A stretch of DNA of 64,000 nucleotides from positions 167,948 through 231,947 of the forward strand of contig JAKVKP010000002.1 of assembly GCA_022484805.1 (NCBI GenBank), given 5' to 3'. A program made the position numbers and the translations under genes. Shown here piece by piece: positions 1 through 64,000 of the stretch. Within the stretch, counting starts at the first letter, position 1. Each line of letters begins with the position of its first letter. The notes under the pieces are model-generated. The model was not told where the DNA came from and ran no database searches. It saw only the letters and a program-made list of their open reading frames with translations. The DNA is from Streptococcaceae bacterium. Lineage in GTDB: Bacteria; Bacillota; Bacilli; Lactobacillales; Streptococcaceae.

Positions 1-121
1 CCGTACCATTCGTTCCAGTAAAACCAGTTAGATAAAAAACATTTTTTAAATTTTGAACCAAAATAGCATCTAACCCACTATTTTTCATTTTTTTACGCAT
101 TTTTTCAATTATTGTTTGCAT
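1..121 (-). CDS. M24-family Xaa-Pro peptidase (PepP/PepQ type), N-terminal part
   Basis: This is the first 40 codons of a gene that runs off the left edge of the window. The translation starts MQTIIEKMRKKMKNSGLDAI and continues with YLTGFTGTNGT, the usual start of the creatinase N-terminal domain that precedes the metallopeptidase domain of Xaa-Pro aminopeptidases and dipeptidases. A purine-rich ribosome site (AAAAGGGGG) precedes the ATG. Such enzymes trim X-Pro peptides in the cytoplasm. The fragment is too short to decide between PepP and PepQ. It is divergent from exoA. Seen: start, ribosome site and motif. Inferred: the family. Confidence 0.8.
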   Translation of the reverse strand, partial: MQTIIEKMRKKMKNSGLDAILVQNLKNVFYLTGFTGTNGT

Positions 122-221
122 ATTTACCCCCTTTTAGAAAAAAGATTGTTAAACTATCATTAGTTTAACACTTAAACTACCTTAAGTAATCATAAAAATA
201 GATAAACAATGGAGAATATCA

Positions 222-983
222 ATGAAATTTATTAGTTGGAATGTTAATGGATTACGTGCAGTTGAAAAGAAAAGTCCAAGCTTTAGTGAAATTGTTACTG
301 ACTTGGATGCTGATTTTTTCTGTATCCAAGAGACAAAACTTCAGGCTGGACAATCACCAATTGATTTAGCAGAATATCATGAATACTGGAATTATGCAGA
401 AAAAAAAGGATATTCCGGAACAGCCATCTTTGCTAAATCAGAGCCTTTAAGCGTTAGCTATGGCATTAATTTAGCCGATTTTGACAATGAAGGGCGAGTA
501 ATCACTTTAGAATATCCTGATTTTTACTTAATTAATGTTTATACACCAAACGCGCAACGCGAATTAACAAGACTTGATTATCGAATGGCTTGGGAAGATG
601 CCTTTAAAAATTACCTCTTAACTTTAAAAGCACAAAAACACGTTATTCTCTGTGGTGATCTAAATGTTGCTCATCAAAATATTGATTTAAAAAATTGGAA
701 AACGAATCAAAAAAATGCTGGCTTCACACCAGAAGAACGCAATAAATTTAGTGTCCTACTTGAGGCTGGCTTCATTGATACTTTTCGCTATTTGCACCCA
801 AATTTAGAGGAAGCTTATTCATGGTGGAGCTACCGCTTTAATGCAAGGGCAAATAATGCTGGATGGCGGATTGACTATTGGCTAGTTGATAACGATTTTA
901 GCGATAAAATTCAAAATGCTGAAATATTAGCAGATGTTTTTGGAAGTGATCACTGTCCTGTCCTACTTGAGCTAAATATTTAA
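222..983 (+). CDS. exoA: Exodeoxyribonuclease III / AP endonuclease
   Basis: This 253-residue protein is a full-length exonuclease III family AP endonuclease, which cuts DNA at abasic sites in base-excision repair. It starts MKFISWNVNGLR. The metal-binding glutamate lies in IQETK (Glu37), GDLNVAH holds Asp146 and Asn148, and GSDHCP near the C terminus holds the catalytic Asp-His pair (243-244). The Trp/Tyr-rich stretch YSWWSYR is typical of this branch. A ribosome site (GGAGA) lies 8 bases before the ATG. The gene stands alone and converges on trxB, sharing a terminator hairpin with it. Streptococci call this gene exoA, other bacteria xth. Confidence 0.95.
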   Translation: MKFISWNVNGLRAVEKKSPSFSEIVTDLDADFFCIQETKLQAGQSPIDLAEYHEYWNYAEKKGYSGTAIFAKSEPLSVSYGINLADFDNEGRVITLEYPDFYLINVYTPNAQRELTRLDYRMAWEDAFKNYLLTLKAQKHVILCGDLNVAHQNIDLKNWKTNQKNAGFTPEERNKFSVLLEAGFIDTFRYLHPNLEEAYSWWSYRFNARANNAGWRIDYWLVDNDFSDKIQNAEILADVFGSDHCPVLLELNI

Positions 984-1046
984 ACATTAATAACTAAAAA
1001 ATATTAATAATTATAAATTCACCAGCAATCACAATTTTTCTAATAG

Positions 1047-1082
1047 AAAAGGTAGGATAAGCCTAACGCCATCCTACCTTTT
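1047..1082. terminator. Bidirectional terminator between exoA and trxB
   Basis: An 11-12 bp stem (AAAAGGTAGGAT / ATCCTACCTTTT) with a 12-base loop lies between the two convergent genes. It has A-runs on one side and T-runs on the other, so it can end transcription from both directions. Confidence 0.85.
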
Positions 1083-1084
1083 AC

Positions 1085-1999
1085 TTATTCTTGCTCTTGT
1101 AAATACTTATAAACTTGAAAACCAGAAGTGCCACCTTCACCGACTGCAGTCGTAATCTGGCGCAAATCTTTTGCTCTAACATCGCCACAGGCAAAAATAC
1201 CCGGAATTTTTGTTTTCGTGTCAGGATCGGTGACAATCCAACCTGCATCATCAGTAATACCTAAATCAGTAAAGGGTTCTGTAATTGGATCTAAGCCAAC
1301 ATAAATAAAAATACCACCTGCCGCTACTTCAGTAACAGCATCTGTTTTAATATTTTTGATTGTGACACCAGTTACCGACTTATCATCGCCATTGATAGAT
1401 TCAACCACCGAATCCCAAATAAATTCAATTTTATCATTTTTAAATGCTCTATCTTGAATAATTTTTTGAGCACGTAACTCGTCACGTCGATGCACGATGG
1501 TAACTTTTGCAGCAAAGCGTGTTAGATAAATAGCCTCTTCAACGGCAGAATCACCACCACCAACTACGATTAACTCTTTCTCTTTAAAGAAAGCACCATC
1601 ACAAACCGCACAATAACTAACGCCTCGACCCGCAAATTCTTCCTCACCAGGCACTTCTAAATGGCGATGGGATGCACCAGTCGCAATAATAATCGATTTA
1701 GCTTCAAAGGAATCATCCTCAGTCTTAATCAATTTAGTTGAGCCTTGATCAATGACTTCTGTTACGTAGCCATAAGCATTTTCCACACCAAATCTTTCCA
1801 AAGGTTCATACATTTTATAGGCCAAATCAGGACCAAGAATATTATCAAAGCCGGGATAATTTTCCACCTCAGCAGTATTATTCATCTGACCGCCGGGGGC
1901 ACCTCTTTCTAGTAATAAAGTCTTCAATTCGCTACGTGCTGAGTAAAGTGCTGCCGTCATACCAGCAGGACCTGCACCAATTACAACTACATCATACAT
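1085..1999 (-). CDS. trxB: Thioredoxin reductase
   Basis: This 304-residue NADPH-dependent flavoprotein reduces thioredoxin in the cytoplasm. The FAD-binding GAGPAG is at residues 8-13, a GGQMNNTAEVENYPG segment follows, the redox-active CAVC is at 130-133, and the second nucleotide-binding motif VVGGGDSA is at about 145-152. The C-terminal GIFACGDVR is the conserved second FAD-contact motif. Length is normal for the low-molecular-weight class. The gene upstream is a DUF4059 membrane protein, a neighbour I associate with trxB in streptococci. Confidence 0.96.
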   Translation of the reverse strand: MYDVVVIGAGPAGMTAALYSARSELKTLLLERGAPGGQMNNTAEVENYPGFDNILGPDLAYKMYEPLERFGVENAYGYVTEVIDQGSTKLIKTEDDSFEAKSIIIATGASHRHLEVPGEEEFAGRGVSYCAVCDGAFFKEKELIVVGGGDSAVEEAIYLTRFAAKVTIVHRRDELRAQKIIQDRAFKNDKIEFIWDSVVESINGDDKSVTGVTIKNIKTDAVTEVAAGGIFIYVGLDPITEPFTDLGITDDAGWIVTDPDTKTKIPGIFACGDVRAKDLRQITTAVGEGGTSGFQVYKYLQEQE

Positions 2000-2102
2000 T
2001 AATTATATCTCCATTCTTAATAATCTACTTATTTGATTAGTCTAATTCTACGCCTTAATAGCAAATTCATAAAACAATTTGCTTATTCAAAAAGCAATTG
2101 CA

Positions 2103-2333
2103 CTAAGATAGATTTCTTGCCTTCATCATCATCACTACAGCAATATAAGCAAAGGATAAAATTGGGACGGTTGACAGAAAAATCAAAATTAATTCAATAA
2201 CTAATTTTTGAAAGCTTCTTCTCTTTAAATGTCCATTAATAAAGACAATAAGCAAATAAAGACAAATTATTGTTAACTCAATGATTGAAATTGTTAATAA
2301 TCCTTTGATATAAAGCTCAATCAATAGCTTCAT
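2103..2333 (-). CDS. DUF4059 family small membrane protein
   Basis: This small protein of 76 residues starts MKLLIELYIKGLLTISI. It has two hydrophobic spans, at about residues 8-30 and 46-68, with a basic loop (HLKRRS) between them. The start is set at 2333 because GAAGGTGAG lies correctly before that ATG; an upstream start would have no ribosome site. The pattern, including TVPILSFA, resembles the DUF4059 family found before trxB in streptococci. It is probably cotranscribed with trxB (about 100-base gap). Function is unknown. The family call is from memory of the sequence pattern. Confidence 0.72.
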   Translation of the reverse strand: MKLLIELYIKGLLTISIIELTIICLYLLIVFINGHLKRRSFQKLVIELILIFLSTVPILSFAYIAVVMMMKARNLS

Positions 2334-2517
2334 TTGCTCACCTTCTTCATCCTTTATCACTTATTTTCTATATATCAATTGCTGCTATAATTCAGCATCA
2401 AGGTTAATTCTTTTTTTGTCCTGTTAATACGCAATTTGTATTATCTCATGAAAATTGTTATAAATAAAGTAGTCACTGAATTGAATTTACTAATTTATAG
2501 ATTTTTTTGGAGAAATT

Positions 2518-3324
2518 ATGAATAGAAAGCTAATTGCCCTTGATTTAGATGGTACAACCCTAAATCAAGTAGGTGAAATTACCGATTATACAAAAAATAT
2601 TGTGCAACAAGTCATCCAAGAAGGGCATATCGTTGTCATTGCTACTGGGCGTCCTTATCGAATGGCGATTGAATATTACAATCAACTGATGCTTAAAACA
2701 CCAATGGTAAATTTTAATGGTGCCTTGACTCATCACCCAATGGACAAGCTGTTTAAAGATTTAAGCTTTGATATTGATAAAAAGGATGTTCGCAATCTCG
2801 TTATCAATCAGAAAAATTTTCAACTAGATTTTGTCGCTGCTGAATATAGAAAGAAATTTTTTATCAATCATTTGGATAATTCTCACGCAGCTGTCTTTGG
2901 TCGAGATTCATTAGACGAACGTTTTCAATTGGAGCTCGAAAAATTGACAACCAATCCCCAAGCTGTCTTAATTCAAACACCGGTTAGAGATAAGCAGCGT
3001 TTTTCTAAGGATCTCAATTTTTACTTTGAAGATCGACTTAATATCAATCCTTGGGGTGGACCAAATAAAATTTTAGAAATCATTCCCAAAAACGTCAACA
3101 AGGCAACAGGATTAAAATTAATCGCAGATTATTTCAGCATTGCTCAGGAAGATGTCATTGCCTTCGGTGACGAACTAAACGACTTGGAAATGATAGAATA
3201 TGCTGGATTAGGGATTGCCTTGAAAAATGCAAATCCAAAGCTAAAGGCGATTTCCAATTTGGAAACGCAATGGGATAATAATCAAGATGGTGTCGCAAAA
3301 ACATTGAAAAAAATACTATTTTAA
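2518..3324 (+). CDS. Cof-type HAD-superfamily phosphatase
   Basis: This 268-residue protein is a HAD hydrolase with a type IIB (Cof) cap. Motif I is ALDLDGTTL (nucleophile Asp9, acid/base Asp11), motif II is ATGRP, and motif IV GDELNDLEM (from 217) binds magnesium. The segment IALKNANPKLK after it is typical of Cof proteins. Such enzymes dephosphorylate sugar phosphates, pyridoxal phosphate or flavin nucleotides; the substrate cannot be read from the sequence. The ribosome site TTGGAGAAATT precedes the ATG. A GNAT gene starts 17 bases after its stop, so the two probably share a transcript. Confidence 0.92.
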   Translation: MNRKLIALDLDGTTLNQVGEITDYTKNIVQQVIQEGHIVVIATGRPYRMAIEYYNQLMLKTPMVNFNGALTHHPMDKLFKDLSFDIDKKDVRNLVINQKNFQLDFVAAEYRKKFFINHLDNSHAAVFGRDSLDERFQLELEKLTTNPQAVLIQTPVRDKQRFSKDLNFYFEDRLNINPWGGPNKILEIIPKNVNKATGLKLIADYFSIAQEDVIAFGDELNDLEMIEYAGLGIALKNANPKLKAISNLETQWDNNQDGVAKTLKKILF

Positions 3325-3341
3325 TTAAGGGAAATTTTACT

Positions 3342-3794
3342 ATGAAAGCAGAAATTATCCATTCCAATAAAACTAGCCTTATGCCATTACTAATATTAGG
3401 GGACGAACAGGAATCATTAATTAAGGAATATCTTAATTCAGGGACACTCTTTGCTTTTTACCAAAACCAAACTTTGATTGGTGCCTCAGTTGTTACAACT
3501 AAGGCTGATGCAGTCTATGAGATTAAAAATTTGGCAGTTTCTCCTGAATGGCAGGGGATGGGTTATGGCAGAGCAATCTTAAATTATCTTGAAAAATACT
3601 ATCAAAATAAAGCAAAAACACTCATTGTTGGTACTGGAGAGGGAAGTGATAATTTAATCTTTTATCAAAAATGTGGCTATCAACTTGCACATCTCATACC
3701 CAACTTTTTTCTAGAGAACTATGATCATCCGATTTTCGAAAACGGTATTCAGCTCAAAGATATGCGTTATTTATCCAAAAAAATAGCGGATTAA
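3342..3794 (+). CDS. GNAT family N-acetyltransferase
   Basis: This 150-residue protein has the GNAT fold. Residues 61-79 hold the beta4-alpha3 acetyl-CoA site: IKNLAVSPEWQGMGYGRAI, a match to the Q/R-x-x-G-x-G/A pyrophosphate loop. A C-terminal FYQKCGYQ matches the usual alpha4-beta6 segment. The acceptor substrate is unknown. The gene follows the Cof-HAD gene by 17 bases with a ribosome site AAGGGAAATTTT, which suggests translation from the same message. Confidence 0.88.
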   Translation: MKAEIIHSNKTSLMPLLILGDEQESLIKEYLNSGTLFAFYQNQTLIGASVVTTKADAVYEIKNLAVSPEWQGMGYGRAILNYLEKYYQNKAKTLIVGTGEGSDNLIFYQKCGYQLAHLIPNFFLENYDHPIFENGIQLKDMRYLSKKIAD

Positions 3795-3870
3795 TCGTTA
3801 CAGAGGTTTTTAAATATCTTACACGGAAAAAATAACTGTTTTGAATACATATTCCCTAAAGGAGCCATGA

Positions 3871-4884
3871 ATGAACGAAAAACTAGTCCAATTCCTACCT
3901 AAAGCTGAATTACATTGTCACCTCGATGGTTCAGTCCCTATTAATACCTTAAATAAATTAGCACTTAAAACCAAAATCAATCAACAGCAATTAGCTAAGG
4001 TTCAGGCTCCAGCAAAATGTCAAAACTTGGCAGAATATCTTGAAAGCTTTGATATTATTTTAAAAATGCTACAAACTACTGAGAACTTAGAAATCGCAAC
4101 TTTTTCCGTAATCGAAGCGGCTGCACAAGAAAATGTGCGCTATCTTGAATTACGCTTTGCGCCTTTACTTCATCTTGACCAAGGTTTGTCAATCAGAGAA
4201 GTAATTGAGGCGGTTTGCTCTGGTATCAATAAGGCTCAAAAAACAATTCCTATTCATGTAAATCTGCTAATTTGTGCAATGCGGAACCATTCAGAAACAG
4301 ATAACTTAGCATTACTCAATCAAATTAAAGGCTTGAATGAAAAGAAAATTGTTGGCTTTGATTTTGCAGGGGATGAAGCTAAAGTGGATAATCAAAAAGT
4401 AGCACCTGTCGTTCAAAAAGCAATTAAAAATGGCTTGGAGGTTACCCTTCACTCTGGCGAATGTGGCTGCAGTCACAATGTTTTAGAAGCCATTCATCTT
4501 GGTGCTAAGCGAATTGGTCATGGCGTTGCCATTAAAGACGATACCGAAGCAATAGCCATTTGCCGAAAACAAGAAATATTACTTGAACTCTGTCCAACAA
4601 GTAATATTCAAACCGATGCAATTCAGAATTGGCAGCATTATCCTCTTCAGCTATTCTTAGCAAATAAGATTAAATGCTGTATCAACACTGATAATCGAAC
4701 AGTCTCAAATACCAATTTGACTCAAGAATTTTTAAAATTAGTGCAGTACTGTGATTTAACCATCTCACAAATGGCCGAGCTGACTTTAAACGCTGTGCAA
4801 TTTTCATTTGCTTCAAATGAATTAAAAATGGAACTGATTAATGAAATTAAACAGGCTTATCGACCGCACATTAAAGAAATATAA
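3871..4884 (+). CDS. add: Adenosine deaminase
   Basis: This 337-residue metalloenzyme converts adenosine (and deoxyadenosine) to inosine in purine salvage. Zinc ligands His15 and His17 lie in ELHCHLDGSV, His194 and the catalytic Glu197 in LHSGE, the catalytic His217 in IGHGVA, and the last zinc ligand Asp274 in INTDNRTVSN. LCPTSN is also conserved. Full length. The ribosome site AAAGGAGCC sits just before the ATG. The gene is followed by a strong hairpin shared with convergent ftsX. Confidence 0.95.
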   Translation: MNEKLVQFLPKAELHCHLDGSVPINTLNKLALKTKINQQQLAKVQAPAKCQNLAEYLESFDIILKMLQTTENLEIATFSVIEAAAQENVRYLELRFAPLLHLDQGLSIREVIEAVCSGINKAQKTIPIHVNLLICAMRNHSETDNLALLNQIKGLNEKKIVGFDFAGDEAKVDNQKVAPVVQKAIKNGLEVTLHSGECGCSHNVLEAIHLGAKRIGHGVAIKDDTEAIAICRKQEILLELCPTSNIQTDAIQNWQHYPLQLFLANKIKCCINTDNRTVSNTNLTQEFLKLVQYCDLTISQMAELTLNAVQFSFASNELKMELINEIKQAYRPHIKEI

Positions 4885-4926
4885 CAACAATATGTTATTA
4901 ATCCTGAAATTTAATTGTTAAATCAC

Positions 4927-4965
4927 AAAAACGCAATTAACCAGCTTGGTTAATTGCGTTTTTAA
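4927..4965. terminator. Bidirectional terminator between add and ftsX
   Basis: A perfect 16-bp stem (AAAACGCAATTAACCA / TGGTTAATTGCGTTTT) with a 3-base loop is flanked by A and T runs. It serves add on the plus strand and ftsX on the minus strand. Confidence 0.9.
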
Positions 4966-4971
4966 TATAAA

Positions 4972-5919
4972 TTAAACTTTTAAGAATTTACGCATAGATA
5001 ATATTGAGCCGAGTGAACCAATTATAACCCCAACCGCGAACATCATAGCAACCACAAGTGGCACAAATTCATTTGGCGGAATTAATGATAAATGACTTTG
5101 AATCATTTGAGGATTTAGACCTTCATAGACAATGCGGTACAACCAAACCACTAAAACTGATGGAATAATTGCCCCAAGAATACCAATCCATGCCCCCTCA
5201 AGGAAGAACGGCCAACGAATATAGCCATTTTTCGCGCCAACCAAGCGCATAATCGAAATTTCTCTTTGGCGAGACAAAATCGTAATTCTGATTGTGTTTG
5301 AAATTAAAAACATTGCTACAAATAACAATAAAGCTGTTGCAAAAACACCCCAAGTTTTAACCGCATTAGCAATACCTAGAACCTTATCCGAATTATCACC
5401 ACCATAGTCAACCTTGTTGACCATTGCTTTTAATTCATCATTATTGTTAAAGCGTGCGGCTTTGGCAACTGCTTTAACCTTTTCAGGTGATGTTGCACTC
5501 ACCTCATAAACATCATATAAGGGATTGGCATCGCCACTAAACAATTGGAAGGACGAACCCATGACATCTATAATTTTTTCTAATTGGTCATTTTTGCTAG
5601 AAAAAGTAACAGACTCAACATCATCGAGCTTTTCAAGTGCATCCTTTAATTTATGGTAATTTGGATTATCAACCTCTTTACCTTCATCATCTTTAATTTT
5701 TTCACTATTATCATCAAAACCAACATTAACAAATACAGTCACTGTAACATTATTTTCAATATCCGAAGCCAGTTTTGAGGTATTTTGAATAATCGATAAA
5801 AATGCGCCAACCAAAATTAAAGTAATTGTTACCGCTGAGGTTGAAGCTAAGGTCATCCAGCCATTACGCTTTAAACTCTTAAATGATTCAAGTATGTGTC
5901 TAAAAATGTTTCTAATCAT
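4972..5919 (-). CDS. ftsX: Cell division protein FtsX
   Basis: This 315-residue permease-like partner of FtsE controls peptidoglycan hydrolases at the septum. The N terminus (MIRNIFRHILESFKSLKRNG) is cytoplasmic. A first membrane span follows at about residues 24-45, then a large outside loop to about residue 205, then three more spans, as usual for FtsX. The start is placed at 5919: this ATG overlaps the last codons of ftsE as ATGATTAG, an 8-base overlap. A longer upstream frame would run through ftsE with no support. The tight overlap means translational coupling. Confidence 0.93.
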   Translation of the reverse strand: MIRNIFRHILESFKSLKRNGWMTLASTSAVTITLILVGAFLSIIQNTSKLASDIENNVTVTVFVNVGFDDNSEKIKDDEGKEVDNPNYHKLKDALEKLDDVESVTFSSKNDQLEKIIDVMGSSFQLFSGDANPLYDVYEVSATSPEKVKAVAKAARFNNNDELKAMVNKVDYGGDNSDKVLGIANAVKTWGVFATALLLFVAMFLISNTIRITILSRQREISIMRLVGAKNGYIRWPFFLEGAWIGILGAIIPSVLVVWLYRIVYEGLNPQMIQSHLSLIPPNEFVPLVVAMMFAVGVIIGSLGSILSMRKFLKV

Positions 5920-6604
5920 CGTAGCCGTATTCCCCTTCCTTTTGGTCTCGAACAATTCGGCCATTTTCAATGGCAATTACGCGATGTCGCAATGTGTTCA
6001 CAATTTGTGAATTATGAGTTGCCATTAAAATCGTCGTACCTTGTAAATTAATCCGTTCCAAAAGATTCATAATTTCCCATGAATTTTCTGGATCTAAATT
6101 ACCAGTTGGTTCGTCAGCAATTAAAACCTTTGGTGTATTAACAATTGCACGAGCAATCGCAACACGTTGCTGCTCACCACCGGAAAGCTCACTTGGAAAC
6201 ATTCTCACCTTATGCTTTAGACCAACTAAATCTAAAACCTCAAGCACACGCTTCTTAACTTCTCTTGGACGTTTACCGATAACCTGCATCGCATATGCTA
6301 CGTTTTCATATACCGTTTTTTTAGCCAATAATTTGTAATCTTGAAAGACTACGCCAACTTCACGTCGTAAATAAGGTACTTCTTTATTTTTTATTTTTGC
6401 TAAATTATAGCCTGCAACAGAAACGGTTCCTTTATCGGCTTTTGCCTCCCGATAAAGTAAACGGATAAAAGTAGATTTCCCAGCCCCTGAAGGACCAACA
6501 ACATATGTAAACTCACCTTGTTCGATACTAATTGTGACATTTCTTAAGGCTGTCGTACCGTTCGCATATTTTTTTTGAACATTATTTAATTCAATAATTC
6601 CCAT
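5912..6604 (-). CDS. ftsE: Cell division ATP-binding protein FtsE
   Basis: This 230-residue ABC ATPase drives FtsX. Walker A is GPSGAGKST (37-45), the signature is LSGGEQQRVAIARA (from 140), Walker B with catalytic glutamate is IADEPTGNLD (162-171), and the H-loop is MATHN. The short QDYKLL after the Q-loop is characteristic of FtsE. An AGGAGG-like site lies before the ATG. The gene follows prfB by about 100 bases; prfB-ftsE-ftsX is a common Gram-positive order. Confidence 0.95.
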   Translation of the reverse strand: MGIIELNNVQKKYANGTTALRNVTISIEQGEFTYVVGPSGAGKSTFIRLLYREAKADKGTVSVAGYNLAKIKNKEVPYLRREVGVVFQDYKLLAKKTVYENVAYAMQVIGKRPREVKKRVLEVLDLVGLKHKVRMFPSELSGGEQQRVAIARAIVNTPKVLIADEPTGNLDPENSWEIMNLLERINLQGTTILMATHNSQIVNTLRHRVIAIENGRIVRDQKEGEYGYDD

Positions 6605-6702
6605 TATTCCTCCTAATCAAGCAATATAGACATACTTCTACTCATTCTAACATAATCCAAATATTATTAATTCTCAATCATTTAACGATTTCAAGGCAAA
6701 GA

Positions 6703-7813
6703 TTAAATTTTGTTTGCAATTTGCCATTTTAAGTAAGCATCAATAAAATCATCAAGATTACCGTCCATTACTGCTTGAACGTTACCGACTTCATAATTCG
6801 TTCGATGATCCTTAACCATCGAGTAAGGGTGGAAAACATAAGAACGAATCTGACTTCCCCAAGCAATATCTAACTGCTCACCTCTCAAATCCGCTGCCTC
6901 CGCTGCTTTCTTATCTAATTCTTGTTGGTATAATTTTGCCTTCAGCATTGACATCGCTTGATTTCTATTTTGAAATTGCGAACGCTGTGCCTGCGAAGAA
7001 ACAACAATTCCCGTAGGCATATGCGTAATTCGAATCGCCGAAGAAGTTTTATTGATATGTTGTCCACCAGCACCGCTTGCACGAAAAACATCTACTTTTA
7101 AATCATCTGGGTTAATATCCACTTCAACATCATCATCCAATTCTGGCATTAAATCAACAGAAGCAAATGAGGTGTGTCGACGATTTGCTGAATCAAATGG
7201 TGAAATTCTAACTAAGCGGTGAACTCCTTTTTCTGAACGCAGGTAACCATATGCATTATAGCCTTTTATTAATAATGTGACCGATTTGATACCCGCCTCT
7301 TCACCAACTTGATAATCCAAGGTTTCTACCGTAAATTGATGTTTTTCAGCCCATCTTTGGTACATTCTTAAGAGCATTGATCCCCAATCTTGCGATTCAG
7401 TACCTCCTGCCCCCGGATGAATTTCCAAAATGGCATTATTATGATCATACGGCTCACTCAAAAGCATAGCTAACTCATAATTTTCAATTTCAGTCATCAA
7501 TTGATTTAAATTCTGAATTAATTCTGCTTCAATTTCAGTATCCGCATCTTCTTGAAACATATCAAATAAAATAACAACATCTTCAAATTGTTGCTCCAAG
7601 GAGCGAAATGAATCATATTGCGCTTTCAAAGCATTGCTTTCATCAATTACTTTTTGTGCTGCCTGATTATCATTCCAAAAATCACCTTGACTCATTTGAT
7701 CATCTAGATTGGCAATTTGAGCCTCTAAATCATCTAAGTCAAAGAGACCTCCTAAAAGACTGAATACTTGCTTCTGACTTCTCAATTGTATTTCTAATTT
7801 CTGAGATTTCCAT
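6703..7813 (-). CDS. prfB: Peptide chain release factor 2, with programmed +1 frameshift
   Basis: Release factor 2 terminates translation at UGA and UAA. The gene has two frames. Translation starts at 7813 ([18 protein letters not shown]) with GGAG 7 bases upstream, reads 24 codons to CTT, and meets an in-frame TGA (7741-7739). It then slips +1 over the T at 7741 and continues from GAC at 7740 (DLDDLEAQI). An internal AGGAGG just before the slip codon is the known stimulator. The product is about 369 residues with the RF2 codon-recognition SPF and the hydrolytic GGQ (GAGGQHINK). CDS is complement(6703..7740) joined to complement(7742..7813). Confidence 0.96.
7738..7756 (-). promoter_or_regulatory. 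prfB programmed frameshift site
   Basis: On the minus strand AGGAGGTCTCTTTGAC holds a Shine-Dalgarno-like AGGAGG, the slippery CTT codon and the in-frame UGA followed by C, the classical autoregulatory RF2 frameshift signal. When RF2 is scarce the ribosome pauses at UGA and slips +1, making more RF2. Confidence 0.95.
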
Positions 7814-8018
7814 TATGATTACTCCGTTCAAAATTAATTATCTTCAATCATTTTATCACAAAACGATGTCGCATTATAGGACAATTTAGGATTGCAATTA
7901 CTAACCCAAATTTTAATTTACTAAACCAATCAGAAAAAGATTAATTTATCAGATCTTTCAGCATAGTGATTAAATAAAATTAAGATTTTTTAATATTTTC
8001 AACATTAATTCAAATTTA

Positions 8019-8047
8019 TTGAATTATAATAATATTCATGTTATATT
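8019..8047 (+). promoter_or_regulatory. Promoter for the small ORF at 8112
   Basis: TTGAAT and TATATT are separated by 17 bases, a good sigma-A type promoter about 65 bases before the ribosome site of the 49-residue ORF. Read from sequence only. Confidence 0.6.
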
Positions 8048-8111
8048 ATTAGTGGAATTTCGTTATCAACAATCCAGTTGCCTTTCGTATCATTAAGAGA
8101 GGAGAATGAAT

Positions 8112-8261
8112 ATGACATTCTATAACACAGACTTGCAATATCGGGTGACACTTAATACAAATTTGAATCTTTTCATTGTTTTTGATCAAAAAAATGAAAA
8201 TCATTTTGCTACCGGTGTTACGATTGAACAAGCAGTCAATGAATTGAAAAAATCTGCATAA
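8112..8261 (+). CDS. Small hypothetical protein, 49 residues
   Basis: This ORF starts MTFYNTDLQYRVTLNTNLNL and ends in IEQAVNELKKSA. It has a strong ribosome site (AGAGGAG, 7 bases before the ATG), a good promoter at 8019-8047 and a hairpin 36 bases after its stop, so it looks like a complete small transcription unit. An ATG six bases earlier is in frame but too close to the ribosome site. The beta-strand-rich start and the short closing helix with TIEQAVNEL are a little like HicB-type antitoxins, but there is no HicA-like partner beside it. I do not recognise the family. Confidence 0.6.
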   Translation: MTFYNTDLQYRVTLNTNLNLFIVFDQKNENHFATGVTIEQAVNELKKSA

Positions 8262-8297
8262 GGAGTTAAACTCTAATGAACGATTACAGTTCACAAT

Positions 8298-8336
8298 AGG
8301 CATCTACTTTCATTAATAATGAGTAGGTGCCTTTTG
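8298..8336 (+). terminator. Terminator after the small ORF, before speG
   Basis: An 11-bp stem (AGGCATCTACT / AGTAGGTGCCT, one G-T pair) is followed by a short TTTT. The T-run is weak, so some read-through into speG is possible. Confidence 0.6.
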
Positions 8337-8369
8337 ATTAGAATAGACAACGAAAAAAGGGAGAAATTT

Positions 8370-8885
8370 ATGAAAATAAGAGCTTTGGAGCGCAGTGATT
8401 TACGGTATATTCACGAAATTAACAATCAAAGAGAAACGATGGCTTACTGGTTTGAAGAGCCCTATGAATCATTAGATGAACTAACCAGCCTCTATGATAA
8501 GCATATTCATGATACGCATGAACGTCGCTTTGTCATTGAAATTGATAATCAATTCGCGGGAGTTGTTGAACTCATGTGGATTGATTATATCCATCGAAAC
8601 TGCGAAATCCAAATCGTTGTAATTAAAGATTTTAGAGGTCAAGGGTTAGCGAGTAAAGCTTTGTTAAAGGGGATTGAATATGCCTTCTCGATATTAAATA
8701 TGCACAAAGTTTACTTGTATGTTGATACAACAAATGCAGTTGCTGTTCATATTTATCAAAAAATCGGTTTCGAGATTGAAGGAACTCTAAAAGAGCAATT
8801 TTTCGCTAATGGTAAATACAAGGATAGCTTTTTTATGGGATTTTCAAGAAGTCATTATGAGGCATTAAGAAATAATAATATATAG
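8370..8885 (+). CDS. speG: Spermidine N-acetyltransferase
   Basis: This 171-residue GNAT enzyme closely resembles SpeG, which acetylates spermidine and spermine with acetyl-CoA and so detoxifies polyamines. The start MKIRALERSDLRYIHEIN, the polyamine-site segment YWFEEPY (26-32), YDKHIHD (42-48), ERRFVIE and the acetyl-CoA loop RGQGLASKA (89-97) all line up with the enterobacterial enzyme. The start is put at 8370, where AGGGAGAA precedes the ATG; an earlier in-frame start lies inside the hairpin. A terminator follows. Recognition is from remembered SpeG sequence. Confidence 0.88.
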   Translation: MKIRALERSDLRYIHEINNQRETMAYWFEEPYESLDELTSLYDKHIHDTHERRFVIEIDNQFAGVVELMWIDYIHRNCEIQIVVIKDFRGQGLASKALLKGIEYAFSILNMHKVYLYVDTTNAVAVHIYQKIGFEIEGTLKEQFFANGKYKDSFFMGFSRSHYEALRNNNI

Positions 8886-8897
8886 CAATAAATAAAA

Positions 8898-8966
8898 AAC
8901 AAGTCATTTTGATTTAAGCTCCTCTACCTTGAGTGGCTCAAAATCAAAATGACTTGCTTTTTTATT
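8898..8966 (+). terminator. Terminator after speG
   Basis: A long hairpin (AAGTCATTTTGATTT pairing with AAATCAAAATGACTT) ends in TTTTTT. It can act for speG on the plus strand. It may also end the minus-strand small-ORF transcript, though its A-run there is shorter. Confidence 0.85.
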
Positions 8967-9048
8967 CTAGCTTTGTCGCAGCCAACGAGATTAATGGATC
9001 ACCTCTAACTTTCTGCCATATCGGCAATTAACAGCTAATTTAGCATTT

Positions 9049-9240
9049 TTAGGGAGGCTCTCCTCGTGTATTGATTGTATTATTGTAAGATTTCATATAT
9101 TTTGAAACTGTTTCATTCTGCCAAATCAAGTAGTTCCGATTCTCAAAAAAATAACTTGGATTATACATTGTTAAATCCTCCTCGATTTTTGATATATAAA
9201 AACAGCACAGTGAGTCATCTCGTAAAAGACAACAGCTCAT
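9049..9240 (-). CDS. Candidate small ORF (63 or 39 residues)
   Basis: Two starts are possible. The ATG at 9168 gives 39 residues (MYNPSYFFENRNYLIWQNET...) and has an excellent site, GAGGAGG, before it. The ATG at 9240 gives 63 residues with four cysteines near its N terminus, and it overlaps the stop of the ORF at 9237-9359 as ATGA. No family is recognised, and no membrane span or clear signal peptide is seen. A good minus-strand promoter lies upstream at 9411-9440. Translation from 9168 is the better supported reading. It could be chance. Confidence 0.35.
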   Translation of the reverse strand: MSCCLLRDDSLCCFYISKIEEDLTMYNPSYFFENRNYLIWQNETVSKYMKSYNNTINTRGEPP

Positions 9241-9359
9241 GTGCTGAAATTATTATTAATTAAATCATCAAAAACTAAAAAACGCAGACGGATTTTGAAG
9301 AAATAAACTTGAATTTGTTTCATAACCTTTACAGAAGATAAAACCATCAATTTAATCAT
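9237..9359 (-). CDS. Candidate small ORF, 40 residues
   Basis: This ORF starts MIKLMVLSSVKVMKQIQVYF and is basic and hydrophobic. It lies about 45 bases after the predicted start of a transcript from the promoter at 9411-9440, with GTGGGATTGAG before the ATG. Its stop overlaps the next ATG by four bases (ATGA), the layout of translationally coupled genes. No known family. Alternatively the region is an untranslated RNA or leader. Confidence 0.3.
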   Translation of the reverse strand: MIKLMVLSSVKVMKQIQVYFFKIRLRFLVFDDLINNNFST

Positions 9360-9410
9360 CTCAATCCCACTTTCGTAAAAATCGATTTAAATATTTGTGT
9401 AACTGTCTTT

Positions 9411-9440
9411 ATTATAGCACGAACTAATTTTAGCTGACAA
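9411..9440 (-). promoter_or_regulatory. Promoter with extended -10, minus strand
   Basis: On the minus strand TTGTCA is followed after 18 bases by TATAAT, with TGC just before the -10 (extended -10). It reads towards the two small ORFs and lies downstream of the terminator of the Apf-like gene, so it starts an independent transcript. Confidence 0.65.
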
Positions 9441-9470
9441 ATATTATTTAGCATCTATCGATATCTATAT

Positions 9471-9502
9471 AAAAAGACTAGGCACTTAGTCCTAGTCTAA
9501 AA
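9471..9502 (-). terminator. Terminator of the Apf-like gene
   Basis: An 8-bp stem (AGACTAGG / CCTAGTCT) is followed on the minus strand by a T-run, 15 bases after the stop codon of the LysM protein gene. Confidence 0.85.
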
Positions 9503-9515
9503 AACTTAATTTTTA

Positions 9516-10055
9516 TTAATACCAACCGTTTGCTAACCAAAAGGCTTGTGCATTTTCCCATGAACCATAGCGACTCGCTACATAAGCGTCAGCAACACGT
9601 TCTTGATTTTCAACTGAATAATCACCATTTAAATATGATGCTGTTAATTGATAACGTCCAATATAGATACCATTTCTAGCGTCATATGAGCCACCAGATT
9701 CTTTTTGAGCAATCCATTCTTTCGCACTGCTACTTGTCGCCGTATAGCTAGAAGCTGTTGACGTAGTGGTTGTTGCTTCGCTTGCAGAAGCTGTCGCTGA
9801 TTGAACAGTCGCTGTTGTAGCTGCAGCAGTTGATGACGTATCCGCAGTTGCTTCTGTTTCAATTATTTCTCCAGCAAAGATAAGTGATGGATCTTCGATA
9901 TTATTTATTTTAACTAAATCATCTACAGAAACACCGTATTTTACAGACAATTCACTTAATGTATCGCCTGCTTTAATTTCAACCTGTTCAGCACTTGCAG
10001 CCTTACCTAAAAATAGAGTTACTGCTAAAATTCCTAATATTGTTAGTTTTTTCAT
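9516..10055 (-). CDS. Secreted LysM protein, aggregation-promoting-factor (Apf) like
   Basis: This 179-residue exported wall protein has a signal peptide (residues 1-22, cleavage after AASA) and one LysM domain at about 24-68 (IKAGDTLSELSVKYGVSVDD) that binds peptidoglycan. A low-complexity Ser/Thr/Ala linker spans about 70-110. The C-terminal domain at 111-179 (EWIAQKESGGSY, YIGRYQL, YGSWENA, ending NGWY) is the transglycosylase-like ending of Apf-type proteins of lactobacilli and relatives. The domain probably acts on peptidoglycan glycan strands, but no activity can be shown from sequence. A separate promoter with TATAAT lies near 10093-10098. Confidence 0.85.
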   Translation of the reverse strand: MKKLTILGILAVTLFLGKAASAEQVEIKAGDTLSELSVKYGVSVDDLVKINNIEDPSLIFAGEIIETEATADTSSTAAATTATVQSATASASEATTTTSTASSYTATSSSAKEWIAQKESGGSYDARNGIYIGRYQLTASYLNGDYSVENQERVADAYVASRYGSWENAQAFWLANGWY

Positions 10056-10380
10056 TTGTTTTATAAATCCTCCTTATTAACAACATACTCCATATTATAG
10101 CGTTACATTTTTACAGAATAATTGAAAAGGGATTAAGGTTTAAATCATAATTATTAATAAATGTTTATAATTATTTCAGAAGTATAATAAAAGCGGCCAT
10201 TTGTAACATTACCAACATCTAAGGCCCACTTTAATAGTTGAAAAATATATTTAATCGACTGTTTTTTATGGCATTTTTTTGATAGAAACTACGAAAAAAT
10301 AAGATATTTGACAGAATAATGAGAAAATAATTACTGATCACATTTTCGAATTTCTGAATGCTGGGGTATCGTAATTTTCA
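10056..10380. other. Intergenic region upstream of the Apf-like gene, no gene seen
   Basis: The AT-rich stretch between the Apf-like gene and rplL holds its ribosome site (AAGGAGG) and a likely -10 (TATAAT, minus strand, 10093-10098) without a clear -35. The remaining 250 bases show no open frame with a ribosome site and no convincing hairpin. Confidence 0.6.
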
Positions 10381-10381
10381 C

Positions 10382-10418
10382 GCAAAAAAAAAGCAACTAT
10401 CGTAAGATAGTTACTCTT
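10382..10418 (-). terminator. Terminator of rplJL
   Basis: A 9-bp stem (GTAACTATC / GATAGTTGC) with a 4-base loop is followed on the minus strand by nine T residues just after the rplL stop. Confidence 0.92.
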
Positions 10419-10433
10419 TAAAATTCAATAAAA

Positions 10434-10805
10434 TTACTTAACTGTTACTGAAGCACCAACTTCTTCTAAAGCAGCTTTTAATGCTTCAGCTTCGTCAGCA
10501 GGAATGTTTTCTTTAATTGCATTTGGAGCGCCATCAACTAAAGCTTTAGCTTCTTTAAGTCCTAAACCAGTTGCTTCACGAACTGCTTTAATTACTTTAA
10601 CTTTTTGATCGCCAACTGCAGTTAATTCTACAGTAAATTCAGTTTGAGCTTCACCAGCAGCAGCGCCAGCGTCAGCAGATGCAGCAGCTACAGGAGCAGC
10701 AGCAGACACACCAAATTCTTCTTCGATTGCTTTTACTAAGTCGTTTAATTCTAAAATAGTAGCTTCTTTTAATTCAGCTACAATGTTTTCAATGTTTAAT
10801 GCCAT
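10434..10805 (-). CDS. rplL: Ribosomal protein L7/L12
   Basis: This 123-residue acidic stalk protein recruits translation factors to the ribosome. The N-terminal dimerisation helix ([20 protein letters not shown]) is followed by an Ala-rich hinge at about 35-52 and the conserved C-terminal domain ([20 protein letters not shown]). Length is normal. It is cotranscribed with rplJ (47-base gap) and ends at a strong terminator. Confidence 0.98.
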
Positions 10806-10852
10806 TGTTAAAATCCTCCATTTTTAGTTTTAGTATTTAAGTTAAGCAGCAA

Positions 10853-11353
10853 TTATGCCACTTCTTCTTTTGATTCTGCCACTGCGTTGACAGCATAGGC
10901 AACGTTTCTGACAGGTGCTTGAAGTACAGATAAAAGCATTGAAAGTAATCCTTCTCTGCTTGGTAATTTAGCAAGTGCAACGATTTCGTCAATACTTGAA
11001 ACCTTACCTTCAATTACACCACCTTTAATTTCAAGATTCTTTGCATCTTTTGCAAAGTCATTTAAAATCTTAGCGGGCGCAACAACATCTTCATTTGAAA
11101 AAGCAACGGCAGTTGGTCCAGTAAATACTTCTTCTAAACCTTCTAAACCTTGTTTTTCAGCAGCACGACGTAAAATAGAATTTTTAATTACTTTAAATTC
11201 AACGCCATTATCACGTAATTGTTTACGCAAGTTAGTTACTTCTTCCACTGTTAAACCACGAGAGTCAACAATAACAGCTGAAACAGCAGCCTCAAATTTT
11301 TCAGCAATTTCATCTACGATGACTGCTTTTTTTGCGATTGTAGCTTCACTCAT
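10853..11353 (-). CDS. rplJ: Ribosomal protein L10
   Basis: This 166-residue protein forms the base of the L7/L12 stalk. It starts [20 protein letters not shown] and has the conserved [18 protein letters not shown] segment. The C-terminal helix that binds L7/L12 dimers is present. Expression is probably controlled by L10 itself through the leader at about 11425-11525. Confidence 0.98.
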
Positions 11354-11419
11354 TTTTTTTCACCTCCGTCTTATTTTTCAAATATTCTTGATAATTCATC
11401 AAAGAATATTTTGTGAAAT

Positions 11420-11528
11420 AAAAAAACTCCACATCTTTAAGACACAGAGAGACCATTGATATATTCAACGCCTCGGTAGGAAATTAAGACTTACGTCACC
11501 TACTGTCTTAGGTCATATTTTTTTAACC
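11420..11528 (-). promoter_or_regulatory. L10 leader (rplJL autoregulatory leader) with attenuator
   Basis: The RNA upstream of rplJ contains the conserved L10-leader core: ACAGTAGGTG, later pairing with CCTACCGAGG around a kink-turn-like middle. After it, an 11-bp hairpin rich in G-U pairs (CTCTGTGTCTT with AAGATGTGGAG, 11427-11449) ends in seven T residues. By the known mechanism, excess L10 or L10-L12 complex binds the leader and favours termination before rplJ. The terminator pairing is seen in the sequence; the binding is inferred from the family. Confidence 0.85.
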
Positions 11529-11534
11529 TTCAAT

Positions 11535-11563
11535 AGATTATCATATTTTAAAGTAAGATACAA
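11535..11563 (-). promoter_or_regulatory. Promoter of rplJL
   Basis: On the minus strand TTGTAT and TAATCT are separated by 17 bases, immediately upstream of the L10 leader and downstream of the rplKA terminator. Confidence 0.6.
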
Positions 11564-11572
11564 GCATTTTAT

Positions 11573-11612
11573 AAAAAAAAAAGATTAGCGGATATAAAAT
11601 CACACTAATCTT
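11573..11612 (-). terminator. Terminator of rplKA
   Basis: An 8-bp stem (AAGATTAG / CTAATCTT) with a 16-base loop is followed by a run of ten T residues on the minus strand, just after the rplA stop. Confidence 0.88.
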
Positions 11613-11624
11613 GAATTTAAAACA

Positions 11625-12314
11625 TTAGAAGCTTGCTACGTCTACCTTGATACCAGGTCCAAAAGTAGTCGTTACTGTTAAGTTTGTAATATAGATACCT
11701 TTAGCAGTTGAAGGTTTTGCTTTTGTAATCACATCATTGATTGTTTTAAAATTCTCAACAAGTTTTGCTGAATCAAATGAAACCTTACCGATTGGCACAT
11801 GAACATTACCAGCTTTATCAACACGGTAAGTTACTTTACCAGCTTTTACTTCTTCGATTGCTTTGGTAACATCCATTGTTACAGTACCAGTTTTAGGGTT
11901 AGGCATTAAACCTTTAGGTCCTAAAACACGTCCTAAGCGACCAACAACAGCCATCATATCAGGTGTGGCAACCACAACATCAAAATCAAACCAGCCATCA
12001 TTAATTTTTGCAACTAATTCATCTTCACCGACAAAATCAGCGCCAGCAGCTTCTGCTTCTTTTGCCTTGTCACCTTTTGCAAAGACTAAAACTTTTTGTG
12101 TTTTACCAGTACCATTTGGTAATACAACCGCACCACGGATTTGTTGATCCGCTTTTTTAGGGTCAATATTTAAGTTATAAGCAACTTCAACAGTTGCATC
12201 AAATTTTGCAATATTTGTTTCTTGAGCCAATGCAACAGCTTCTTCTACTGAATAAACTTTGCTTGAGTCAACTTTTTTCAAAGCTTCTTGTAAATTTTTG
12301 CTTTTCTTAGCCAT
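11625..12314 (-). CDS. rplA: Ribosomal protein L1
   Basis: This 229-residue large-subunit protein forms the L1 stalk near the E site. Conserved stretches include [39 protein letters not shown] and the C-terminal NFKTINDVI and [18 protein letters not shown]. It follows rplK by about 130 bases. AGGAGG lies before the ATG. Confidence 0.98.
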
Positions 12315-12443
12315 TATATTATTTCCTCCTTAAGAATGTGGTCTAACGGTTTTTCCCTTCCACATGATTTCCCATTTCTGGTAAAATCTACTGCGTGTGG
12401 GAATTTACTACTGTTTTAAAAATTAAATCAGTATTAATTCTGA

Positions 12444-12869
12444 TTATTCAGAAACAGTGAATCCCATACTGCGTGCAGTACCTTCAATCATGCGCATTGC
12501 AGACTCAACGTTTGCAGCGTTTAGATCAGCCATTTTTGCTTCCGCAATTTCTTGGACTTGTGCTTTAGTCACAGTCGCAACTTTTTTTGTATTTGGTTCG
12601 CCAGAACCCTTTTCCACTTTTGCAGCCTTCTTCAATAGAACAGCAGCTGGTGGTGTTTTTGTAATAAATGTAAATGAGCGATCTTCATAAACAGAAATCA
12701 CAACTGGAATGATTAAGCCTGCTTGATCAGCAGTACGTGCATTAAATTCCTTAGTGAATCCCATGATATTGATCCCTGCTTGACCTAATGCTGGACCTAC
12801 TGGTGGAGCTGGAGTCGCTTTCCCTGCAGGAATTTGTAATTTAACTAATTTTTCTACTTTTTTTGCCAC
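12444..12869 (-). CDS. rplK: Ribosomal protein L11
   Basis: This 141-residue protein belongs to the GTPase-associated centre with L10. It has [20 protein letters not shown] and the thiostrepton-region C-terminal domain. The start is the GTG at 12869, with AAGGAGG eight bases before it and the usual start (M)[11 protein letters not shown] longer reading from 12950 would cover the leader and adds a non-family N terminus. Confidence 0.97.
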
Positions 12870-12958
12870 GGTACAAACCTCCTTAAGTTCCGTGATGTGG
12901 TTATATTGGAGCTTATATTTCTCCTCCCACGCCATACATGCAAAACACATGCTCGTAT

Positions 12959-12987
12959 ATCATAGCAGAATTTCATCACTTTTTCAA
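12959..12987 (-). promoter_or_regulatory. Promoter of rplKA
   Basis: On the minus strand TTGAAA and TATGAT are 17 bases apart, about 90 bases before the GTG start of rplK. It lies in the divergent region shared with the drug exporter. Confidence 0.75.
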
Positions 12988-13097
12988 TATAATTTTATTA
13001 TTTTTGCAAATTTATTGATATGCTTTTTTATCTAAAATGGTCTATAATTATTTAGTATTAATTTCATTTACTCTGTTTATTATTGAAAGGATTTTAA

Positions 13098-14504
13098 ATG
13101 CAGAATAATAAGAAAAGTTGGTTAATTTTAATTGCTGTTGGCTTGTTTACCTTTATGTCAACCTTAGATTCATCGATTATTAATATTGCATTACCAACTA
13201 TCTCAAAAGAATTAAGCATTCCAATGAATGAAGCAACTTGGTCTGTTTCTATTTATTTAATCGCTGTTTCAGGTCTCCTAATTTTCTTTGGTCGCTTAGG
13301 TGATATCTTTGGCAAAATTAGAATTTTCAAAATTGGGACAATTATTTTCACACTCGGCTCACTACTAGCAGGCTTTAATTTTGGCATTTATTTTCTATTA
13401 TTCACAAGATTCATTCAAGCAATTGGTGCAGCAATGACCATGAGTAATAGCTTTGGAATTACAACAGAGTCATTTCCACCGCGACTAAGAGCCCGTGCCA
13501 TGAGCTTCATCGGAATCTTTGTTTCACTTGGGGCGGTAACTGGCCCTGGACTTGGTGGACTCATTTTACAATTTCTGCCATGGAGCTATATTTTCTGGAT
13601 TAATGTACCAATTGGTATTTTTGCGATTTTAATGGGTCAAAAATTATTTCCAAAATCAAAACCAATTACACAAATTCCACCAATTGACTATCTAGGCACA
13701 ACTCTGTTCTTCTTTGCAATTATTTCAATCTTCTTAGGAATTGAAATCGGGCAGGTACAAGGCTTTGCTAAGCCTATGACGCTAGCTTTAATTGTAATAG
13801 GCATTATCTTATTAATCATTTTTATTATCCAAGAAAATCGAGTAGCCATTCCTTTAATAGAATTAAAAATATTTAAGAATCAATTATTCTCAATCAGCTT
13901 AATTTCAGCACTTTTTATTTTTACTACTAATTTTTTTGCCAATATCATTATGCCTTTTTACCTGCAAAATTATTTAGGCTGGGATCCGGGATTTGCTGGA
14001 CTCGTATTAATGGCCTTCCCTGCAACAATGCTAATCTTCAGTCCAATCGGTGGCTATCTAGGTGATTATTTTAATAAAGAAAAAATTACAGCTATCGGTA
14101 TCACTATCGTCGTAATTGCCCAACTTTGCTATACAACACTAAACTATCACTCCTCATTTATTTGGATTGTTGGTATAACTGTCATTAATGCTGTTGGCTC
14201 AACACTCTTTCAATCTTCAAATAACGCATTAGTTATGAGCAGTGTTGATAAAGAATACTTTGGTGTCGCAGGCTCAATCAATGCGCTTGCTCGAAATTTA
14301 GGTATGATTTCTGGTATTTCAATTGCTACGATTACCCTTTTTACCAGTATGAGCCAGCAAGCAGGAAAACACGTAAATGATTACTTACCTGAGCATCCTG
14401 AATATTTCTTAAATGGTATGCATCTCGCCTTTTATATTTCTTCTATTTTGGCGTTAATCACGCTTGGTTTAGTCGCCTATCGACTGTTTAAAACAAAAAA
14501 ATAA
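13098..14504 (+). CDS. DHA2-family MFS exporter (14 spans)
   Basis: This 468-residue major-facilitator protein of the EmrB/QacA (DHA2) group exports drugs or other amphiphiles using protons. It opens with STLDSSIINIALPTI, the DHA2 span-1 motif with a membrane Asp. The loop 2-3 motif GRLGDIFGK follows, and motif C is in GAVTGPGLGGLI. Fourteen hydrophobic spans can be counted. The ribosome site GAAAGGATTTT precedes the ATG. No regulator is adjacent. The substrate is unknown. Confidence 0.9.
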   Translation: MQNNKKSWLILIAVGLFTFMSTLDSSIINIALPTISKELSIPMNEATWSVSIYLIAVSGLLIFFGRLGDIFGKIRIFKIGTIIFTLGSLLAGFNFGIYFLLFTRFIQAIGAAMTMSNSFGITTESFPPRLRARAMSFIGIFVSLGAVTGPGLGGLILQFLPWSYIFWINVPIGIFAILMGQKLFPKSKPITQIPPIDYLGTTLFFFAIISIFLGIEIGQVQGFAKPMTLALIVIGIILLIIFIIQENRVAIPLIELKIFKNQLFSISLISALFIFTTNFFANIIMPFYLQNYLGWDPGFAGLVLMAFPATMLIFSPIGGYLGDYFNKEKITAIGITIVVIAQLCYTTLNYHSSFIWIVGITVINAVGSTLFQSSNNALVMSSVDKEYFGVAGSINALARNLGMISGISIATITLFTSMSQQAGKHVNDYLPEHPEYFLNGMHLAFYISSILALITLGLVAYRLFKTKK

Positions 14505-14510
14505 CAAGGA

Positions 14511-14640
14511 ACAGCGAATAGGGAACAGGGAACAATTAATAATTAATAGTTAACAGATAACAATTAAAAAGCGTCTTAGCCTTCTACAATTTGTAGAAGG
14601 CTAAGACGCTTTTGAAATGCTCATTGTTCGTTATTCCCTG
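14511..14640. repeat. Nested inverted repeat with 47-base near-perfect palindrome
   Basis: At 14567-14613 two 23-base arms (AAAAGCGTCTTAGCC... and its complement) are separated by one T. Outside lie runs built from GGGAACAGGGAACAATTAA-like units on the left and their inverted counterparts on the right (ATTCCCTGTTAATTGTTCATT). It sits between the convergent exporter and gyrA genes and can act as a bidirectional terminator, but it is longer and more regular than the other terminators in the window. Confidence 0.8.
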
Positions 14641-14990
14641 TTAATTGTTCATTGTTATTTGAGCTTTATCCAGAAAGCTGAATTGACATGCGAGTACTAC
14701 CAACATTAGAAACATTGCTGAAATAAGCATTAGCAAGGGCTAGACTGGCACTACCATAGCTACCAACCGCCGATCAAAGACAGAAATGGCGAATTAGTTG
14801 TCGTACCCTTTAAACCCATCCCAGTAGCCAAATTCTTATCGACATAGCTCAAGGCGAAGGCTTGCTTTTTAATATTGCCGATTTCCGACAAATTGCCCGA
14901 TGTTTCACAGAAAGATTGAATTTTTTGTACGATTACAGCCGTTTCTGAATAATTTCACTAATCTTTCTCAACAACAAACGACGATTCATT
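14641..14990 (-). pseudogene. Decayed gene remnant, minus strand
   Basis: Read on the minus strand this stretch gives coding-like pieces: SETAVIVQKIQSFCETSG then NLSEIGNIKKQAFALSY and VDKNLATGMGLKGTTTNSPF up to a TAG. After a one-base shift it reads SYGSASLALANAYFSNVSN and ends at TAA near 14676. Two stops (TAG TGA) also interrupt the upstream part. No ribosome site or intact frame exists. The original family is not recognised. A related 47-base piece occurs at 29004-29050. Confidence 0.5.
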
Positions 14991-15017
14991 TGAAAAAAGC
15001 AAATTAGCTTTTTAATA

Positions 15018-15062
15018 CTAAAAAGAGAGATTGGCAATAAATTTCCCAATCTCTCTTTTATA
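15018..15062. terminator. Terminator of gyrA
   Basis: A 14-bp stem (AAAAGAGAGATTGG / CCAATCTCTCTTTT) lies 57 bases after the gyrA stop, followed on the minus strand by T residues. It is symmetrical and may also stop plus-strand transcripts. Confidence 0.88.
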
Positions 15063-15118
15063 AAATGATTTTCTGATTTAATTTTATAAATAACTAAGTC
15101 TTCTCATTTCAAAAACGT

Positions 15119-17632
15119 CTACTCAGCCTCTGGCTCAATATGATTTGGCTCACTATCATCATTAGCTTCTAAATCGTTATTCTCGATTTGCTCTGATGCC
15201 TCATCGTCCTCTTCTGGCTCCGCTAATGCAATAGTCATCACCTTAGCATCATCCTGCATCCGCATCACATGAACCCCTTGTGTTGCTCGACCTGTTTGCG
15301 AAATATCACTCGTTTTAAAGCGAATAATCACACCAGTATCCGTAATTAAAATGACATCTTCATTACCATCAACAACAACTAAGCCAATCAATGCGCCAGT
15401 CCGTTCAGTTCGATTTAATGCCTTAATTCCTTTACCGCCACGTCCTTTGGTTGGATATTCACTCGCTATCGTTCGTTTACCAAAACCATTTTCTGTAATT
15501 ACTAACACTTCTTGATTTTCATTAACAGTTGACGAACCAACGACAAAATCCTCATCACGAAGTCGAATCCCTCTGACACCTGCAGCTCCACGCCCCATCG
15601 CGCGAATTGAGGCTTCTTCAAAACGAACAGAGTAACCATCGTGCGTTCCGATGATGATATCCTGTTCACCATTTGTCAGCATGACATTGATTAGCTCATC
15701 AGACTCATTTAAATTAATTGCCTTAAGACCAGATTGACGAATATTAGCAAATAATCCAGCCTCAACACGCTTCACTAAGCCCTTCTTCGTTACAAAGAAA
15801 AGATATTGGTTACTATCTGGATGACCACTCACATTAATCACTGTTTGAATTGATTCGCTCGAATCAATTCCCAATAAATTAACAATCGGTATTCCCTTAG
15901 CTGTCCGACCATATTCTGGAATTTCATAGGCCTTTGATTTCAATACCTTGCCTGTATTAGTAAAGAATAGCAAGGTGTCATGAGTATTAGTAGAGACCAA
16001 ATTTTTCACAAAGTCATCATCATTTACACCCATGCCCTGTACACCACGACCACCACGCTTTTGTGCACGGAATTCGTTGGCTGCCATTCGTTTAATATAA
16101 CCATTATTTGACAGAGTAATTACAACATCCTCTTCATTAATCAAGTCTTCGTCTTCAAGTGATAAAACTTCACCAACTAGTAATTCTGTCCGTCTTGGCT
16201 CACCAAACTTGCGGCGAATTTCATCTAGCTCCTCACGAATAATTTGATTAATTCGCTCAGGCTTCGATAAGATATCCTTCAAATCAGTTATTAGTTTAAT
16301 TAATTCTTGATATTCAGACTCAATTTTTTCTCGTTCCAAGCCTGTCAATCGACGCAAACGCATATCTAAGATTGCTTGAGATTGTCGCTCTGATAAATTA
16401 AATTGGCTCATCAATTGTTCTTGTGCAATTTTATCATTTTCCGCTGCCCGAATTAACTCAATAATCGCATCGATATGATCTAAGGCAATCCGCAAGCCCT
16501 CTAAAATATGGGCACGCGCCTCAGCCTTTTCTAAATCAAATTGAGTACGACGTGTAATTACTTCCTGCTGATGACTGATATAATGCTTCAAAATTGCTTT
16601 AAGGCTTAAAATTTTTGGTGCGCCATCCACAATCGCTAACATATTGAAGCCAAATCCAGTTTGTAGACTCGTCAATTTGTAGAGATTATTCAAAACCACA
16701 CTTGCTGATGTATCACGACGAACCTCAATCACAATTCTCATGCCCTCACGGTTTGATTCATCACGTAATGCAGTGATACCCTCAACTCTTTTTTCTTGAT
16801 GCAAGCGCATGATATGCTCAATTAATTTTGCCTTATTAATCATATATGGCAATTCACTAACAATAATTCTTTCTTTGCCACTTGATAATGTTTCAATTTC
16901 AGCCTTTGAACGTACCGTAATTGAGCCTTTACCCGTTTCATAAGCTCGGCGAATACCTGATTTCCCCATGACCATTGCCCCTGTTGGAAAATCTGGTCCA
17001 GGTAGCACTTCCATTAATTCCTGAGTGGTCACATCGGGATTTGCCATTACCAAATCAACCGCATCAATCGTTTCTGACAAATTATGTGGTGGAATATTAG
17101 TCGCCATCCCAACAGCAATCCCGGTTGTCCCATTAACTAATAAATTAGGAAAACGTGCAGGTAAAACGACTGGCTCGCGTTCAGTACCGTCATAATTATC
17201 CATATAGTCAACGGTTCGTTTATTAATATCACGTAGCATTTCAAGTGCAATTTTGTTCATTCTGGCTTCGGTATATCGCATTGCGGCCGCTTTATCACCA
17301 TCGACTGAACCAAAGTTACCATGGCCATCAACCAGCATATGTCGATAGCTCCATGGCTGTGCCATCCGCACCATTGATTCATAAATAGCAGAATCACCAT
17401 GTGGATGATACTTACCCATGACATCTCCAACAATACGTGCCGATTTTTTATGCGGCTTATCAGGTGTTACCCCTAATTCATTCATACCATATAAAATTCG
17501 TCTATGCACTGGCTTTAAGCCATCTCGTACATCTGGTAATGCTCTAGCAACAATGACACTCATTGCATAATCAATAAAGCTCGTTTTCATCTCCTGAGCG
17601 AGATTAACGTCTCTTAAATTACGATCTTCCAT
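15119..17632 (-). CDS. gyrA: DNA gyrase subunit A
   Basis: This 837-residue breakage-reunion subunit of gyrase introduces negative supercoils with GyrB. The catalytic tyrosine is Tyr120 in AMRYTEARM. The quinolone region [12 protein letters not shown] has Ser81 and Glu85, the quinolone-sensitive residues in streptococcal numbering. The C-terminal beta-pinwheel carries the GyrA box QKRGGRG, which marks gyrase rather than topoisomerase IV, and an acidic tail follows. gyrB is not adjacent. Confidence 0.97.
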
Positions 17633-17781
17633 TACAACCTCACTTTTGTTTTTCAGCTATCTAAGACAGCTCCTAGTACAAAATCTAACAGTATCTATTA
17701 TACCACAAAAATTGGCTATTTGAGCGAATATCAATCCCACAATGTCAGCATAATTTATAGAAAAAATAAAGACAAAAACCA

Positions 17782-19071
17782 CTATTTACGCTTTTCCCAA
17801 AGATATGGTTCGAAAATGTTTTTAATCTTTTTAACTGTTTCCTCTGCACTTTCAGAATGAATAGTCACATCATAATGATCTGGAATTGTGCCCAATGTAA
17901 TGACTTGATTAACTGGTAATGTATCTGTCAATTCTTCAATTAAATTTTGCTTAGTAGCGTCTCGTTGATAAACTTTTAAATATTTATAACCCGGATAGTC
18001 GTCTGAGGTATAAGTTAAAATACGACAATCCTGACTAAATGATTGTGCATTTAACCGTTCTACAATTTGATCAACAACTATTTCCTTTTGAATGATTAAG
18101 AAATAGACTGTCTCATGAAGCAGTGGCTTCGCACTGTATAAATAATTTCGATAGGGTGAACGCCGATGACCCTGATAAATTTTTTCTTCAGCTTTATTAG
18201 TAAAATCGCCATAATAAATCAACCAAACATCTTCTTTGATAATATTTTGGAAAATTTGAATTTGAAAAGTCATTAAAAAGTCAATAATTTGCTTTGAGGT
18301 CTCCTCAGAAATTGTCCTAACCTTTAAATAACGATTTTCTTGCATATCATAAAGCACCGCACCATCCATTGAAATAATTGGTAGCTTAAACTGAATATCT
18401 GACATTCTATCAATTAAATCAGCCGGGGTTCTAACTGTACAAATTGTGAACTGCATGCCATTTTGAATCATCCGATTTAATTCAATTTTGGAATACCCCG
18501 CCAAGCCTTGATTATTAAAAAGTAAGAGATCATTGACTGAGCAAACAATTAGAATATCTTTACGCTTATGTCTAGGGAAATGTAGGCGTACTAAAAATAG
18601 GGCGATACCAATCCCTAGCAATGTATCAAAAATTCGATCGCCAACAAAAAGAAATGGATTAGCTTCTCCTAGATGGAGCACAACAATGCTCAAAAAAACA
18701 ACGCAGGCAAAATACGAAGCATTTTTCTTATTTAAAAGAATTGTCGTGTAAATAACTGGAATGATAAATAAAGAGATTACGATAAAGCGAATATAATCTG
18801 GCTCCGTTTTGAAAAATTGAAACTCTAATAAAATCATAATCAGACCATAAAAACCACCAATAAAAGTCCCAATCACACGTTGTAATGCCATTCCGTAGGA
18901 TTCGTTATCATAGGCACGCATACACCATAATACCGAGAGTGCTGTATAAAAAGGCGCACCATTCTCACCGCGTAATAAATATATTAAAAAACCAATCAAG
19001 ACACCGATTGCTGATTTTATAATTCTCATGCCAATCGGTGGTAATTCTATTTGTCCAAATTTTTTTGTCAC
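17782..19071 (-). CDS. FUSC/aromatic-acid-exporter-like membrane domain fused to a degenerate HAD domain
   Basis: The first 160 or so residues hold six hydrophobic spans in the style of FUSC/DUF939 (aromatic acid exporter) proteins, with the typical start LPPIGMRIIKSAIGVLIGF. Residues from about 165 look like a Cof-type HAD domain (TVRTPADL for motif II, SMDGAVLYD, a motif III lysine region, LGTIPDHYDV where GDxxND is expected). Motif I reads VCSVNDLLL, so the nucleophile Asp is Ser and the second Asp is Asn; phosphatase activity is unlikely. The start is uncertain: GTG at 19071 is best placed from AAGGA; TTG at 19083 is possible. Confidence 0.72.
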   Translation of the reverse strand: MTKKFGQIELPPIGMRIIKSAIGVLIGFLIYLLRGENGAPFYTALSVLWCMRAYDNESYGMALQRVIGTFIGGFYGLIMILLEFQFFKTEPDYIRFIVISLFIIPVIYTTILLNKKNASYFACVVFLSIVVLHLGEANPFLFVGDRIFDTLLGIGIALFLVRLHFPRHKRKDILIVCSVNDLLLFNNQGLAGYSKIELNRMIQNGMQFTICTVRTPADLIDRMSDIQFKLPIISMDGAVLYDMQENRYLKVRTISEETSKQIIDFLMTFQIQIFQNIIKEDVWLIYYGDFTNKAEEKIYQGHRRSPYRNYLYSAKPLLHETVYFLIIQKEIVVDQIVERLNAQSFSQDCRILTYTSDDYPGYKYLKVYQRDATKQNLIEELTDTLPVNQVITLGTIPDHYDVTIHSESAEETVKKIKNIFEPYLWEKRK

Positions 19072-19328
19072 AGTCCCATCCAATCCTTACTCATATTTGC
19101 AATAATCATTTATTCATTATTATAATGTTAATCGTTAAGCAGAACAATAAAAGTTTGTGAAAAAACACTTCATACCAAATTAATTACTTTAAATATTCCA
19201 AAGTTGAATTAGATTTCTAACCAAAATTCAAAGTAACAAAACACTTTAGCTTCATTTAGATTGCAAGTTTTATGATATTTGGTAATATATAGTTAATAAC
19301 TATCTCTAAATATAGAAATGGAGTAAGC

Positions 19329-20246
19329 ATGCGCATTCAACAGTTACAATATATTATCAAAATCGTTGAAGTTGGCTCAATGAGTGAGGCCGCTAAACAA
19401 TTATTCATTACCCAGCCAAGCCTCTCTAATGCCGTCAAAGACTTGGAACGAGAAATGGGCATTCAAATATTCATTCGACAGCCCCGTGGAATCACCTTAA
19501 CACGCGAAGGTACAGAATTTCTATCCTATGCTCGTCAGGTGGTTGAGCAGGCTGATTTATTAATCGAACGTTATACTGGCAAGCAAATAAAAAAACAACT
19601 TTTTGCGGTTTCTGCACAGCACTATGCCTTTGTCGTCAACGCTTTTGTTCATCTACTAAGAGACTATGATATGACGCAATATGAATTAACATTGCGTGAA
19701 ACTCGAACTTATGAAATCATTGAAGATGTTAAAAACTTTAGAAGTGAAGTCGGGGTTCTCTATTTAAATGATTTTAATCGTGATGTCTTAACGAAGCTAT
19801 TTGATGAAAACCAGCTTCGATTCACACATTTATTTACGGCTAAGCCTCATGTTTTTGTTTCCCGCCAAAGTCCGCTTGCCAATCAAAAAAAAGTGACCTT
19901 AAAGGATTTAGAAGATTTTCCATATCTCAGCTATGAGCAAGGCAATCATAATTCCTTTTATTTTGCTGAAGAAATTTTATCAACAGTTGAACACCGTAAG
20001 TCAATTGTCGTTAGTGATCGAGCAACCTTGTTTAACTTATTAATTGGTTTAGATGGCTACACCATTTCAACTGGTGTTTTAAATAGTGATTTAAATGGCG
20101 ATAATATCATCGCCATTCCGCTAGAGGTCAGCGAACAAATCGAAATTGGCTACATCTCGCACTTACAGGGGAAATTTTCATTAATGGCTGAAAATTTTCT
20201 GAAAGAATTGCAAGCAATTATTGAAAAAGAGCAGCTTGGTTTATGA
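19329..20246 (+). CDS. LysR-family regulator, MtaR/CpsY/FhuR-like
   Basis: This 305-residue regulator has an N-terminal winged helix-turn-helix at residues 1-60 (MRIQQLQYIIKIVEVGSMSE, then ITQPSLSNAVKDLEREMG). A C-terminal substrate-binding domain follows. The N terminus is very like the streptococcal MtaR/CpsY and lactococcal FhuR group, which control methionine uptake or related genes. The ligand and targets cannot be read here; the neighbours (the FUSC-HAD gene, divergent, and clpC, convergent) give no hint. GGAG lies 8 bases before the ATG. Confidence 0.85.
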   Translation: MRIQQLQYIIKIVEVGSMSEAAKQLFITQPSLSNAVKDLEREMGIQIFIRQPRGITLTREGTEFLSYARQVVEQADLLIERYTGKQIKKQLFAVSAQHYAFVVNAFVHLLRDYDMTQYELTLRETRTYEIIEDVKNFRSEVGVLYLNDFNRDVLTKLFDENQLRFTHLFTAKPHVFVSRQSPLANQKKVTLKDLEDFPYLSYEQGNHNSFYFAEEILSTVEHRKSIVVSDRATLFNLLIGLDGYTISTGVLNSDLNGDNIIAIPLEVSEQIEIGYISHLQGKFSLMAENFLKELQAIIEKEQLGL

Positions 20247-20271
20247 TAATTCCAAAAAATTAATAAAAAAC

Positions 20272-20309
20272 TAAAAAAAGGAGGTGGGACCTAAGTCCTT
20301 ACCTCCTTC
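20272..20309 (-). terminator. Terminator downstream of clpC (part of 3'-UTR element)
   Basis: On the minus strand an 8-bp stem (AAGGAGGT / ACCTCCTT) closes a loop containing GGACTTAGGTCC and is followed by seven T residues. It lies about 160 bases after the clpC stop and closes the 3'-UTR element at 20272-20405. Confidence 0.8.
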
Positions 20310-20405
20310 ATTCATTTAATACTCTGAATTAGCTTAGCCTGAAGCAGTGCGAAAACAACTAAGCAAAATCCGCTAAGCCACGCTAGGATGAGCATTTTCC
20401 TAAGT
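20272..20405 (-). repeat. 3'-UTR element, copy A (after clpC)
   Basis: On the minus strand the element opens with GGAAAATGCTCAT, has a structured middle, then AATGAAGGAGG and the closing hairpin with T-run. The same layout follows oadA (copy B, 48356-48510) and treP (copy C, 44778-44920). A and B share the closing hairpin with GGACTTA(G/T)GTC; B and C share the opening AAAAATG-GCAT-AGCTTAAA. Confidence 0.5.
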
Positions 20406-20464
20406 AATCAAAATAGTAATTTTAATATCTTAATATCATAGAAAATAGATAAATTTCTAAGTTA

Positions 20465-22963
20465 CTAAACCAATTCCTTTTCTGGCTGCAAAACTGGCTT
20501 TTTAATTTTCAAAGTAATCTTGCCCTGCGTTGCCCCAACTGTGACCTGATCACCAAAGGTAAACTCGCCTGAAAGTAAGCTTTCAGAAAGTCGATCTTCT
20601 ATCTCACGCTGGATTGCTCGACGAATTGGACGAGCGCCATATTCTGGATCAAAGCCAACTTTACCAATTACATCAATAGCACTTGGTGTAATTTTGATTT
20701 TAATGCCTTGTTCAGCCAAGCGATTGGTAATTGATTTCGTCATAATTTTAACAATTTGATGTAATTCGGGCTTATCAAGACTTCTAAAGACAACCGTTTC
20801 ATCAATACGGTTTAAAAATTCTGGTCGATAAGCTTTCTTTAGTTCTTCTAAAATTCTTTTTTGCATTTTGTTGAAATCTTGATGAATATCACTCGCATTA
20901 AAGCCGACTGTTTTTTCTTCACGAATCGCTTGTGCACCAATATTACTAGTCATGATTAGAATTGTATTTCTAAAATCAACCTTGCGACCTTTAGCATCTG
21001 TCAAAAAGCCGTCATCAAGCACTTGTAATAAGATATTAAATATATCAGGATGTGCCTTCTCAATTTCATCTAAGAGAACAACTGAATATGGTTTTTGACG
21101 AATTTTTTCCGTTAATTGACCACCTTCATCATAGCCTACATAACCTGGTGGTGAACCGATCAAACGAGAAGTACTATATTTTTCCATAAATTCGCTCATA
21201 TCAACACGAATCAATGAATCTTCAGAACCAAATACCGCTTCAGCCAATGCCTTCGCTAATTCCGTTTTACCGACACCGGTCGGTCCTAAGAACATAAATG
21301 AACCAATTGGTCGATTCGGATCTTTCAAACCACTACGAGCACGTCTTATTGCCCGAGCAATCGCTGTGACAGCTTGATCTTGACCAATCACGCGCTGATG
21401 TAGAATTTTTTCTAAATCAAGCAAACGCTGGCTTTCTTTTTTCTCTAATTGAGTCAATGGAATACCAGTCCATAAAGACACCACTTCTTCAACATCACGT
21501 GCTGTAACCTGTGATTTACTCGAGGTTTCCTTGATGTATTTTTCGTTCAATTTTTCAAGCTTGTCAATCGCAGCTTTTTCTAATTCACGATATTTAGCCG
21601 CGTCAGGAAAATCGCCCGACATAATTGCCGCATCCTTCAATTTAGAAAATTCGGTTATTTCACCACGAAGCTTTTCCATTTCTACCGGCTCACTAACTAC
21701 AGCAAGACGTACACTAGCAGCCGATTCATCAATGAGATCAATCGCTTTATCCGGCAATTGACGATTATTAATATAACGAACCGATAATTTTACTGCTGCC
21801 TGAATTGCTTCACTGGTAATTTCAACACCATGATGCGCTTCATATTTAGGACGAATGCCAAGTAAAATTTGTTCGGCTTCTTCAGGGCTTGGCTCATCAA
21901 CCATAATTCTGGCAAAACGACGTTCCAAAGCAGAGTCCTTTTCAATATATTTTTGAAATTCATCTAGGGTCGTAGCACCAATTGTTTGAAGCTCACCACG
22001 AGCAAGTGCAGGTTTTAAAATATTTGAAGCATCAACTGCACCTTCGGCACCACCAGCACCGATCAATGTGTGCAATTCATCAATAAAGAGAATTACCTGT
22101 CCATCGTTATAAATTTCCTCGATAATTTTCTTTAAGCGATCCTCAAATTCGCCACGATACTTTGTACCAGCAACTAACGAGCCCATATCAAGCATCATAA
22201 GGCGTTTTTCACGCATATCATTTGGTACCTCACCCGCAACAATGCGCTGAGCTAAGCCTTCAGCAATCGCCGTTTTACCGACACCCGGATCCCCAACCAA
22301 AACTGGATTATTCTTAGTACGACGTGATAAAATCTGAATTAAGCGTTTAACTTCCTTTTCACGACCTACGACTGGATCTAATGCCAATTCACTTGCCATT
22401 TTTGTCATATCACGTGCTAGCTTATCTAGAGTAGGTGTTTTTGAAGCTCCTGCACGTTTATTACCATTTTGTGCCATTCGATCTCTCGCATTACTAATTG
22501 ATGAACTCGTCGCGGGTGATTCAACACCAATTCTTTTTAGCAAAGTTTGGCGTAATTTTTGTAAATTAATGCCAATATTATTTATAATTCGACTTGCAAA
22601 AATATCGCGATCACGAAGAATACCTAGCAATAAATGCTCCGTTCCAATCATCGGTGCCCCAATTTTCTTAGCTTCCTCCGATGCAAACTCAAACAATTGC
22701 TTTGTACGCGGTGAATAAGGTAAATAGGCATCTACTGCATAGCTATTAACTGTTCCAAAGCCTTCGATTTGCTCTATTTCTTCTCTAATTTCTTCCTCAT
22801 CAGCACCTAGCTCTCTTAATGCCTTACCACCGATACCATTTTCCTCAATTACCAGTGCTAATAGAAGATGTTCTGAGCCAACTGAACGATGCTTAAAATT
22901 CTTCGCCTCTTCTTGGGCGATTTCTAATACTCGTCTTGCCTTTTCTGTAAATACGTCTTTCAT
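20465..22963 (-). CDS. clpC: AAA+ protease chaperone ClpC
   Basis: This 832-residue Hsp100 unfoldase feeds proteins to ClpP. Two Clp-N repeats span residues 1-145. The first AAA+ domain has Walker A GDPGVGKT (224-231), followed by a coiled middle domain at about 400-480. The second AAA+ domain has Walker [18 protein letters not shown] tripeptide (KTVGFNAS) in domain 2 fits the ClpP-docking loop. It follows ctsR by 13 bases and is under CtsR control. Confidence 0.96.
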
Positions 22964-22976
22964 TTTTCACCTCAAT

Positions 22977-23435
22977 CTATGAATATGCCAATCGCTCTAA
23001 AAACGCCCGTAATACCTTTGCTCTAGCCTTATTAGAATCAGAAAAATCCTTAAAAGTAGACTCACTTACCATAGCTAGTACAAGGTTTGCTTCCCTTTGC
23101 GTAATAATACCATCATCAAAAAGTCTCTGAATCAATTCATAACTGTTCTTTTCAGAAATTTGGTCGCCAACATAGTGGATTAACTGTCTTAAAAAGCTGC
23201 TGGCATCTGTCAGCTTAATCTTGACAATTCTAATATAGCCACCGCCACCTCGTTTACTTTCGACCTCATAACCCTGTTCAATATTAAATCGCGTCTTGAT
23301 TACATAGTTAATTTGACTTGGTACCACATCAAACTGAATTGAAAGTTCATTTCTTTTAATCTCAATGACCCCAGCATCTTCTAACAGATCCTTTAGATAT
23401 TTTTCAATCATATCTGATGTATTTCTAGGACTCAT
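22977..23435 (-). CDS. ctsR: Transcriptional repressor of class III stress genes CtsR
   Basis: This 152-residue heat-sensing repressor of clp genes has the start (SPRNTSDMIEKYLKDLL), the winged-helix wing (KRGGGGYIRI) with the tetraglycine thermosensor, and the C-terminal dimer domain characteristic of CtsR. The start at 23435 is chosen from the GGAAG site eight bases upstream; a GTG nine bases earlier is too close to it. McsA/McsB genes, present in bacilli between ctsR and clpC, are absent, as in streptococci. Confidence 0.95.
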   Translation of the reverse strand: MSPRNTSDMIEKYLKDLLEDAGVIEIKRNELSIQFDVVPSQINYVIKTRFNIEQGYEVESKRGGGGYIRIVKIKLTDASSFLRQLIHYVGDQISEKNSYELIQRLFDDGIITQREANLVLAMVSESTFKDFSDSNKARAKVLRAFLERLAYS

Positions 23436-23462
23436 TTTTATCACTTCCTAACTGCCATAACC

Positions 23463-23511
23463 TTTGACCATTATTGACTTTTATTATAAACATGAATGGT
23501 TAAAATATCAA
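23463..23511 (-). promoter_or_regulatory. ctsR-clpC promoter with CtsR operator
   Basis: On the minus strand the promoter is TTGATA (23506-23511), 17 bases, TATAAT (23483-23488). Just downstream, 23463-23479 reads AGTCAATAATGGTCAAA, matching 12 of the 14 defined bases of the CtsR heptad repeat GGTCAAA-NAN-GGTCAAA. The repressor would block initiation, giving autoregulation. Confidence 0.9.
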
Positions 23512-23519
23512 ACTTTGCG

Positions 23520-23746
23520 CCTAATAATTCAACAAAGTATCAGAAAAATTAGATGATAACTTATTTTTGATAAGCTATTATCTGTAATCATAACATTTTA
23601 AAAACAAAAAAATAATAATTGAAGCCTATATAATCAAAATAAAGCGATAAATATAAGTTTTTTTCGAGCTTACAAACAAAAAAGGAGTAGCATTCACTAC
23701 TCCTAAAAAACACAGCTTATGAGCCTGACATCAGTCATTTCAAAGC
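23520..23746. other. Intergenic region between ctsR promoter and dexB
   Basis: This AT-rich stretch holds no supported gene. Its only clear element is the dexB terminator at 23679-23708. Confidence 0.6.
23679..23708 (-). terminator. Terminator of dexB
   Basis: An 8-bp stem (AGGAGTAG / CTACTCCT) with a 6-base loop is followed by six T residues on the minus strand. Confidence 0.9.
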
Positions 23747-25372
23747 TCAATTTTCAATTACTGCTGCAAAAGCTTCGAAAGGTTCTAAGGCTAACTGACC
23801 TTTTTGATAATACTTATCTTGTTTATTTTGAATCACGATTTCGCGTAAATTATTCTTAAGTTCAAACGGTTGTTCCTTATCAGATAAATTAACAACCACT
23901 AACCATTTTTCACCTTGATAATAACGGATATAAGCAAAAACATCAGCAACAGTCGCCGTTAATAATTCATAATCACCCCATACAACAATCGGATTAGCCT
24001 TTCTTAGGGCAATTAGTTTTTTATAAGTATAAAAAATTGAATTTGAATCTGCTAAACTGTCAGCAACATTAATTTTCTGATAATTTGGATTGACATGTAG
24101 CCAAGGTGTACCCTTAGTGAAGCCACCATTTTCAGTTTCATCCCATTGCATAGGCGTACGTGCATTATCACGCCCTTTAGTGTTAATTGATTCAATAATT
24201 TCAGCTTGCTCGTAGCCTGCTTCAATTCGTTCATGATACATATTAACTGATTCAATATCCTCAACCTCATCAATAGAAGTCACAGGACAATTGGTCATTC
24301 CAATTTCTTCACCCTGATAAATGTAGGGTGTGCCCTTCATCAAATGCAAGAGAATCGCAAATGCTTTAGCACTATCCACTCGAAGAGCCTGATCATTACC
24401 CCATCGAGAAACGATACGTGGTACATCATGATTATTCCAAAAAAGACTATTCCAACCCTCGTCACCTAAGGAAACCTGCCATTTCGATAAAACACGCTTT
24501 AAATCAGGAATTTCTACGGGTTTTAAGTCCCATTTTTCTTTACCATCCTCTTGGTCTAAAGAAATATGTTCAAATTGAAAGACCATTGACAATTCATCAC
24601 GCTTTGGATCAGAATAAAGCTTGGCAATCTCTGGTGTCGCACCCCAAGTCTCACCAACCGTAACTAGATCGCCCCGACCAAAAGTTGCTTGATTCATATC
24701 GTGAAGATATTCATGTAGCTTCGGACCGTTTTCTTTTATTTTTTGATCCGGAATTTTACCAATTAAATCAATCACATCTAATCTAAAGCCACCAACACCT
24801 TTATCAATCCAAAAATTAATCATTGAATGAATTGCTTCTCGAACTTTAGGATTCTCCCAATTTAAATCAGGCTGCTTTTTACTAAATAAATGTAAGAAGT
24901 ATTGTTCAGTAGCTTCATCATATTGCCAAGCACTACCACTAAAAGTCGATTTTAAATCGTTAGGGACCTCTCCATCAATCGGATCACGCCAAATGTAATA
25001 GTCGCGATAAGCATTATCCTTACCCTTTTTCGCTTCGATAAACCAAGCATGTTCATCCGAGGTATGGTTGAGCACTAAATCCATAATAATTTTAATATTT
25101 TTTTCCTTGGCTTTTTGGATTAATTCGTCCATATCAGCCATTGTACCAAATTCATCCATAATGTCTTCGTAATCACTGATATCATAACCATTATCATCAT
25201 TAGGAGATTTATAAACTGGTGATAACCAAATCGCATCAATTCCTAAATTTTCTAAATAATCCAATCGACTAATAATGCCCTGAATATCCCCAATCCCATC
25301 TCCATCACTGTCTTGGAAGCTTCTTGGATAAACCTGATATATAACTGATTCTTGCCACCATTTTTTTTTCAA
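23747..25372 (-). CDS. dexB: Glucan 1,6-alpha-glucosidase, GH13
   Basis: This 541-residue cytoplasmic GH13 enzyme hydrolyses alpha-1,6 bonds of isomalto-oligosaccharides. The nucleophile is Asp199 in GFRLDVIDLIG, the acid/base Glu241 in VGETWG, and the third carboxylate Asp316 in WNNHDVPR. The sequence follows streptococcal DexB closely (GDPGI-like loops, FSKKQPDLNWEN, PKRDELSMVFQFEH). Oligo-1,6-glucosidase (MalL) is the close alternative. The promoter carries a perfect cre, so glucose repression through CcpA is expected. Confidence 0.88.
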   Translation of the reverse strand: MKKKWWQESVIYQVYPRSFQDSDGDGIGDIQGIISRLDYLENLGIDAIWLSPVYKSPNDDNGYDISDYEDIMDEFGTMADMDELIQKAKEKNIKIIMDLVLNHTSDEHAWFIEAKKGKDNAYRDYYIWRDPIDGEVPNDLKSTFSGSAWQYDEATEQYFLHLFSKKQPDLNWENPKVREAIHSMINFWIDKGVGGFRLDVIDLIGKIPDQKIKENGPKLHEYLHDMNQATFGRGDLVTVGETWGATPEIAKLYSDPKRDELSMVFQFEHISLDQEDGKEKWDLKPVEIPDLKRVLSKWQVSLGDEGWNSLFWNNHDVPRIVSRWGNDQALRVDSAKAFAILLHLMKGTPYIYQGEEIGMTNCPVTSIDEVEDIESVNMYHERIEAGYEQAEIIESINTKGRDNARTPMQWDETENGGFTKGTPWLHVNPNYQKINVADSLADSNSIFYTYKKLIALRKANPIVVWGDYELLTATVADVFAYIRYYQGEKWLVVVNLSDKEQPFELKNNLREIVIQNKQDKYYQKGQLALEPFEAFAAVIEN

Positions 25373-25484
25373 AATAATAACCTCCTGCTTTTATTTCACC
25401 TTTTATTTAATTTCATTTAATCAAGCTAATTACTTAGACTTTAAAATAAATAAAATTAATTCTATTATTATTTATTTATTTTTT

Positions 25485-25537
25485 GGTGTTGCGTAACACC
25501 TGACGAAATATTAACATATTATGACAACGTTTACAAT
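25485..25537 (-). promoter_or_regulatory. dexB promoter with cre and downstream inverted repeat
   Basis: On the minus strand the promoter is TTGTAA (25531-25536), 17 bases, TAATAT (25508-25513). The sequence ATGACAACGTTTACAAT at 25521-25537 matches the cre consensus WTGNNARCGNWWWCAWW at every position and covers the -35 box and spacer, so CcpA should repress. At the start of the transcript lies GGTGTTGCGTAACACC (25485-25500), a 6-bp inverted repeat that could be an operator for a specific regulator or a 5' hairpin. Confidence 0.88.
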
Positions 25538-25559
25538 AGTTAAAATCACAAATAAACAA

Positions 25560-25592
25560 AAAAACTACACATGAATTTCATGTATAGTTTAA
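25560..25592 (-). terminator. Terminator of def
   Basis: An 11-12 bp stem (ACTATACATGA / TTCATGTGTAGT, one G-T pair) with a 2-base loop is followed by seven T residues on the minus strand, immediately after the def stop. Confidence 0.88.
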
Positions 25593-25596
25593 ACAA

Positions 25597-26196
25597 TTAT
25601 TCAATTATTTGAACACCATCTGCCAAGCTAAATGGAGCCTCTGAATTAATATGGTCATAAAACAGAATACCATTAATATGATCTAGTTCATGTTGAACAA
25701 CAATTGCTTGGTAGCCCTTTAATTTCAAGGTTTTCTCCTCACCTGACTGAGTTGTATATTTTACCGTCAATCTTGCATGTCGTACCACATAGCCTGGTAC
25801 TTCACGATCTACGGACAAGCAACCCTCCCCATCTGCCAAACAGGCATCAATCACAGAATGTGAAACAACCTTAGGGTTATACATAACCGTAGATAATTGA
25901 GGTGTACTTATTTCAGGATCAGCGCTTGGTACATGAACCGCAATCACCCGAATTGATAAATCAAGCTGTGGTGCTGCAAGACCAACACCACCTCTTAAGC
26001 CCAATTCTTCCGCAATTTCAGCATCTTGTGAATTAATCAAAAATTCTAGCATTTTATCCCCTAATTTGACTAAATCAGCTGACAAAGGTAAGTCAACAGG
26101 TTCAGCCACTGCTCTTAAGGTTGGATTGCCTTCTCGAATGATATCAGCCATATCAATTTTATGGTCTGCTTGAATTAAATTTTCTAATGTTGACAT
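25597..26196 (-). CDS. def: Peptide deformylase
   Basis: This 199-residue type 2 deformylase removes the formyl group from nascent proteins. Its three motifs are GVGLAAPQ (70-77), EGCLS (124-128) with the metal Cys, and QHELDH (168-173) with two metal histidines and the catalytic Glu. The insertion between motifs 1 and 2 is typical of the Gram-positive class. AGGAG precedes the ATG. It ends at its own terminator, and a structured spacer separates it from argS. Confidence 0.96.
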
Positions 26197-26493
26197 TTTT
26201 CTCCTCTAATCATAAAAAGCTGAGTGACCTTGTTTTGAAAGTCTCGAACGGTAAACATTGTATTTTAAAATAAACGAAGTTGGATTGTGTAAAACGTCCA
26301 GACGTGTTACTGCTTTAGCATTTACAGGTCGTGGATGCGATTGGTTAAGCATGCTCTAAATGGGCTAAATCTGCTAGAAAGTTTCAAATAATTACACTTA
26401 GCACTTTGACAATTCTTGTCAAAACAAACAGATACTAAGTTAGCTTATTTTTCAACTTCCTATCAAGCAGATTTAGCACCTCAGTTAAAAAAA
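26197..26493 (-). other. Structured spacer between argS and def, no gene seen
   Basis: The 297 bases hold no supported ORF. A long-range stem pairs 26364-26383 (GCTAAATCTGCTAGAAAGTT) with 26454-26477, twelve perfect base pairs plus a looser extension. Inside it is a small hairpin (TTTGACAATTCTTGTCAAA, 26405-26423). It lacks a T-run, so it is not a simple terminator. It may be a 3'-UTR element of argS or a processed RNA. Confidence 0.5.
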
Positions 26494-28185
26494 TTACATT
26501 TGATCCGGACTCGACACACCAAGTAGTGCCAAATCTGCTTTCAAGACTATTTGAACAGCATATACCAATGCTAAACGCGATTCTTTCTCAGAATTTTCAT
26601 CCAAAATTCGAACATGTGCATAGTATTTATTAAAAATTTGCGCCAATTGAATGGCATGCTTAGCGATAACAGAAGGCTCCAACTTATCAAATGAACGCTG
26701 AACTACTTCTGGAAATGATTGAAGTAACTTAATAACTTCCCAGCTTTCTGCGTCCTCCAAATGATAGTTTATTGCTTTGTCAGGCTTAAAATTAGCCTTA
26801 TTTAGAATGCTGATGCTTCGCGCTCTCGTATACTGAACATAAGGACCTGTTTCACCTTCAAATTGAACAACTTCATCTAAATTAAAATCAAAGTTATTCA
26901 GGCGATCGTTTTTCAAATCATGAAAAATTACCGCACCTGTTCCAACTTGATGAGCCGTTAACTCTGGATTTGGTAGGTCAGGATTTTTTTGCGAAATCAG
27001 TTTTAGAGCCCTTTGATCTGCCTCATTAAGTACTTCTTCTAATAAGACAACATTCCCTTCACGCGTTGACAATTTCTTACCATCCTTGGTAATTAAGCCA
27101 AAAGGAACGTGCGTAATTTGGTCAGCCCAGTCGTAGTCCATTTCCTTTAAAACAGCCTTCAATTGCTTAAAATGTCCTGCTTGTTCATTACCAACAACAT
27201 ACAAAGATTTCTTAAAATCATAAGTACGATGACGATATAGTGCTGCTGCAAGATCGCGAGTAATATAAAGGGTTGCACCATCGGATTTCTTAATTAATGC
27301 GGGTAATAAATCATACTGTTCTAAATCAACAATCGTCGCACCTTGCGATTCAGTAAGTAAAGACTTTTCAGCTAAAAGATCGACAACTTCTGACATTTTA
27401 TCATTATAGAAAGCTTCACCATTATAGGAATTAAAATCAACTGAAAGTAATTGATAAATGCGACTAAATTCCTTTAAACTTTCTGTTTTGAACCAATTCC
27501 ATAATTCAAGCGCTTCTGTATCTCCGTCTTCTAATTTTTTAAACCAGGCACGTGCTTCGTCTTTAAGACTTGGATCTTCTTTCGCTAATTTATTAATTTT
27601 AACGTATAATGCAAGCAACTCATTGATTGGATTGGCATCAATTGCAGCTTTATTTCCCCATTTTTTATAAGCAGTAATTAACATTCCAAATTGCGTGCCC
27701 CAATCACCAAGGTGATTAATTTTAACCGTTTGATAGCCCAATTTTTGTGCAATATTGGATAAGGCATTGCCGATAACGGTTGAGCGAAGATGCCCCATTG
27801 AAAATGGCTTCGCGATATTTGGGCTACTCATATCAATGACGATATTTTCTCCAGCTCCAGTTGTCGCACTGCCATAAGTATCTTTTTCTTCAATAATTTG
27901 AGTTAAAACTTCATGACTAACCTTTGTTTTATTTAAGAAAAAATTTAAATAAGGGCCAGCGACCTCAATTTTTTCAAAATCATCCGAACTAAGCTGCTCA
28001 GCGATTTCTTTGGCAATCACTTGAGGTGCCTTTCTCAATGTTTTAGCTAATATAAAAGTTGGAAATGCAACGTCACCATGATCCTTGGATTTCGGCTTTT
28101 CTAATAGCTGTTCAATCTCATTAGTCGCTAAATAGGCACTTAAAACTTGAAATAAATTTTGTGCAACCAGTGTTCTTTCATTCAT
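26494..28185 (-). CDS. argS: Arginyl-tRNA synthetase
   Basis: This 563-residue class I synthetase charges tRNA-Arg. The HIGH-equivalent is FSMGHLRST, and the KMSKS-equivalent is the KKLSTREG form usual in ArgRS. An N-terminal additional domain and a C-terminal DALR anticodon domain ([16 protein letters not shown]) are present. It is divergent from argR, a pairing common in streptococci and lactococci. No T-box is seen in the short leader. Confidence 0.97.
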
Positions 28186-28337
28186 CTACTCTACTCCTTA
28201 ATTCTTAATCATTTTATTCTAACATATATCTGATATATTTTCCGAAGTTTAAAATGTGTTTTTATTCAAAAAAATGTATAATAAGTATATAAGAGCTTCT
28301 TATTAAGCAGACTAAACTTTTAGTTAGGGTGAGTATC

Positions 28338-28793
28338 ATGAAGAAAAGCGAACGTCAACAAGTCATTAAAAATATCATTCAAGCAAATAAAATTGGTACA
28401 CAGGAAGAATTATTAACTGCAATCCAAAACAATGGCATTAATGCTACTCAAGCGACAATTTCTAGAGATATTCGGGAGATCGGCATCGTTAAAGTCCGTG
28501 AAGGCAGCCAAACTTTTTACAGTCTACTAAAACAAGAAAATGAGCAAGTCGGTTTTGAGCTTAATGTAGCTTATAAAACCTTTGTCTTAAATGTTGCACA
28601 AGCGGAATTCGTTTTAGTTATCAAAACTGCAATTGGTGATGCCAATGCCTTAGCCTCAATTTTGGATGAAAGCGAAGTTCCCGGACTTGTTGGAACAATT
28701 GCTGGTGCTGATACAATTCTATTAATCACTAAAAGCTTACAACATGCGAGTGAATTAAAACAAATAATTGAATCTCAAATAAGTTTGGCTTAA
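28338..28793 (+). CDS. argR: Arginine repressor, ArgR/AhrC family
   Basis: This 151-residue hexameric regulator of arginine metabolism has an N-terminal winged helix (MKKSERQQVIKNII, then ATQATISRDIREIGIVKV). Its C-terminal domain binds arginine and oligomerises; the family motif usually reads GTIAGDDT and here is GTIAGADT, with Ala in place of the first Asp of the arginine-binding pair. Paralogues with altered ligand sites occur in lactic acid bacteria. The start at 28338 is set by GGGTGAG just upstream. Confidence 0.92.
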   Translation: MKKSERQQVIKNIIQANKIGTQEELLTAIQNNGINATQATISRDIREIGIVKVREGSQTFYSLLKQENEQVGFELNVAYKTFVLNVAQAEFVLVIKTAIGDANALASILDESEVPGLVGTIAGADTILLITKSLQHASELKQIIESQISLA

Positions 28794-28856
28794 GTCTCAG
28801 CTAAGCTTTTTTTAAGCTTTCAATTTTAAGATAACAATATCAATTAAATCATACAG

Positions 28857-28925
28857 CTAGGCATTAGGATTCTGTCACACGACGATTTAAGGAAAATTCC
28901 TTAATTGTTGTGAATCTTAGTGCCT
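28857..28925 (+). terminator. Terminator after argR
   Basis: A long hairpin pairs AGGCA-TTAGGATTC with GAATCTTAG-TGCCT, with an inner stem ACGATTTAAGGAA / TTCCTTAATTGTT, followed by TTTAT. It is about 65 bases after the argR stop. Confidence 0.75.
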
Positions 28926-29003
28926 TTATCTATTTTCTGTATCATTAAATATTATGTAGAATAAAGACTCTATAATAAATTGGACCGATTCTTGCGAATA
29001 GTC

Positions 29004-29050
29004 CAATCTTTCCGAGAAACATCGGGCATTTTGTCAAATATCGCAATGTT
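29004..29050 (+). repeat. Remnant related to the decayed gene at 14.9 kb
   Basis: The stretch around GAAACATCGGGCATTTTGTC matches the minus strand at 14871-14918 (GAAACATCGGGCAATTTGTC) at roughly 80 percent of positions over 47 bases. Translated in the matching frame it reads QSFRETSGILSNIAM against QSFCETSGNLSEIGN. It ends in TAA a few codons later. Confidence 0.55.
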
Positions 29051-29089
29051 ACTTGCGGATAATCCAATCTAACATTGAGCTAGAATAAA

Positions 29090-29125
29090 GCGTGTAACAG
29101 AGTCATTCTGCTACACGCCTTATTG
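29090..29125 (-). terminator. Terminator of pyk
   Basis: On the minus strand GCGTGTAGCAGA pairs with TCTGTTACACGC around ATGAC, followed by a short T-rich tail. It lies about 45 bases after the pyk stop. Confidence 0.8.
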
Positions 29126-29168
29126 TATTCATCTGAATTCAAGATAATAGTCAATTGACCTTGAAAAA

Positions 29169-30668
29169 TTATTTAATTGTTCTGATTCTCATTGTATTGG
29201 TACGACCTGAACCAACTGGTACACCAGCAACGATAACAATATTATCACCTGAAGAAACTAAACCACTTTCTAAAGCATATTTTTCAGCAACAACGAACAT
29301 GTCATCTGTTGATGAAGGTTTTTCTGTCAACATCGGATTAACACCCCAGTTAATCATCAAACCGCGTTCAATTTTTTCATCAAAAGTAATTGCTAATATA
29401 TCTGCTTCTGGACGATATTTAGAAATTAAACGTGCTGTATTACCAGATTCTGTAATTGCAACAACTAATTTAATTTCCATATATTTAGTTGCATCTCTAA
29501 CAGCTGAAGCAACAACTTCTGTAACGTCTGAACGATCATAATTTCTGAATGAAGTACGTCCGTATTCTTTCAATAACCCTTGAGCATTTTTATCAACAGT
29601 CGCCATTGTACGAACAGATTCAACTGGATATTTACCGTTTGCAGATTCACCAGAAAGCATTGTCGCATCTGTACCATCAATTACAGCATTGAAGACGTCA
29701 GAAATCTCTGAACGGGTTGCACGAGGCTTGTCAGTCATTGTTTCAAGCATATTAGTTGCCGTGATAACTGCTTTACCTGCTTCATTACATTTTTTAATAA
29801 TTTGTTTTTGGTAAACTGGCACCATTTCAAATGGTACTTCAATACCCATATCACCACGGGCAATCATTATACCGTCAGAAACGGCGATGATTTCATCGAT
29901 ATTATCAATCCCTTGTTGATTTTCAATTTTAGGGAATAATTGAACATGTGTATTACCTGTTTCTTTAAGAATAGCACGAACTTCATTAACGTCTTTTGCT
30001 GAACGTACAAATGAAATTGCGATAAAATTAAGACCTTGCTCTAAACCGAAACGAATATCATCATTATCACGTTCTGCTAAAGCAGGAAAAGGAATTTTAG
30101 TATTTGGAATATTAACACCCTTTTGTTTAGCAATCACACCATCATTTTGAACAGTTACTTCGAAATTACGAGTAACGATATCTTTTTCATCAACAGTTAA
30201 ACCTAGTTTACCATCATCAACTAAAATAGTTTGACCAATTTCAACATCATTAAAGATATCAAGTCCACCTGCAACGTTCAATGCGATGACATCCTTAGTA
30301 GATTTCAAGCCTTGTTTTGTTGCAACACGAAGTTTATCACCAGTTTTATATGCAAATTCTTTCGCATCACCTTCAAATAATTCAGTACGAATTTCAGGGC
30401 CTTTAGTATCTAACAAAAAACCAACTTTTTGGTCAGCAATTTCCTCTGCACGACGAACAACTGCCATACGTTCGCCTTGTTCAGCATGGTCACCATGTGA
30501 AAAGTTAAAACGGAACACGTTAGCACCTTCATGAATTAATTTAGCAATATTTTGTGCTGAAGCTTCAACATCTAATTTTTCGCCCCAATAACCATCATCA
30601 CCAAATTTTTTACCCCCACGAATTTCTACTGCAGGTCCTAATGTTGCAACAATTTTTACTCTTTTCAT
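29169..30668 (-). CDS. pyk: Pyruvate kinase
   Basis: This 499-residue glycolytic enzyme makes pyruvate and ATP from phosphoenolpyruvate. It starts MKRVKIVATLGPAVEIRGGK, with FNFSHGDH, the signature MIARGDMGIEVP and the metal-binding KIENQQG. The C terminus (VPVGSGRTNTMRIRTIK) ends as in streptococci and lactococci; the extra PEP-utiliser-like domain found in many lactobacilli and bacilli is absent. The start is moved to 30668, where AAGGATAAAGG precedes the ATG and the family start occurs. It follows pfkA by 78 bases, probably as an operon; no ldh follows. Confidence 0.96.
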   Translation of the reverse strand: MKRVKIVATLGPAVEIRGGKKFGDDGYWGEKLDVEASAQNIAKLIHEGANVFRFNFSHGDHAEQGERMAVVRRAEEIADQKVGFLLDTKGPEIRTELFEGDAKEFAYKTGDKLRVATKQGLKSTKDVIALNVAGGLDIFNDVEIGQTILVDDGKLGLTVDEKDIVTRNFEVTVQNDGVIAKQKGVNIPNTKIPFPALAERDNDDIRFGLEQGLNFIAISFVRSAKDVNEVRAILKETGNTHVQLFPKIENQQGIDNIDEIIAVSDGIMIARGDMGIEVPFEMVPVYQKQIIKKCNEAGKAVITATNMLETMTDKPRATRSEISDVFNAVIDGTDATMLSGESANGKYPVESVRTMATVDKNAQGLLKEYGRTSFRNYDRSDVTEVVASAVRDATKYMEIKLVVAITESGNTARLISKYRPEADILAITFDEKIERGLMINWGVNPMLTEKPSSTDDMFVVAEKYALESGLVSSGDNIVIVAGVPVGSGRTNTMRIRTIK

Positions 30669-30746
30669 TCTGCCTTTATCCTTCTTTCTGTAAGAAAACA
30701 TATTTCCAGTTTTTAAACTGGTTAATCAACATTCAAAACGTTCAGA

Positions 30747-31721
<975 letters not shown>

Positions 31722-31761
31722 TCAATATTTTTATTATGAAATATTTCATTTCGACTAATTC

Positions 31762-31846
31762 ATTTTAGCATTTATTCAAGTAATTGTCTTGAGTTTACTT
31801 AGAATTTATGCTGTTTTTCAATCTTTTTTTCTGAAAACGCTTTCGA
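31762..31846 (-). promoter_or_regulatory. pfkA-pyk promoter with upstream cre
   Basis: On the minus strand a poor -35 (AAGACA, 31785-31790), 17 bases and an extended -10 (TGC-TAAAAT, 31762-31767) precede pfkA. At 31830-31846, inside the last codons of dnaE, TCGAAAGCGTTTTCAGA matches the cre consensus except at one core position. Its centre is about 80 bases upstream of the likely start point, where CcpA usually activates, as reported for the lactococcal las operon. Confidence 0.65.
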
Positions 31847-34800
31847 CACCTATCGCTTTCAAATCATTAATTAAATTTATATCCGAGCTCACGAAAATAC
31901 GGTTCAAGATTTCCGTACGTTTCTTACTTGACTCAAAAATAAAAATAGGAATAGTACCACGATATTGATTACAAATTTTCTTAATTTGTGTGATTAAACT
32001 TGCTTCAAGTGTTTCAATTTTCAACCATAGACGCTGATTTGGAGAAATACCTTGAATATTACGTGCGATAATTTCTAATTGCTCTTTATTTTGCCTAGCC
32101 ATACCGACAACTAAAAAATAGGGACCATCATGATCAATTTTTTGAATTTGGGCGCGGTAATCTGCTGGAAAAAGTACAGCTTCAATTTCGCCTTTCAGAT
32201 CTTGAAGTTTAATTCGCGCCATCGTTTCATTGTTTTTTTTAGTTTTAAATGTTTTAATTTCGGTAATTTCCGCTAAGAGCTGTACATCCTGTTGATCCTT
32301 TAGCTGTCCGATGTAATCAATTGGCTTACCTAAAACATCTTGCAATTTTTTCAGCGGACTTTCAATTAGCTGAACAGATAAATAATCTCGTTCAAATTGC
32401 ATTCGCTCATTTAAGGTATAGTCATCACAAAACTCTTGTTTAATTGGTAAGTCAGACATTAGAAAGCTTGCATTGGTACCAGTTACCAATTTGGCATTAG
32501 TAATATATTTATCTAGAGAATTAATTAACATTCTACGATTATTTTGAAAATGATCTAGTAAACCTAATTGAATCAAGGGTGTTAAATTTTCGACAGTTGT
32601 CAGCCGTTCGTTTGCCTCAACTAGACGAACAATAAAATCGTCAAGGTTACTAAATTGACGTTCATTACGCAGCTGAATGATTGTCCGCGCTAATTCTCGA
32701 TTGAAACCATTGATTCCAATCAAACCAATTTTCAATACTTTACCACCAAGATAACCTAAATGAATCGTGTTAATATCGGGTAATTCAATCTTTAGCTGAT
32801 TCTCAAGTGCATCTGTCAAAAACTGAGTTCGTTTCTTCTTGTCATTTCCCGTATCATTTAATAATACCTGATAGAAAGTGGTCGTAAAATAAACTTTAAA
32901 ATACATTAATTGAAAAGCAACAGCGGCATAAGCATAAGCATGAGAACGATTGAAGCCATAATTTGCAAAACGTTCAATTAAATCGAAAATCTCATCCGCT
33001 TTAGCTACGGTGTGCCCGTTTTGCATGGCCCCCTGAACAAATTCTTGTCGCAAAGATTGCATTTCCCCTTGCTTTTTTTTTCCAATCGCCCGGCGTAGTA
33101 AATCGGCTTTACCTAAAGAAAAGCCCGCAAACTTAGAAGCAATTTGCATAATTTGCTCCTGATAAAGAATGATACCTGCAGTTGATTTTAATAATTCGGC
33201 GATTGAATCATCGTAATAAGAAATTGCTTCTTGTCCTTTGCGACGCCTAATAAAAGTTTCAATGTTTTGTGATGGACCTGGTCGATAAATCGACGTGGCT
33301 GAGACTAAATCTTCAAATTGGGCAGGCTGCATTCGTCTTAGCATTTCTCGCATACCTACGGCTTCAAATTGAAAAATACCAATTGTGTTACCATTAGCAA
33401 ATGATTGTAAAACTCGCTCGTCTTCAAAATCGAGCTGGTACAGATTAACCTGCTGATGCTGATATTTTTCAACCATTTCACGCATTTTTTGGACCCATGT
33501 TAAATTTCTTAACCCTAAGAAATCCATTTTCAAAAGACCAATGGCTTCAACATCATACATATCAAATTGTGTATTTTCAACGACGCCGTTCCCCGCTTGA
33601 AGTGGTACAAATTGATTCAATGGCACGTCACTGAGGATAACTCCTGCCGCATGTGTTGATGTATGCCTTGGCAGACCCTCCAAAAATGAAGCAATCTGAA
33701 AAATGCTTTGATAAATTGGACGCTGATTGATTTTTTCAGCAAATCGCTTGCTTTGATACGCTTGTTTTAGGTTAACTTTTCGTCCATATTCACCCGCAGG
33801 TACTAATTTAGAAAGAGAAAGTGCTTCATTCATTGGTAAACCAAAGACACGAGCAACATCTCTCAATGCCATTTTGGCACCAAAAGTACCAAATGTGGTA
33901 ATTTGTGCTACATAGCCAGCACCATATTTTTGATAAACATATTGAATAAATTGATCTCTAGCAATATCAGGGATATCAATATCAATATCAGGCATCGAAA
34001 AGCGTTCTGGATTTAAAAAACGCTCAAAAAGCAACTGATGCTTAACTGGATCAATATGCGTAATTTCTAATGCATAGGCAACTAATGAACCAACTGCTGA
34101 ACCACGCCCCATTCCAGTATAATAGTGATTTTTTTTGCCAAACTGTAATAAATCCCAGACAATTAAAAAATAATCATCATAATTCATTTTATGAATTGTA
34201 TTGAGCTCTGTTTCCAGTCTTTGATGATATTCCTCCGAGTCAATTGAACGCTGTTTCAAGCCATCATAGCAAAGCTTTCGTAGTAATTGAGCAGAATTCT
34301 CCGCCGAAAATTTAGGTAACTGATGTGCCTTAGGTAAATCATATTTAATTGTTTCAATCAGTTTTATTAATGGATTGAAATCCGAAAAACCATGCGCTTT
34401 GAAACGCTCAGTCTCGAATGTAGGCTCTGGTAAATATGCTTGATGAGCTGGTAATTTTTCTGAATCAGTTAAAATTGTTTGTTGCTTGATTTGCTGAATT
34501 ACTTCGAAAGCATCGCTCTCACTGGGTTCTATAAATTGGACTTTTTTTAAAGGAATTTGCTGTTGCGGCAGCGATTTAAGTAAAGAAAAATCACTTTCCA
34601 CATAAACGCCTAGATAAAAATTAGTCAAATATAGGCTGAGTAGCTGATAATTAGCTAATTCTTTTTTTAATGGTAAAATTAACGCGATTGAACCTAACCA
34701 AGGTAAAATAGCCGTAATATCTTGCTGACCTTCAGTCATTTGTAAGGTTGATATTTGAAATAGATTTTTTAAGCCTTCTGTATTTAGAGCGATTAGATGA

Positions 34801-35030
34801 ATCGGGATCGTATTTTCTTGAATTGAAATTTCAACCGTCAAGCCTACAATTGGTTGAATTCCCATTTCATTCGCATATTTAATAAATTTATAGGCACCAT
34901 AAAGTGCATTATTGTCCATTATACCTAAAGTACGATAGCCTTTTTTCAGTCCCGCTTCAACATAGCGATCAATGGCAATTATACTATCTAATAATGAATA
35001 ACTTGTTTTAGTTTCAAGCTGAATGAACAC
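31818..35030 (-). CDS. dnaE: DNA polymerase III alpha subunit DnaE
   Basis: This 1070-residue replicative polymerase is of the DnaE type; in low-GC Gram-positives it works beside PolC on lagging-strand primers. The order is an N-terminal PHP domain (FIQLETKTSYSLLDS), the polymerase core with the catalytic aspartates in MPDIDIDIPD, a finger segment GRGSAVGSLVAYALEI, tandem HhH, and an OB fold near the C terminus. No exonuclease domain is present, which separates it from PolC. It probably shares a transcript end with pfkA only weakly, since pfkA has its own promoter. Confidence 0.96.
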   Translation of the reverse strand: MFIQLETKTSYSLLDSIIAIDRYVEAGLKKGYRTLGIMDNNALYGAYKFIKYANEMGIQPIVGLTVEISIQENTIPIHLIALNTEGLKNLFQISTLQMTEGQQDITAILPWLGSIALILPLKKELANYQLLSLYLTNFYLGVYVESDFSLLKSLPQQQIPLKKVQFIEPSESDAFEVIQQIKQQTILTDSEKLPAHQAYLPEPTFETERFKAHGFSDFNPLIKLIETIKYDLPKAHQLPKFSAENSAQLLRKLCYDGLKQRSIDSEEYHQRLETELNTIHKMNYDDYFLIVWDLLQFGKKNHYYTGMGRGSAVGSLVAYALEITHIDPVKHQLLFERFLNPERFSMPDIDIDIPDIARDQFIQYVYQKYGAGYVAQITTFGTFGAKMALRDVARVFGLPMNEALSLSKLVPAGEYGRKVNLKQAYQSKRFAEKINQRPIYQSIFQIASFLEGLPRHTSTHAAGVILSDVPLNQFVPLQAGNGVVENTQFDMYDVEAIGLLKMDFLGLRNLTWVQKMREMVEKYQHQQVNLYQLDFEDERVLQSFANGNTIGIFQFEAVGMREMLRRMQPAQFEDLVSATSIYRPGPSQNIETFIRRRKGQEAISYYDDSIAELLKSTAGIILYQEQIMQIASKFAGFSLGKADLLRRAIGKKKQGEMQSLRQEFVQGAMQNGHTVAKADEIFDLIERFANYGFNRSHAYAYAAVAFQLMYFKVYFTTTFYQVLLNDTGNDKKKRTQFLTDALENQLKIELPDINTIHLGYLGGKVLKIGLIGINGFNRELARTIIQLRNERQFSNLDDFIVRLVEANERLTTVENLTPLIQLGLLDHFQNNRRMLINSLDKYITNAKLVTGTNASFLMSDLPIKQEFCDDYTLNERMQFERDYLSVQLIESPLKKLQDVLGKPIDYIGQLKDQQDVQLLAEITEIKTFKTKKNNETMARIKLQDLKGEIEAVLFPADYRAQIQKIDHDGPYFLVVGMARQNKEQLEIIARNIQGISPNQRLWLKIETLEASLITQIKKICNQYRGTIPIFIFESSKKRTEILNRIFVSSDINLINDLKAIGVESVFRKKD

Positions 35031-35128
35031 ACCTATTGCCTCCTTTCAAATCAATCAAAATAAATTGAATTTTTAAAGCAAAAATATTAAAAAAAATCTG
35101 TTTAAGTATAGTTTAGCATATTATTATT

Positions 35129-35156
35129 TTTACATTTCCTTTTTTTATGTTAGAAT
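35129..35156 (+). promoter_or_regulatory. Promoter of the DUF2929 gene
   Basis: TTTACA and TAGAAT are separated by 16 bases on the plus strand, about 30 bases before the GTG start at 35189. It is divergent from dnaE. Confidence 0.6.
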
Positions 35157-35188
35157 GAATTTGAAAAAATTTGAAAAGAGATGATTCC

Positions 35189-35371
35189 GTGAAATACTTC
35201 ACCGTGCTTTTTTGGTCACTCATATTCGGTCAGGTAATTGGCTATATTGCAAGCTCTCTATCCGGTGGCGAAAACAATATCCAGTTAATGTTTTTCCTTT
35301 CCATTATATTTGCTGTCTTAGTAATTATTTTTACAGAAGTTGCAGTACCCAAAAAATCTGAAGAAAAATAA
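35189..35371 (+). CDS. DUF2929 (YjzD-like) small membrane protein
   Basis: This 60-residue protein starts (M)KYFTVLFWSLIFGQVIGYI and has two hydrophobic spans, at about 4-22 and 33-52, with a short charged tail. The pattern (FW...GQ.IGYIASSL) fits the DUF2929/YjzD family, often near dnaE in lactic acid bacteria. The GTG start at 35189 is chosen because the alternative upstream TTG lacks a ribosome site; the site before the GTG (GAGATG) is weak. Function is unknown. Confidence 0.7.
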   Translation: MKYFTVLFWSLIFGQVIGYIASSLSGGENNIQLMFFLSIIFAVLVIIFTEVAVPKKSEEK

Positions 35372-35417
35372 AAAATCATCATGTTTATCTGATATTAGAT
35401 AAGCATGATGATTTTTT
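35371..35417. terminator. Bidirectional terminator between DUF2929 gene and pbp gene
   Basis: A 20-bp stem (AAAAATCATCATGTTTATCT and its near-complement, one mismatch) with a 6-base loop is flanked by A and T runs, serving both convergent genes. Confidence 0.9.
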
Positions 35418-35423
35418 GATTAA

Positions 35424-37526
35424 TTAGCCGGAAACATTATACATTTCTGCATAAGCATTAATAATTTCCTTAACTATATTCTTATTTGGTTGATCCGTTT
35501 CATCCGTTAATTTCGGAAACATTAAGCCAATCGCAATTTGGGGATTATCACTTGGTGCGTATGCCACAATATTGGCATTTACCAAAGCGGTACCATCTGC
35601 TGCATAAGTTTCTGCTGTACCTGTTTTAGCACTTGTTGTTAATTTTGCATCTGCTAAAAGGGTACCTGTTGCATAGCCTGATGAATGTACTACATCATAA
35701 AATCCTTGACGAATCAAAGCCATTTGCTCGCTCGTAATTGGCACTGTACCCAATGTTGTTGTCTCTGTTTTTGTAAGCTCATCACCTAGTGTGCCATCAG
35801 CTGAATTCCCATAAATTCCCTCTACTACGTGAGGCTGTATCTTGGTACCACCATTTGCCACGGTAGCCGCATATTGAGCTAGCTGAATCGTAGTGTAATT
35901 ATCATACTGTCCAAATGATAAATCAAGTAGATTAGCCATTGAATTGTCAGAGCTTGTATTGTCACCAATATAACCGGCAACTTCATCTGGCAAATCAATA
36001 CCAGTTTTAACACCTAAACCATATTGAGAAAAAGCTGTTCTCAATTCTTCATAAACTTGATCTTCTTTTTCAGTTGGTAAGGTCATATTTGGCGTATAAC
36101 TTGTACCTAACATCTTCATTGTCAATTGCATCATGTAACTATTTGATGACCATTGAAGTGCTTCGGTAGCAGTTAATGGAATTTGTCTGTTGGTATTAAA
36201 AACAGAGGATTTCATCGCTGTTCCTTGTAAATAGATAGGTTGGTCAATTATTGTATCGTTACCAGTAATCACCCCTGTTTCATAGCCAGCAGTTATCGTT
36301 GCACCCTTAACAACAGATCCTGGTACGAAACTATTTTTAATTGTCCCAAGCGCATCTTCGGTTACTGCACCCGTACTTAAGTCATGAGCAACACCACTGA
36401 TTGCTAAAATAGCACCTGTATTAGGATTCATAACAACTGCATAAACCCCTTCTGAATATTTCGCCTTGCCACTACTTAGCATTGAATTAAACCAACGGGT
36501 CAATATTTCATCCACTTTATTTTGGAAATTAACATCAATGGTCAATTTTAAATTATTACCCTTTGAGCCTTCACTCACTTCTTTTTCAGAAACAATATCA
36601 CCATCGCTATCCAAAGTAATTTCTGTCTCTGATTTTTTACCTTGTAGCTCGGATTCATATTGTTTTTCTAAATAACTCGTACCAACCCGATCATTTCGTG
36701 AATAACCTTTAGCTAAATATTCATCCAATTCTTCTGCAGGCAAACCCGTTTTTTCTGTCGAAATTGTCCCAAGAATACTTCTTAAAGAAGTGGATTCTGT
36801 ATAGCTGCGATCCCAGTTTGTAGAAGCTGAGATTCCTGTTAAAGTTTTCTGATTTTCGCCAATAACTGCAATATCAGTATCTGAAATATTATCCGAAGTA
36901 ATCAAGACGGTATTAAAAGTCGTCGCACCATTCATCGTTTTAAAAATACTAGCTGCAACCAAATCGGCATTAGAAAAATTAATTTCATCTGCAGTTACCT
37001 GTGCAACCGTCAGTTTATAAAAATCACTGCTTGAAATATCATTGCCATCTTCATCAGTCTTTTGATCCTCAGGCACTCTTGCTTCTGCCGTCTTTAAATT
37101 ATCCGGATCGGCTAACCAGTAATCCTGTTTATCGCGATCAGTTAAATTATCTGACGCCTCAATTGAGGGTACAAGTTCTACTAATTTTTGAGCAATTGTC
37201 CTCATTTCCTCTGAAGTTACATTTTTTCCACGAGTATAAACAATCGACGGTTCAGACACATTTGATACTAAGGCAACACCTTGAGAATCATAAATTTGAC
37301 CTCGGGGTGTAGCTGTTTTTACTGTTTGTGTCGTATTTGCTTTTAATTTTTGAACATAGCTTTGCGTGTTCATAATTTGCATATAGCCTAATCTAGCAAT
37401 TAAAGTAACAAACAATAGAAAAATAACGAAAAAGAGCAGGTTCAAACGTAATGGAATAAATGCCTTTTTTACCTTAATCTTTGCTTGATCATCATTGGAA
37501 TTCTTTTTAAATTTTAATCGAGCCAT
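35424..37526 (-). CDS. pbp2B: Class B penicillin-binding protein 2B type transpeptidase
   Basis: This 700-residue membrane-anchored D,D-transpeptidase has one N-terminal span at about 31-53, a dimerisation/pedestal region, and a transpeptidase domain. The active serine motif is GSVVK, followed by SSN and KTGTAE (634-639). The layout matches PBP2B of streptococci, which cross-links septal peptidoglycan. The start at 37526 is chosen because AAGGAG lies before that ATG; the longer frame has no site. The neighbours rsuA and a MurJ-like gene keep a wall-synthesis context. Confidence 0.88.
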   Translation of the reverse strand: MARLKFKKNSNDDQAKIKVKKAFIPLRLNLLFFVIFLLFVTLIARLGYMQIMNTQSYVQKLKANTTQTVKTATPRGQIYDSQGVALVSNVSEPSIVYTRGKNVTSEEMRTIAQKLVELVPSIEASDNLTDRDKQDYWLADPDNLKTAEARVPEDQKTDEDGNDISSSDFYKLTVAQVTADEINFSNADLVAASIFKTMNGATTFNTVLITSDNISDTDIAVIGENQKTLTGISASTNWDRSYTESTSLRSILGTISTEKTGLPAEELDEYLAKGYSRNDRVGTSYLEKQYESELQGKKSETEITLDSDGDIVSEKEVSEGSKGNNLKLTIDVNFQNKVDEILTRWFNSMLSSGKAKYSEGVYAVVMNPNTGAILAISGVAHDLSTGAVTEDALGTIKNSFVPGSVVKGATITAGYETGVITGNDTIIDQPIYLQGTAMKSSVFNTNRQIPLTATEALQWSSNSYMMQLTMKMLGTSYTPNMTLPTEKEDQVYEELRTAFSQYGLGVKTGIDLPDEVAGYIGDNTSSDNSMANLLDLSFGQYDNYTTIQLAQYAATVANGGTKIQPHVVEGIYGNSADGTLGDELTKTETTTLGTVPITSEQMALIRQGFYDVVHSSGYATGTLLADAKLTTSAKTGTAETYAADGTALVNANIVAYAPSDNPQIAIGLMFPKLTDETDQPNKNIVKEIINAYAEMYNVSG

Positions 37527-37637
37527 CAACAACTCCTTCTTTAAGTTAATAATTAAACATAATTTACGCACTCTTGTTCTATCATCTATTTATGCTAATC
37601 CTTAGTTTAGCGCATTTTCACTAATATTGAATAAAAA

Positions 37638-38345
37638 TTAAATAATTTTTAAGCTATCAATTTCATCAGTCGTTAATCTTCGATATGCACCACGCTCAAG
37701 ATTACCCAAAGTGAGAGATTTCATTTGAATTCGTTCTAAATTAATCACACTTAAGCCGATTGACTGAAACATTCGTTTGACCTGATGAAATTTACCCTCA
37801 TGAATGGTCAATTGAATTTCTGAAATATAATCACTTTTTAATATCTTCAATTCACTAGGCATTGTCGTAAAATCCTTACTAATCACTAAGCCATTGGCAA
37901 ATTTTTCAATCAATTCATCAGAAACGATACCTTTAATTTCAGCAAAATAGGTCTTATCAACATGATTTTTAGGTGACAATAGCTGATGAGCCAAGGGCCC
38001 ATCATTCGTAATCAGCAACACTCCCGTAGTATCTTTATCTAGTCTGCCAACTGGGAATAGCCCCTTACGACGGTCCGATTCATCAATCAATTCTAAGACC
38101 GTTCGTTGCTTCGCATCTTCAGTAGCAGAAAGATAGCCTTTTGGTTTATTTAATAAATAATAGACAAATGATTGATGCTCAATCCATTGACCATCAACCA
38201 TCAATGAATCCGTTTCAGCTATTTTAAAATCTACCTGCTGGATAATTTCGCCATTAACTTGAACTCTTTTTTGCTTAATCATTTGGCGAACAATCTTACG
38301 ACTACCAAAATTAAGCTCTGCTAATAATTTATCTATTCTTTTCAT
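37638..38345 (-). CDS. rsuA: 16S rRNA pseudouridine synthase RsuA family
   Basis: This 235-residue protein has an N-terminal S4 RNA-binding domain (residues 1-60, MKRIDKLLAELNFGSRK) and a RluB/RsuA catalytic domain. The active-site Asp lies in GRLDKDTTG, and YLLNKPKGYLSA is typical of RsuA-type enzymes that modify U516 of 16S rRNA. It overlaps the end of the upstream flippase gene by four bases (ATGA), so the two are translationally coupled. Confidence 0.88.
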   Translation of the reverse strand: MKRIDKLLAELNFGSRKIVRQMIKQKRVQVNGEIIQQVDFKIAETDSLMVDGQWIEHQSFVYYLLNKPKGYLSATEDAKQRTVLELIDESDRRKGLFPVGRLDKDTTGVLLITNDGPLAHQLLSPKNHVDKTYFAEIKGIVSDELIEKFANGLVISKDFTTMPSELKILKSDYISEIQLTIHEGKFHQVKRMFQSIGLSVINLERIQMKSLTLGNLERGAYRRLTTDEIDSLKII

Positions 38346-39994
38346 TTGAGACCTAGTTTATTTTTATATTTAACCAATTTTTTACCAAGTAATTGTTCCC
38401 CAATACCAGTAGCCAAAACCAAAAAGCCATAAACTGCAACTGCAACAATGATTACCAAGATAACCATAATAAGGGATTGAATTCGACTCTCATCTGATAA
38501 AAAGAGGCCTAAAAACGAACGAGTCAGCAAAGCGACAAGTGACATGATTAAGGACAAAATCAAGATAAATAAACTTCTTTTGTATAATTTTTGACGATTA
38601 AAATGAGTAATTTGATGTACCTTTTTATATAATAAATAATTCGCCACACCAAAGCCGATAAAGGTAGCAATTACTGGACCGTAGATTTCGAAAAGAAAAA
38701 TTAATGGTATTTGAATGATGATCTTAATTAACACGGCAATTCCAAAATATTGAATCGCCTTTCGATTTTGATAAATACCCTGCAACATTGTGGCAATTAC
38801 CATGTAAAAGCCTAAAAATAGGCTTTGAATTGTACTCCAAACTAATAAATTAACCGCCAAGGGTACTGGTGTAATATAAAATAAGGTATAAAGTGGCCTA
38901 GCTAAAATAATCATGCCAAAAACCGATGGTAACATAATTAATAAAAATAACTGAATATTGTTATTAATCAACTTTGCAAGCTCACGTGTGTTTCGTTTTT
39001 CATAGTTTTCCGTGATTAATGGAATACCTGTCCCACCAATCGAAATGGCAAAGGCGACGATTAACATGGTTAGTTTATCTGGATTTGCAGAAAGATAGCT
39101 AAGTAAGGTCAATAGTTGTTTTTTTGAATAGTCGGAAAAGGAACTCATTGTATTAACGAACGTAAATTGATCAATTAATTTGAATACCTGAATTCCACTA
39201 CCAACGATAATAAAGGGAATTGCTTGACGAATCACATCAATATATAAATCCTTGGTATTTAAAGTTCGATTATCCTCACCATGCAGCTCAATTAACTGAT
39301 TGTAACGCGCATTTTCTTTTCTAAAAAACCAAATCAAAACGGCCATACTTGCCAACATTCCAATGAATGCCGCAAATGTCGACTGAACGACCGCTTTTTG
39401 ATAATCACCCTGTCCAATTTTCATAATCATAAATGCCGTCATCAGCATCCAGATAACACGCACAATTTGTTCAACAATTTGAGAAATTGCTGATGGCTTC
39501 ATATTATTATTACCTTGGAAAAAACCACGCATAACACTCATTGTTGGAAAAATTAATACAGCAACAGATAAACTGCGCATAACTGGTACTAATGCCTCAC
39601 CGCCACCAGAAAGATCAGCGATTAAGGGAGATAAAAGATACAAAATAACAGCTGCAACTAAGCCAAATAAAGACATTGCCTTAATAGTCTGAATAAATAG
39701 CCGTTTAGACAAGGCATATTCGCCCCTAGCATTATACTTTGCTGTCTGCTTGGCAATTGCTGCAGGAATACCTGCTGTGGAAATTAATAGAAAAAAGGCA
39801 TAAACGTTATAGCCCATACCAAATAAACTATTTGCCTCATTCGCATGAGTACCCATCCATGCATACCAAGGGATGATATAAATGGCACCTAATAAGCGTG
39901 AAATCAAATTACCCGCGGAGAGCCAAAGTGAACCTCTGACCATCTGACTTTGCTGACGTTCTTCGTTAAGTTGCTGTTCTGTAAGCTGATCCAT
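38342..39994 (-). CDS. Lipid II flippase, MurJ/YtgP type
   Basis: This 550-residue polytopic protein of the MOP superfamily has about 14 hydrophobic spans. The segment GSLWLSAGNLISRLLGAIYI and the cytoplasmic QTAKYNARGEY loop fit the YtgP/MurJ group that flips lipid II for peptidoglycan synthesis in streptococci; O-unit flippases are a more distant alternative. It lies near murE, as in streptococci, with an ornithine-cyclodeaminase family gene between. It overlaps rsuA by ATGA. Confidence 0.85.
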   Translation of the reverse strand: MDQLTEQQLNEERQQSQMVRGSLWLSAGNLISRLLGAIYIIPWYAWMGTHANEANSLFGMGYNVYAFFLLISTAGIPAAIAKQTAKYNARGEYALSKRLFIQTIKAMSLFGLVAAVILYLLSPLIADLSGGGEALVPVMRSLSVAVLIFPTMSVMRGFFQGNNNMKPSAISQIVEQIVRVIWMLMTAFMIMKIGQGDYQKAVVQSTFAAFIGMLASMAVLIWFFRKENARYNQLIELHGEDNRTLNTKDLYIDVIRQAIPFIIVGSGIQVFKLIDQFTFVNTMSSFSDYSKKQLLTLLSYLSANPDKLTMLIVAFAISIGGTGIPLITENYEKRNTRELAKLINNNIQLFLLIMLPSVFGMIILARPLYTLFYITPVPLAVNLLVWSTIQSLFLGFYMVIATMLQGIYQNRKAIQYFGIAVLIKIIIQIPLIFLFEIYGPVIATFIGFGVANYLLYKKVHQITHFNRQKLYKRSLFILILSLIMSLVALLTRSFLGLFLSDESRIQSLIMVILVIIVAVAVYGFLVLATGIGEQLLGKKLVKYKNKLGLK

Positions 39995-40266
39995 TGATTA
40001 CTTCTCTCCTTATTCATCGTGTCTCATACTTTTTTATAAATAATATCTAAAATCAACGATTATAAGAAAATAAAAATTTATAATCATTGTCTGTTATTTT
40101 TTCTAATCTAACTAAGAATTATAACACATTTTCCGAACGAGACTTACAAAAATCGAAATTCTAAATATAAAATAATTAACCTTGCCAATTGTCATAATCG
40201 CTCATATAATAAATAATTCCCTCAAAAAAATTGCTATTGCGCTTAATTCATAAAATCGTTTTTCTA

Positions 40267-41232
40267 TTATTGATTTTGATATTGATTATAAATTGATTTT
40301 GCCGTGATTAAGTCCTGTGCTGCGATGCCAACTGTTTTAAAAAAAATAATTTCCTCCTCTGATGTACGACCAGTAATTTCACCTAAAAGCAATTGTCCAA
40401 TGTCTCCGTTGAAATCAGTTTCTGAAATTCGCTTTTCTTGAATTGGGACTAATAAATCTCCAGATTCGGCAAGCACTGCTGCCTCAGAGTCAAAATAAAT
40501 TTTATCTACTCTTTCAAATAACTCGCTTGGCGTTTCTTGCATTTGAGGTAAATAAGAACCAACTGCAGAAATAGTTGCACCCCTTTTAATTTTTTGGGCA
40601 TCATAAACCGGAGTCGTTGATGAAGTGACTGTAACAATTAAATCAGCTTCACTAACAGCAGCATTTGCTGATTCAGCCTGTACGAGTTGGCAGTTAAATT
40701 TTTCTGCTAAAATTGACATTTTGTCAATGAACGCTTTAGCCTTATTCCTATTTGAGCTGTAAATACGAACCTCTGTTAGTTCTCTGACTGTTAGCATAGC
40801 CTCAAGCTGCGCAGCGGCTTGCCCACCTGTACCAATTAACGCACCAATTCGGCATACCTTTTTGGCCAATTGTGCAAAGGCAACACCTGTTGCTGCCCCC
40901 GTTCTTAGTTGCGTAATGTAATTACCATCTAACATCATTTCGAACTGCCCAGTTTCTGTATTTATTAAAATCACTTCAGCATGTATGGTCGGTAAGTTTT
41001 TTTTAACGTTTCTTGGGAAAACATTTAATATTTTGACAGCTGCCGCATCGTAAATTTCACAGCTCGCTGGCATACAAAGATAAGTCCCTTCTGTTGTCGA
41101 ATCAGTTATTTTAGTTCGTAAGGGCAGCTGTATTTCTCCAGCTGAAAAATAGCGAAATGCTTTATCAACTGCCGCAATACAGTCACTCATTGTATAAAAG
41201 GTACGAATTTCTTTTTCAGTTAATTTTTTCAT
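40267..41232 (-). CDS. Ornithine cyclodeaminase / mu-crystallin family protein
   Basis: This 321-residue NAD(P)-dependent family member has the Rossmann motif IGTGGQAAAQLEAM at about 132-145, and the conserved LRTGAATGVA and TVTSSTTPVYD segments. Members include ornithine cyclodeaminase, alanine dehydrogenase, lysine cyclodeaminase, ketimine reductase and opine-type enzymes. The substrate cannot be settled. It stands alone between the flippase gene and murE, with about 250 bases on each side, and may be an insertion into an older murJ-murE neighbourhood. Confidence 0.82.
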   Translation of the reverse strand: MKKLTEKEIRTFYTMSDCIAAVDKAFRYFSAGEIQLPLRTKITDSTTEGTYLCMPASCEIYDAAAVKILNVFPRNVKKNLPTIHAEVILINTETGQFEMMLDGNYITQLRTGAATGVAFAQLAKKVCRIGALIGTGGQAAAQLEAMLTVRELTEVRIYSSNRNKAKAFIDKMSILAEKFNCQLVQAESANAAVSEADLIVTVTSSTTPVYDAQKIKRGATISAVGSYLPQMQETPSELFERVDKIYFDSEAAVLAESGDLLVPIQEKRISETDFNGDIGQLLLGEITGRTSEEEIIFFKTVGIAAQDLITAKSIYNQYQNQ

Positions 41233-41483
41233 CTACTTCTTCTCCACCTTATACGATTATCTCTTCTAAACTCAAAATAACGATTATCATTTAAATATTA
41301 TAACTGTTTAAGACAAATGCTGCTATCTTTTCTCAAATTTCAAATATTAATTATTTAATAAATTTTGAATCAGAACTTCAATACTTAATAATTTTAAAAA
41401 TTAAAAGCAGATTGCTGAAAATTTGTTATACTAATTAGTATTAAGTTAAAAAGTAAATTCTCAGCATTCTCACGAGGTGAAAG

Positions 41484-42968
41484 ATGTCCATTAAATTAAC
41501 ACAAGTCGTTCAAATTTTAAAAGCAGATCAAAATTTTAGAGAAATTCTAACTGTTGATGGCTGGTATTATCAAGCACCGCAGGAACAAACTTTTGAACAT
41601 CTGACCTATAATTCTAAAATAGTCACTAATCAATCCTTATTTTTTATCAAGGGTTTAAATTTTAAAAGGACTTATTTAGATGAAGCCATTCAAAACGGTT
41701 TATCTTTCTATATTAGTGAAATTGATTATGAAATTGATATACCGGCAATTATTGTCAATGATATCAAACAAGCGATGAGTTTAATTGCACAAGCATTTTA
41801 TGATTATCCCAATCGTAAACTTAAACTACTTGCTTTTACAGGCACAAAGGGCAAGACAACAAGTGCTTACTTTGCTTACCAAATTTTAAGTGAAAATCCT
41901 GCACATCGTGTCGCAATGCTTTCAACGATGAATACTACACTTGATGGCAACTCATTTTTTAAATCGGAGCTGACTACACCTGAATCGCTCGATTTATTTT
42001 CAATGATGGCAAAAGCAGTTAATAATGGGATGACCCATCTAGTAATGGAGGTTTCTTCTCAAGCATATAAAACAAAACGCGTCTATGGATTGACATTTGA
42101 TGTCGGTGTCTTTTTAAATATTTCGCCTGATCATATTGGTCCAATTGAGCATCCAACCTTTGAGGATTATTTTTATTGCAAACGCCAATTATTACACCAT
42201 AGTAAACACATGGTAATTAATGCGGAAATGCAAGGCATCGAATTGATTAGAGAAGAATTAACCGTGCCAACACAATTTTATAATGATGCATTCAACCAAA
42301 TCACCCAGTCCAATGATTTTTATTTTAATACAAGTGGAGCGATAGCCGGACATTTTAAAATCAACTTGCTTGGCAAATTCAATCAAGAAAATGCGTTAGC
42401 GGCCGGTTTAGCTGCTGCTGAGCTTGGTGCAAATTTAAAAGAAATTGAAGCTGGTATTGAAAAAACAACTGTCCCTGGTCGCATGGAAATGCTGAGTCAA
42501 AAAAATGGAGCCAAGGTATATATTGATTATGCACATAATAAAGTAAGCTTGGAAAATCTGATTCAAGTGGTTAAAAAATCTCATTCAGGACAAATCATTG
42601 TCGTAATTGGTGCACCCGGTAATAAAGGGGAGTCTAGACGAAAAGATTTTGCTATCGTATTAAGTCAGCTAGCTGATGCGGTCATCTTAACAGCTGACGA
42701 TCCTAATCATGAATCTCCGCTGGCGATTGCTGAAGAAATCAAAGCATCGATAACTAGCAATCTTCCAGTAGAAATTTTAATTGATCGAAAAGAAGCTATC
42801 CAAAAAGCTTTAACTTTAACAAAAAATGCCAATGATGCCGTCATTTTAGCTGGTAAAGGAGCTGATTTATATCAAATCGTTACTGGTCAGCATGAAGACT
42901 ATCTTGGAGATTTTCTAATTGCAAAAGAAATAATTAACAATGAACAATTAAAGAATAAACATTTATAA
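41484..42968 (+). CDS. murE: UDP-MurNAc-tripeptide synthetase MurE, L-lysine type
   Basis: This 494-residue cytoplasmic ligase adds L-lysine to UDP-MurNAc-L-Ala-D-Glu. The ATP loop is GTKGKTT (120-126); the carbamylated-lysine region and the C-terminal signature DDPNHESP are present. That signature is the lysine-adding variant (DNPR marks the diaminopimelate enzyme). GAGGTGAAAG precedes the ATG. An extended -10 (TGT-TATACT) lies upstream. It converges on treC with a shared hairpin. Confidence 0.93.
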
Positions 42969-42983
42969 ACATTTTAGGAAAGT

Positions 42984-43047
42984 CAAAAAAGTCGAACAAT
43001 CAATTATGTATCTTTAGTGACAGATACTTGATTGCTCGGCTTTTCTT
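42984..43047. terminator. Bidirectional terminator between murE and treC
   Basis: A long hairpin (AAAAAAGTCGAACAATCAA... pairing with ...TTGATTGCTCGGCTTTT, inner stem GTATCT/AGATAC) lies between the convergent genes, with A and T runs at its feet. Confidence 0.85.
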
Positions 43048-43057
43048 TTCTAAATTA

Positions 43058-44677
43058 TTATTCAACTAAGATTGCAATGCTTTGATAAGGCTTTAATATC
43101 AATTTAGCTTGTATTTCAGTCGGATAATTTGAAATTAAAATTTTTCCACCTTGATAGGCCTCGGGTAATTCAATTTCAACCTCTTTAGCAAAAAAATGAT
43201 TTAAAACTAATAATTTTTGCTGTCCTAATTGCCTTTCAAAGCCATAAATCTCTGAACTATCCTTAGCAAAGGCATGATAGGTGCCTTCTTGAATGATTGG
43301 ATAAATTTTTCTCAAGTGAATTAAAGTCTGATAATACTCAAAAATTTCACCTGTCTTGCCTTTTTCAACATTGATTGTTGAATAATTATCCGCAACCATC
43401 AACCACGGTTTTACATCAGAAAATCCTGCATATTCTGAATCTTCCCATTGCATCGGTGTTCTTGCATTATCTCGCGACTTTGCTTTAATAATCTCAAATG
43501 CCTGCGTCTTAGATTTGCCTTCTGCTAGCAGCATTTGATAAGCATTAATACTTTCGACATCTACATAATCTTCGATTGAGTCAAAAGCTGGATCAACCAT
43601 CCCAATTTCTTCACCCATGTATATATAGGGTGTCCCTCGAGAAAGATGAATACTCGTAGCTAGCATGGTTGCACCTTTAACACGGTAATTTTGAATATCT
43701 ACAAAACGATTCAAGGCCCTTGGCTGATCATGATTATTCCAAAACAAGGCATTCCAGCCGTCATTCTCACTCATCGCCTCACCCCAGGAATGAAATAGCT
43801 CCTTCAAAGCTTGGAAATCGAAAGCTTGAATTGTCCACTTTTTCCCTTCGGCATAATCCACTTTTAGATGATGAAAATTAAAGACCATTGACAGCTCTTG
43901 TCGATCTGGTGCCGTATATAAAATACAATTCTCAATGGTTGTTGAGCTCATCTCACCAACTGTGATAATTTCTGGATTTTTCCCAAAGCTCGCTTGATTC
44001 ATCATTTTTAAATATTCATGCGTAATCGGTTTATCCGTATATTCTGCTTTACCTTCATTGACTGAATTATTCTTTAAAATCTCATCTTTCCCAATGACAT
44101 TAATGACATCAAAACGAAAACCTCTAATTCCCTTCGCCATCCAAAAATTAACAACATCAAATAATGCATTTCGAACATTTTCATTTCGCCAATTCAAATC
44201 TGCCTGCGTTTGATCATAAAGATGTAGATAATAACGATTAGTATTCCCAAATTGACTCCATGCACTACCACCAAATTTAGATAACCAATCCGTTGGCTGA
44301 TCACGCAAAATAAAAAAATCTTGATAATATTGATCGCCTGCTAATGCTTTTTTAAACCAAACATGCTCAATTGATACATGATTCAAGACCATATCAAACA
44401 TAAATTCAATCTGATACTGCGAACCAACGCGGATCATTTCTTCAAAATCACTCATCGTTCCAAAAACAGGATCTAATGCACAATAATCAGAAATATCATA
44501 GCCATTATCATTTTGAGGACTCGGAAAAATTGGATTCAACCAGATCATATCAATACCGAGTTCAGCTAAATAAGGCAATTTATTGATAATACCTTGAATA
44601 TCCCCAATGCCGTCATGATTAGTATCCTTAAATGATTTGGGATAAATTTGGTAAATTACTTTTGTTTTATCTAGCAT
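43058..44677 (-). CDS. treC: Trehalose-6-phosphate hydrolase
   Basis: This 539-residue GH13 enzyme cleaves trehalose 6-phosphate to glucose and glucose 6-phosphate. The nucleophile is Asp190 in GFRFDVINVIG, the acid/base Glu242 in VGEMSS, and the third carboxylate Asp317 in WNNHDQPR; MSS after the Glu is the usual TreC variant. The start at 44677 is where the family begins (MLDKTKVIYQIYPKSF), after GAGAAG. It lies downstream of treP in the same orientation. Its role follows from treP and treR next to it. Confidence 0.94.
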   Translation of the reverse strand: MLDKTKVIYQIYPKSFKDTNHDGIGDIQGIINKLPYLAELGIDMIWLNPIFPSPQNDNGYDISDYCALDPVFGTMSDFEEMIRVGSQYQIEFMFDMVLNHVSIEHVWFKKALAGDQYYQDFFILRDQPTDWLSKFGGSAWSQFGNTNRYYLHLYDQTQADLNWRNENVRNALFDVVNFWMAKGIRGFRFDVINVIGKDEILKNNSVNEGKAEYTDKPITHEYLKMMNQASFGKNPEIITVGEMSSTTIENCILYTAPDRQELSMVFNFHHLKVDYAEGKKWTIQAFDFQALKELFHSWGEAMSENDGWNALFWNNHDQPRALNRFVDIQNYRVKGATMLATSIHLSRGTPYIYMGEEIGMVDPAFDSIEDYVDVESINAYQMLLAEGKSKTQAFEIIKAKSRDNARTPMQWEDSEYAGFSDVKPWLMVADNYSTINVEKGKTGEIFEYYQTLIHLRKIYPIIQEGTYHAFAKDSSEIYGFERQLGQQKLLVLNHFFAKEVEIELPEAYQGGKILISNYPTEIQAKLILKPYQSIAILVE

Positions 44678-44725
44678 AATCTTCTCTTTCTTTATCAATA
44701 ACGATTTACAATTAATTAAACTCAA

Positions 44726-44971
44726 TTAATCTTTTCACTACTTAATATTTCACTAATCGAAATAATGATGCTGATCTAAAAAAAACGCCATCTCATATTT
44801 AAAGCTCCTCATTAGCGAACTTTATAGGCTAGAAAAAAGCAGCATAAGTCAAAACAATTTGCAATGCAGCGCATCACTATAACATTGCTTTAAGCTTATG
44901 CACATTTTTCTACGAAGCATATTTAACAACTTTTTTTATGTTGCTAAGCCTTTTTTCACGTTCTTATTTAA
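44726..44971 (-). other. treP-treC spacer with 3'-UTR element
   Basis: The spacer contains element copy C (44778-44920) and no ORF. No clear treC promoter is seen, so treC is probably expressed by read-through from treP, with the hairpins of the element setting how much. Confidence 0.5.
44778..44920 (-). repeat. 3'-UTR element, copy C (after treP)
   Basis: On the minus strand it opens with GAAAAATGTGCATAAGCTTAAA, has an outer stem GCATAAG/CTTATGC and an inner stem GCAATG/CATTGC, then AATGAGGAGCT and a run of eight T residues. The closing hairpin of copies A and B has decayed here. Confidence 0.5.
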
Positions 44972-46921
44972 TTAGATTGCTTTAGCTGTCAATAAAGCAT
45001 CACCAATGGCAACTTCAACTGCTGTTTGTGTTAAATCGGCTTGAAATTTATCCGTATTCGTTACAACAATTGGTGTCTCTGTAACATAACCTGCCGCTTG
45101 AATTGCCACTACATCAAACTCAATCAAATCCTGTCCCTTGACTACGCGATTTCCTTGCTCAACTTTAGCAGTAAAATATTTACCGTCTAGCTCAACCGTG
45201 TCTAAACCAATATGAATTAATAACTCAACACCCTCATCACTCACTAATCCAATAGCGTGTTTAGAAGGAAATAGCGATACTACAACCCCATCAAAAGGTG
45301 CCACTAAATGCCCGTCCTTTGGTTCGATTACTGCGCCTTGTCCAAGTGCACCTTGAGAAAAGACTGGATCTTTGGCTTCACTAAGTGGCTTCACTTGACC
45401 AGCTAAAGGTGCAGAAATTTCAACAGAAGAAACTGTAACTTCAGAAACAGGTGCTAAGCCAGTATCAGATTCAATCGCAGATAATTCTGCTTCAGCCTTA
45501 TTTAAAATACCTAATTTTCTGAAAGTCAAAGTTACAACAATCGGAATTACAATAGCTATCACCATTGCTATTGCAAATACTGGCATATCCTTACCACGTA
45601 TTGCTAAAATACCCGGCAATCCACCGACACCAATCGCATTTGCACGGACTTTCATAAAGGTCACAAACATACCAGCGACCGCAGAACCAATCATACCAGC
45701 GACAAAAGGATACATAAATTTCAAATTAATCCCAAACATTGCCGGCTCAGTAACACCTAACCATGCTGAGATAAGCGAAGGTACGGATACTTCTTGTTCC
45801 TTTTTATCACCCTTATGTGCAATGATTACTCCAAGAACAGCAGCACCTTGTGCAATATTTGATAAACAAATCATTGGCCATAAATTCGTTGATCCGAAAT
45901 CTGCAATAAGCTGAGAATCAATTGCTAAGGTTGTGTGATGCAAACCAGTAATTACGAGTGGTGCGTACAGACCACCGAAAATTCCACCAAATAACCATGA
46001 AAATGAAGAAGTTAAACCAGTATTAACAACCCAAGAAATACCTGTTCCGATTTTCCAACCAATCGGTCCGATGATAACATGAGCCGCAATAATCGTTGGT
46101 AATAGCGCAAGTAGTGGTACAAAAATCATTGAAACTGCTTCTGGAATATGCTTCCTGAAAAAACGTTCCAAATAGACAAGTAAGAAGCCAGCAAACATCG
46201 CTGGTAAAACCTGAGCTTGATAACCGATTTTATCAATTGTAAAGAAACCAAAATCCCAAGTCCAATTTTTAGCAATTTCAGCCGCACTGGTACTATTCAC
46301 AGCATAAGCATTTAATAATTGAGGTGAGACTAAGGTAATTCCTAAAACAATACCGAGAATTTGCGTTCCACCCATTTTACGCGTGACACTCCAGGTGACA
46401 CCAACCGGTAAGAAATGGAAGATTGCTTCACCAGGTAGCCATAAAAAGCTATTCACGCCACTCCAAAATTGTGAAACTTCAACAATCGTTTGGTCACCTA
46501 AAAAACCGAAAGGGACACCTTCCAAAATATTACGAAGTCCTAAAATGAGACCCCCAACAATAATAGCAGGTAATAAAGGCGTAAAAATTTCAGCTAATGT
46601 TGCAACCAAACGTTGTAATAGGTTTTGATTTGCCTTTGCTGCTGATTTTGCAGCTTCTTTTGAAACAGCTTCAATTCCTGATATCTTTGAAAAATCCTGA
46701 TAGAACACTGAAACATCGTTACCAATAATCACTTGAAACTGTCCAGCATTTGTAAACATACCTTTAACAGCGGGAATTTTTTCAATTTTATCTTTATCAG
46801 CACGATTATCATCGCCTAAAACAAAGCGCATTCTAGTCGCACAATGAGTGACTGCAACAACATTTTCTCTTCCACCAATGGCTTCGAGTAAATCTTTAGC
46901 ATCTTTCTCAAATTTTCCCAT
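44972..46921 (-). CDS. treP: PTS trehalose transporter, EIIBCA
   Basis: This 649-residue phosphotransferase permease imports trehalose as trehalose 6-phosphate. The IIB domain (1-85) has the phosphorylated Cys in THCATRMRF. The IIC membrane domain follows (about 105-470, ten or so spans). The IIA domain at 490-649 has the active His in LLIHIGLDTVELDG. The glucose-type IIA is fused here, whereas TreP in many bacteria has only IIBC. The adjacent treR and treC fix the substrate. Confidence 0.92.
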   Translation of the reverse strand: MGKFEKDAKDLLEAIGGRENVVAVTHCATRMRFVLGDDNRADKDKIEKIPAVKGMFTNAGQFQVIIGNDVSVFYQDFSKISGIEAVSKEAAKSAAKANQNLLQRLVATLAEIFTPLLPAIIVGGLILGLRNILEGVPFGFLGDQTIVEVSQFWSGVNSFLWLPGEAIFHFLPVGVTWSVTRKMGGTQILGIVLGITLVSPQLLNAYAVNSTSAAEIAKNWTWDFGFFTIDKIGYQAQVLPAMFAGFLLVYLERFFRKHIPEAVSMIFVPLLALLPTIIAAHVIIGPIGWKIGTGISWVVNTGLTSSFSWLFGGIFGGLYAPLVITGLHHTTLAIDSQLIADFGSTNLWPMICLSNIAQGAAVLGVIIAHKGDKKEQEVSVPSLISAWLGVTEPAMFGINLKFMYPFVAGMIGSAVAGMFVTFMKVRANAIGVGGLPGILAIRGKDMPVFAIAMVIAIVIPIVVTLTFRKLGILNKAEAELSAIESDTGLAPVSEVTVSSVEISAPLAGQVKPLSEAKDPVFSQGALGQGAVIEPKDGHLVAPFDGVVVSLFPSKHAIGLVSDEGVELLIHIGLDTVELDGKYFTAKVEQGNRVVKGQDLIEFDVVAIQAAGYVTETPIVVTNTDKFQADLTQTAVEVAIGDALLTAKAI

Positions 46922-46947
46922 TTGATACTCCTTCTTATTCTGTTTTA

Positions 46948-47009
46948 TTTAACTTGTACGTACAAGTTAAATATATACTGCTTTTTGGTAAAATGCAAGC
47001 GTTTTCTCT
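46948..47009 (-). promoter_or_regulatory. treP promoter with TreR operator and cre
   Basis: On the minus strand the promoter is TTGCAT (46993-46998), 17 bases, TATATT (46970-46975). A perfect 24-bp palindrome, TTTAACTTGTACGTACAAGT... (46948-46971), lies over the -10 edge and the start point and is the likely TreR operator. A near-perfect cre, ATGCAAGCGTTTTCT (46993-47007), covers the -35. Both specific and catabolite repression are readable. Confidence 0.9.
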
Positions 47010-47140
47010 CAAAAAAATCATTTTTTCCGATTTTTTTAAACTAAAAACTCATTAGGGTAAACACTCAATAGCCAATGACTTGTTTTTTCCCCCTCTTCTC
47101 TGATAAAATCAAGAAAATAGATATAAATGATGGTGAAATT

Positions 47141-47863
47141 ATGAAACGTTATGAAGCGATTTATCAAGACCTTGAACATCGAATTCGAACCAATTACTAT
47201 CACGAACATGAAATACTACCAAGCGAAAAAGAACTTCAAGCGATTTATCAAGCAAGTCGGGACACAGTTAGAAAAGCATTAAACCTACTAACCAATGCTG
47301 GCTATATCCAAAAAATGCAGGGTAAGGGCTCAATTGTTTTAGACAGAGGTCAGTTAAACTTTCCTGTTTCTGGGCTAACAAGCTATCGAGAATTAGTCGA
47401 TGCTCAAGGCTTTAAAAGTGAAACTAAGATTATCAGTCTAAATAAAATTGAAATTGATAAGGGGCTAGCTCAAGTAACTGGCTTCCCCAGAGGTGCCTTA
47501 GCTTGGAAGTTAGTACGATGCCGAATTATTGATGACATTCCAGCAGTAATAGATAAGGATTATCTACTTTTAGATATTATTCCTAATTTAACGCCTACCA
47601 TTGCTGAAAATTCAATTTATGATTATTTTGAACAAAAATTAAAATTAGATATCTCTTATGCATACAAAGAGATTACAATTGAAGCTGTTGGACCAACAGA
47701 CCAAAAATATCTCGATCTTGGTCAAGACCAACAAATTGTTTCAGTCAAATCACAGGTATTTCTTGGCGATTCAAGACAATTTCAGTATACAGATAGTCGT
47801 CATAAATTATCAAAATTCAGATTTGTAGACTTTGCCAGAAGGAAACCAAACGGTGCAATCTAG
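47141..47863 (+). CDS. treR: Trehalose operon repressor TreR (GntR/HutC)
   Basis: This 240-residue GntR-family repressor has an N-terminal winged helix (YEAIYQDLEHRIRTNYY, then LPSEKELQAIYQASRDTVRK at about 28-47) and a C-terminal UTRA effector domain that binds trehalose 6-phosphate. It is divergent from treP, and the palindrome at 46948-46971 fits its operator. The start at 47141 is the one with the family N terminus and GGTGA just upstream. A Nudix gene follows 12 bases after its stop. Confidence 0.93.
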   Translation: MKRYEAIYQDLEHRIRTNYYHEHEILPSEKELQAIYQASRDTVRKALNLLTNAGYIQKMQGKGSIVLDRGQLNFPVSGLTSYRELVDAQGFKSETKIISLNKIEIDKGLAQVTGFPRGALAWKLVRCRIIDDIPAVIDKDYLLLDIIPNLTPTIAENSIYDYFEQKLKLDISYAYKEITIEAVGPTDQKYLDLGQDQQIVSVKSQVFLGDSRQFQYTDSRHKLSKFRFVDFARRKPNGAI

Positions 47864-47875
47864 AATGGAGTAAAT

Positions 47876-48316
47876 ATGAATCCAACATTTGGAAAAAAAA
47901 TTGACGGTGAAAATTATCAAGCTCGATACGGTGTCTATGCCGTCATTACCCGAAATCATGATCAGGAAATTGTACTTGTGCAGGCACCTAATGGCGCCTA
48001 CTTCCTTCCAGGAGGCGAAATTGAGGCTGGGGAGGACCACAATCAAGCTCTTGATCGAGAATTGGTGGAAGAGCTTGGTGTTCATGCTGACAAAAAAATC
48101 TATCTCGGACAAGCAGATGAATATTTTTACTCTCGACATCGCGACACTTATTTTTTTAATCCTACCTATGTTTATGCTGTGAAAAAATGGCACGATATTG
48201 GTGAACCGCTTGAAGACTTTAATCAAATTAAATGGTTTCCAGTTCAAGAAGCAATTAAAGCATTAAAGCGTGGCTCTCACCAGTGGGGAATTCACGAATG
48301 GCTAGCTCAAAAATAG
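47876..48316 (+). CDS. Nudix hydrolase
   Basis: This 146-residue protein has a complete Nudix box at about residues 52-74: GGEIEAGEDHNQALDREL followed by VEELGV (G-x5-E-x7-RE-x2-EE-x-G). Such enzymes hydrolyse nucleoside diphosphates linked to other groups, for example oxidised dNTPs. The substrate is unknown. GGAG precedes the ATG, and it is 12 bases after treR, so cotranscribed; no functional tie to trehalose is obvious. Confidence 0.92.
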   Translation: MNPTFGKKIDGENYQARYGVYAVITRNHDQEIVLVQAPNGAYFLPGGEIEAGEDHNQALDRELVEELGVHADKKIYLGQADEYFYSRHRDTYFFNPTYVYAVKKWHDIGEPLEDFNQIKWFPVQEAIKALKRGSHQWGIHEWLAQK

Positions 48317-48355
48317 AAATTAATATAACAATTATAACAACTTGTCACAGCTGAT

Positions 48356-48386
48356 AAAAAGAGCTGTGACATAAGTCCTTCAGCTC
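48356..48386 (-). terminator. Terminator downstream of oadA (in 3'-UTR element)
   Basis: On the minus strand GAGCTG pairs with CAGCTC around a loop with GGACTTATGTC, followed by five T residues. It closes the element copy B. Confidence 0.75.
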
Positions 48387-48510
48387 CTCATTTTATATTT
48401 CCAATTCATACGCCTCATACAATAGAAAATTCGACATCAGTTTAGGACAATCTGTGATTTAAAGCATCACTATTATTGTTTTAAGCTGATGCTCATTTTT
48501 TGAGGGTATG
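48356..48510 (-). repeat. 3'-UTR element, copy B (after oadA)
   Basis: On the minus strand it opens with AAAAAATGAGCATCAGCTTAAA and nests stems GCATCAG/CTGATGT, ACAAT/ATTGT and GTGAT/ATCAC. It then has AATGAGGAGCTG and the closing hairpin with a T-run. It shares its start with copy C and its end with copy A. Confidence 0.55.
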
Positions 48511-48549
48511 CAACAATATCTTTTTCCTAGGCCCTTTTCTATTAATTTT

Positions 48550-49938
48550 TTAAATCTTAATCTCAATTTCTTGGATTGGCACATCATAAAAGCGATCTTC
48601 TCTTCTACCTAAAAAGTCTCGAGCAACCTGAGAAAAAAGTGCATATTCCAAAACATCTTCAATATTTTTAGCATAATTTGAGATTTCCTCAGTTAATTTT
48701 GGTAATTCTTCTTCTAATAAATCCGCTGGACGAACTTTAATTACTTTGGTATCACCAATAATTGAATGTCGCAATTTCTCATCAATTGGTGCGACTGCTT
48801 TCCCATATTTACCTGCTAGATAATTTTTAATTTCAGAGGAAACGAGCTGATACCGTTGACCTGTTAGTACATTCATCAATGCTTGTGTTCCGACCATTTG
48901 ACTCAACGGTGTTACTAAAGGTGGATATCCCAAATCTTTTCTAACCCTCGGTACTTCATTCAAAACTGTATCGAATTTTAATTCTAAACCTTGTTGCTCT
49001 AATTGAGATAGTAAATTTGAAAGCATCCCACCGGGCACTTGATAAATTAGTGCACGTGGATCAGTATATAGCATTTTCATTTTTAATAATCCATTTTCAC
49101 GATATTTTGAACGAATCGTTTTAAAGTACGCAGCAACTTCATTCAGTACTGCCATATTTAAATTCGTTTCAAAGCCTAGACCAGAAATACCCAAAGCCAT
49201 TGATTCAGTTGCCGGCTGGCTTGTACCGCCAGAAAATGGCGATATCGCCGTATCAATGATATCTGCTCCCGCCTCCAAGGCTTTTAAATAAGTCATTTTT
49301 GAAATACCTGCTGTCGCATGTGTATGAACTTCAAGTGGTAAATTAACAGCTGATTTGATATTTGCTACCAATTCATAGGCAATATTTGGTGTCATAATAC
49401 CAGCCATATCTTTAATACATAATGAATCTGCACCCATTTCAGCCATTTGAATTGCCAACTCAGTAAAATACTCTACTGTATGAACTGGACTTACTGTATA
49501 AGCAATCGCCAATTGTGCATGACCACCATACTTTTTACAAGCCCTTAAGCAAGCTTCAATATTTCTGACATCGTTCAATGCATCAAAAATGCGAATAACA
49601 TCAATACCATTCAAAATAGACTGCTTTACAAATGCTTCAACAACATCATCAGCATAATGTCGATATCCTAGCAAGCTCTGGCCACGTAAAAGCATCAAGA
49701 GCTTTGTTTTTTTAAATTTAGAGCGGAAAATTCGCAAACGTTCCCAAGGATCTTCATTCAAATATCTTATGCAGCTATCAAAGGTTGCACCACCCCAACA
49801 CTCAACCGCTTCATAGCCCGCCTCATCCATCACCTCCAGTATTGGAATCATATCTTCAATCGGCATTCTAGTTGCAATTAAGCTTTGCTGGGCATCACGT
49901 AAAACGGTTTCTGTTATTTTAATCATTTTAGTCTTCAT
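48550..49938 (-). CDS. oadA: Oxaloacetate decarboxylase alpha subunit (carboxyltransferase)
   Basis: This 462-residue carboxyltransferase moves CO2 from oxaloacetate to biotin. It has the HMG-CoA-lyase-like barrel with TETVLRDAQQSL, the metal-binding Asp in LRDAQQ, HTHATAG for metal histidines, and a PYC_OADA domain after it. It lacks the C-terminal biotin domain of the 590-residue enterobacterial enzyme; here biotin sits on a separate protein (51205-51597). The start at 49938 follows GAGGGAG; the oadG-like stop is two bases away. Confidence 0.92.
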   Translation of the reverse strand: MKTKMIKITETVLRDAQQSLIATRMPIEDMIPILEVMDEAGYEAVECWGGATFDSCIRYLNEDPWERLRIFRSKFKKTKLLMLLRGQSLLGYRHYADDVVEAFVKQSILNGIDVIRIFDALNDVRNIEACLRACKKYGGHAQLAIAYTVSPVHTVEYFTELAIQMAEMGADSLCIKDMAGIMTPNIAYELVANIKSAVNLPLEVHTHATAGISKMTYLKALEAGADIIDTAISPFSGGTSQPATESMALGISGLGFETNLNMAVLNEVAAYFKTIRSKYRENGLLKMKMLYTDPRALIYQVPGGMLSNLLSQLEQQGLELKFDTVLNEVPRVRKDLGYPPLVTPLSQMVGTQALMNVLTGQRYQLVSSEIKNYLAGKYGKAVAPIDEKLRHSIIGDTKVIKVRPADLLEEELPKLTEEISNYAKNIEDVLEYALFSQVARDFLGRREDRFYDVPIQEIEIKI

Positions 49939-49940
49939 TT

Positions 49941-50072
49941 TCACTCCCTCTTTTCAACAGGGAATAGCTTTATTAACAACCGACTAATTAGATAAATCAA
50001 AAAAAGAACAAGAAAAACGCCTCCCATACCAAATAACATTAATTGTCCAGATTGTAATAAATTTTCTTTCAT
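49941..50072 (-). CDS. OadG-related small membrane subunit
   Basis: This 43-residue protein (MKENLLQSGQLMLFGMGGVF...) has a single span at about 12-35, opening with the FGMGGVF pattern of sodium-pump decarboxylase gamma subunits, and a basic tail. It sits between oadB (18 bases) and oadA (2 bases) and has GTGAGGTG before the ATG. It is much shorter than enterobacterial OadG and lacks the soluble tail. It probably anchors oadA to oadB. Confidence 0.82.
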   Translation of the reverse strand: MKENLLQSGQLMLFGMGGVFLVLFLIYLISRLLIKLFPVEKRE

Positions 50073-50090
50073 TTTACACCTCACTAGCTC

Positions 50091-51194
50091 TTAGGACGCA
50101 AAGAAACTCAATAATAAGCCACCAGCAATTACACTAGCAATTTGCCCAGCGACATTCGCACCAACTGCATACATTAAAATAAAATTTTGTGGATCCGCCT
50201 CGGTCGCCATTTTTTGAATCACTCTACTACTCATTGGAAAAGCTGAAATACCTGCTGCACCAATCATTGGATTAATTTTTTCACGTCGAAACACATTCAT
50301 CAATTTAGCAAATAGAACACCCCCGATTGAATCGACAATAAACGCAACTAAACCAAATAAAATGATTAATAATGTTTGAAGATTTAAAAATTTATCAGCC
50401 GTCATTTGAATCGAAATCGTCAAGCCAAGCAAAATTGAAATCAAATTGACAAGCTCATTCTGTGCTGATAAGCTCAACCGTTCTAAAACGCCACATTCTC
50501 TCAGAATATTACCAAACATTAAAAATCCAACCAAAGGTAAGCTGATTGGTGCAATCAAACCAGCAATAATAATAATAGTAATGGGAAACAATATTTTTGC
50601 AGTCTGAGAAACAGATGCTGCTTGATAATTCATTCGAATTTTCCGCTCTGCTTCAGTTGTTACCAATTTGATAGCAAAGGGCTGAATAATTGGAACAAGT
50701 GCCATATATGAATAAGCGGCAACTGAAATTGGACCCAAAAGATGCTTAGCCAAAACATTTGAAACAAAAATTGATGTTGGACCATCAGCCGCACCAATAA
50801 TACCAATGCTTGCAGCCTCCTTGATATCAAATCCGGCAAGCACGGCGATAATAATTGTAAAAAAAATACCAAACTGAGCTGCTGCACCAAATAAAAGCAT
50901 CAAGGGGTTTGAAAGCAAAGAACCAAAATCAATCATTGCACCTATTCCAATAAATAAAAGCAAGGGGAAAAGCTCCGTATCAATTCCAGCCTCAAATAAA
51001 ACAGTCAAAGGACCATGCTCGCCAATCAATCCAGAATTAGGAAAATTGACTAAAATTGTCCCCAATCCCATCGGAACTAAAAGCGTTGGTTCATATTCTT
51101 TCTTTATCCCCAAATAGAGTAAAATTGCACCAACCAGCATCATAAAAATTTGTCCGATTGAGATTGATAATATACCATTAACTAATTCTGCCAT
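50091..51194 (-). CDS. oadB: Sodium-pumping decarboxylase beta subunit
   Basis: This 367-residue membrane protein couples decarboxylation of carboxybiotin to sodium export. It has about nine spans. The conserved GIIGAADGPTSIFVS carries the Asp essential for sodium transport, and NPMIGAAGISAFPMSSRV is also a family signature. It lies 10 bases after the biotin carrier and 18 before the oadG-like gene. Confidence 0.95.
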   Translation of the reverse strand: MAELVNGILSISIGQIFMMLVGAILLYLGIKKEYEPTLLVPMGLGTILVNFPNSGLIGEHGPLTVLFEAGIDTELFPLLLFIGIGAMIDFGSLLSNPLMLLFGAAAQFGIFFTIIIAVLAGFDIKEAASIGIIGAADGPTSIFVSNVLAKHLLGPISVAAYSYMALVPIIQPFAIKLVTTEAERKIRMNYQAASVSQTAKILFPITIIIIAGLIAPISLPLVGFLMFGNILRECGVLERLSLSAQNELVNLISILLGLTISIQMTADKFLNLQTLLIILFGLVAFIVDSIGGVLFAKLMNVFRREKINPMIGAAGISAFPMSSRVIQKMATEADPQNFILMYAVGANVAGQIASVIAGGLLLSFFAS

Positions 51195-51204
51195 TGCTTC
51201 CCCC

Positions 51205-51597
51205 TTAACTAATCTCTAAAAGTAAAGCCCCACTATCAACATTTTGGCCCTCTAAAGCATGAATTTTAATGATCTTTCCCGCCTTGTTTGCAACAATTTG
51301 ATTTTCCATTTTCATCGCCTCCAAGATGAGCAATGGTTGATTCTCAATAACCCTATCACCAGTTTTAGCTAATAACTTTAATATTTTTCCAGGCATTGGT
51401 GCATAGATTGGGGTACCACCAGCTATCTCTTGGTTTGTTTGTTTTTCCTCAGAAAAAATCTTTTCTGGTTGACTATCTTCAGCTGATACTCTCGGCGAGA
51501 TGGATTCAGATAATGTTTCCTGATTTTCAACCGTCAACTCCTCCATTTCAACTAGATAACTGACACCATCAATATTAATTTTAAACTTTCTTAGCAT
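51205..51597 (-). CDS. Biotin carboxyl carrier subunit of the decarboxylase
   Basis: This 130-residue protein has an N-terminal segment (MLRKFKINIDGVSYLVEMEE), an acidic, flexible linker to about residue 60, and a biotinyl domain whose EAMKMEN holds the biotinylated lysine. It shuttles CO2 from the carboxyltransferase oadA to the pump oadB. It is the first gene of the four-gene operon biotin carrier-oadB-oadG-like-oadA. Confidence 0.9.
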   Translation of the reverse strand: MLRKFKINIDGVSYLVEMEELTVENQETLSESISPRVSAEDSQPEKIFSEEKQTNQEIAGGTPIYAPMPGKILKLLAKTGDRVIENQPLLILEAMKMENQIVANKAGKIIKIHALEGQNVDSGALLLEIS

Positions 51598-51902
51598 CCT
51601 TTTCCCCTTTCTTAAAAAACAAAATAGCCTGAATAAACAATACTAAATAAACAACAAATACTGTCTCAAAAAATTGACAACATAACATGTTCGAATAAAT
51701 ATATACTTATGTTTTTTAAAAATCACGAATATATCTACTCAGAACTTTAAAGGACAATCAGTAGGTAACTTTTTTTAATATTTAAGCTTCTGTTTTAAAA
51801 TACAAGTTTTAAATTCTCGTTCTTTCATAAAAAAGCGATCTCATAAAGCGCTTAAATTCATTTTATGATGGATAATATCTACATTCTTGTAATTAATAAT
51901 AT
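51598..51902. other. Spacer before the decarboxylase operon
   Basis: These 305 AT-rich bases hold no supported ORF. They contain a weak hairpin with T-run (AAGCG...CGCTTTTTT, minus strand, 51829-51853), perhaps ending the upstream 105-residue gene. They also hold short direct repeats of TAGATATTAT near 51880-51900. No strong promoter for the operon is identified. Confidence 0.5.
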
Positions 51903-52220
51903 CTAGATTTTCTTAATTCCTATTATCTTAATGACTGAATGCTTGGCGTTATCTGCTGCAATACTAGTAGCAATAATGCTCACTTTCCTATAAATTGGAT
52001 TCTCCTTTTTAATGGATTTAATTTTAAATTTTGAGTTTCTCGCCTCTCTCGCAGCAATCGCTGTGACAATCAGTAAAACACATCTTTCTTCCCGAGCGTC
52101 CAAGTGTGTTTCAATATAAGGTTCAACAGCTTCATAGCCTGATTCTAATATCTTTTTTTCTGCCATTTCTATAGAATTATCACCTGATTTTAGAATGTTC
52201 AAAAACCATTTCAAAAGCAT
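51903..52220 (-). CDS. 105-residue protein with two decarboxylase-subunit-like motifs
   Basis: The protein starts MLLKWFLNILKSGDNSIEMA. Two tandem units follow: IVTAIAAREARNSKFKIKSI (then KKE) and IIATSIAADNAKHSVIKIIG (then IKKI). Each resembles the short C-terminal ending of OadG, MmdD and GcdD-type gamma/delta subunits (hydrophobic-AA-IAA ... h-h-x-SIRR). AGGAGG lies 8 bases before the ATG at 52220; the GTG nine bases earlier overlaps that site. It lies 305 bases before the biotin carrier gene, same strand. Function is inferred only from motif and place; an unrelated protein is possible. Confidence 0.6.
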   Translation of the reverse strand: MLLKWFLNILKSGDNSIEMAEKKILESGYEAVEPYIETHLDAREERCVLLIVTAIAAREARNSKFKIKSIKKENPIYRKVSIIATSIAADNAKHSVIKIIGIKKI

Positions 52221-52243
52221 TCTAATCACCTCCTCATATTCTC

Positions 52244-52283
52244 ATTATATCGTATCCAGCCACTTTATGAAAGCGCTTACTTT
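52244..52283 (-). promoter_or_regulatory. Promoter of the 105-residue gene with cre
   Basis: A TATAAT (52244-52249, minus strand) lies a few bases before the ribosome site with no good -35. At 52267-52283 ATGAAAGCGCTTACTTT matches the cre consensus except at one position and covers the -35 zone. The leader would be under 20 bases. Confidence 0.6.
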
Positions 52284-52375
52284 ATTTGCTTGAAATCATT
52301 AAATTACATTAATCAATGATTCTTAAAAATCAACAAATCAATAACTCATTTTTATATGTGGATAATTTCAATTTT

Positions 52376-52668
52376 CTAAAATGCCTCAAATTTCATACCG
52401 AAATTCTCGGAGAGTAAGTGCTTGTTGAGCCTTTGAACTAAGCTTTTAAAGCGCCTCTTGGTTGCTTCTAAAAGCAAGTTCAAATGCATACCTTTGTCAC
52501 TAACTGCCTCAAATTTCATACCAAAATTCTCGGAGAGTAAGTGCTTGTTGAGCCTTTGAACTAAGCTTTTAAAGCGCCCTTTGATTACTTTTAAAGACAA
52601 GTTCAAATGCATACCTTTGTCACTAACTGCCTCAAATTTCATACCGAAATTCTCGGTGAGTAAGTGAC
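52376..52668 (-). repeat. 123-bp tandem repeat with open 41-residue frame
   Basis: Two full units (52382-52504, 52505-52627) and a 41-base part of a third lie in direct tandem, period exactly 123 bases; the two full units differ at about 8 positions. On the minus strand the frame stays open through all units (52376-52642, 88 codons). It repeats MKFEAVSDKGMHLNL and FKSLVQRLNKHLLSENFG. There is no good ribosome site before the ATG, so translation is doubtful. It lies between the fusA terminator and the 105-residue gene. Confidence 0.8.
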
Positions 52669-52673
52669 AATGG

Positions 52674-52710
52674 TAAAAAAGAGCCGAAATAAAATTTCGA
52701 CTCTTTAATA
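52674..52710 (-). terminator. Terminator of fusA
   Basis: A stem (AAAGAGTCGAAAT / ATTTCGGCTCTTT, one G-T pair) is followed by TTTTTT on the minus strand, about 50 bases after the fusA stop. Confidence 0.88.
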
Positions 52711-52759
52711 ATATTCACTAAGCAATCATTTACCACACTATTCAACACTAGCGAGTAGC

Positions 52760-54844
52760 TTATGCTTGTCCACCATTTTTCTTGATGATTTCTTCTTGAA
52801 CAGATTTTGGAACATCTTCATAATGATCAAATACCATCATAAATGTACCACGACCTTGCGTTGCTGAACGTAATGTAGTTGCATAACCAAACATTTCAGC
52901 CAATGGCACAATCGCATTAACGATTTGTGAATTACCATGTGCCTCCATACCTTCGACACGACCACGACGACTTGTAACGTGCCCCATAATATCACCTAAG
53001 TAATCTTCAGGAACAGTAATTGTCACCTTCATCATTGGTTCTAAAATAACAGGGTTTGCTTTTTTAGCTGCTGCCTTAAGGGCCATTGAAGCTGCCACAC
53101 GGAAGGCAGTTTCATTTGAATCGACATCATGGTATGAACCATCATAAAGCTTAGCTTTAATATCAACTAATGGATAGCCTGCTAAGACACCATTATTCAT
53201 TGATTCTTCTAAACCTTTTTCAACTGCTGGAATGTATTCACGAGGTACAACACCACCAACAATTGCATTTTGGAATTCAAAGCCTTTACCTTCTTCATTT
53301 GGTGTAAATTCAACCCAAACGTGACCGTATTGACCTTTACCACCAGACTGACGTACAAATTTACCTTCAGCTTGAGTAACTGGCGCACGGAATGTTTCAC
53401 GATAAGATACTTGAGGTGCACCAACATTAGCTTCAACCTTAAATTCATCTTTCATACGAGTTACTAACACGTCTAAGTGTAATTCACCCATACCAGAGAT
53501 AACTGTTTCACCAGTTTCAACGTTTGTTTCAACACGGAATGAAGGATCTTCTTCAGCCAGCTTTTGCAACGCAACACCCATTTTATCTTGGTCAGCTTTT
53601 GATTTAGGCTCAACCGCAACTTGGATAACTGGTTCTGGGAATTCAATACTTTCAAGAATTACAGGCGCATCAATTGCACATAAAGTATCACCAGTTGTTG
53701 TATCTTTCAAACCAACAGCAGCTGCAATATCACCAGAGAAAACTGAATCAATTTCATTACGGTTATTTGCGTGCATTTGAAGGATACGACCAATACGTTC
53801 TTTTTTGTCCTTTGAAGCATTTAAAACATAAGAACCGCTTTCGAGAACACCAGAATATACACGGAAGAACGTTAAGCGACCTACAAATGGGTCAGTCATA
53901 ACTTTAAAAGCTAGTGAAGCAAACGGTGCTGAATCATCAGCAGGACGAACTGTTTCTTCTTCAGTTTTTGGATCAATCCCTTTAATTGCTTCAACATCTA
54001 ATGGTGAAGGTAAGTAATCAATTACTGCATCAAGCATTAATTGAACACCTTTATTTTTAAATGCAGATCCAGCTAAAACAGGATAAAATTCAACTTTAAG
54101 TGTTGCTTGACGAATACCATTTTTTAATTCTTCGTCAGTGATTTCTTCACCTTCAAGATATTTCATCATTAAATCTTCATCAGTTTCAGCAACAGCTTCG
54201 ATTAATTTTTCGCGCCATTCCTGAGCTAACTCAAGATAGTCCTCAGGAATTTCAGTTTCTTGAATATCTGTACCTAAGTCATTAGTATAGATTTCAGCTT
54301 TCATTTTAACTAAGTCAATTAAACCAGTAAAATCATCTTCAGCACCAATTGGAATTTGAATTGGATGTGCATTAGCTTGTAAACGATCGTGTAAAGTACT
54401 TACAGAGTATAAGAAATCCGCACCGATTTTATCCATTTTATTACAGAATACGATACGTGGAACTCGGTACTCAGTTGCTTGACGCCAAACAGTCTCAGTT
54501 TGTGGCTCAACACCTGATTGTGAATCCAAAACAGTAACTGCACCATCTAGTACACGTAATGAACGTTGAACTTCGATTGTAAAGTCCACGTGTCCTGGTG
54601 TGTCGATGATATTAACGCGATTACCCTTCCATTGGGCTGTTGTCGCCGCTGAAGTAATTGTAATACCACGTTCTTGTTCTTGCTTCATCCAGTCCATTTG
54701 TGAAGCACCTTCATGTGTTTCACCAATTTTATGAATTTTACCAGTGTAATAAAGTACACGTTCTGTTGTTGTTGTTTTACCAGCATCAACGTGAGCCATG
54801 ATACCGATGTTACGAGTGTTTTCTAATGAAAATTCGCGTGCCAT
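52760..54844 (-). CDS. fusA: Elongation factor G
   Basis: This 694-residue translational GTPase moves tRNA and mRNA through the ribosome. G1 is [16 protein letters not shown]3 is DTPGHVDF and G4 is NKMDKIGAD. Domains II-V follow, with [10 protein letters not shown] in domain III and [12 protein letters not shown] in domain IV. Full length. It belongs to the str cluster but is separated from rpsG by 312 bases with a terminator and appears to have its own extended -10 promoter (TGT-TATAAT, 54889-54894). No tuf follows. Confidence 0.98.
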
Positions 54845-55156
54845 TTAAAGATTTCTCCTCTCAAAAATGAGTTAATTTATGCGTATTTATTATAACATGA
54901 TTTATCAAGTATAAGAAAATAAAAAGCTGAGATTTGACCTCAGCTTTGGGGCTATTCAGCCGAATTTGATACCTATTAATATTTATATTATTTGTGAAAT
55001 ATAAACTTCGCTTAACAGTACTTACTGTTATCATGATTGAGTTCTGACAGAGCCAAAAAAACACGCTGTGTTTTGTTTACTTCGTAAACCCTCAATATCA
55101 TGTTACAAAAAAGCTTACTACGCTGGAAAGCAAGCTTTCCGACTGCGTTTCGCTTT
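54845..55156 (-). other. rpsG-fusA spacer with hairpins and fusA promoter
   Basis: Reading from rpsG towards fusA there are three small hairpins: GGAAAGC/GCTTTCC (55125-55140), GTTTAC/GTAAAC (55075-55089) and AAAACAC/GTGTTTT with T-run (55055-55074). A terminator-like stem AAAGCTGAG/CTCAGCTTT follows (54920-54948). After them comes an extended -10, TGTTATAAT (54889-54894), with a poor -35. fusA is therefore probably transcribed mainly from its own promoter. Confidence 0.65.
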
Positions 55157-55627
55157 TTACCAACGATAATGTGCAAATGCACGGTTTGCTTCTGCCATTT
55201 TATGTGTGTCTTCACGTTTCTTAACTGAAGCACCAGTATTATTAGCTGCATCCATGATTTCTTTAGCTAAACGTTCTTGCATTGTATGTTCCCCACGATT
55301 ACGAGAAAAAGTTACTAACCAACGTAAACCTAAAGTTGTACGACGTTCTGGACGAACTTCGATTGGCACTTGATAGTTAGAACCACCGACACGGCGTGCT
55401 TTAACTTCAAGTACAGGCATAATGTTTTCCATTGCTTGTTCGAAAACTTCTAATGGATCATTACCTGTTGTTTCTTTAATTTGTTCAAATGATTTATAAA
55501 CGATATTTGCAGCAATACCGCGTTTCCCATCTAACATAATACGGTTAATTAAACGAGTAACAATTTTTGAATTGTATAATGGATCTGGTAAAACTTCGCG
55601 TTTTGGCGCTTGCCCTTTACGTGACAT
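55157..55627 (-). CDS. rpsG: Ribosomal protein S7
   Basis: This 156-residue primary 16S-binding protein organises the head of the small subunit. It starts [20 protein letters not shown] and ends [11 protein letters not shown], both typical. Conserved [10 protein letters not shown] and RLAKEIMDA are present. It follows rpsL by 82 bases in the str operon. Confidence 0.98.
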
Positions 55628-55709
55628 CCAAATTCCCTCCTGTACATTTTTTAAAATTTAATCAATATATAAGTTTCAGTATTTTTTAAAATTTTGGTAC
55701 TAAGCCCTA

Positions 55710-56123
55710 TTATTTTTTAGGTTTCTTAGTTCCGTATTTAGAGCGACCTTGTTTACGGTCTGTCACTCCAGCAGTATCAAGTGCGCCACGCACGATGTGA
55801 TAACGTACACCTGGTAGATCCTTAACACGACCACCACGTAATAAAACCACGCTATGCTCTTGTAAATTATGTCCAATACCTGGAATGTAGGCTGTCACTT
55901 CAATTAAGTTAGACAAACGCACACGTGCATATTTACGTAAGGCAGAGTTAGGTTTTTTAGGAGTCATTGTACCAACACGAGTAGCTACACCACGTTTTTG
56001 TGGAGAGTTCACGTTAGTCAATACTTTTTTATGACTGTTATAGCCTTTGTTTAAGGCAGGTGAGTTAGATTTTTCTACTTTTGATTTACGAGATTTACGT
56101 ACTAATTGGTTGATAGTAGGCAT
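55710..56123 (-). CDS. rpsL: Ribosomal protein S12
   Basis: This 137-residue decoding-centre protein has the streptomycin region [15 protein letters not shown] (the Lys of KKPNSALRK is wild type) and the second site [12 protein letters not shown]. Both are unmutated, sensitive-type sequences. It is the first gene of the str operon, with its own strong promoter. Confidence 0.98.
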
Positions 56124-56246
56124 TCTAAATATTCCTCCTGTGCTTTTTTTGTATGCTTATAATACTAGAATGTGATTGTGCATCCGCTATCCTGTCAGCA
56201 CGTCCCCTTGTACATCGGAAGACCAAGCGCAAAATACACCTTTGCT

Positions 56247-56276
56247 ATCATACCACCTTTACGCCCTACAAGTCAA
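56247..56276 (-). promoter_or_regulatory. Promoter of rpsL-rpsG
   Basis: On the minus strand TTGACT and TATGAT are 18 bases apart, giving a leader of about 115 bases to rpsL. No known S7/S12 leader motif is recognised in it. Confidence 0.75.
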
Positions 56277-56307
56277 GGATTAAACGAAATAAAAGTCATT
56301 TTTCCAA

Positions 56308-56340
56308 TAAAAAAGTGGCACCGAAGTACCACCTTACTTT
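56308..56340 (-). terminator. Terminator of guaC
   Basis: A stem GTGGTAC / GTGCCAC closed by a TTCG tetraloop is followed by TTTTTT on the minus strand, immediately after the guaC stop. Confidence 0.9.
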
Positions 56341-57333
56341 TTAAATTGAGTCACCATTAAATATTGAATTCTTAACAATCACATAATCAACCTTGGTAAT
56401 TGATTTCAAATCACGCCCACCTGCATACGAAATTGAGCTTTGCAAGTCTTGTTCCATTTCTATTAAGGTATTCTTAAGTGGTCCTTTGGTTTCAACCTCT
56501 ATCTTCTTACCTTCCACATTTTTATATTCACCTTTTTGAAATTGAGAAGCCGAGCCGTAGTATTCCTTCATCATCTTACCATCTTCATGAATAATTACGT
56601 CACCAGGAGACTCATCATGTCCAGCAAACAATGAGCCAATCATCACCATTGTCGCACCAAAGCGCACAGATTTAGCAATATCGCCATGCGTCCTGATACC
56701 ACCATCTGCAATAATTGGTTTCCGCGCTGCTTTAGCACACCATCTCAATGCTGCTAATTGCCAACCTCCTGTACCAAAACCAGTCTTAACTTTAGTAATA
56801 CAAACCTTACCAGGTCCAATTCCAACCTTAGTTGCATCTGCCCCCGCATTTTCGAGCTCACGGACCGCTTCCGGTGTACCAACATTCCCCGCAATGACAA
56901 ATGTTTCTGGTAAATTCGCTTTAATATATTGAATCATTCTAATTACCGATTCTGAATGACCATGTGCAATATCAATGGTCATATAATCTGGTACTAATTT
57001 TTCGTTTACAAGCTGATCAATAAAATCATATTCATATTCCTTCACACCAACTGATATAGAAGCAATTAGACCTTTTCCTTGCATCGTTTTCACAAAATCA
57101 ATTCGGCCTGCTTCATCAAAGCGATGCATGATATAAAAATAACCATTTGATGCTAAAAATTCGGCAATTTCTTCATCAATAATCGTTTGCATATTTGCAG
57201 GTACTACTGGAATTTTAAAAATATGTTTTCCAAACTGAACCGTTGTATCTGCTTCACTCCGTGAATTAATGATACATTTGTTTGGAATTAACTGGATATC
57301 CTCATAATCAAAAACCGGCATAAAATTGTTCAC
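56341..57333 (-). CDS. guaC: GMP reductase
   Basis: This 330-residue enzyme converts GMP to IMP with NADPH in purine interconversion. The catalytic Cys is in [11 protein letters not shown], with [10 protein letters not shown] and [13 protein letters not shown] for phosphate binding. It lacks the CBS domains of IMP dehydrogenase, and the length and motif fit GuaC of Gram-positives. The start is the GTG at 57333, nine bases after AAGGAG. It has its own terminator. No purine riboswitch or PurR box is recognised in the 230-base leader. Confidence 0.94.
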
Positions 57334-57518
57334 AAAAAAACACTCCTTATATGATTATTTGAGATACCCACCCCAAAGCACTTTAGCTCTGAACTACTTT
57401 ACCATCTATTTGATTCTCCAGCAAAGCTTCCATAAGATAATATAAAGAGAGTTGATTAGTTTTTCAATAAAAGCAAATCGTTTTTAATAAAATTTCAAAA
57501 AAACATTCGGCTTTTAAC

Positions 57519-57553
57519 GAAAAAGTCGAAAATTCATTAGCAATTTTCGACTT
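57519..57553 (-). terminator. Terminator of ccpA
   Basis: A 12-bp stem (AAGTCGAAAATT / AATTTTCGACTT) with a 7-base loop is followed by TTT on the minus strand. Confidence 0.88.
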
Positions 57554-57564
57554 CAAATTCTCAT

Positions 57565-58563
57565 TTATTTAGTTGTTTGTCTTTCTTCAATCGTATAAGG
57601 TAAGATTACCGTTTTTTCATCTAATGATTCCTTATTAATCAATTTTGTTAATAAACGTGTAGCAACAGCACCTAAATCATAGATTGGCATCGCAATACTA
57701 GTCAATTTTGGACGAGTATACTGAGTAATTAATGAATCATTACTAGTAATAATCTCGAAATCTTCTGGTACCTTCACACCTTCATCCAATAAGGTATTTA
57801 AAAGCCCTACAGCTAATTGATCATCCGTTACAAAAGCGGCGGTTACACCAGATTTATAGATTCGTTGACCTATTTTTAAACCTTCATTATAGTTATAGTC
57901 CGCTTCAAAAATTAAACTTTCTTGATACTCAACACCATTTTTGCGAAGCGCTTTTTTATAGCCAGCTAAACGATCTTTACCATTAATTGGATCTACTAAC
58001 GGTCCTGATACGAAGGCAATTTTTTGATTGTTTTTTGCTAGAATATTAACCGCATCAGTTGTTGCACGGATATAATCAATATTAACTGAACCAACCTGTT
58101 TATCTGGATCAATCAACCCAGCCAATACAACAGGTGTCTTTGATCTTGAAATTTCAGCACGAAGCGCATCGGTAATACGATGACCTAGGAAGATAATACC
58201 ATCAACCTGCTTCGCTAATAAATTATTAAAAACATGAACTTCTTTTTTAGGATCACCATCAGAGTTAGTTAAGATAATATCATATTTATACATCGTTGCA
58301 ATATCATCAATACCTCGTGCCAAAGTAGAGAAATAAACATTGGCAATATCTGGTATAATCACACCAATTGTTGTCGTTTTCTTACTCGCTAAACCACGAG
58401 CAACTGCATTTGGACGATAATCTAATTTATCGATAACTTCTAAGACTCGTTCCCGAGTTTGCGGCTTAACATTTGGATTACCATTAACCACACGCGATAC
58501 AGTTGCCATTGACACATTTGCCTCTCGCGCAACATCATAAATTGTTATTGATTCATTTGCCAT
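57565..58563 (-). CDS. ccpA: Catabolite control protein A
   Basis: This 332-residue LacI-family master regulator binds cre sites with HPr-Ser-P. The helix-turn-helix and hinge (YDVAREANVSMATVSRVVNG, then NAVARGLASKKTTTIGVI) and the effector-domain EIITSNDS are essentially those of CcpA of lactic acid bacteria. The start at 58563 follows AAAGG by nine bases; the family start occurs here. It lies away from pepQ, its common neighbour. Its promoter carries a cre. Confidence 0.95.
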   Translation of the reverse strand: MANESITIYDVAREANVSMATVSRVVNGNPNVKPQTRERVLEVIDKLDYRPNAVARGLASKKTTTIGVIIPDIANVYFSTLARGIDDIATMYKYDIILTNSDGDPKKEVHVFNNLLAKQVDGIIFLGHRITDALRAEISRSKTPVVLAGLIDPDKQVGSVNIDYIRATTDAVNILAKNNQKIAFVSGPLVDPINGKDRLAGYKKALRKNGVEYQESLIFEADYNYNEGLKIGQRIYKSGVTAAFVTDDQLAVGLLNTLLDEGVKVPEDFEIITSNDSLITQYTRPKLTSIAMPIYDLGAVATRLLTKLINKESLDEKTVILPYTIEERQTTK

Positions 58564-58614
58564 TTTCATCATCCTTTATTTTTTTCTGAAACTTTCATTT
58601 TCATTTCATAGGTT

Positions 58615-58644
58615 ATAATAACAATATTTTAAAGCGTTTTCAAC
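58615..58644 (-). promoter_or_regulatory. ccpA promoter with overlapping cre
   Basis: On the minus strand TTGAAA (58638-58643), 17 bases and TATTAT (58615-58620) form the promoter. The sequence at 58628-58644 (read on the plus strand as TTTAAAGCGTTTTCAAC) matches the cre consensus at all but two positions and covers the -35, implying autoregulation. Confidence 0.8.
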
Positions 58645-58690
58645 TAATTTTCATATTTTTTTTAACAAATTTTAAGAATATTGAATAAAC

Positions 58691-58728
58691 AAAAAATGCC
58701 TTAGAATGATTCAAACATCCTAAGACAT
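58691..58728 (-). terminator. Terminator of ribU
   Basis: A 12-bp stem (TGTCTTAGGATG / CATTCTAAGGCA, two G-T pairs) is followed by TTTTTT on the minus strand. Confidence 0.88.
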
Positions 58729-58761
58729 ATTAAGACATATTAATAAGCAATAATTCAAAAA

Positions 58762-59343
58762 TCAGTGTTTAACTGGGTGCACGATCTGGCGTTGTTTTTC
58801 AATTACTTTCTTCAACGAAAAAATAATAACACCAGAAATTGTAGTTAGGATAATACCCTGTATTAAATTAAATGGCAAGACACCCGCAGTGATATAAGTT
58901 GCTGGTAAGTCAAAATTCATAACTTTACTATAAACAGGCATCGCATAGACAATATTCAGAACTGTTGTGACCGCCGTTAAAATGATTGTACCAATTGCGC
59001 CACCGATAAAATAATCTTTGACAACAATTTGATTCGCCTTCTTTGAAAAGTACCAAATACCTAGAATAAAAATTACCATTGCAACAATATTCATCGGTAA
59101 ACCGATAAAAGTCGAAATATCTGGTGCAATAAATAAATGAATCAAGCTTCTAAGCATTAATATCGATATAGAACTCGATAGGCCCAAAGTATAAAGACCA
59201 ACAATCACTGGAATAATGGATAAGTCTACCTTTAGAAACGGAAATGCTGGGATAATCGGAAATTGAAATATCTCCATAAACAATACCGAAAAGGCTGTTA
59301 ACATCGCAATAATTGCCATTTGACGCGTTTTTTGATTTGACAT
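58762..59343 (-). CDS. ribU: Riboflavin ECF transporter substrate-binding subunit RibU
   Basis: This 193-residue membrane protein has six predicted spans and binds riboflavin for an energy-coupling-factor transporter whose ATPase subunits lie elsewhere. The N-terminal QMAIIAMLTAFSVLFM and the EIFQFPIIPAFPFLKVDLS loop are RibU-like. The call is strengthened by the FMN riboswitch directly upstream. A hairpin (CCTAAATTT/AAATTTAGG) next to the AGGAGG could also affect translation. Confidence 0.93.
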   Translation of the reverse strand: MSNQKTRQMAIIAMLTAFSVLFMEIFQFPIIPAFPFLKVDLSIIPVIVGLYTLGLSSSISILMLRSLIHLFIAPDISTFIGLPMNIVAMVIFILGIWYFSKKANQIVVKDYFIGGAIGTIILTAVTTVLNIVYAMPVYSKVMNFDLPATYITAGVLPFNLIQGIILTTISGVIIFSLKKVIEKQRQIVHPVKH

Positions 59344-59395
59344 AAAAAATCCTCCTAAATTTTTATCAAATTTAGGGAGTTTTGTTTCACTAAAC

Positions 59396-59430
59396 GAAAA
59401 AACTGCTCACCAAAAAAGGAGAGCAGTGAA
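59396..59430 (-). terminator. FMN riboswitch expression-platform terminator
   Basis: On the minus strand ACTGCTC pairs with GAGCAGT around a 12-base loop, followed by TTTTTT, after the aptamer and before ribU. FMN binding would favour this hairpin and stop transcription. Confidence 0.88.
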
Positions 59431-59444
59431 ATCACTAGCTAAAC

Positions 59445-59555
59445 TTACTTCTCCCATCCAGACTTTACTGTCGGTATCAGAATTTCACTGATTCAACCTA
59501 TTAAGGTTCGCAGACTTTAACTGCCGGTCCCGAATTTCACGGTGCCCTGAAGACT
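59445..59555 (-). promoter_or_regulatory. FMN riboswitch (RFN element)
   Basis: On the minus strand the conserved FMN aptamer is clear: TTCAGGGCACCGTGAAATTC, GGGACCGGCAGT, then GTGAAATTCTGATACCGACA and AGTCTGGATGGGAGAAG. It lies about 100 bases before ribU, giving riboflavin-sensing control. The aptamer motifs are seen; FMN binding is known for the family. Confidence 0.96.
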
Positions 59556-59624
59556 ATTAAATTTATATTACCCACATATAGTAGCACATTTTACGAAAAC
59601 TGTAAAATGAAATCGTTTAATCTT

Positions 59625-61022
59625 TTATTTCCCAAGACAAAACTGACTAAAAAGCTGGGTAATTAACTCATCCTGCACGCTATCACCAACAACCTCACCT
59701 AAATAATCCCAACATCGTGTCATGTCCATTTGAACAATATCAACTGGCATTCCTACTGAAATACCCGCTTCAACTTCCGTCAGAGCAGCTTTTGCTTTTT
59801 CAATCAATGCGATATGACGCGTATTAGATAGATAAGTCGCATCTTGGCTATTTAAATCTCCCGCTTCAAAGAATAATCTACTAATTTCTAATTCCAATAA
59901 ATCTAAATTATCCTTATTTAAAACCGAAATTGACAAAGGGTTTTCAACTTCTAGTTGTTCTAACTCCGCTAAGTCCAATTTAGTTTCTAAATCTGCTTTG
60001 TTCAATAAAATAATACGCTTGCGATTATCTGTCAGCTTAATTAATAATTTATCTTGCTCAGCTAGATTTTCACTTGCATTCAAAACTAATAAGATTAATT
60101 CGGCATCGTCTAATGCTTTTTTAGAGCGCTCAACACCAATTTTTTCAACCAAATCATCGGTTTCTCGAATACCAGCCGTATCTATTAATTTTAAGGGCAC
60201 ACCGTTAATATTTACATATTCTTCAATCACATCACGTGTTGTACCAGCAATTTCTGTCACAATCGCTTTATCTTCTTGAAGTAGATGATTTAATAATGAA
60301 GACTTACCAACATTTGGACGCCCAATGATTGCTGTTTTTAAGCCCTCACGTAAAATTTTTCCTTGCTTCGCTGAACGCAAAAGACTATCTAGTTGCTGCC
60401 CAACCATTGCTGTTTTTTCCAGTAATAGTCGAGTTGTCAAGGTCTCAACATCATCGTATTCTGGATAATCAATATTTACCTCTACCTGCGCCAAGGTTTC
60501 CAAAATTTCTTGACGCAGATGACGAATCAACTTTGATAAATCACCATCTAACTGACTCACAGCCACCTGCATTGCTTGATCCGTCTTTGCTCTAATCACG
60601 TCCATTACAGCTTCAGCTTGTGATAAATCAATTCGACCATTTAGGAATGCCCGTTTTGTAAATTCACCGGGCTCCGCTAAACGGGCACCCTCCCGTAATA
60701 AAAGTTGTAACACTTGATTAACAACTACGGTTCCACCATGTGTATTAATTTCTACAACATCTTCGCGCGTAAAGGTTTTAGGCTCTCGCATGACTGATAG
60801 CATTACTTCATCTAAAATTTGCATACGCTTCGGATCAAAAATATGACCATAATGAATTGTATGGCTTGCCACACTATACAAATGACTTTTACCTTGATTA
60901 AATACCGAATCAGCAATTTTTAATGCTTCACTTCCAGACAGCCTGACAATACTAATTGCACCCTCCCCAGGCGGGGTTGAGATTGCAGCGATTGTATCAA
61001 ATTCTTTAATTATATTACTCAT
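59625..61022 (-). CDS. mnmE: tRNA modification GTPase MnmE
   Basis: This 465-residue protein, with MnmG, makes the 5-carboxymethylaminomethyl group on wobble U34. It has an N-terminal folate-binding domain ([20 protein letters not shown]), a G domain with GRPNVGKSS and DTAGIRET, and the C-terminal CLGK whose Cys is catalytic. It is at the end of the rnpA-yidC-jag-rpmH cluster. Confidence 0.97.
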
Positions 61023-61167
61023 AGCATTAATACTTCCTTTATTTGATAACTTACTTTACCCATTTTAACACAGAAACCTAATTACACCATTGATACAAAC
61101 CAAATGTAAAATAAAAAGTATAGATGCTGAGCACCCATACTTTCACAATTTATATGATTGACGATTA

Positions 61168-61302
61168 TTATGCTGCTAAAGACTTGCGTCCTTTTTGACG
61201 ACGTTTGCGCAAGACGCGACGACCATTTTTAGTAGACATACGTTTTCTGAAGCCGTGTACTTTTTGACGTTTACGTTTACTTGGTTGATAAGTGCGTTTC
61301 AT
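61168..61302 (-). CDS. rpmH: Ribosomal protein L34
   Basis: This 44-residue protein starts [20 protein letters not shown] and continues [18 protein letters not shown], the invariant L34 sequence. CGGAGGTATTTG precedes the ATG. Usually rpmH lies upstream of rnpA; here it follows jag by 115 bases, a displaced position I recall from streptococci. Confidence 0.97.
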
Positions 61303-61417
61303 AATTTCAAATACCTCCGTTTAAGTTTTATGTTTATCTTAGAGTGTTCCATCAACTATTAAAACATACTATGATAGTATAGCTTCTTTTACAATTAATG
61401 TCAATCTAATTTCAGTT

Positions 61418-62395
61418 TTAAATTTGCTTTTTTGATTTTTGAATTACCAAATAGCGATAAGGCTCTTCACCCTCTGAATGTGTTGTCAGATAAGGATTTT
61501 TAGCAATTACACTATGAACCAATTTACGTTCATACGCAGGCATTGGTTCTAAAAATTCTGGATTACCAGTTCGTTGAACCTTTTCACCAACTCGAGTAGC
61601 TAGCTTAACCAAAATTTCTTTTCTTTTCTCACGGTATGAACCAATATTAACAAGCAAATTAATTCGTTCATCAGTATGTCGATGAACAAAAACCTGCGCT
61701 AAATACTGCAAAGCATTTAAAGTTTTACCATGCTTACCAATCAATGCACCCTGCTTAGAAGTTTCTAAGTCAAAGCTTAAATTTCTGCCGGATTCATTAA
61801 CCTTAATTAGCGTCGGAATACCCATTTCTCGTGTTATCTCAGTTAAGTAGATTGATAATTTTTGAGCAATCGCATGGACTTCAGGAATATTTTCTTGGTT
61901 TTCAAATGTTTCACCGCTGCCTTCATTTAGATTTTCAACAGCTTCTGCTCCCACAGCTGAGCTAATATCTGGCTCACTTGAGATAATCGTCTCAGTATAA
62001 ACTTCCTCTTGCGCAATCGGTACAATTTTATCCGACTTTTGTTCAAAAATTTTTTTCTTCTCTAATTTTGAAACCTTAATATTGTTTGCCTCAGCTTCTT
62101 TAACTGCAGCAATCACTTGGGATAACTCAACCGTTGACTCAGAAGCAGTCGGCACTTTGTCGGACTTGGCTTTTACGTCTTCAGGTACCCCTCTGACTGC
62201 ATGTCGGTCTGCCTGCTGACGAATATGTGATGAAATTTCCTCAATATTAACCTTAGCCTCTTTTTTACCAAATCCCAAAAAACCATTTTTTTCTTTTTGC
62301 ATTACATTAATATGCACACGTTCTCTCGGCAAATTAAGCTCCTTTAAGCCCTTGCCAATTGCGTCATGAACATCTTTTCCACTGAAAATTGCCAT
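61418..62395 (-). CDS. khpB: RNA-binding protein Jag / KhpB
   Basis: This 325-residue protein has an N-terminal Jag domain (SGKDVHDAIGKGLKELNLPR, then FLGFGKKEAKV), a long acidic linker at about 65-170, a KH domain (GALIGKHGKTLNALQYL) and an R3H domain near the C terminus (ERKLVHSVIAKN). In streptococci it pairs with KhpA to control cell elongation through RNA binding. It follows yidC by 35 bases. Confidence 0.93.
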   Translation of the reverse strand: MAIFSGKDVHDAIGKGLKELNLPRERVHINVMQKEKNGFLGFGKKEAKVNIEEISSHIRQQADRHAVRGVPEDVKAKSDKVPTASESTVELSQVIAAVKEAEANNIKVSKLEKKKIFEQKSDKIVPIAQEEVYTETIISSEPDISSAVGAEAVENLNEGSGETFENQENIPEVHAIAQKLSIYLTEITREMGIPTLIKVNESGRNLSFDLETSKQGALIGKHGKTLNALQYLAQVFVHRHTDERINLLVNIGSYREKRKEILVKLATRVGEKVQRTGNPEFLEPMPAYERKLVHSVIAKNPYLTTHSEGEEPYRYLVIQKSKKQI

Positions 62396-62430
62396 ATCGT
62401 AACTCCTTTTTCAATAAGCTTGAAAATATC

Positions 62431-63243
62431 CTATTTCCTTTTTTGAATCTTTTTCCTTGCCTTACGGATTTTTTTCTCCTTATCACGCTCAACTTGAATT
62501 TTTGCTTCACGCTCTTTTTGAATCTTAAAAGGATTATTTAATAGTAAAGTTTGGAAAACTTGGTATGCATTCGAAACGACCCAATACAACGAAACCCCAC
62601 TTGAAACCGAAAGTGCAAAAAAGAAAATCATAGCAGGCATTAAATAAGTCATTGATTTAGTCATACCATTTTGCTCAGGTGATGATTTCATTGATAACCA
62701 TGAACTTAAGAAAGTAAAAATTGCAGCTAGCACTGGTAAAATAAAGTATGGATCTTTCTCAGCGATATTTAACCATAAAAAATTACCAATACGTAATTCA
62801 GGAATCCTAGTCAACGATTGATATAATGCCCATAAAATTGGCATTTGAACAAGCAATGGCAAGCAGCCAACATAAGGATTAACATTATTTTCACTATAAA
62901 GACGTTGCGTTTCCTCTCCAACTAACCGACGAGATTCTGTATCCTTACCAGGATATTTAGCTTGAATTGCTTTAATTTGTGGCTGTAATTCCTGCGTTTT
63001 TCGCGTTGACTTTGTTTGAAAATGCATTAATGGCAATAAAAGAGTCTTAATAATCAAAGTAAAAATAATAATACCGATACCAACATTACCACCGATTGAA
63101 AGAAATTTAATTGCTTCACCAAACAAATAAACAAATTTTTCCCACGCGCCAGGCGTATACTGAGTAATATCCGAACGCCCACAACCAGATAGGAAAACTA
63201 GTAGAAAACTAGCCAATAACAGTATTTTAGTCTTTTTTTTCAT
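62431..63243 (-). CDS. yidC: Membrane insertase YidC/Oxa1 (lipoprotein)
   Basis: This 270-residue insertase places membrane proteins alone or with SecYEG. It has a lipoprotein signal ([13 protein letters not shown], lipobox cysteine at about residue 21), five spans including the conserved [19 protein letters not shown], and a lysine/arginine-rich C-terminal tail of about 30 residues. It overlaps the end of rnpA by 17 bases. The tail is long and basic, as in YidC2-type proteins. Confidence 0.95.
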
Positions 63244-63589
63244 TTATATCATCCTCAAATAAATTAGCAATCCTTAGGACATGCTTTAAATTTTTTTTAA
63301 ATTCGTTAAAGCTTAGATGATTAACATCAGGTCTAGCAATTACAATAAAATCAATATTACATTTTAAAGAATCAGAAAAATGATAAATAACCTGTCTAAT
63401 TCTTCTTTTTATAAAATTACGATTAACCGCATTACCAATTTTTTTTCCAACAGATATCCCAACTCTAAAATGGACATTTTGTGAACGTTCTAATTGATAA
63501 ATAATGAAATACTTATTCGCAATACTATTTTTGTTATCAAACACTCTCTGAAATTCAATCTCTGACTTTACACGATAGCTTTTCTTCAC
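63227..63589 (-). CDS. rnpA: Ribonuclease P protein component
   Basis: This 120-residue basic protein partners the RNase P RNA in tRNA 5' maturation. The RNR motif region is [32 protein letters not shown] is a typical start. The start is GTG (63589) with GAAGGACGG upstream. It overlaps yidC by 17 bases. Confidence 0.95.
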
Positions 63590-63779
63590 TAAGCACCGTC
63601 CTTCTAAATCCTCTAAATGTAATCATACCACAGAACCTGATGATTTTTAACTTTAAAAATAAAAGCCATCTATCTGTTATCTTTTTGTAATAATTCCTTT
63701 TCTTGATAACTAAAATAAACTAATTTATCAAAAATGAGAACGTTGACTAGCAACATCCTCACTCACAAAAATATCATAA

Positions 63780-63850
63780 AGGCGGTAACCGGATTTGAAC
63801 CGGTGATCAAGGTTTTGCAGACCCGTGCCTTACCACTTGGCTATACCGCC
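63780..63850 (-). tRNA. tRNA-Cys (GCA)
   Basis: The 71-base cloverleaf has an acceptor stem GGCGGTA/TACCGCC, anticodon GCA, a T-arm with GGTTCAAATCC and a U discriminator as expected for Cys. CCA is not encoded. Confidence 0.95.
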
Positions 63851-63860
63851 ATTTATTAAT

Positions 63861-63891
63861 AAAAAAACGCCATATCTTACAGATGGCGTTC
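63861..63891 (-). terminator. Hairpin between tRNA-Asn and tRNA-Cys
   Basis: On the minus strand AACGCCAT pairs with ATGGCGTT and is followed by TTTTT. It lies between the two tRNA genes, so tRNA-Cys may depend on read-through or its own promoter. Confidence 0.8.
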
Positions 63892-63894
63892 AGA

Positions 63895-63968
63895 CTCCGG
63901 CAGTAGGACTCGAACCTACGACATCATGATTAACAGTCATGCGCTACTACCAACTGAGCTATGCCGGA
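63895..63968 (-). tRNA. tRNA-Asn (GTT)
   Basis: The 74-base cloverleaf has an acceptor stem TCCGGCA/TGCCGGA, anticodon GTT, a T-arm with GGTTCGAGTCC and a G discriminator, as expected for Asn. Confidence 0.95.
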
Positions 63969-63973
63969 ATATT

Positions 63974-63991
63974 GATGGTGTTAACACCATC
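63974..63991. repeat. 18-base perfect palindrome at the right edge
   Basis: GATGGTGTTAACACCATC is its own complement. It lies just upstream of tRNA-Asn on the minus strand. It could be a terminator stem or part of a gene cut by the window edge; nothing more can be said. Confidence 0.6.
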
Positions 63992-64000
63992 TCTCGCATG

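Follow-up and report, generated by a model that had tools for sequence, protein, structure and literature searches.

In Enterococcus faecalis, OadH is reported (Repizo 2013) to be vital for the interaction of OadA with OadD, and in methylmalonyl-CoA decarboxylase, which is another decarboxylase, the epsilon subunit MmdE repeats the tail of MmdD as a protein of its own, with a single tail. The genes of the Enterococcus faecalis oxaloacetate decarboxylase are ordered citHO / oadHDB-citCDEFX-oadA (PMC3198936). Two further papers describe OadH of this species as a novel subunit and functional homologue of OadG, present in a soluble OadADH complex (PMC6193673) whose activity is possible off the membrane (PMC8100219). 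In the OadG-containing enzyme the gamma tail is reported to bind, at a ratio of 1:2, the association domain of the alpha subunit, for which a likeness to the PT domain of pyruvate carboxylase has been proposed (PMC7274780). In the two-subunit pyruvate carboxylase MfPC, an Ala-rich helix is held by the beta sheets of two other subunits, and an Ala-to-Arg change in that helix abolishes assembly (PMC5059739).

The window, by which we mean the whole stretch of 64,000 nucleotides analyzed here from a Streptococcaceae bacterium, contains an operon of this kind on its minus strand, in the order oadH-oadD-oadB-small oadG-oadA (Table 1). An earlier note on this DNA had placed a protein with a doubled OadG-type motif just ahead of the decarboxylase genes, on the same strand, and had drawn attention to an OadG-like gene of only 43 residues; position, strand and length all hold, as do the doubling of the motif and its kinship to OadG-type subunits described below. 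The oadH reading frame opens with an ATG preceded by AGGAGG and runs for 105 codons to a stop, and it is a real gene, since proteins 58% and 40% identical to its product are encoded at the equivalent position in both other genomes of the genus. Those two genomes have only 3-4 bp from oadH to oadD, whereas the gap in the window is 305 bp (51598-51902); no terminator-like site was found in it. The small OadG, scanned against Pfam and NCBIfam minus its first Met, scores 54.3 bits against NF040909 (curated cut-off 25); a biotin domain was sought in OadA of the window with the same two collections and no match was obtained. There is no citF match in the window genome, which is 89.7% complete, so the decarboxylase operon stands there without citrate lyase.

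Table 1. Features of the oad operon in the window (positions count from the first letter of the window)
Feature	Position	Strand	Evidence and predicted structure
oadH-type gene, tandem-tail scaffold, 105 aa	51903..52220	-	homology, repeat and operon evidence
tail unit 1, residues 44-73, EERCVLLIVTAIAAREARNSKFKIKSIKKE	52002-52091	-	repeat and profile; modelled helix at 42-59 and strand at 71-73
tail unit 2, residues 76-105, IYRKVSIIATSIAADNAKHSVIKIIGIKKI	51906-51995	-	repeat and profile; modelled helix at 75-91 and two strand residues at 103-104
oadD, biotin carrier, 130 aa	51205..51597	-	predicted hairpin at the N-terminus (strands 2-9 and 12-19), then a low-confidence linker and the biotinyl domain
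oadB, predicted Na+-pumping carboxybiotin decarboxylase, 367 aa	50091..51194	-	match to the Na+-pump decarboxylase beta family
small membrane protein related to OadG, 43 aa	49941..50072	-	NF040909, PF04277
oadA, carboxyltransferase (oxaloacetate decarboxylase alpha chain), C-terminus GRREDRFYDVPIQEIEIKI	48550..49938	-	family match

Two further features of the surroundings were seen. A 123-bp tandem repeat of 2.3 copies (52382-52666) lies in the interval separating oadH from the elongation factor G gene; it has 17 matching stretches genome-wide, the window copy included, and belongs to a dispersed repeat family; and in the nearest genus mate oadB is spread over two frames (L021:8662-9754), reflecting either a frameshift or an assembly error.

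The two units of the window protein share 46.7% ungapped identity over 30 residues each; shuffling unit 2 10,000 times and taking the best of seven offsets never gave this value. Profiles of unit 1 and unit 2 from 40 homologues, a set biased toward two-unit proteins by being gathered with a profile of the full-length protein, both units included, align to each other with an hhalign probability of 99.3%, and no column-shuffled profile out of 200 matched the score; both units retain one common pattern throughout these homologues. The nearest neighbour of unit 1 is another unit 1 in 40/40 homologues and that of unit 2 another unit 2 in 32/40, a pattern that fits a single old duplication.

Profile comparisons indicate that both units are homologous to the C-terminal tail of OadG-type subunits. 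A profile of OadG tails (alignment A3) matches unit 1 with an hhalign probability of 95.7% and unit 2 with 95.1%, and 0/200 column shuffles did so in either case; these values favour clear tails, in that A3 comprises 24 Bacillota OadGs of 31 stretches from 30 loci, the seven left out being short or tail-odd and chosen by eye. Because column shuffling also destroys helix periodicity, an HMM built solely from OadH units was run as a second control, this time covering all 31 OadG stretches: among the 670 ORFs of the 30 loci, OadG ORFs take ranks 1-13, with just five at E below 0.01, and OadG accounts for 25 of the 39 reported rows, with 25/31 stretches recovered. The family was scanned as 64 members, of which 63 come from the 78 homologue matches and one is the window protein; 36 of them match Pfam OAD_gamma with E values no higher than 1 (best 3.6e-6), and the next family has 10. 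The top NCBIfam model is MmdE (NF047904), with 10/64 members at E up to 1 and a best value of 1.2e-4, and oadG_fam is matched by six (best 0.077). The window protein itself gave no match of usable score to any Pfam or NCBIfam model, OAD_gamma (at the Pfam gathering score), the NCBIfam OadG models and NF047904 included; the matches just named come from its relatives. Pfam and NCBIfam hold no model specific to the OadH family, whose named members among those listed are called hypothetical or uncharacterized. In sequence searches of the PDB, the OadH profile returned chance-level matches only, and the OadG profile placed the helix of the 6iva gamma chain on top (E 0.0052).

The likeness of the window protein to OadG (PF04277, TIGR01195) thus lies in the C-terminal tail; it differs in the lack of a transmembrane helix (hydropathy class noTM), in having two tails rather than one, and in lacking the W and GR that are common past the tail in the OadGs of A3. 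To MmdE it is linked by the leading NCBIfam model for its family, although MmdE serves a different enzyme; a literature search for an MmdE epsilon subunit found nothing. An arrangement that recalls MmdE was seen elsewhere, where an ORF of 50 aa carrying a second OadG tail lies shortly downstream of a full OadG (L055:1143-1292).

The window protein is very likely OadH, the known subunit already reported in E. faecalis, given that the gene order agrees with the published E. faecalis cluster as it can be seen in E. moraviensis; the assignment is based on gene order and position. In E. moraviensis a two-tail protein of 109 aa occupies the oadH position, the order is oadH-oadD-oadB-small oadG-citC-citD-citE-citF-citX-oadA, which equals the published one except for the small oadG inserted between oadB and citC, and citG, a GntR/FCD regulator and a CitMHS transporter are divergent from oadH. 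No E. faecalis sequence is present in the 80 OadB loci among the matches listed, and the published E. faecalis primers gave nothing relevant in sets of 105, 10 and 22 genomes; the single match in the set of 10 had one mismatch, lay far from the oad loci of that genome and was rejected. Like its E. faecalis counterpart, the window gene is directly upstream of oadD; it differs in that its operon stands alone, without citF, and in being a diverged copy set 305 bp apart from oadD. Tandem OadG tails find no mention in the literature searched, a body of text to which the primary OadH paper does not belong, and we do not claim that they are absent from print.

Among 246 Lactobacillales genomes, the OadH profile has a match in 42 (slightly high, as the two weakest, G346 and G360, encode the one-tailed proteins of L190 and L191), OadB in 72 and small OadG in 48 (also slightly high, as the match in G328, L192, falls in a frame of 105 aa that the OadG profile also hits). 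All 42 fall inside both other sets, and among the genomes with OadB the association of OadH with small OadG has a Fisher test value of 7.5e-14, the genomes being related and so not independent. At 40 of the 48 profile-matched OadH places oadB follows within 5 kb on the same strand, and the other eight comprise two places at contig ends and six oadH-oadD-oadA operons; small OadG is immediately 3' of OadB at 49/50 places. The two points on which the earlier note had hung its suggestion, profile similarity to gamma-type subunits and a neighbourhood conserved in relatives, were therefore both found.

Two-tail OadH is present in 30 of the 80 named OadB loci among the matches listed, always in the order oadH-oadD-oadB-small oadG with oadA downstream. 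Such loci are from Enterococcus, Trichococcus, Vagococcus, Floricoccus, Streptococcus, Lacticaseibacillus zeae and Aerococcaceae. The two-tail operon is further found in Collinsella, a Coriobacteriaceae MAG and Candidatus Limicola (L108, L110-L112, L119, L121, L122), which we take to belong to a different phylum than the window genome; the OadB sequences of these loci are 81-87% identical to the query, which suggests transfer across phyla. In 49 of the 51 loci L128-L178, some of which end at contig edges, no one- or two-tail OadH-type protein was labelled, the exceptions being L135 and L139. The weakest matches of the homologue search are probably due to chance, and four regions around them (L035-L038) are without any oad gene.

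The slot just 5' of oadD is filled by three types of scaffold: a membrane-anchored OadG with one tail (six operons, L185-L190), a soluble protein with one tail (Clostridium rhizosphaerae, L139, and L191) and the soluble protein with two tails. A search for soluble one-tail relatives gave 61 matches, the query's own protein included, of which 49 are 62-84 aa long; six of the remaining 12 were read, and they have a closely similar tail after a hydrophobic N-terminus, as in the Clostridium magnum gamma chain P0130. Since soluble one-tail and membrane one-tail types with similar tails both exist, loss of the membrane helix and duplication of the tail suggest themselves as separate steps, the order of which we infer. 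In two of the membrane-anchored one-tail operons (L188, L189) there are two neighbouring oadB-type genes, one of them distant by score.

We regard the OadH-type protein, with its two OadG tails, as a soluble assembly clamp likely to join OadD to OadA in a biotin-dependent, predicted Na+-pumping oxaloacetate decarboxylase, and give this reading a probability of roughly 0.6. The choice of partners comes from the six oadH-oadD-oadA operons (L033, L180-L184), in which neither oadB nor small oadG occurs in the 7-16 kb examined: the clamp has been retained there without the membrane subunits, which suggests OadA and OadD as its partners. These operons possibly encode dedicated soluble oxaloacetate decarboxylases. 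On the side of OadD, the N-terminal motif Y-x-VEMEE, in a region predicted to form a two-strand hairpin before a low-confidence linker, is invariant in 23/23 aligned proteins, as is the biotin site EAMKMEN; the alignment takes 23 of 27 OadDs (22 two-tail rows and one one-tail row) after omission of four near-identical Trichococcus rows, and the motif reads differently in the six membrane-anchored one-tail loci, so VEMEE is not universal. On the side of OadA, the C-terminal motif [FY]YD[IV]P is found in 47/49 two-tail loci, the exceptions reading FYDVA and WYDVP, and in 0/8 one-tail loci, or 0/7 without L149, a row cut at its start and whose class is not evidence. These OadA rows include same-contig duplicates (L032/L105, L030/L106, L031/L107) and exclude L191, whose OadA is beyond the stretch examined. 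Shared descent may explain part of the association of the OadA and OadD motifs with scaffold type.

If these precedents apply, one helix and one strand from each OadH unit would enter a composite domain of the PT/BT type, to which OadD would add its N-terminal hairpin and OadA its C-terminal segment; and since the chain carries two tails, a single OadH could bind a pair of carriers and so serve both OadA subunits in a dimer. The OadG-like protein of 43 residues would remain beside OadB in the membrane, where OadH, OadA and OadD would dock together or from which they would work detached as a soluble enzyme. The AlphaFold monomer model of OadH (pLDDT 82, pTM 0.57) gives each unit its helix, and the strands are short (Table 1), which supports the proposed unit of helix and strand only in part; Foldseek returned no match of the model in the PDB, which leaves the likeness to PT/BT domains one by analogy. 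The comparison with MfPC is likewise an analogy, with no sequence match, and differs in that one helix there serves two subunits, whereas OadH has two units per chain. An amphipathic N-terminal membrane helix was considered for OadH and found unsupported, with a mean hydrophobic-moment percentile of 0.60 versus shuffles and 9/40 proteins above 0.8.

A more specific form of the clamp, which we put forward tentatively and at somewhat less than even odds, makes OadH a covalent two-site staple. Its tandem helix-strand units would complete a pair of hairpins from OadD and a pair of C-terminal strands from OadA within a shared barrel, giving an H1D2A2 core, and the doubling of the tail after loss of the helix would have let a membrane Na+ pump also run in detachable, soluble form, a mode suggested by the oadH-oadD-oadA operons without oadB.

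The two units may instead differ in their tasks, one binding the OadD hairpin and the other binding OadA or packing on unit 1, with one OadD per OadH. Unit 1 is the more conserved (mean identity across homologues 0.52 versus 0.42), its exclusive clustering with other unit 1 sequences speaks for separate histories and may mean separate jobs, and in the monomer model a single chain holds the two units at high local confidence; however, the pattern common to both units across the 40 homologues and their near-equal matches to the OadG tail go against such an asymmetry, which we consider unlikely, though the best placed of the alternatives to a symmetrical arrangement. Still less probable is a single functional unit followed by a spacer or decaying copy. 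Unit 2 is indeed more variable, and in the window it lacks the S-x-F that commonly precedes the strand, but it can be made out in the 40 homologues, which as a set favour proteins with two units, and also in 30 of the 80 listed OadB loci, which come from several families.

The earlier note had suggested that the functions of OadG are divided between two genes, with the small OadG as membrane anchor and the protein that we assign to OadH as scaffold. Part of this stands, as the scaffold is soluble, without a membrane helix, and has a duplicated tail. Compatible with a division are also the location of all OadH-profile genomes among those with a small-OadG match and the length of the small OadG, whose 43 residues compare with the gamma helix (residues 2-43) assigned in the StOAD beta-gamma structure (PMC7274780). 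The small OadG is, however, 3' of oadB in L185-L191, in L139 and in all two-tail loci having oadB, and in the six operons L185-L190 it is thus paired with a membrane-anchored one-tail OadG; it is therefore not simply the other half of the scaffold, and a clean split into anchor and scaffold is opposed by these loci and improbable. The likelier course is that a scaffold with a membrane helix of its own lost that helix and had its tail duplicated, a direction that we infer. That the small protein merely sits beside the operon and is not a decarboxylase subunit, as the missing Pfam and NCBIfam OadG matches of the window protein might be taken to say, is scarcely credible in view of OadB in 42/42 OadH-profile genomes and the profile homology to OadG tails.

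For enzymes whose alpha subunit is divided between OadA and OadD, we have seen no structure of the swinging biotin carrier tied to its carboxyltransferase, and the anatomy of OadH offers a concrete, testable answer to how carrier and carboxyltransferase are tethered. For a family otherwise called hypothetical or uncharacterized, the name OadH is suggested, and in E. moraviensis and others the small OadG is a fifth conserved gene, in addition to those of the four subunits named for E. faecalis. Together, the membrane one-tail, soluble one-tail and soluble two-tail scaffolds form a natural set for following how a membrane pump might become detachable.
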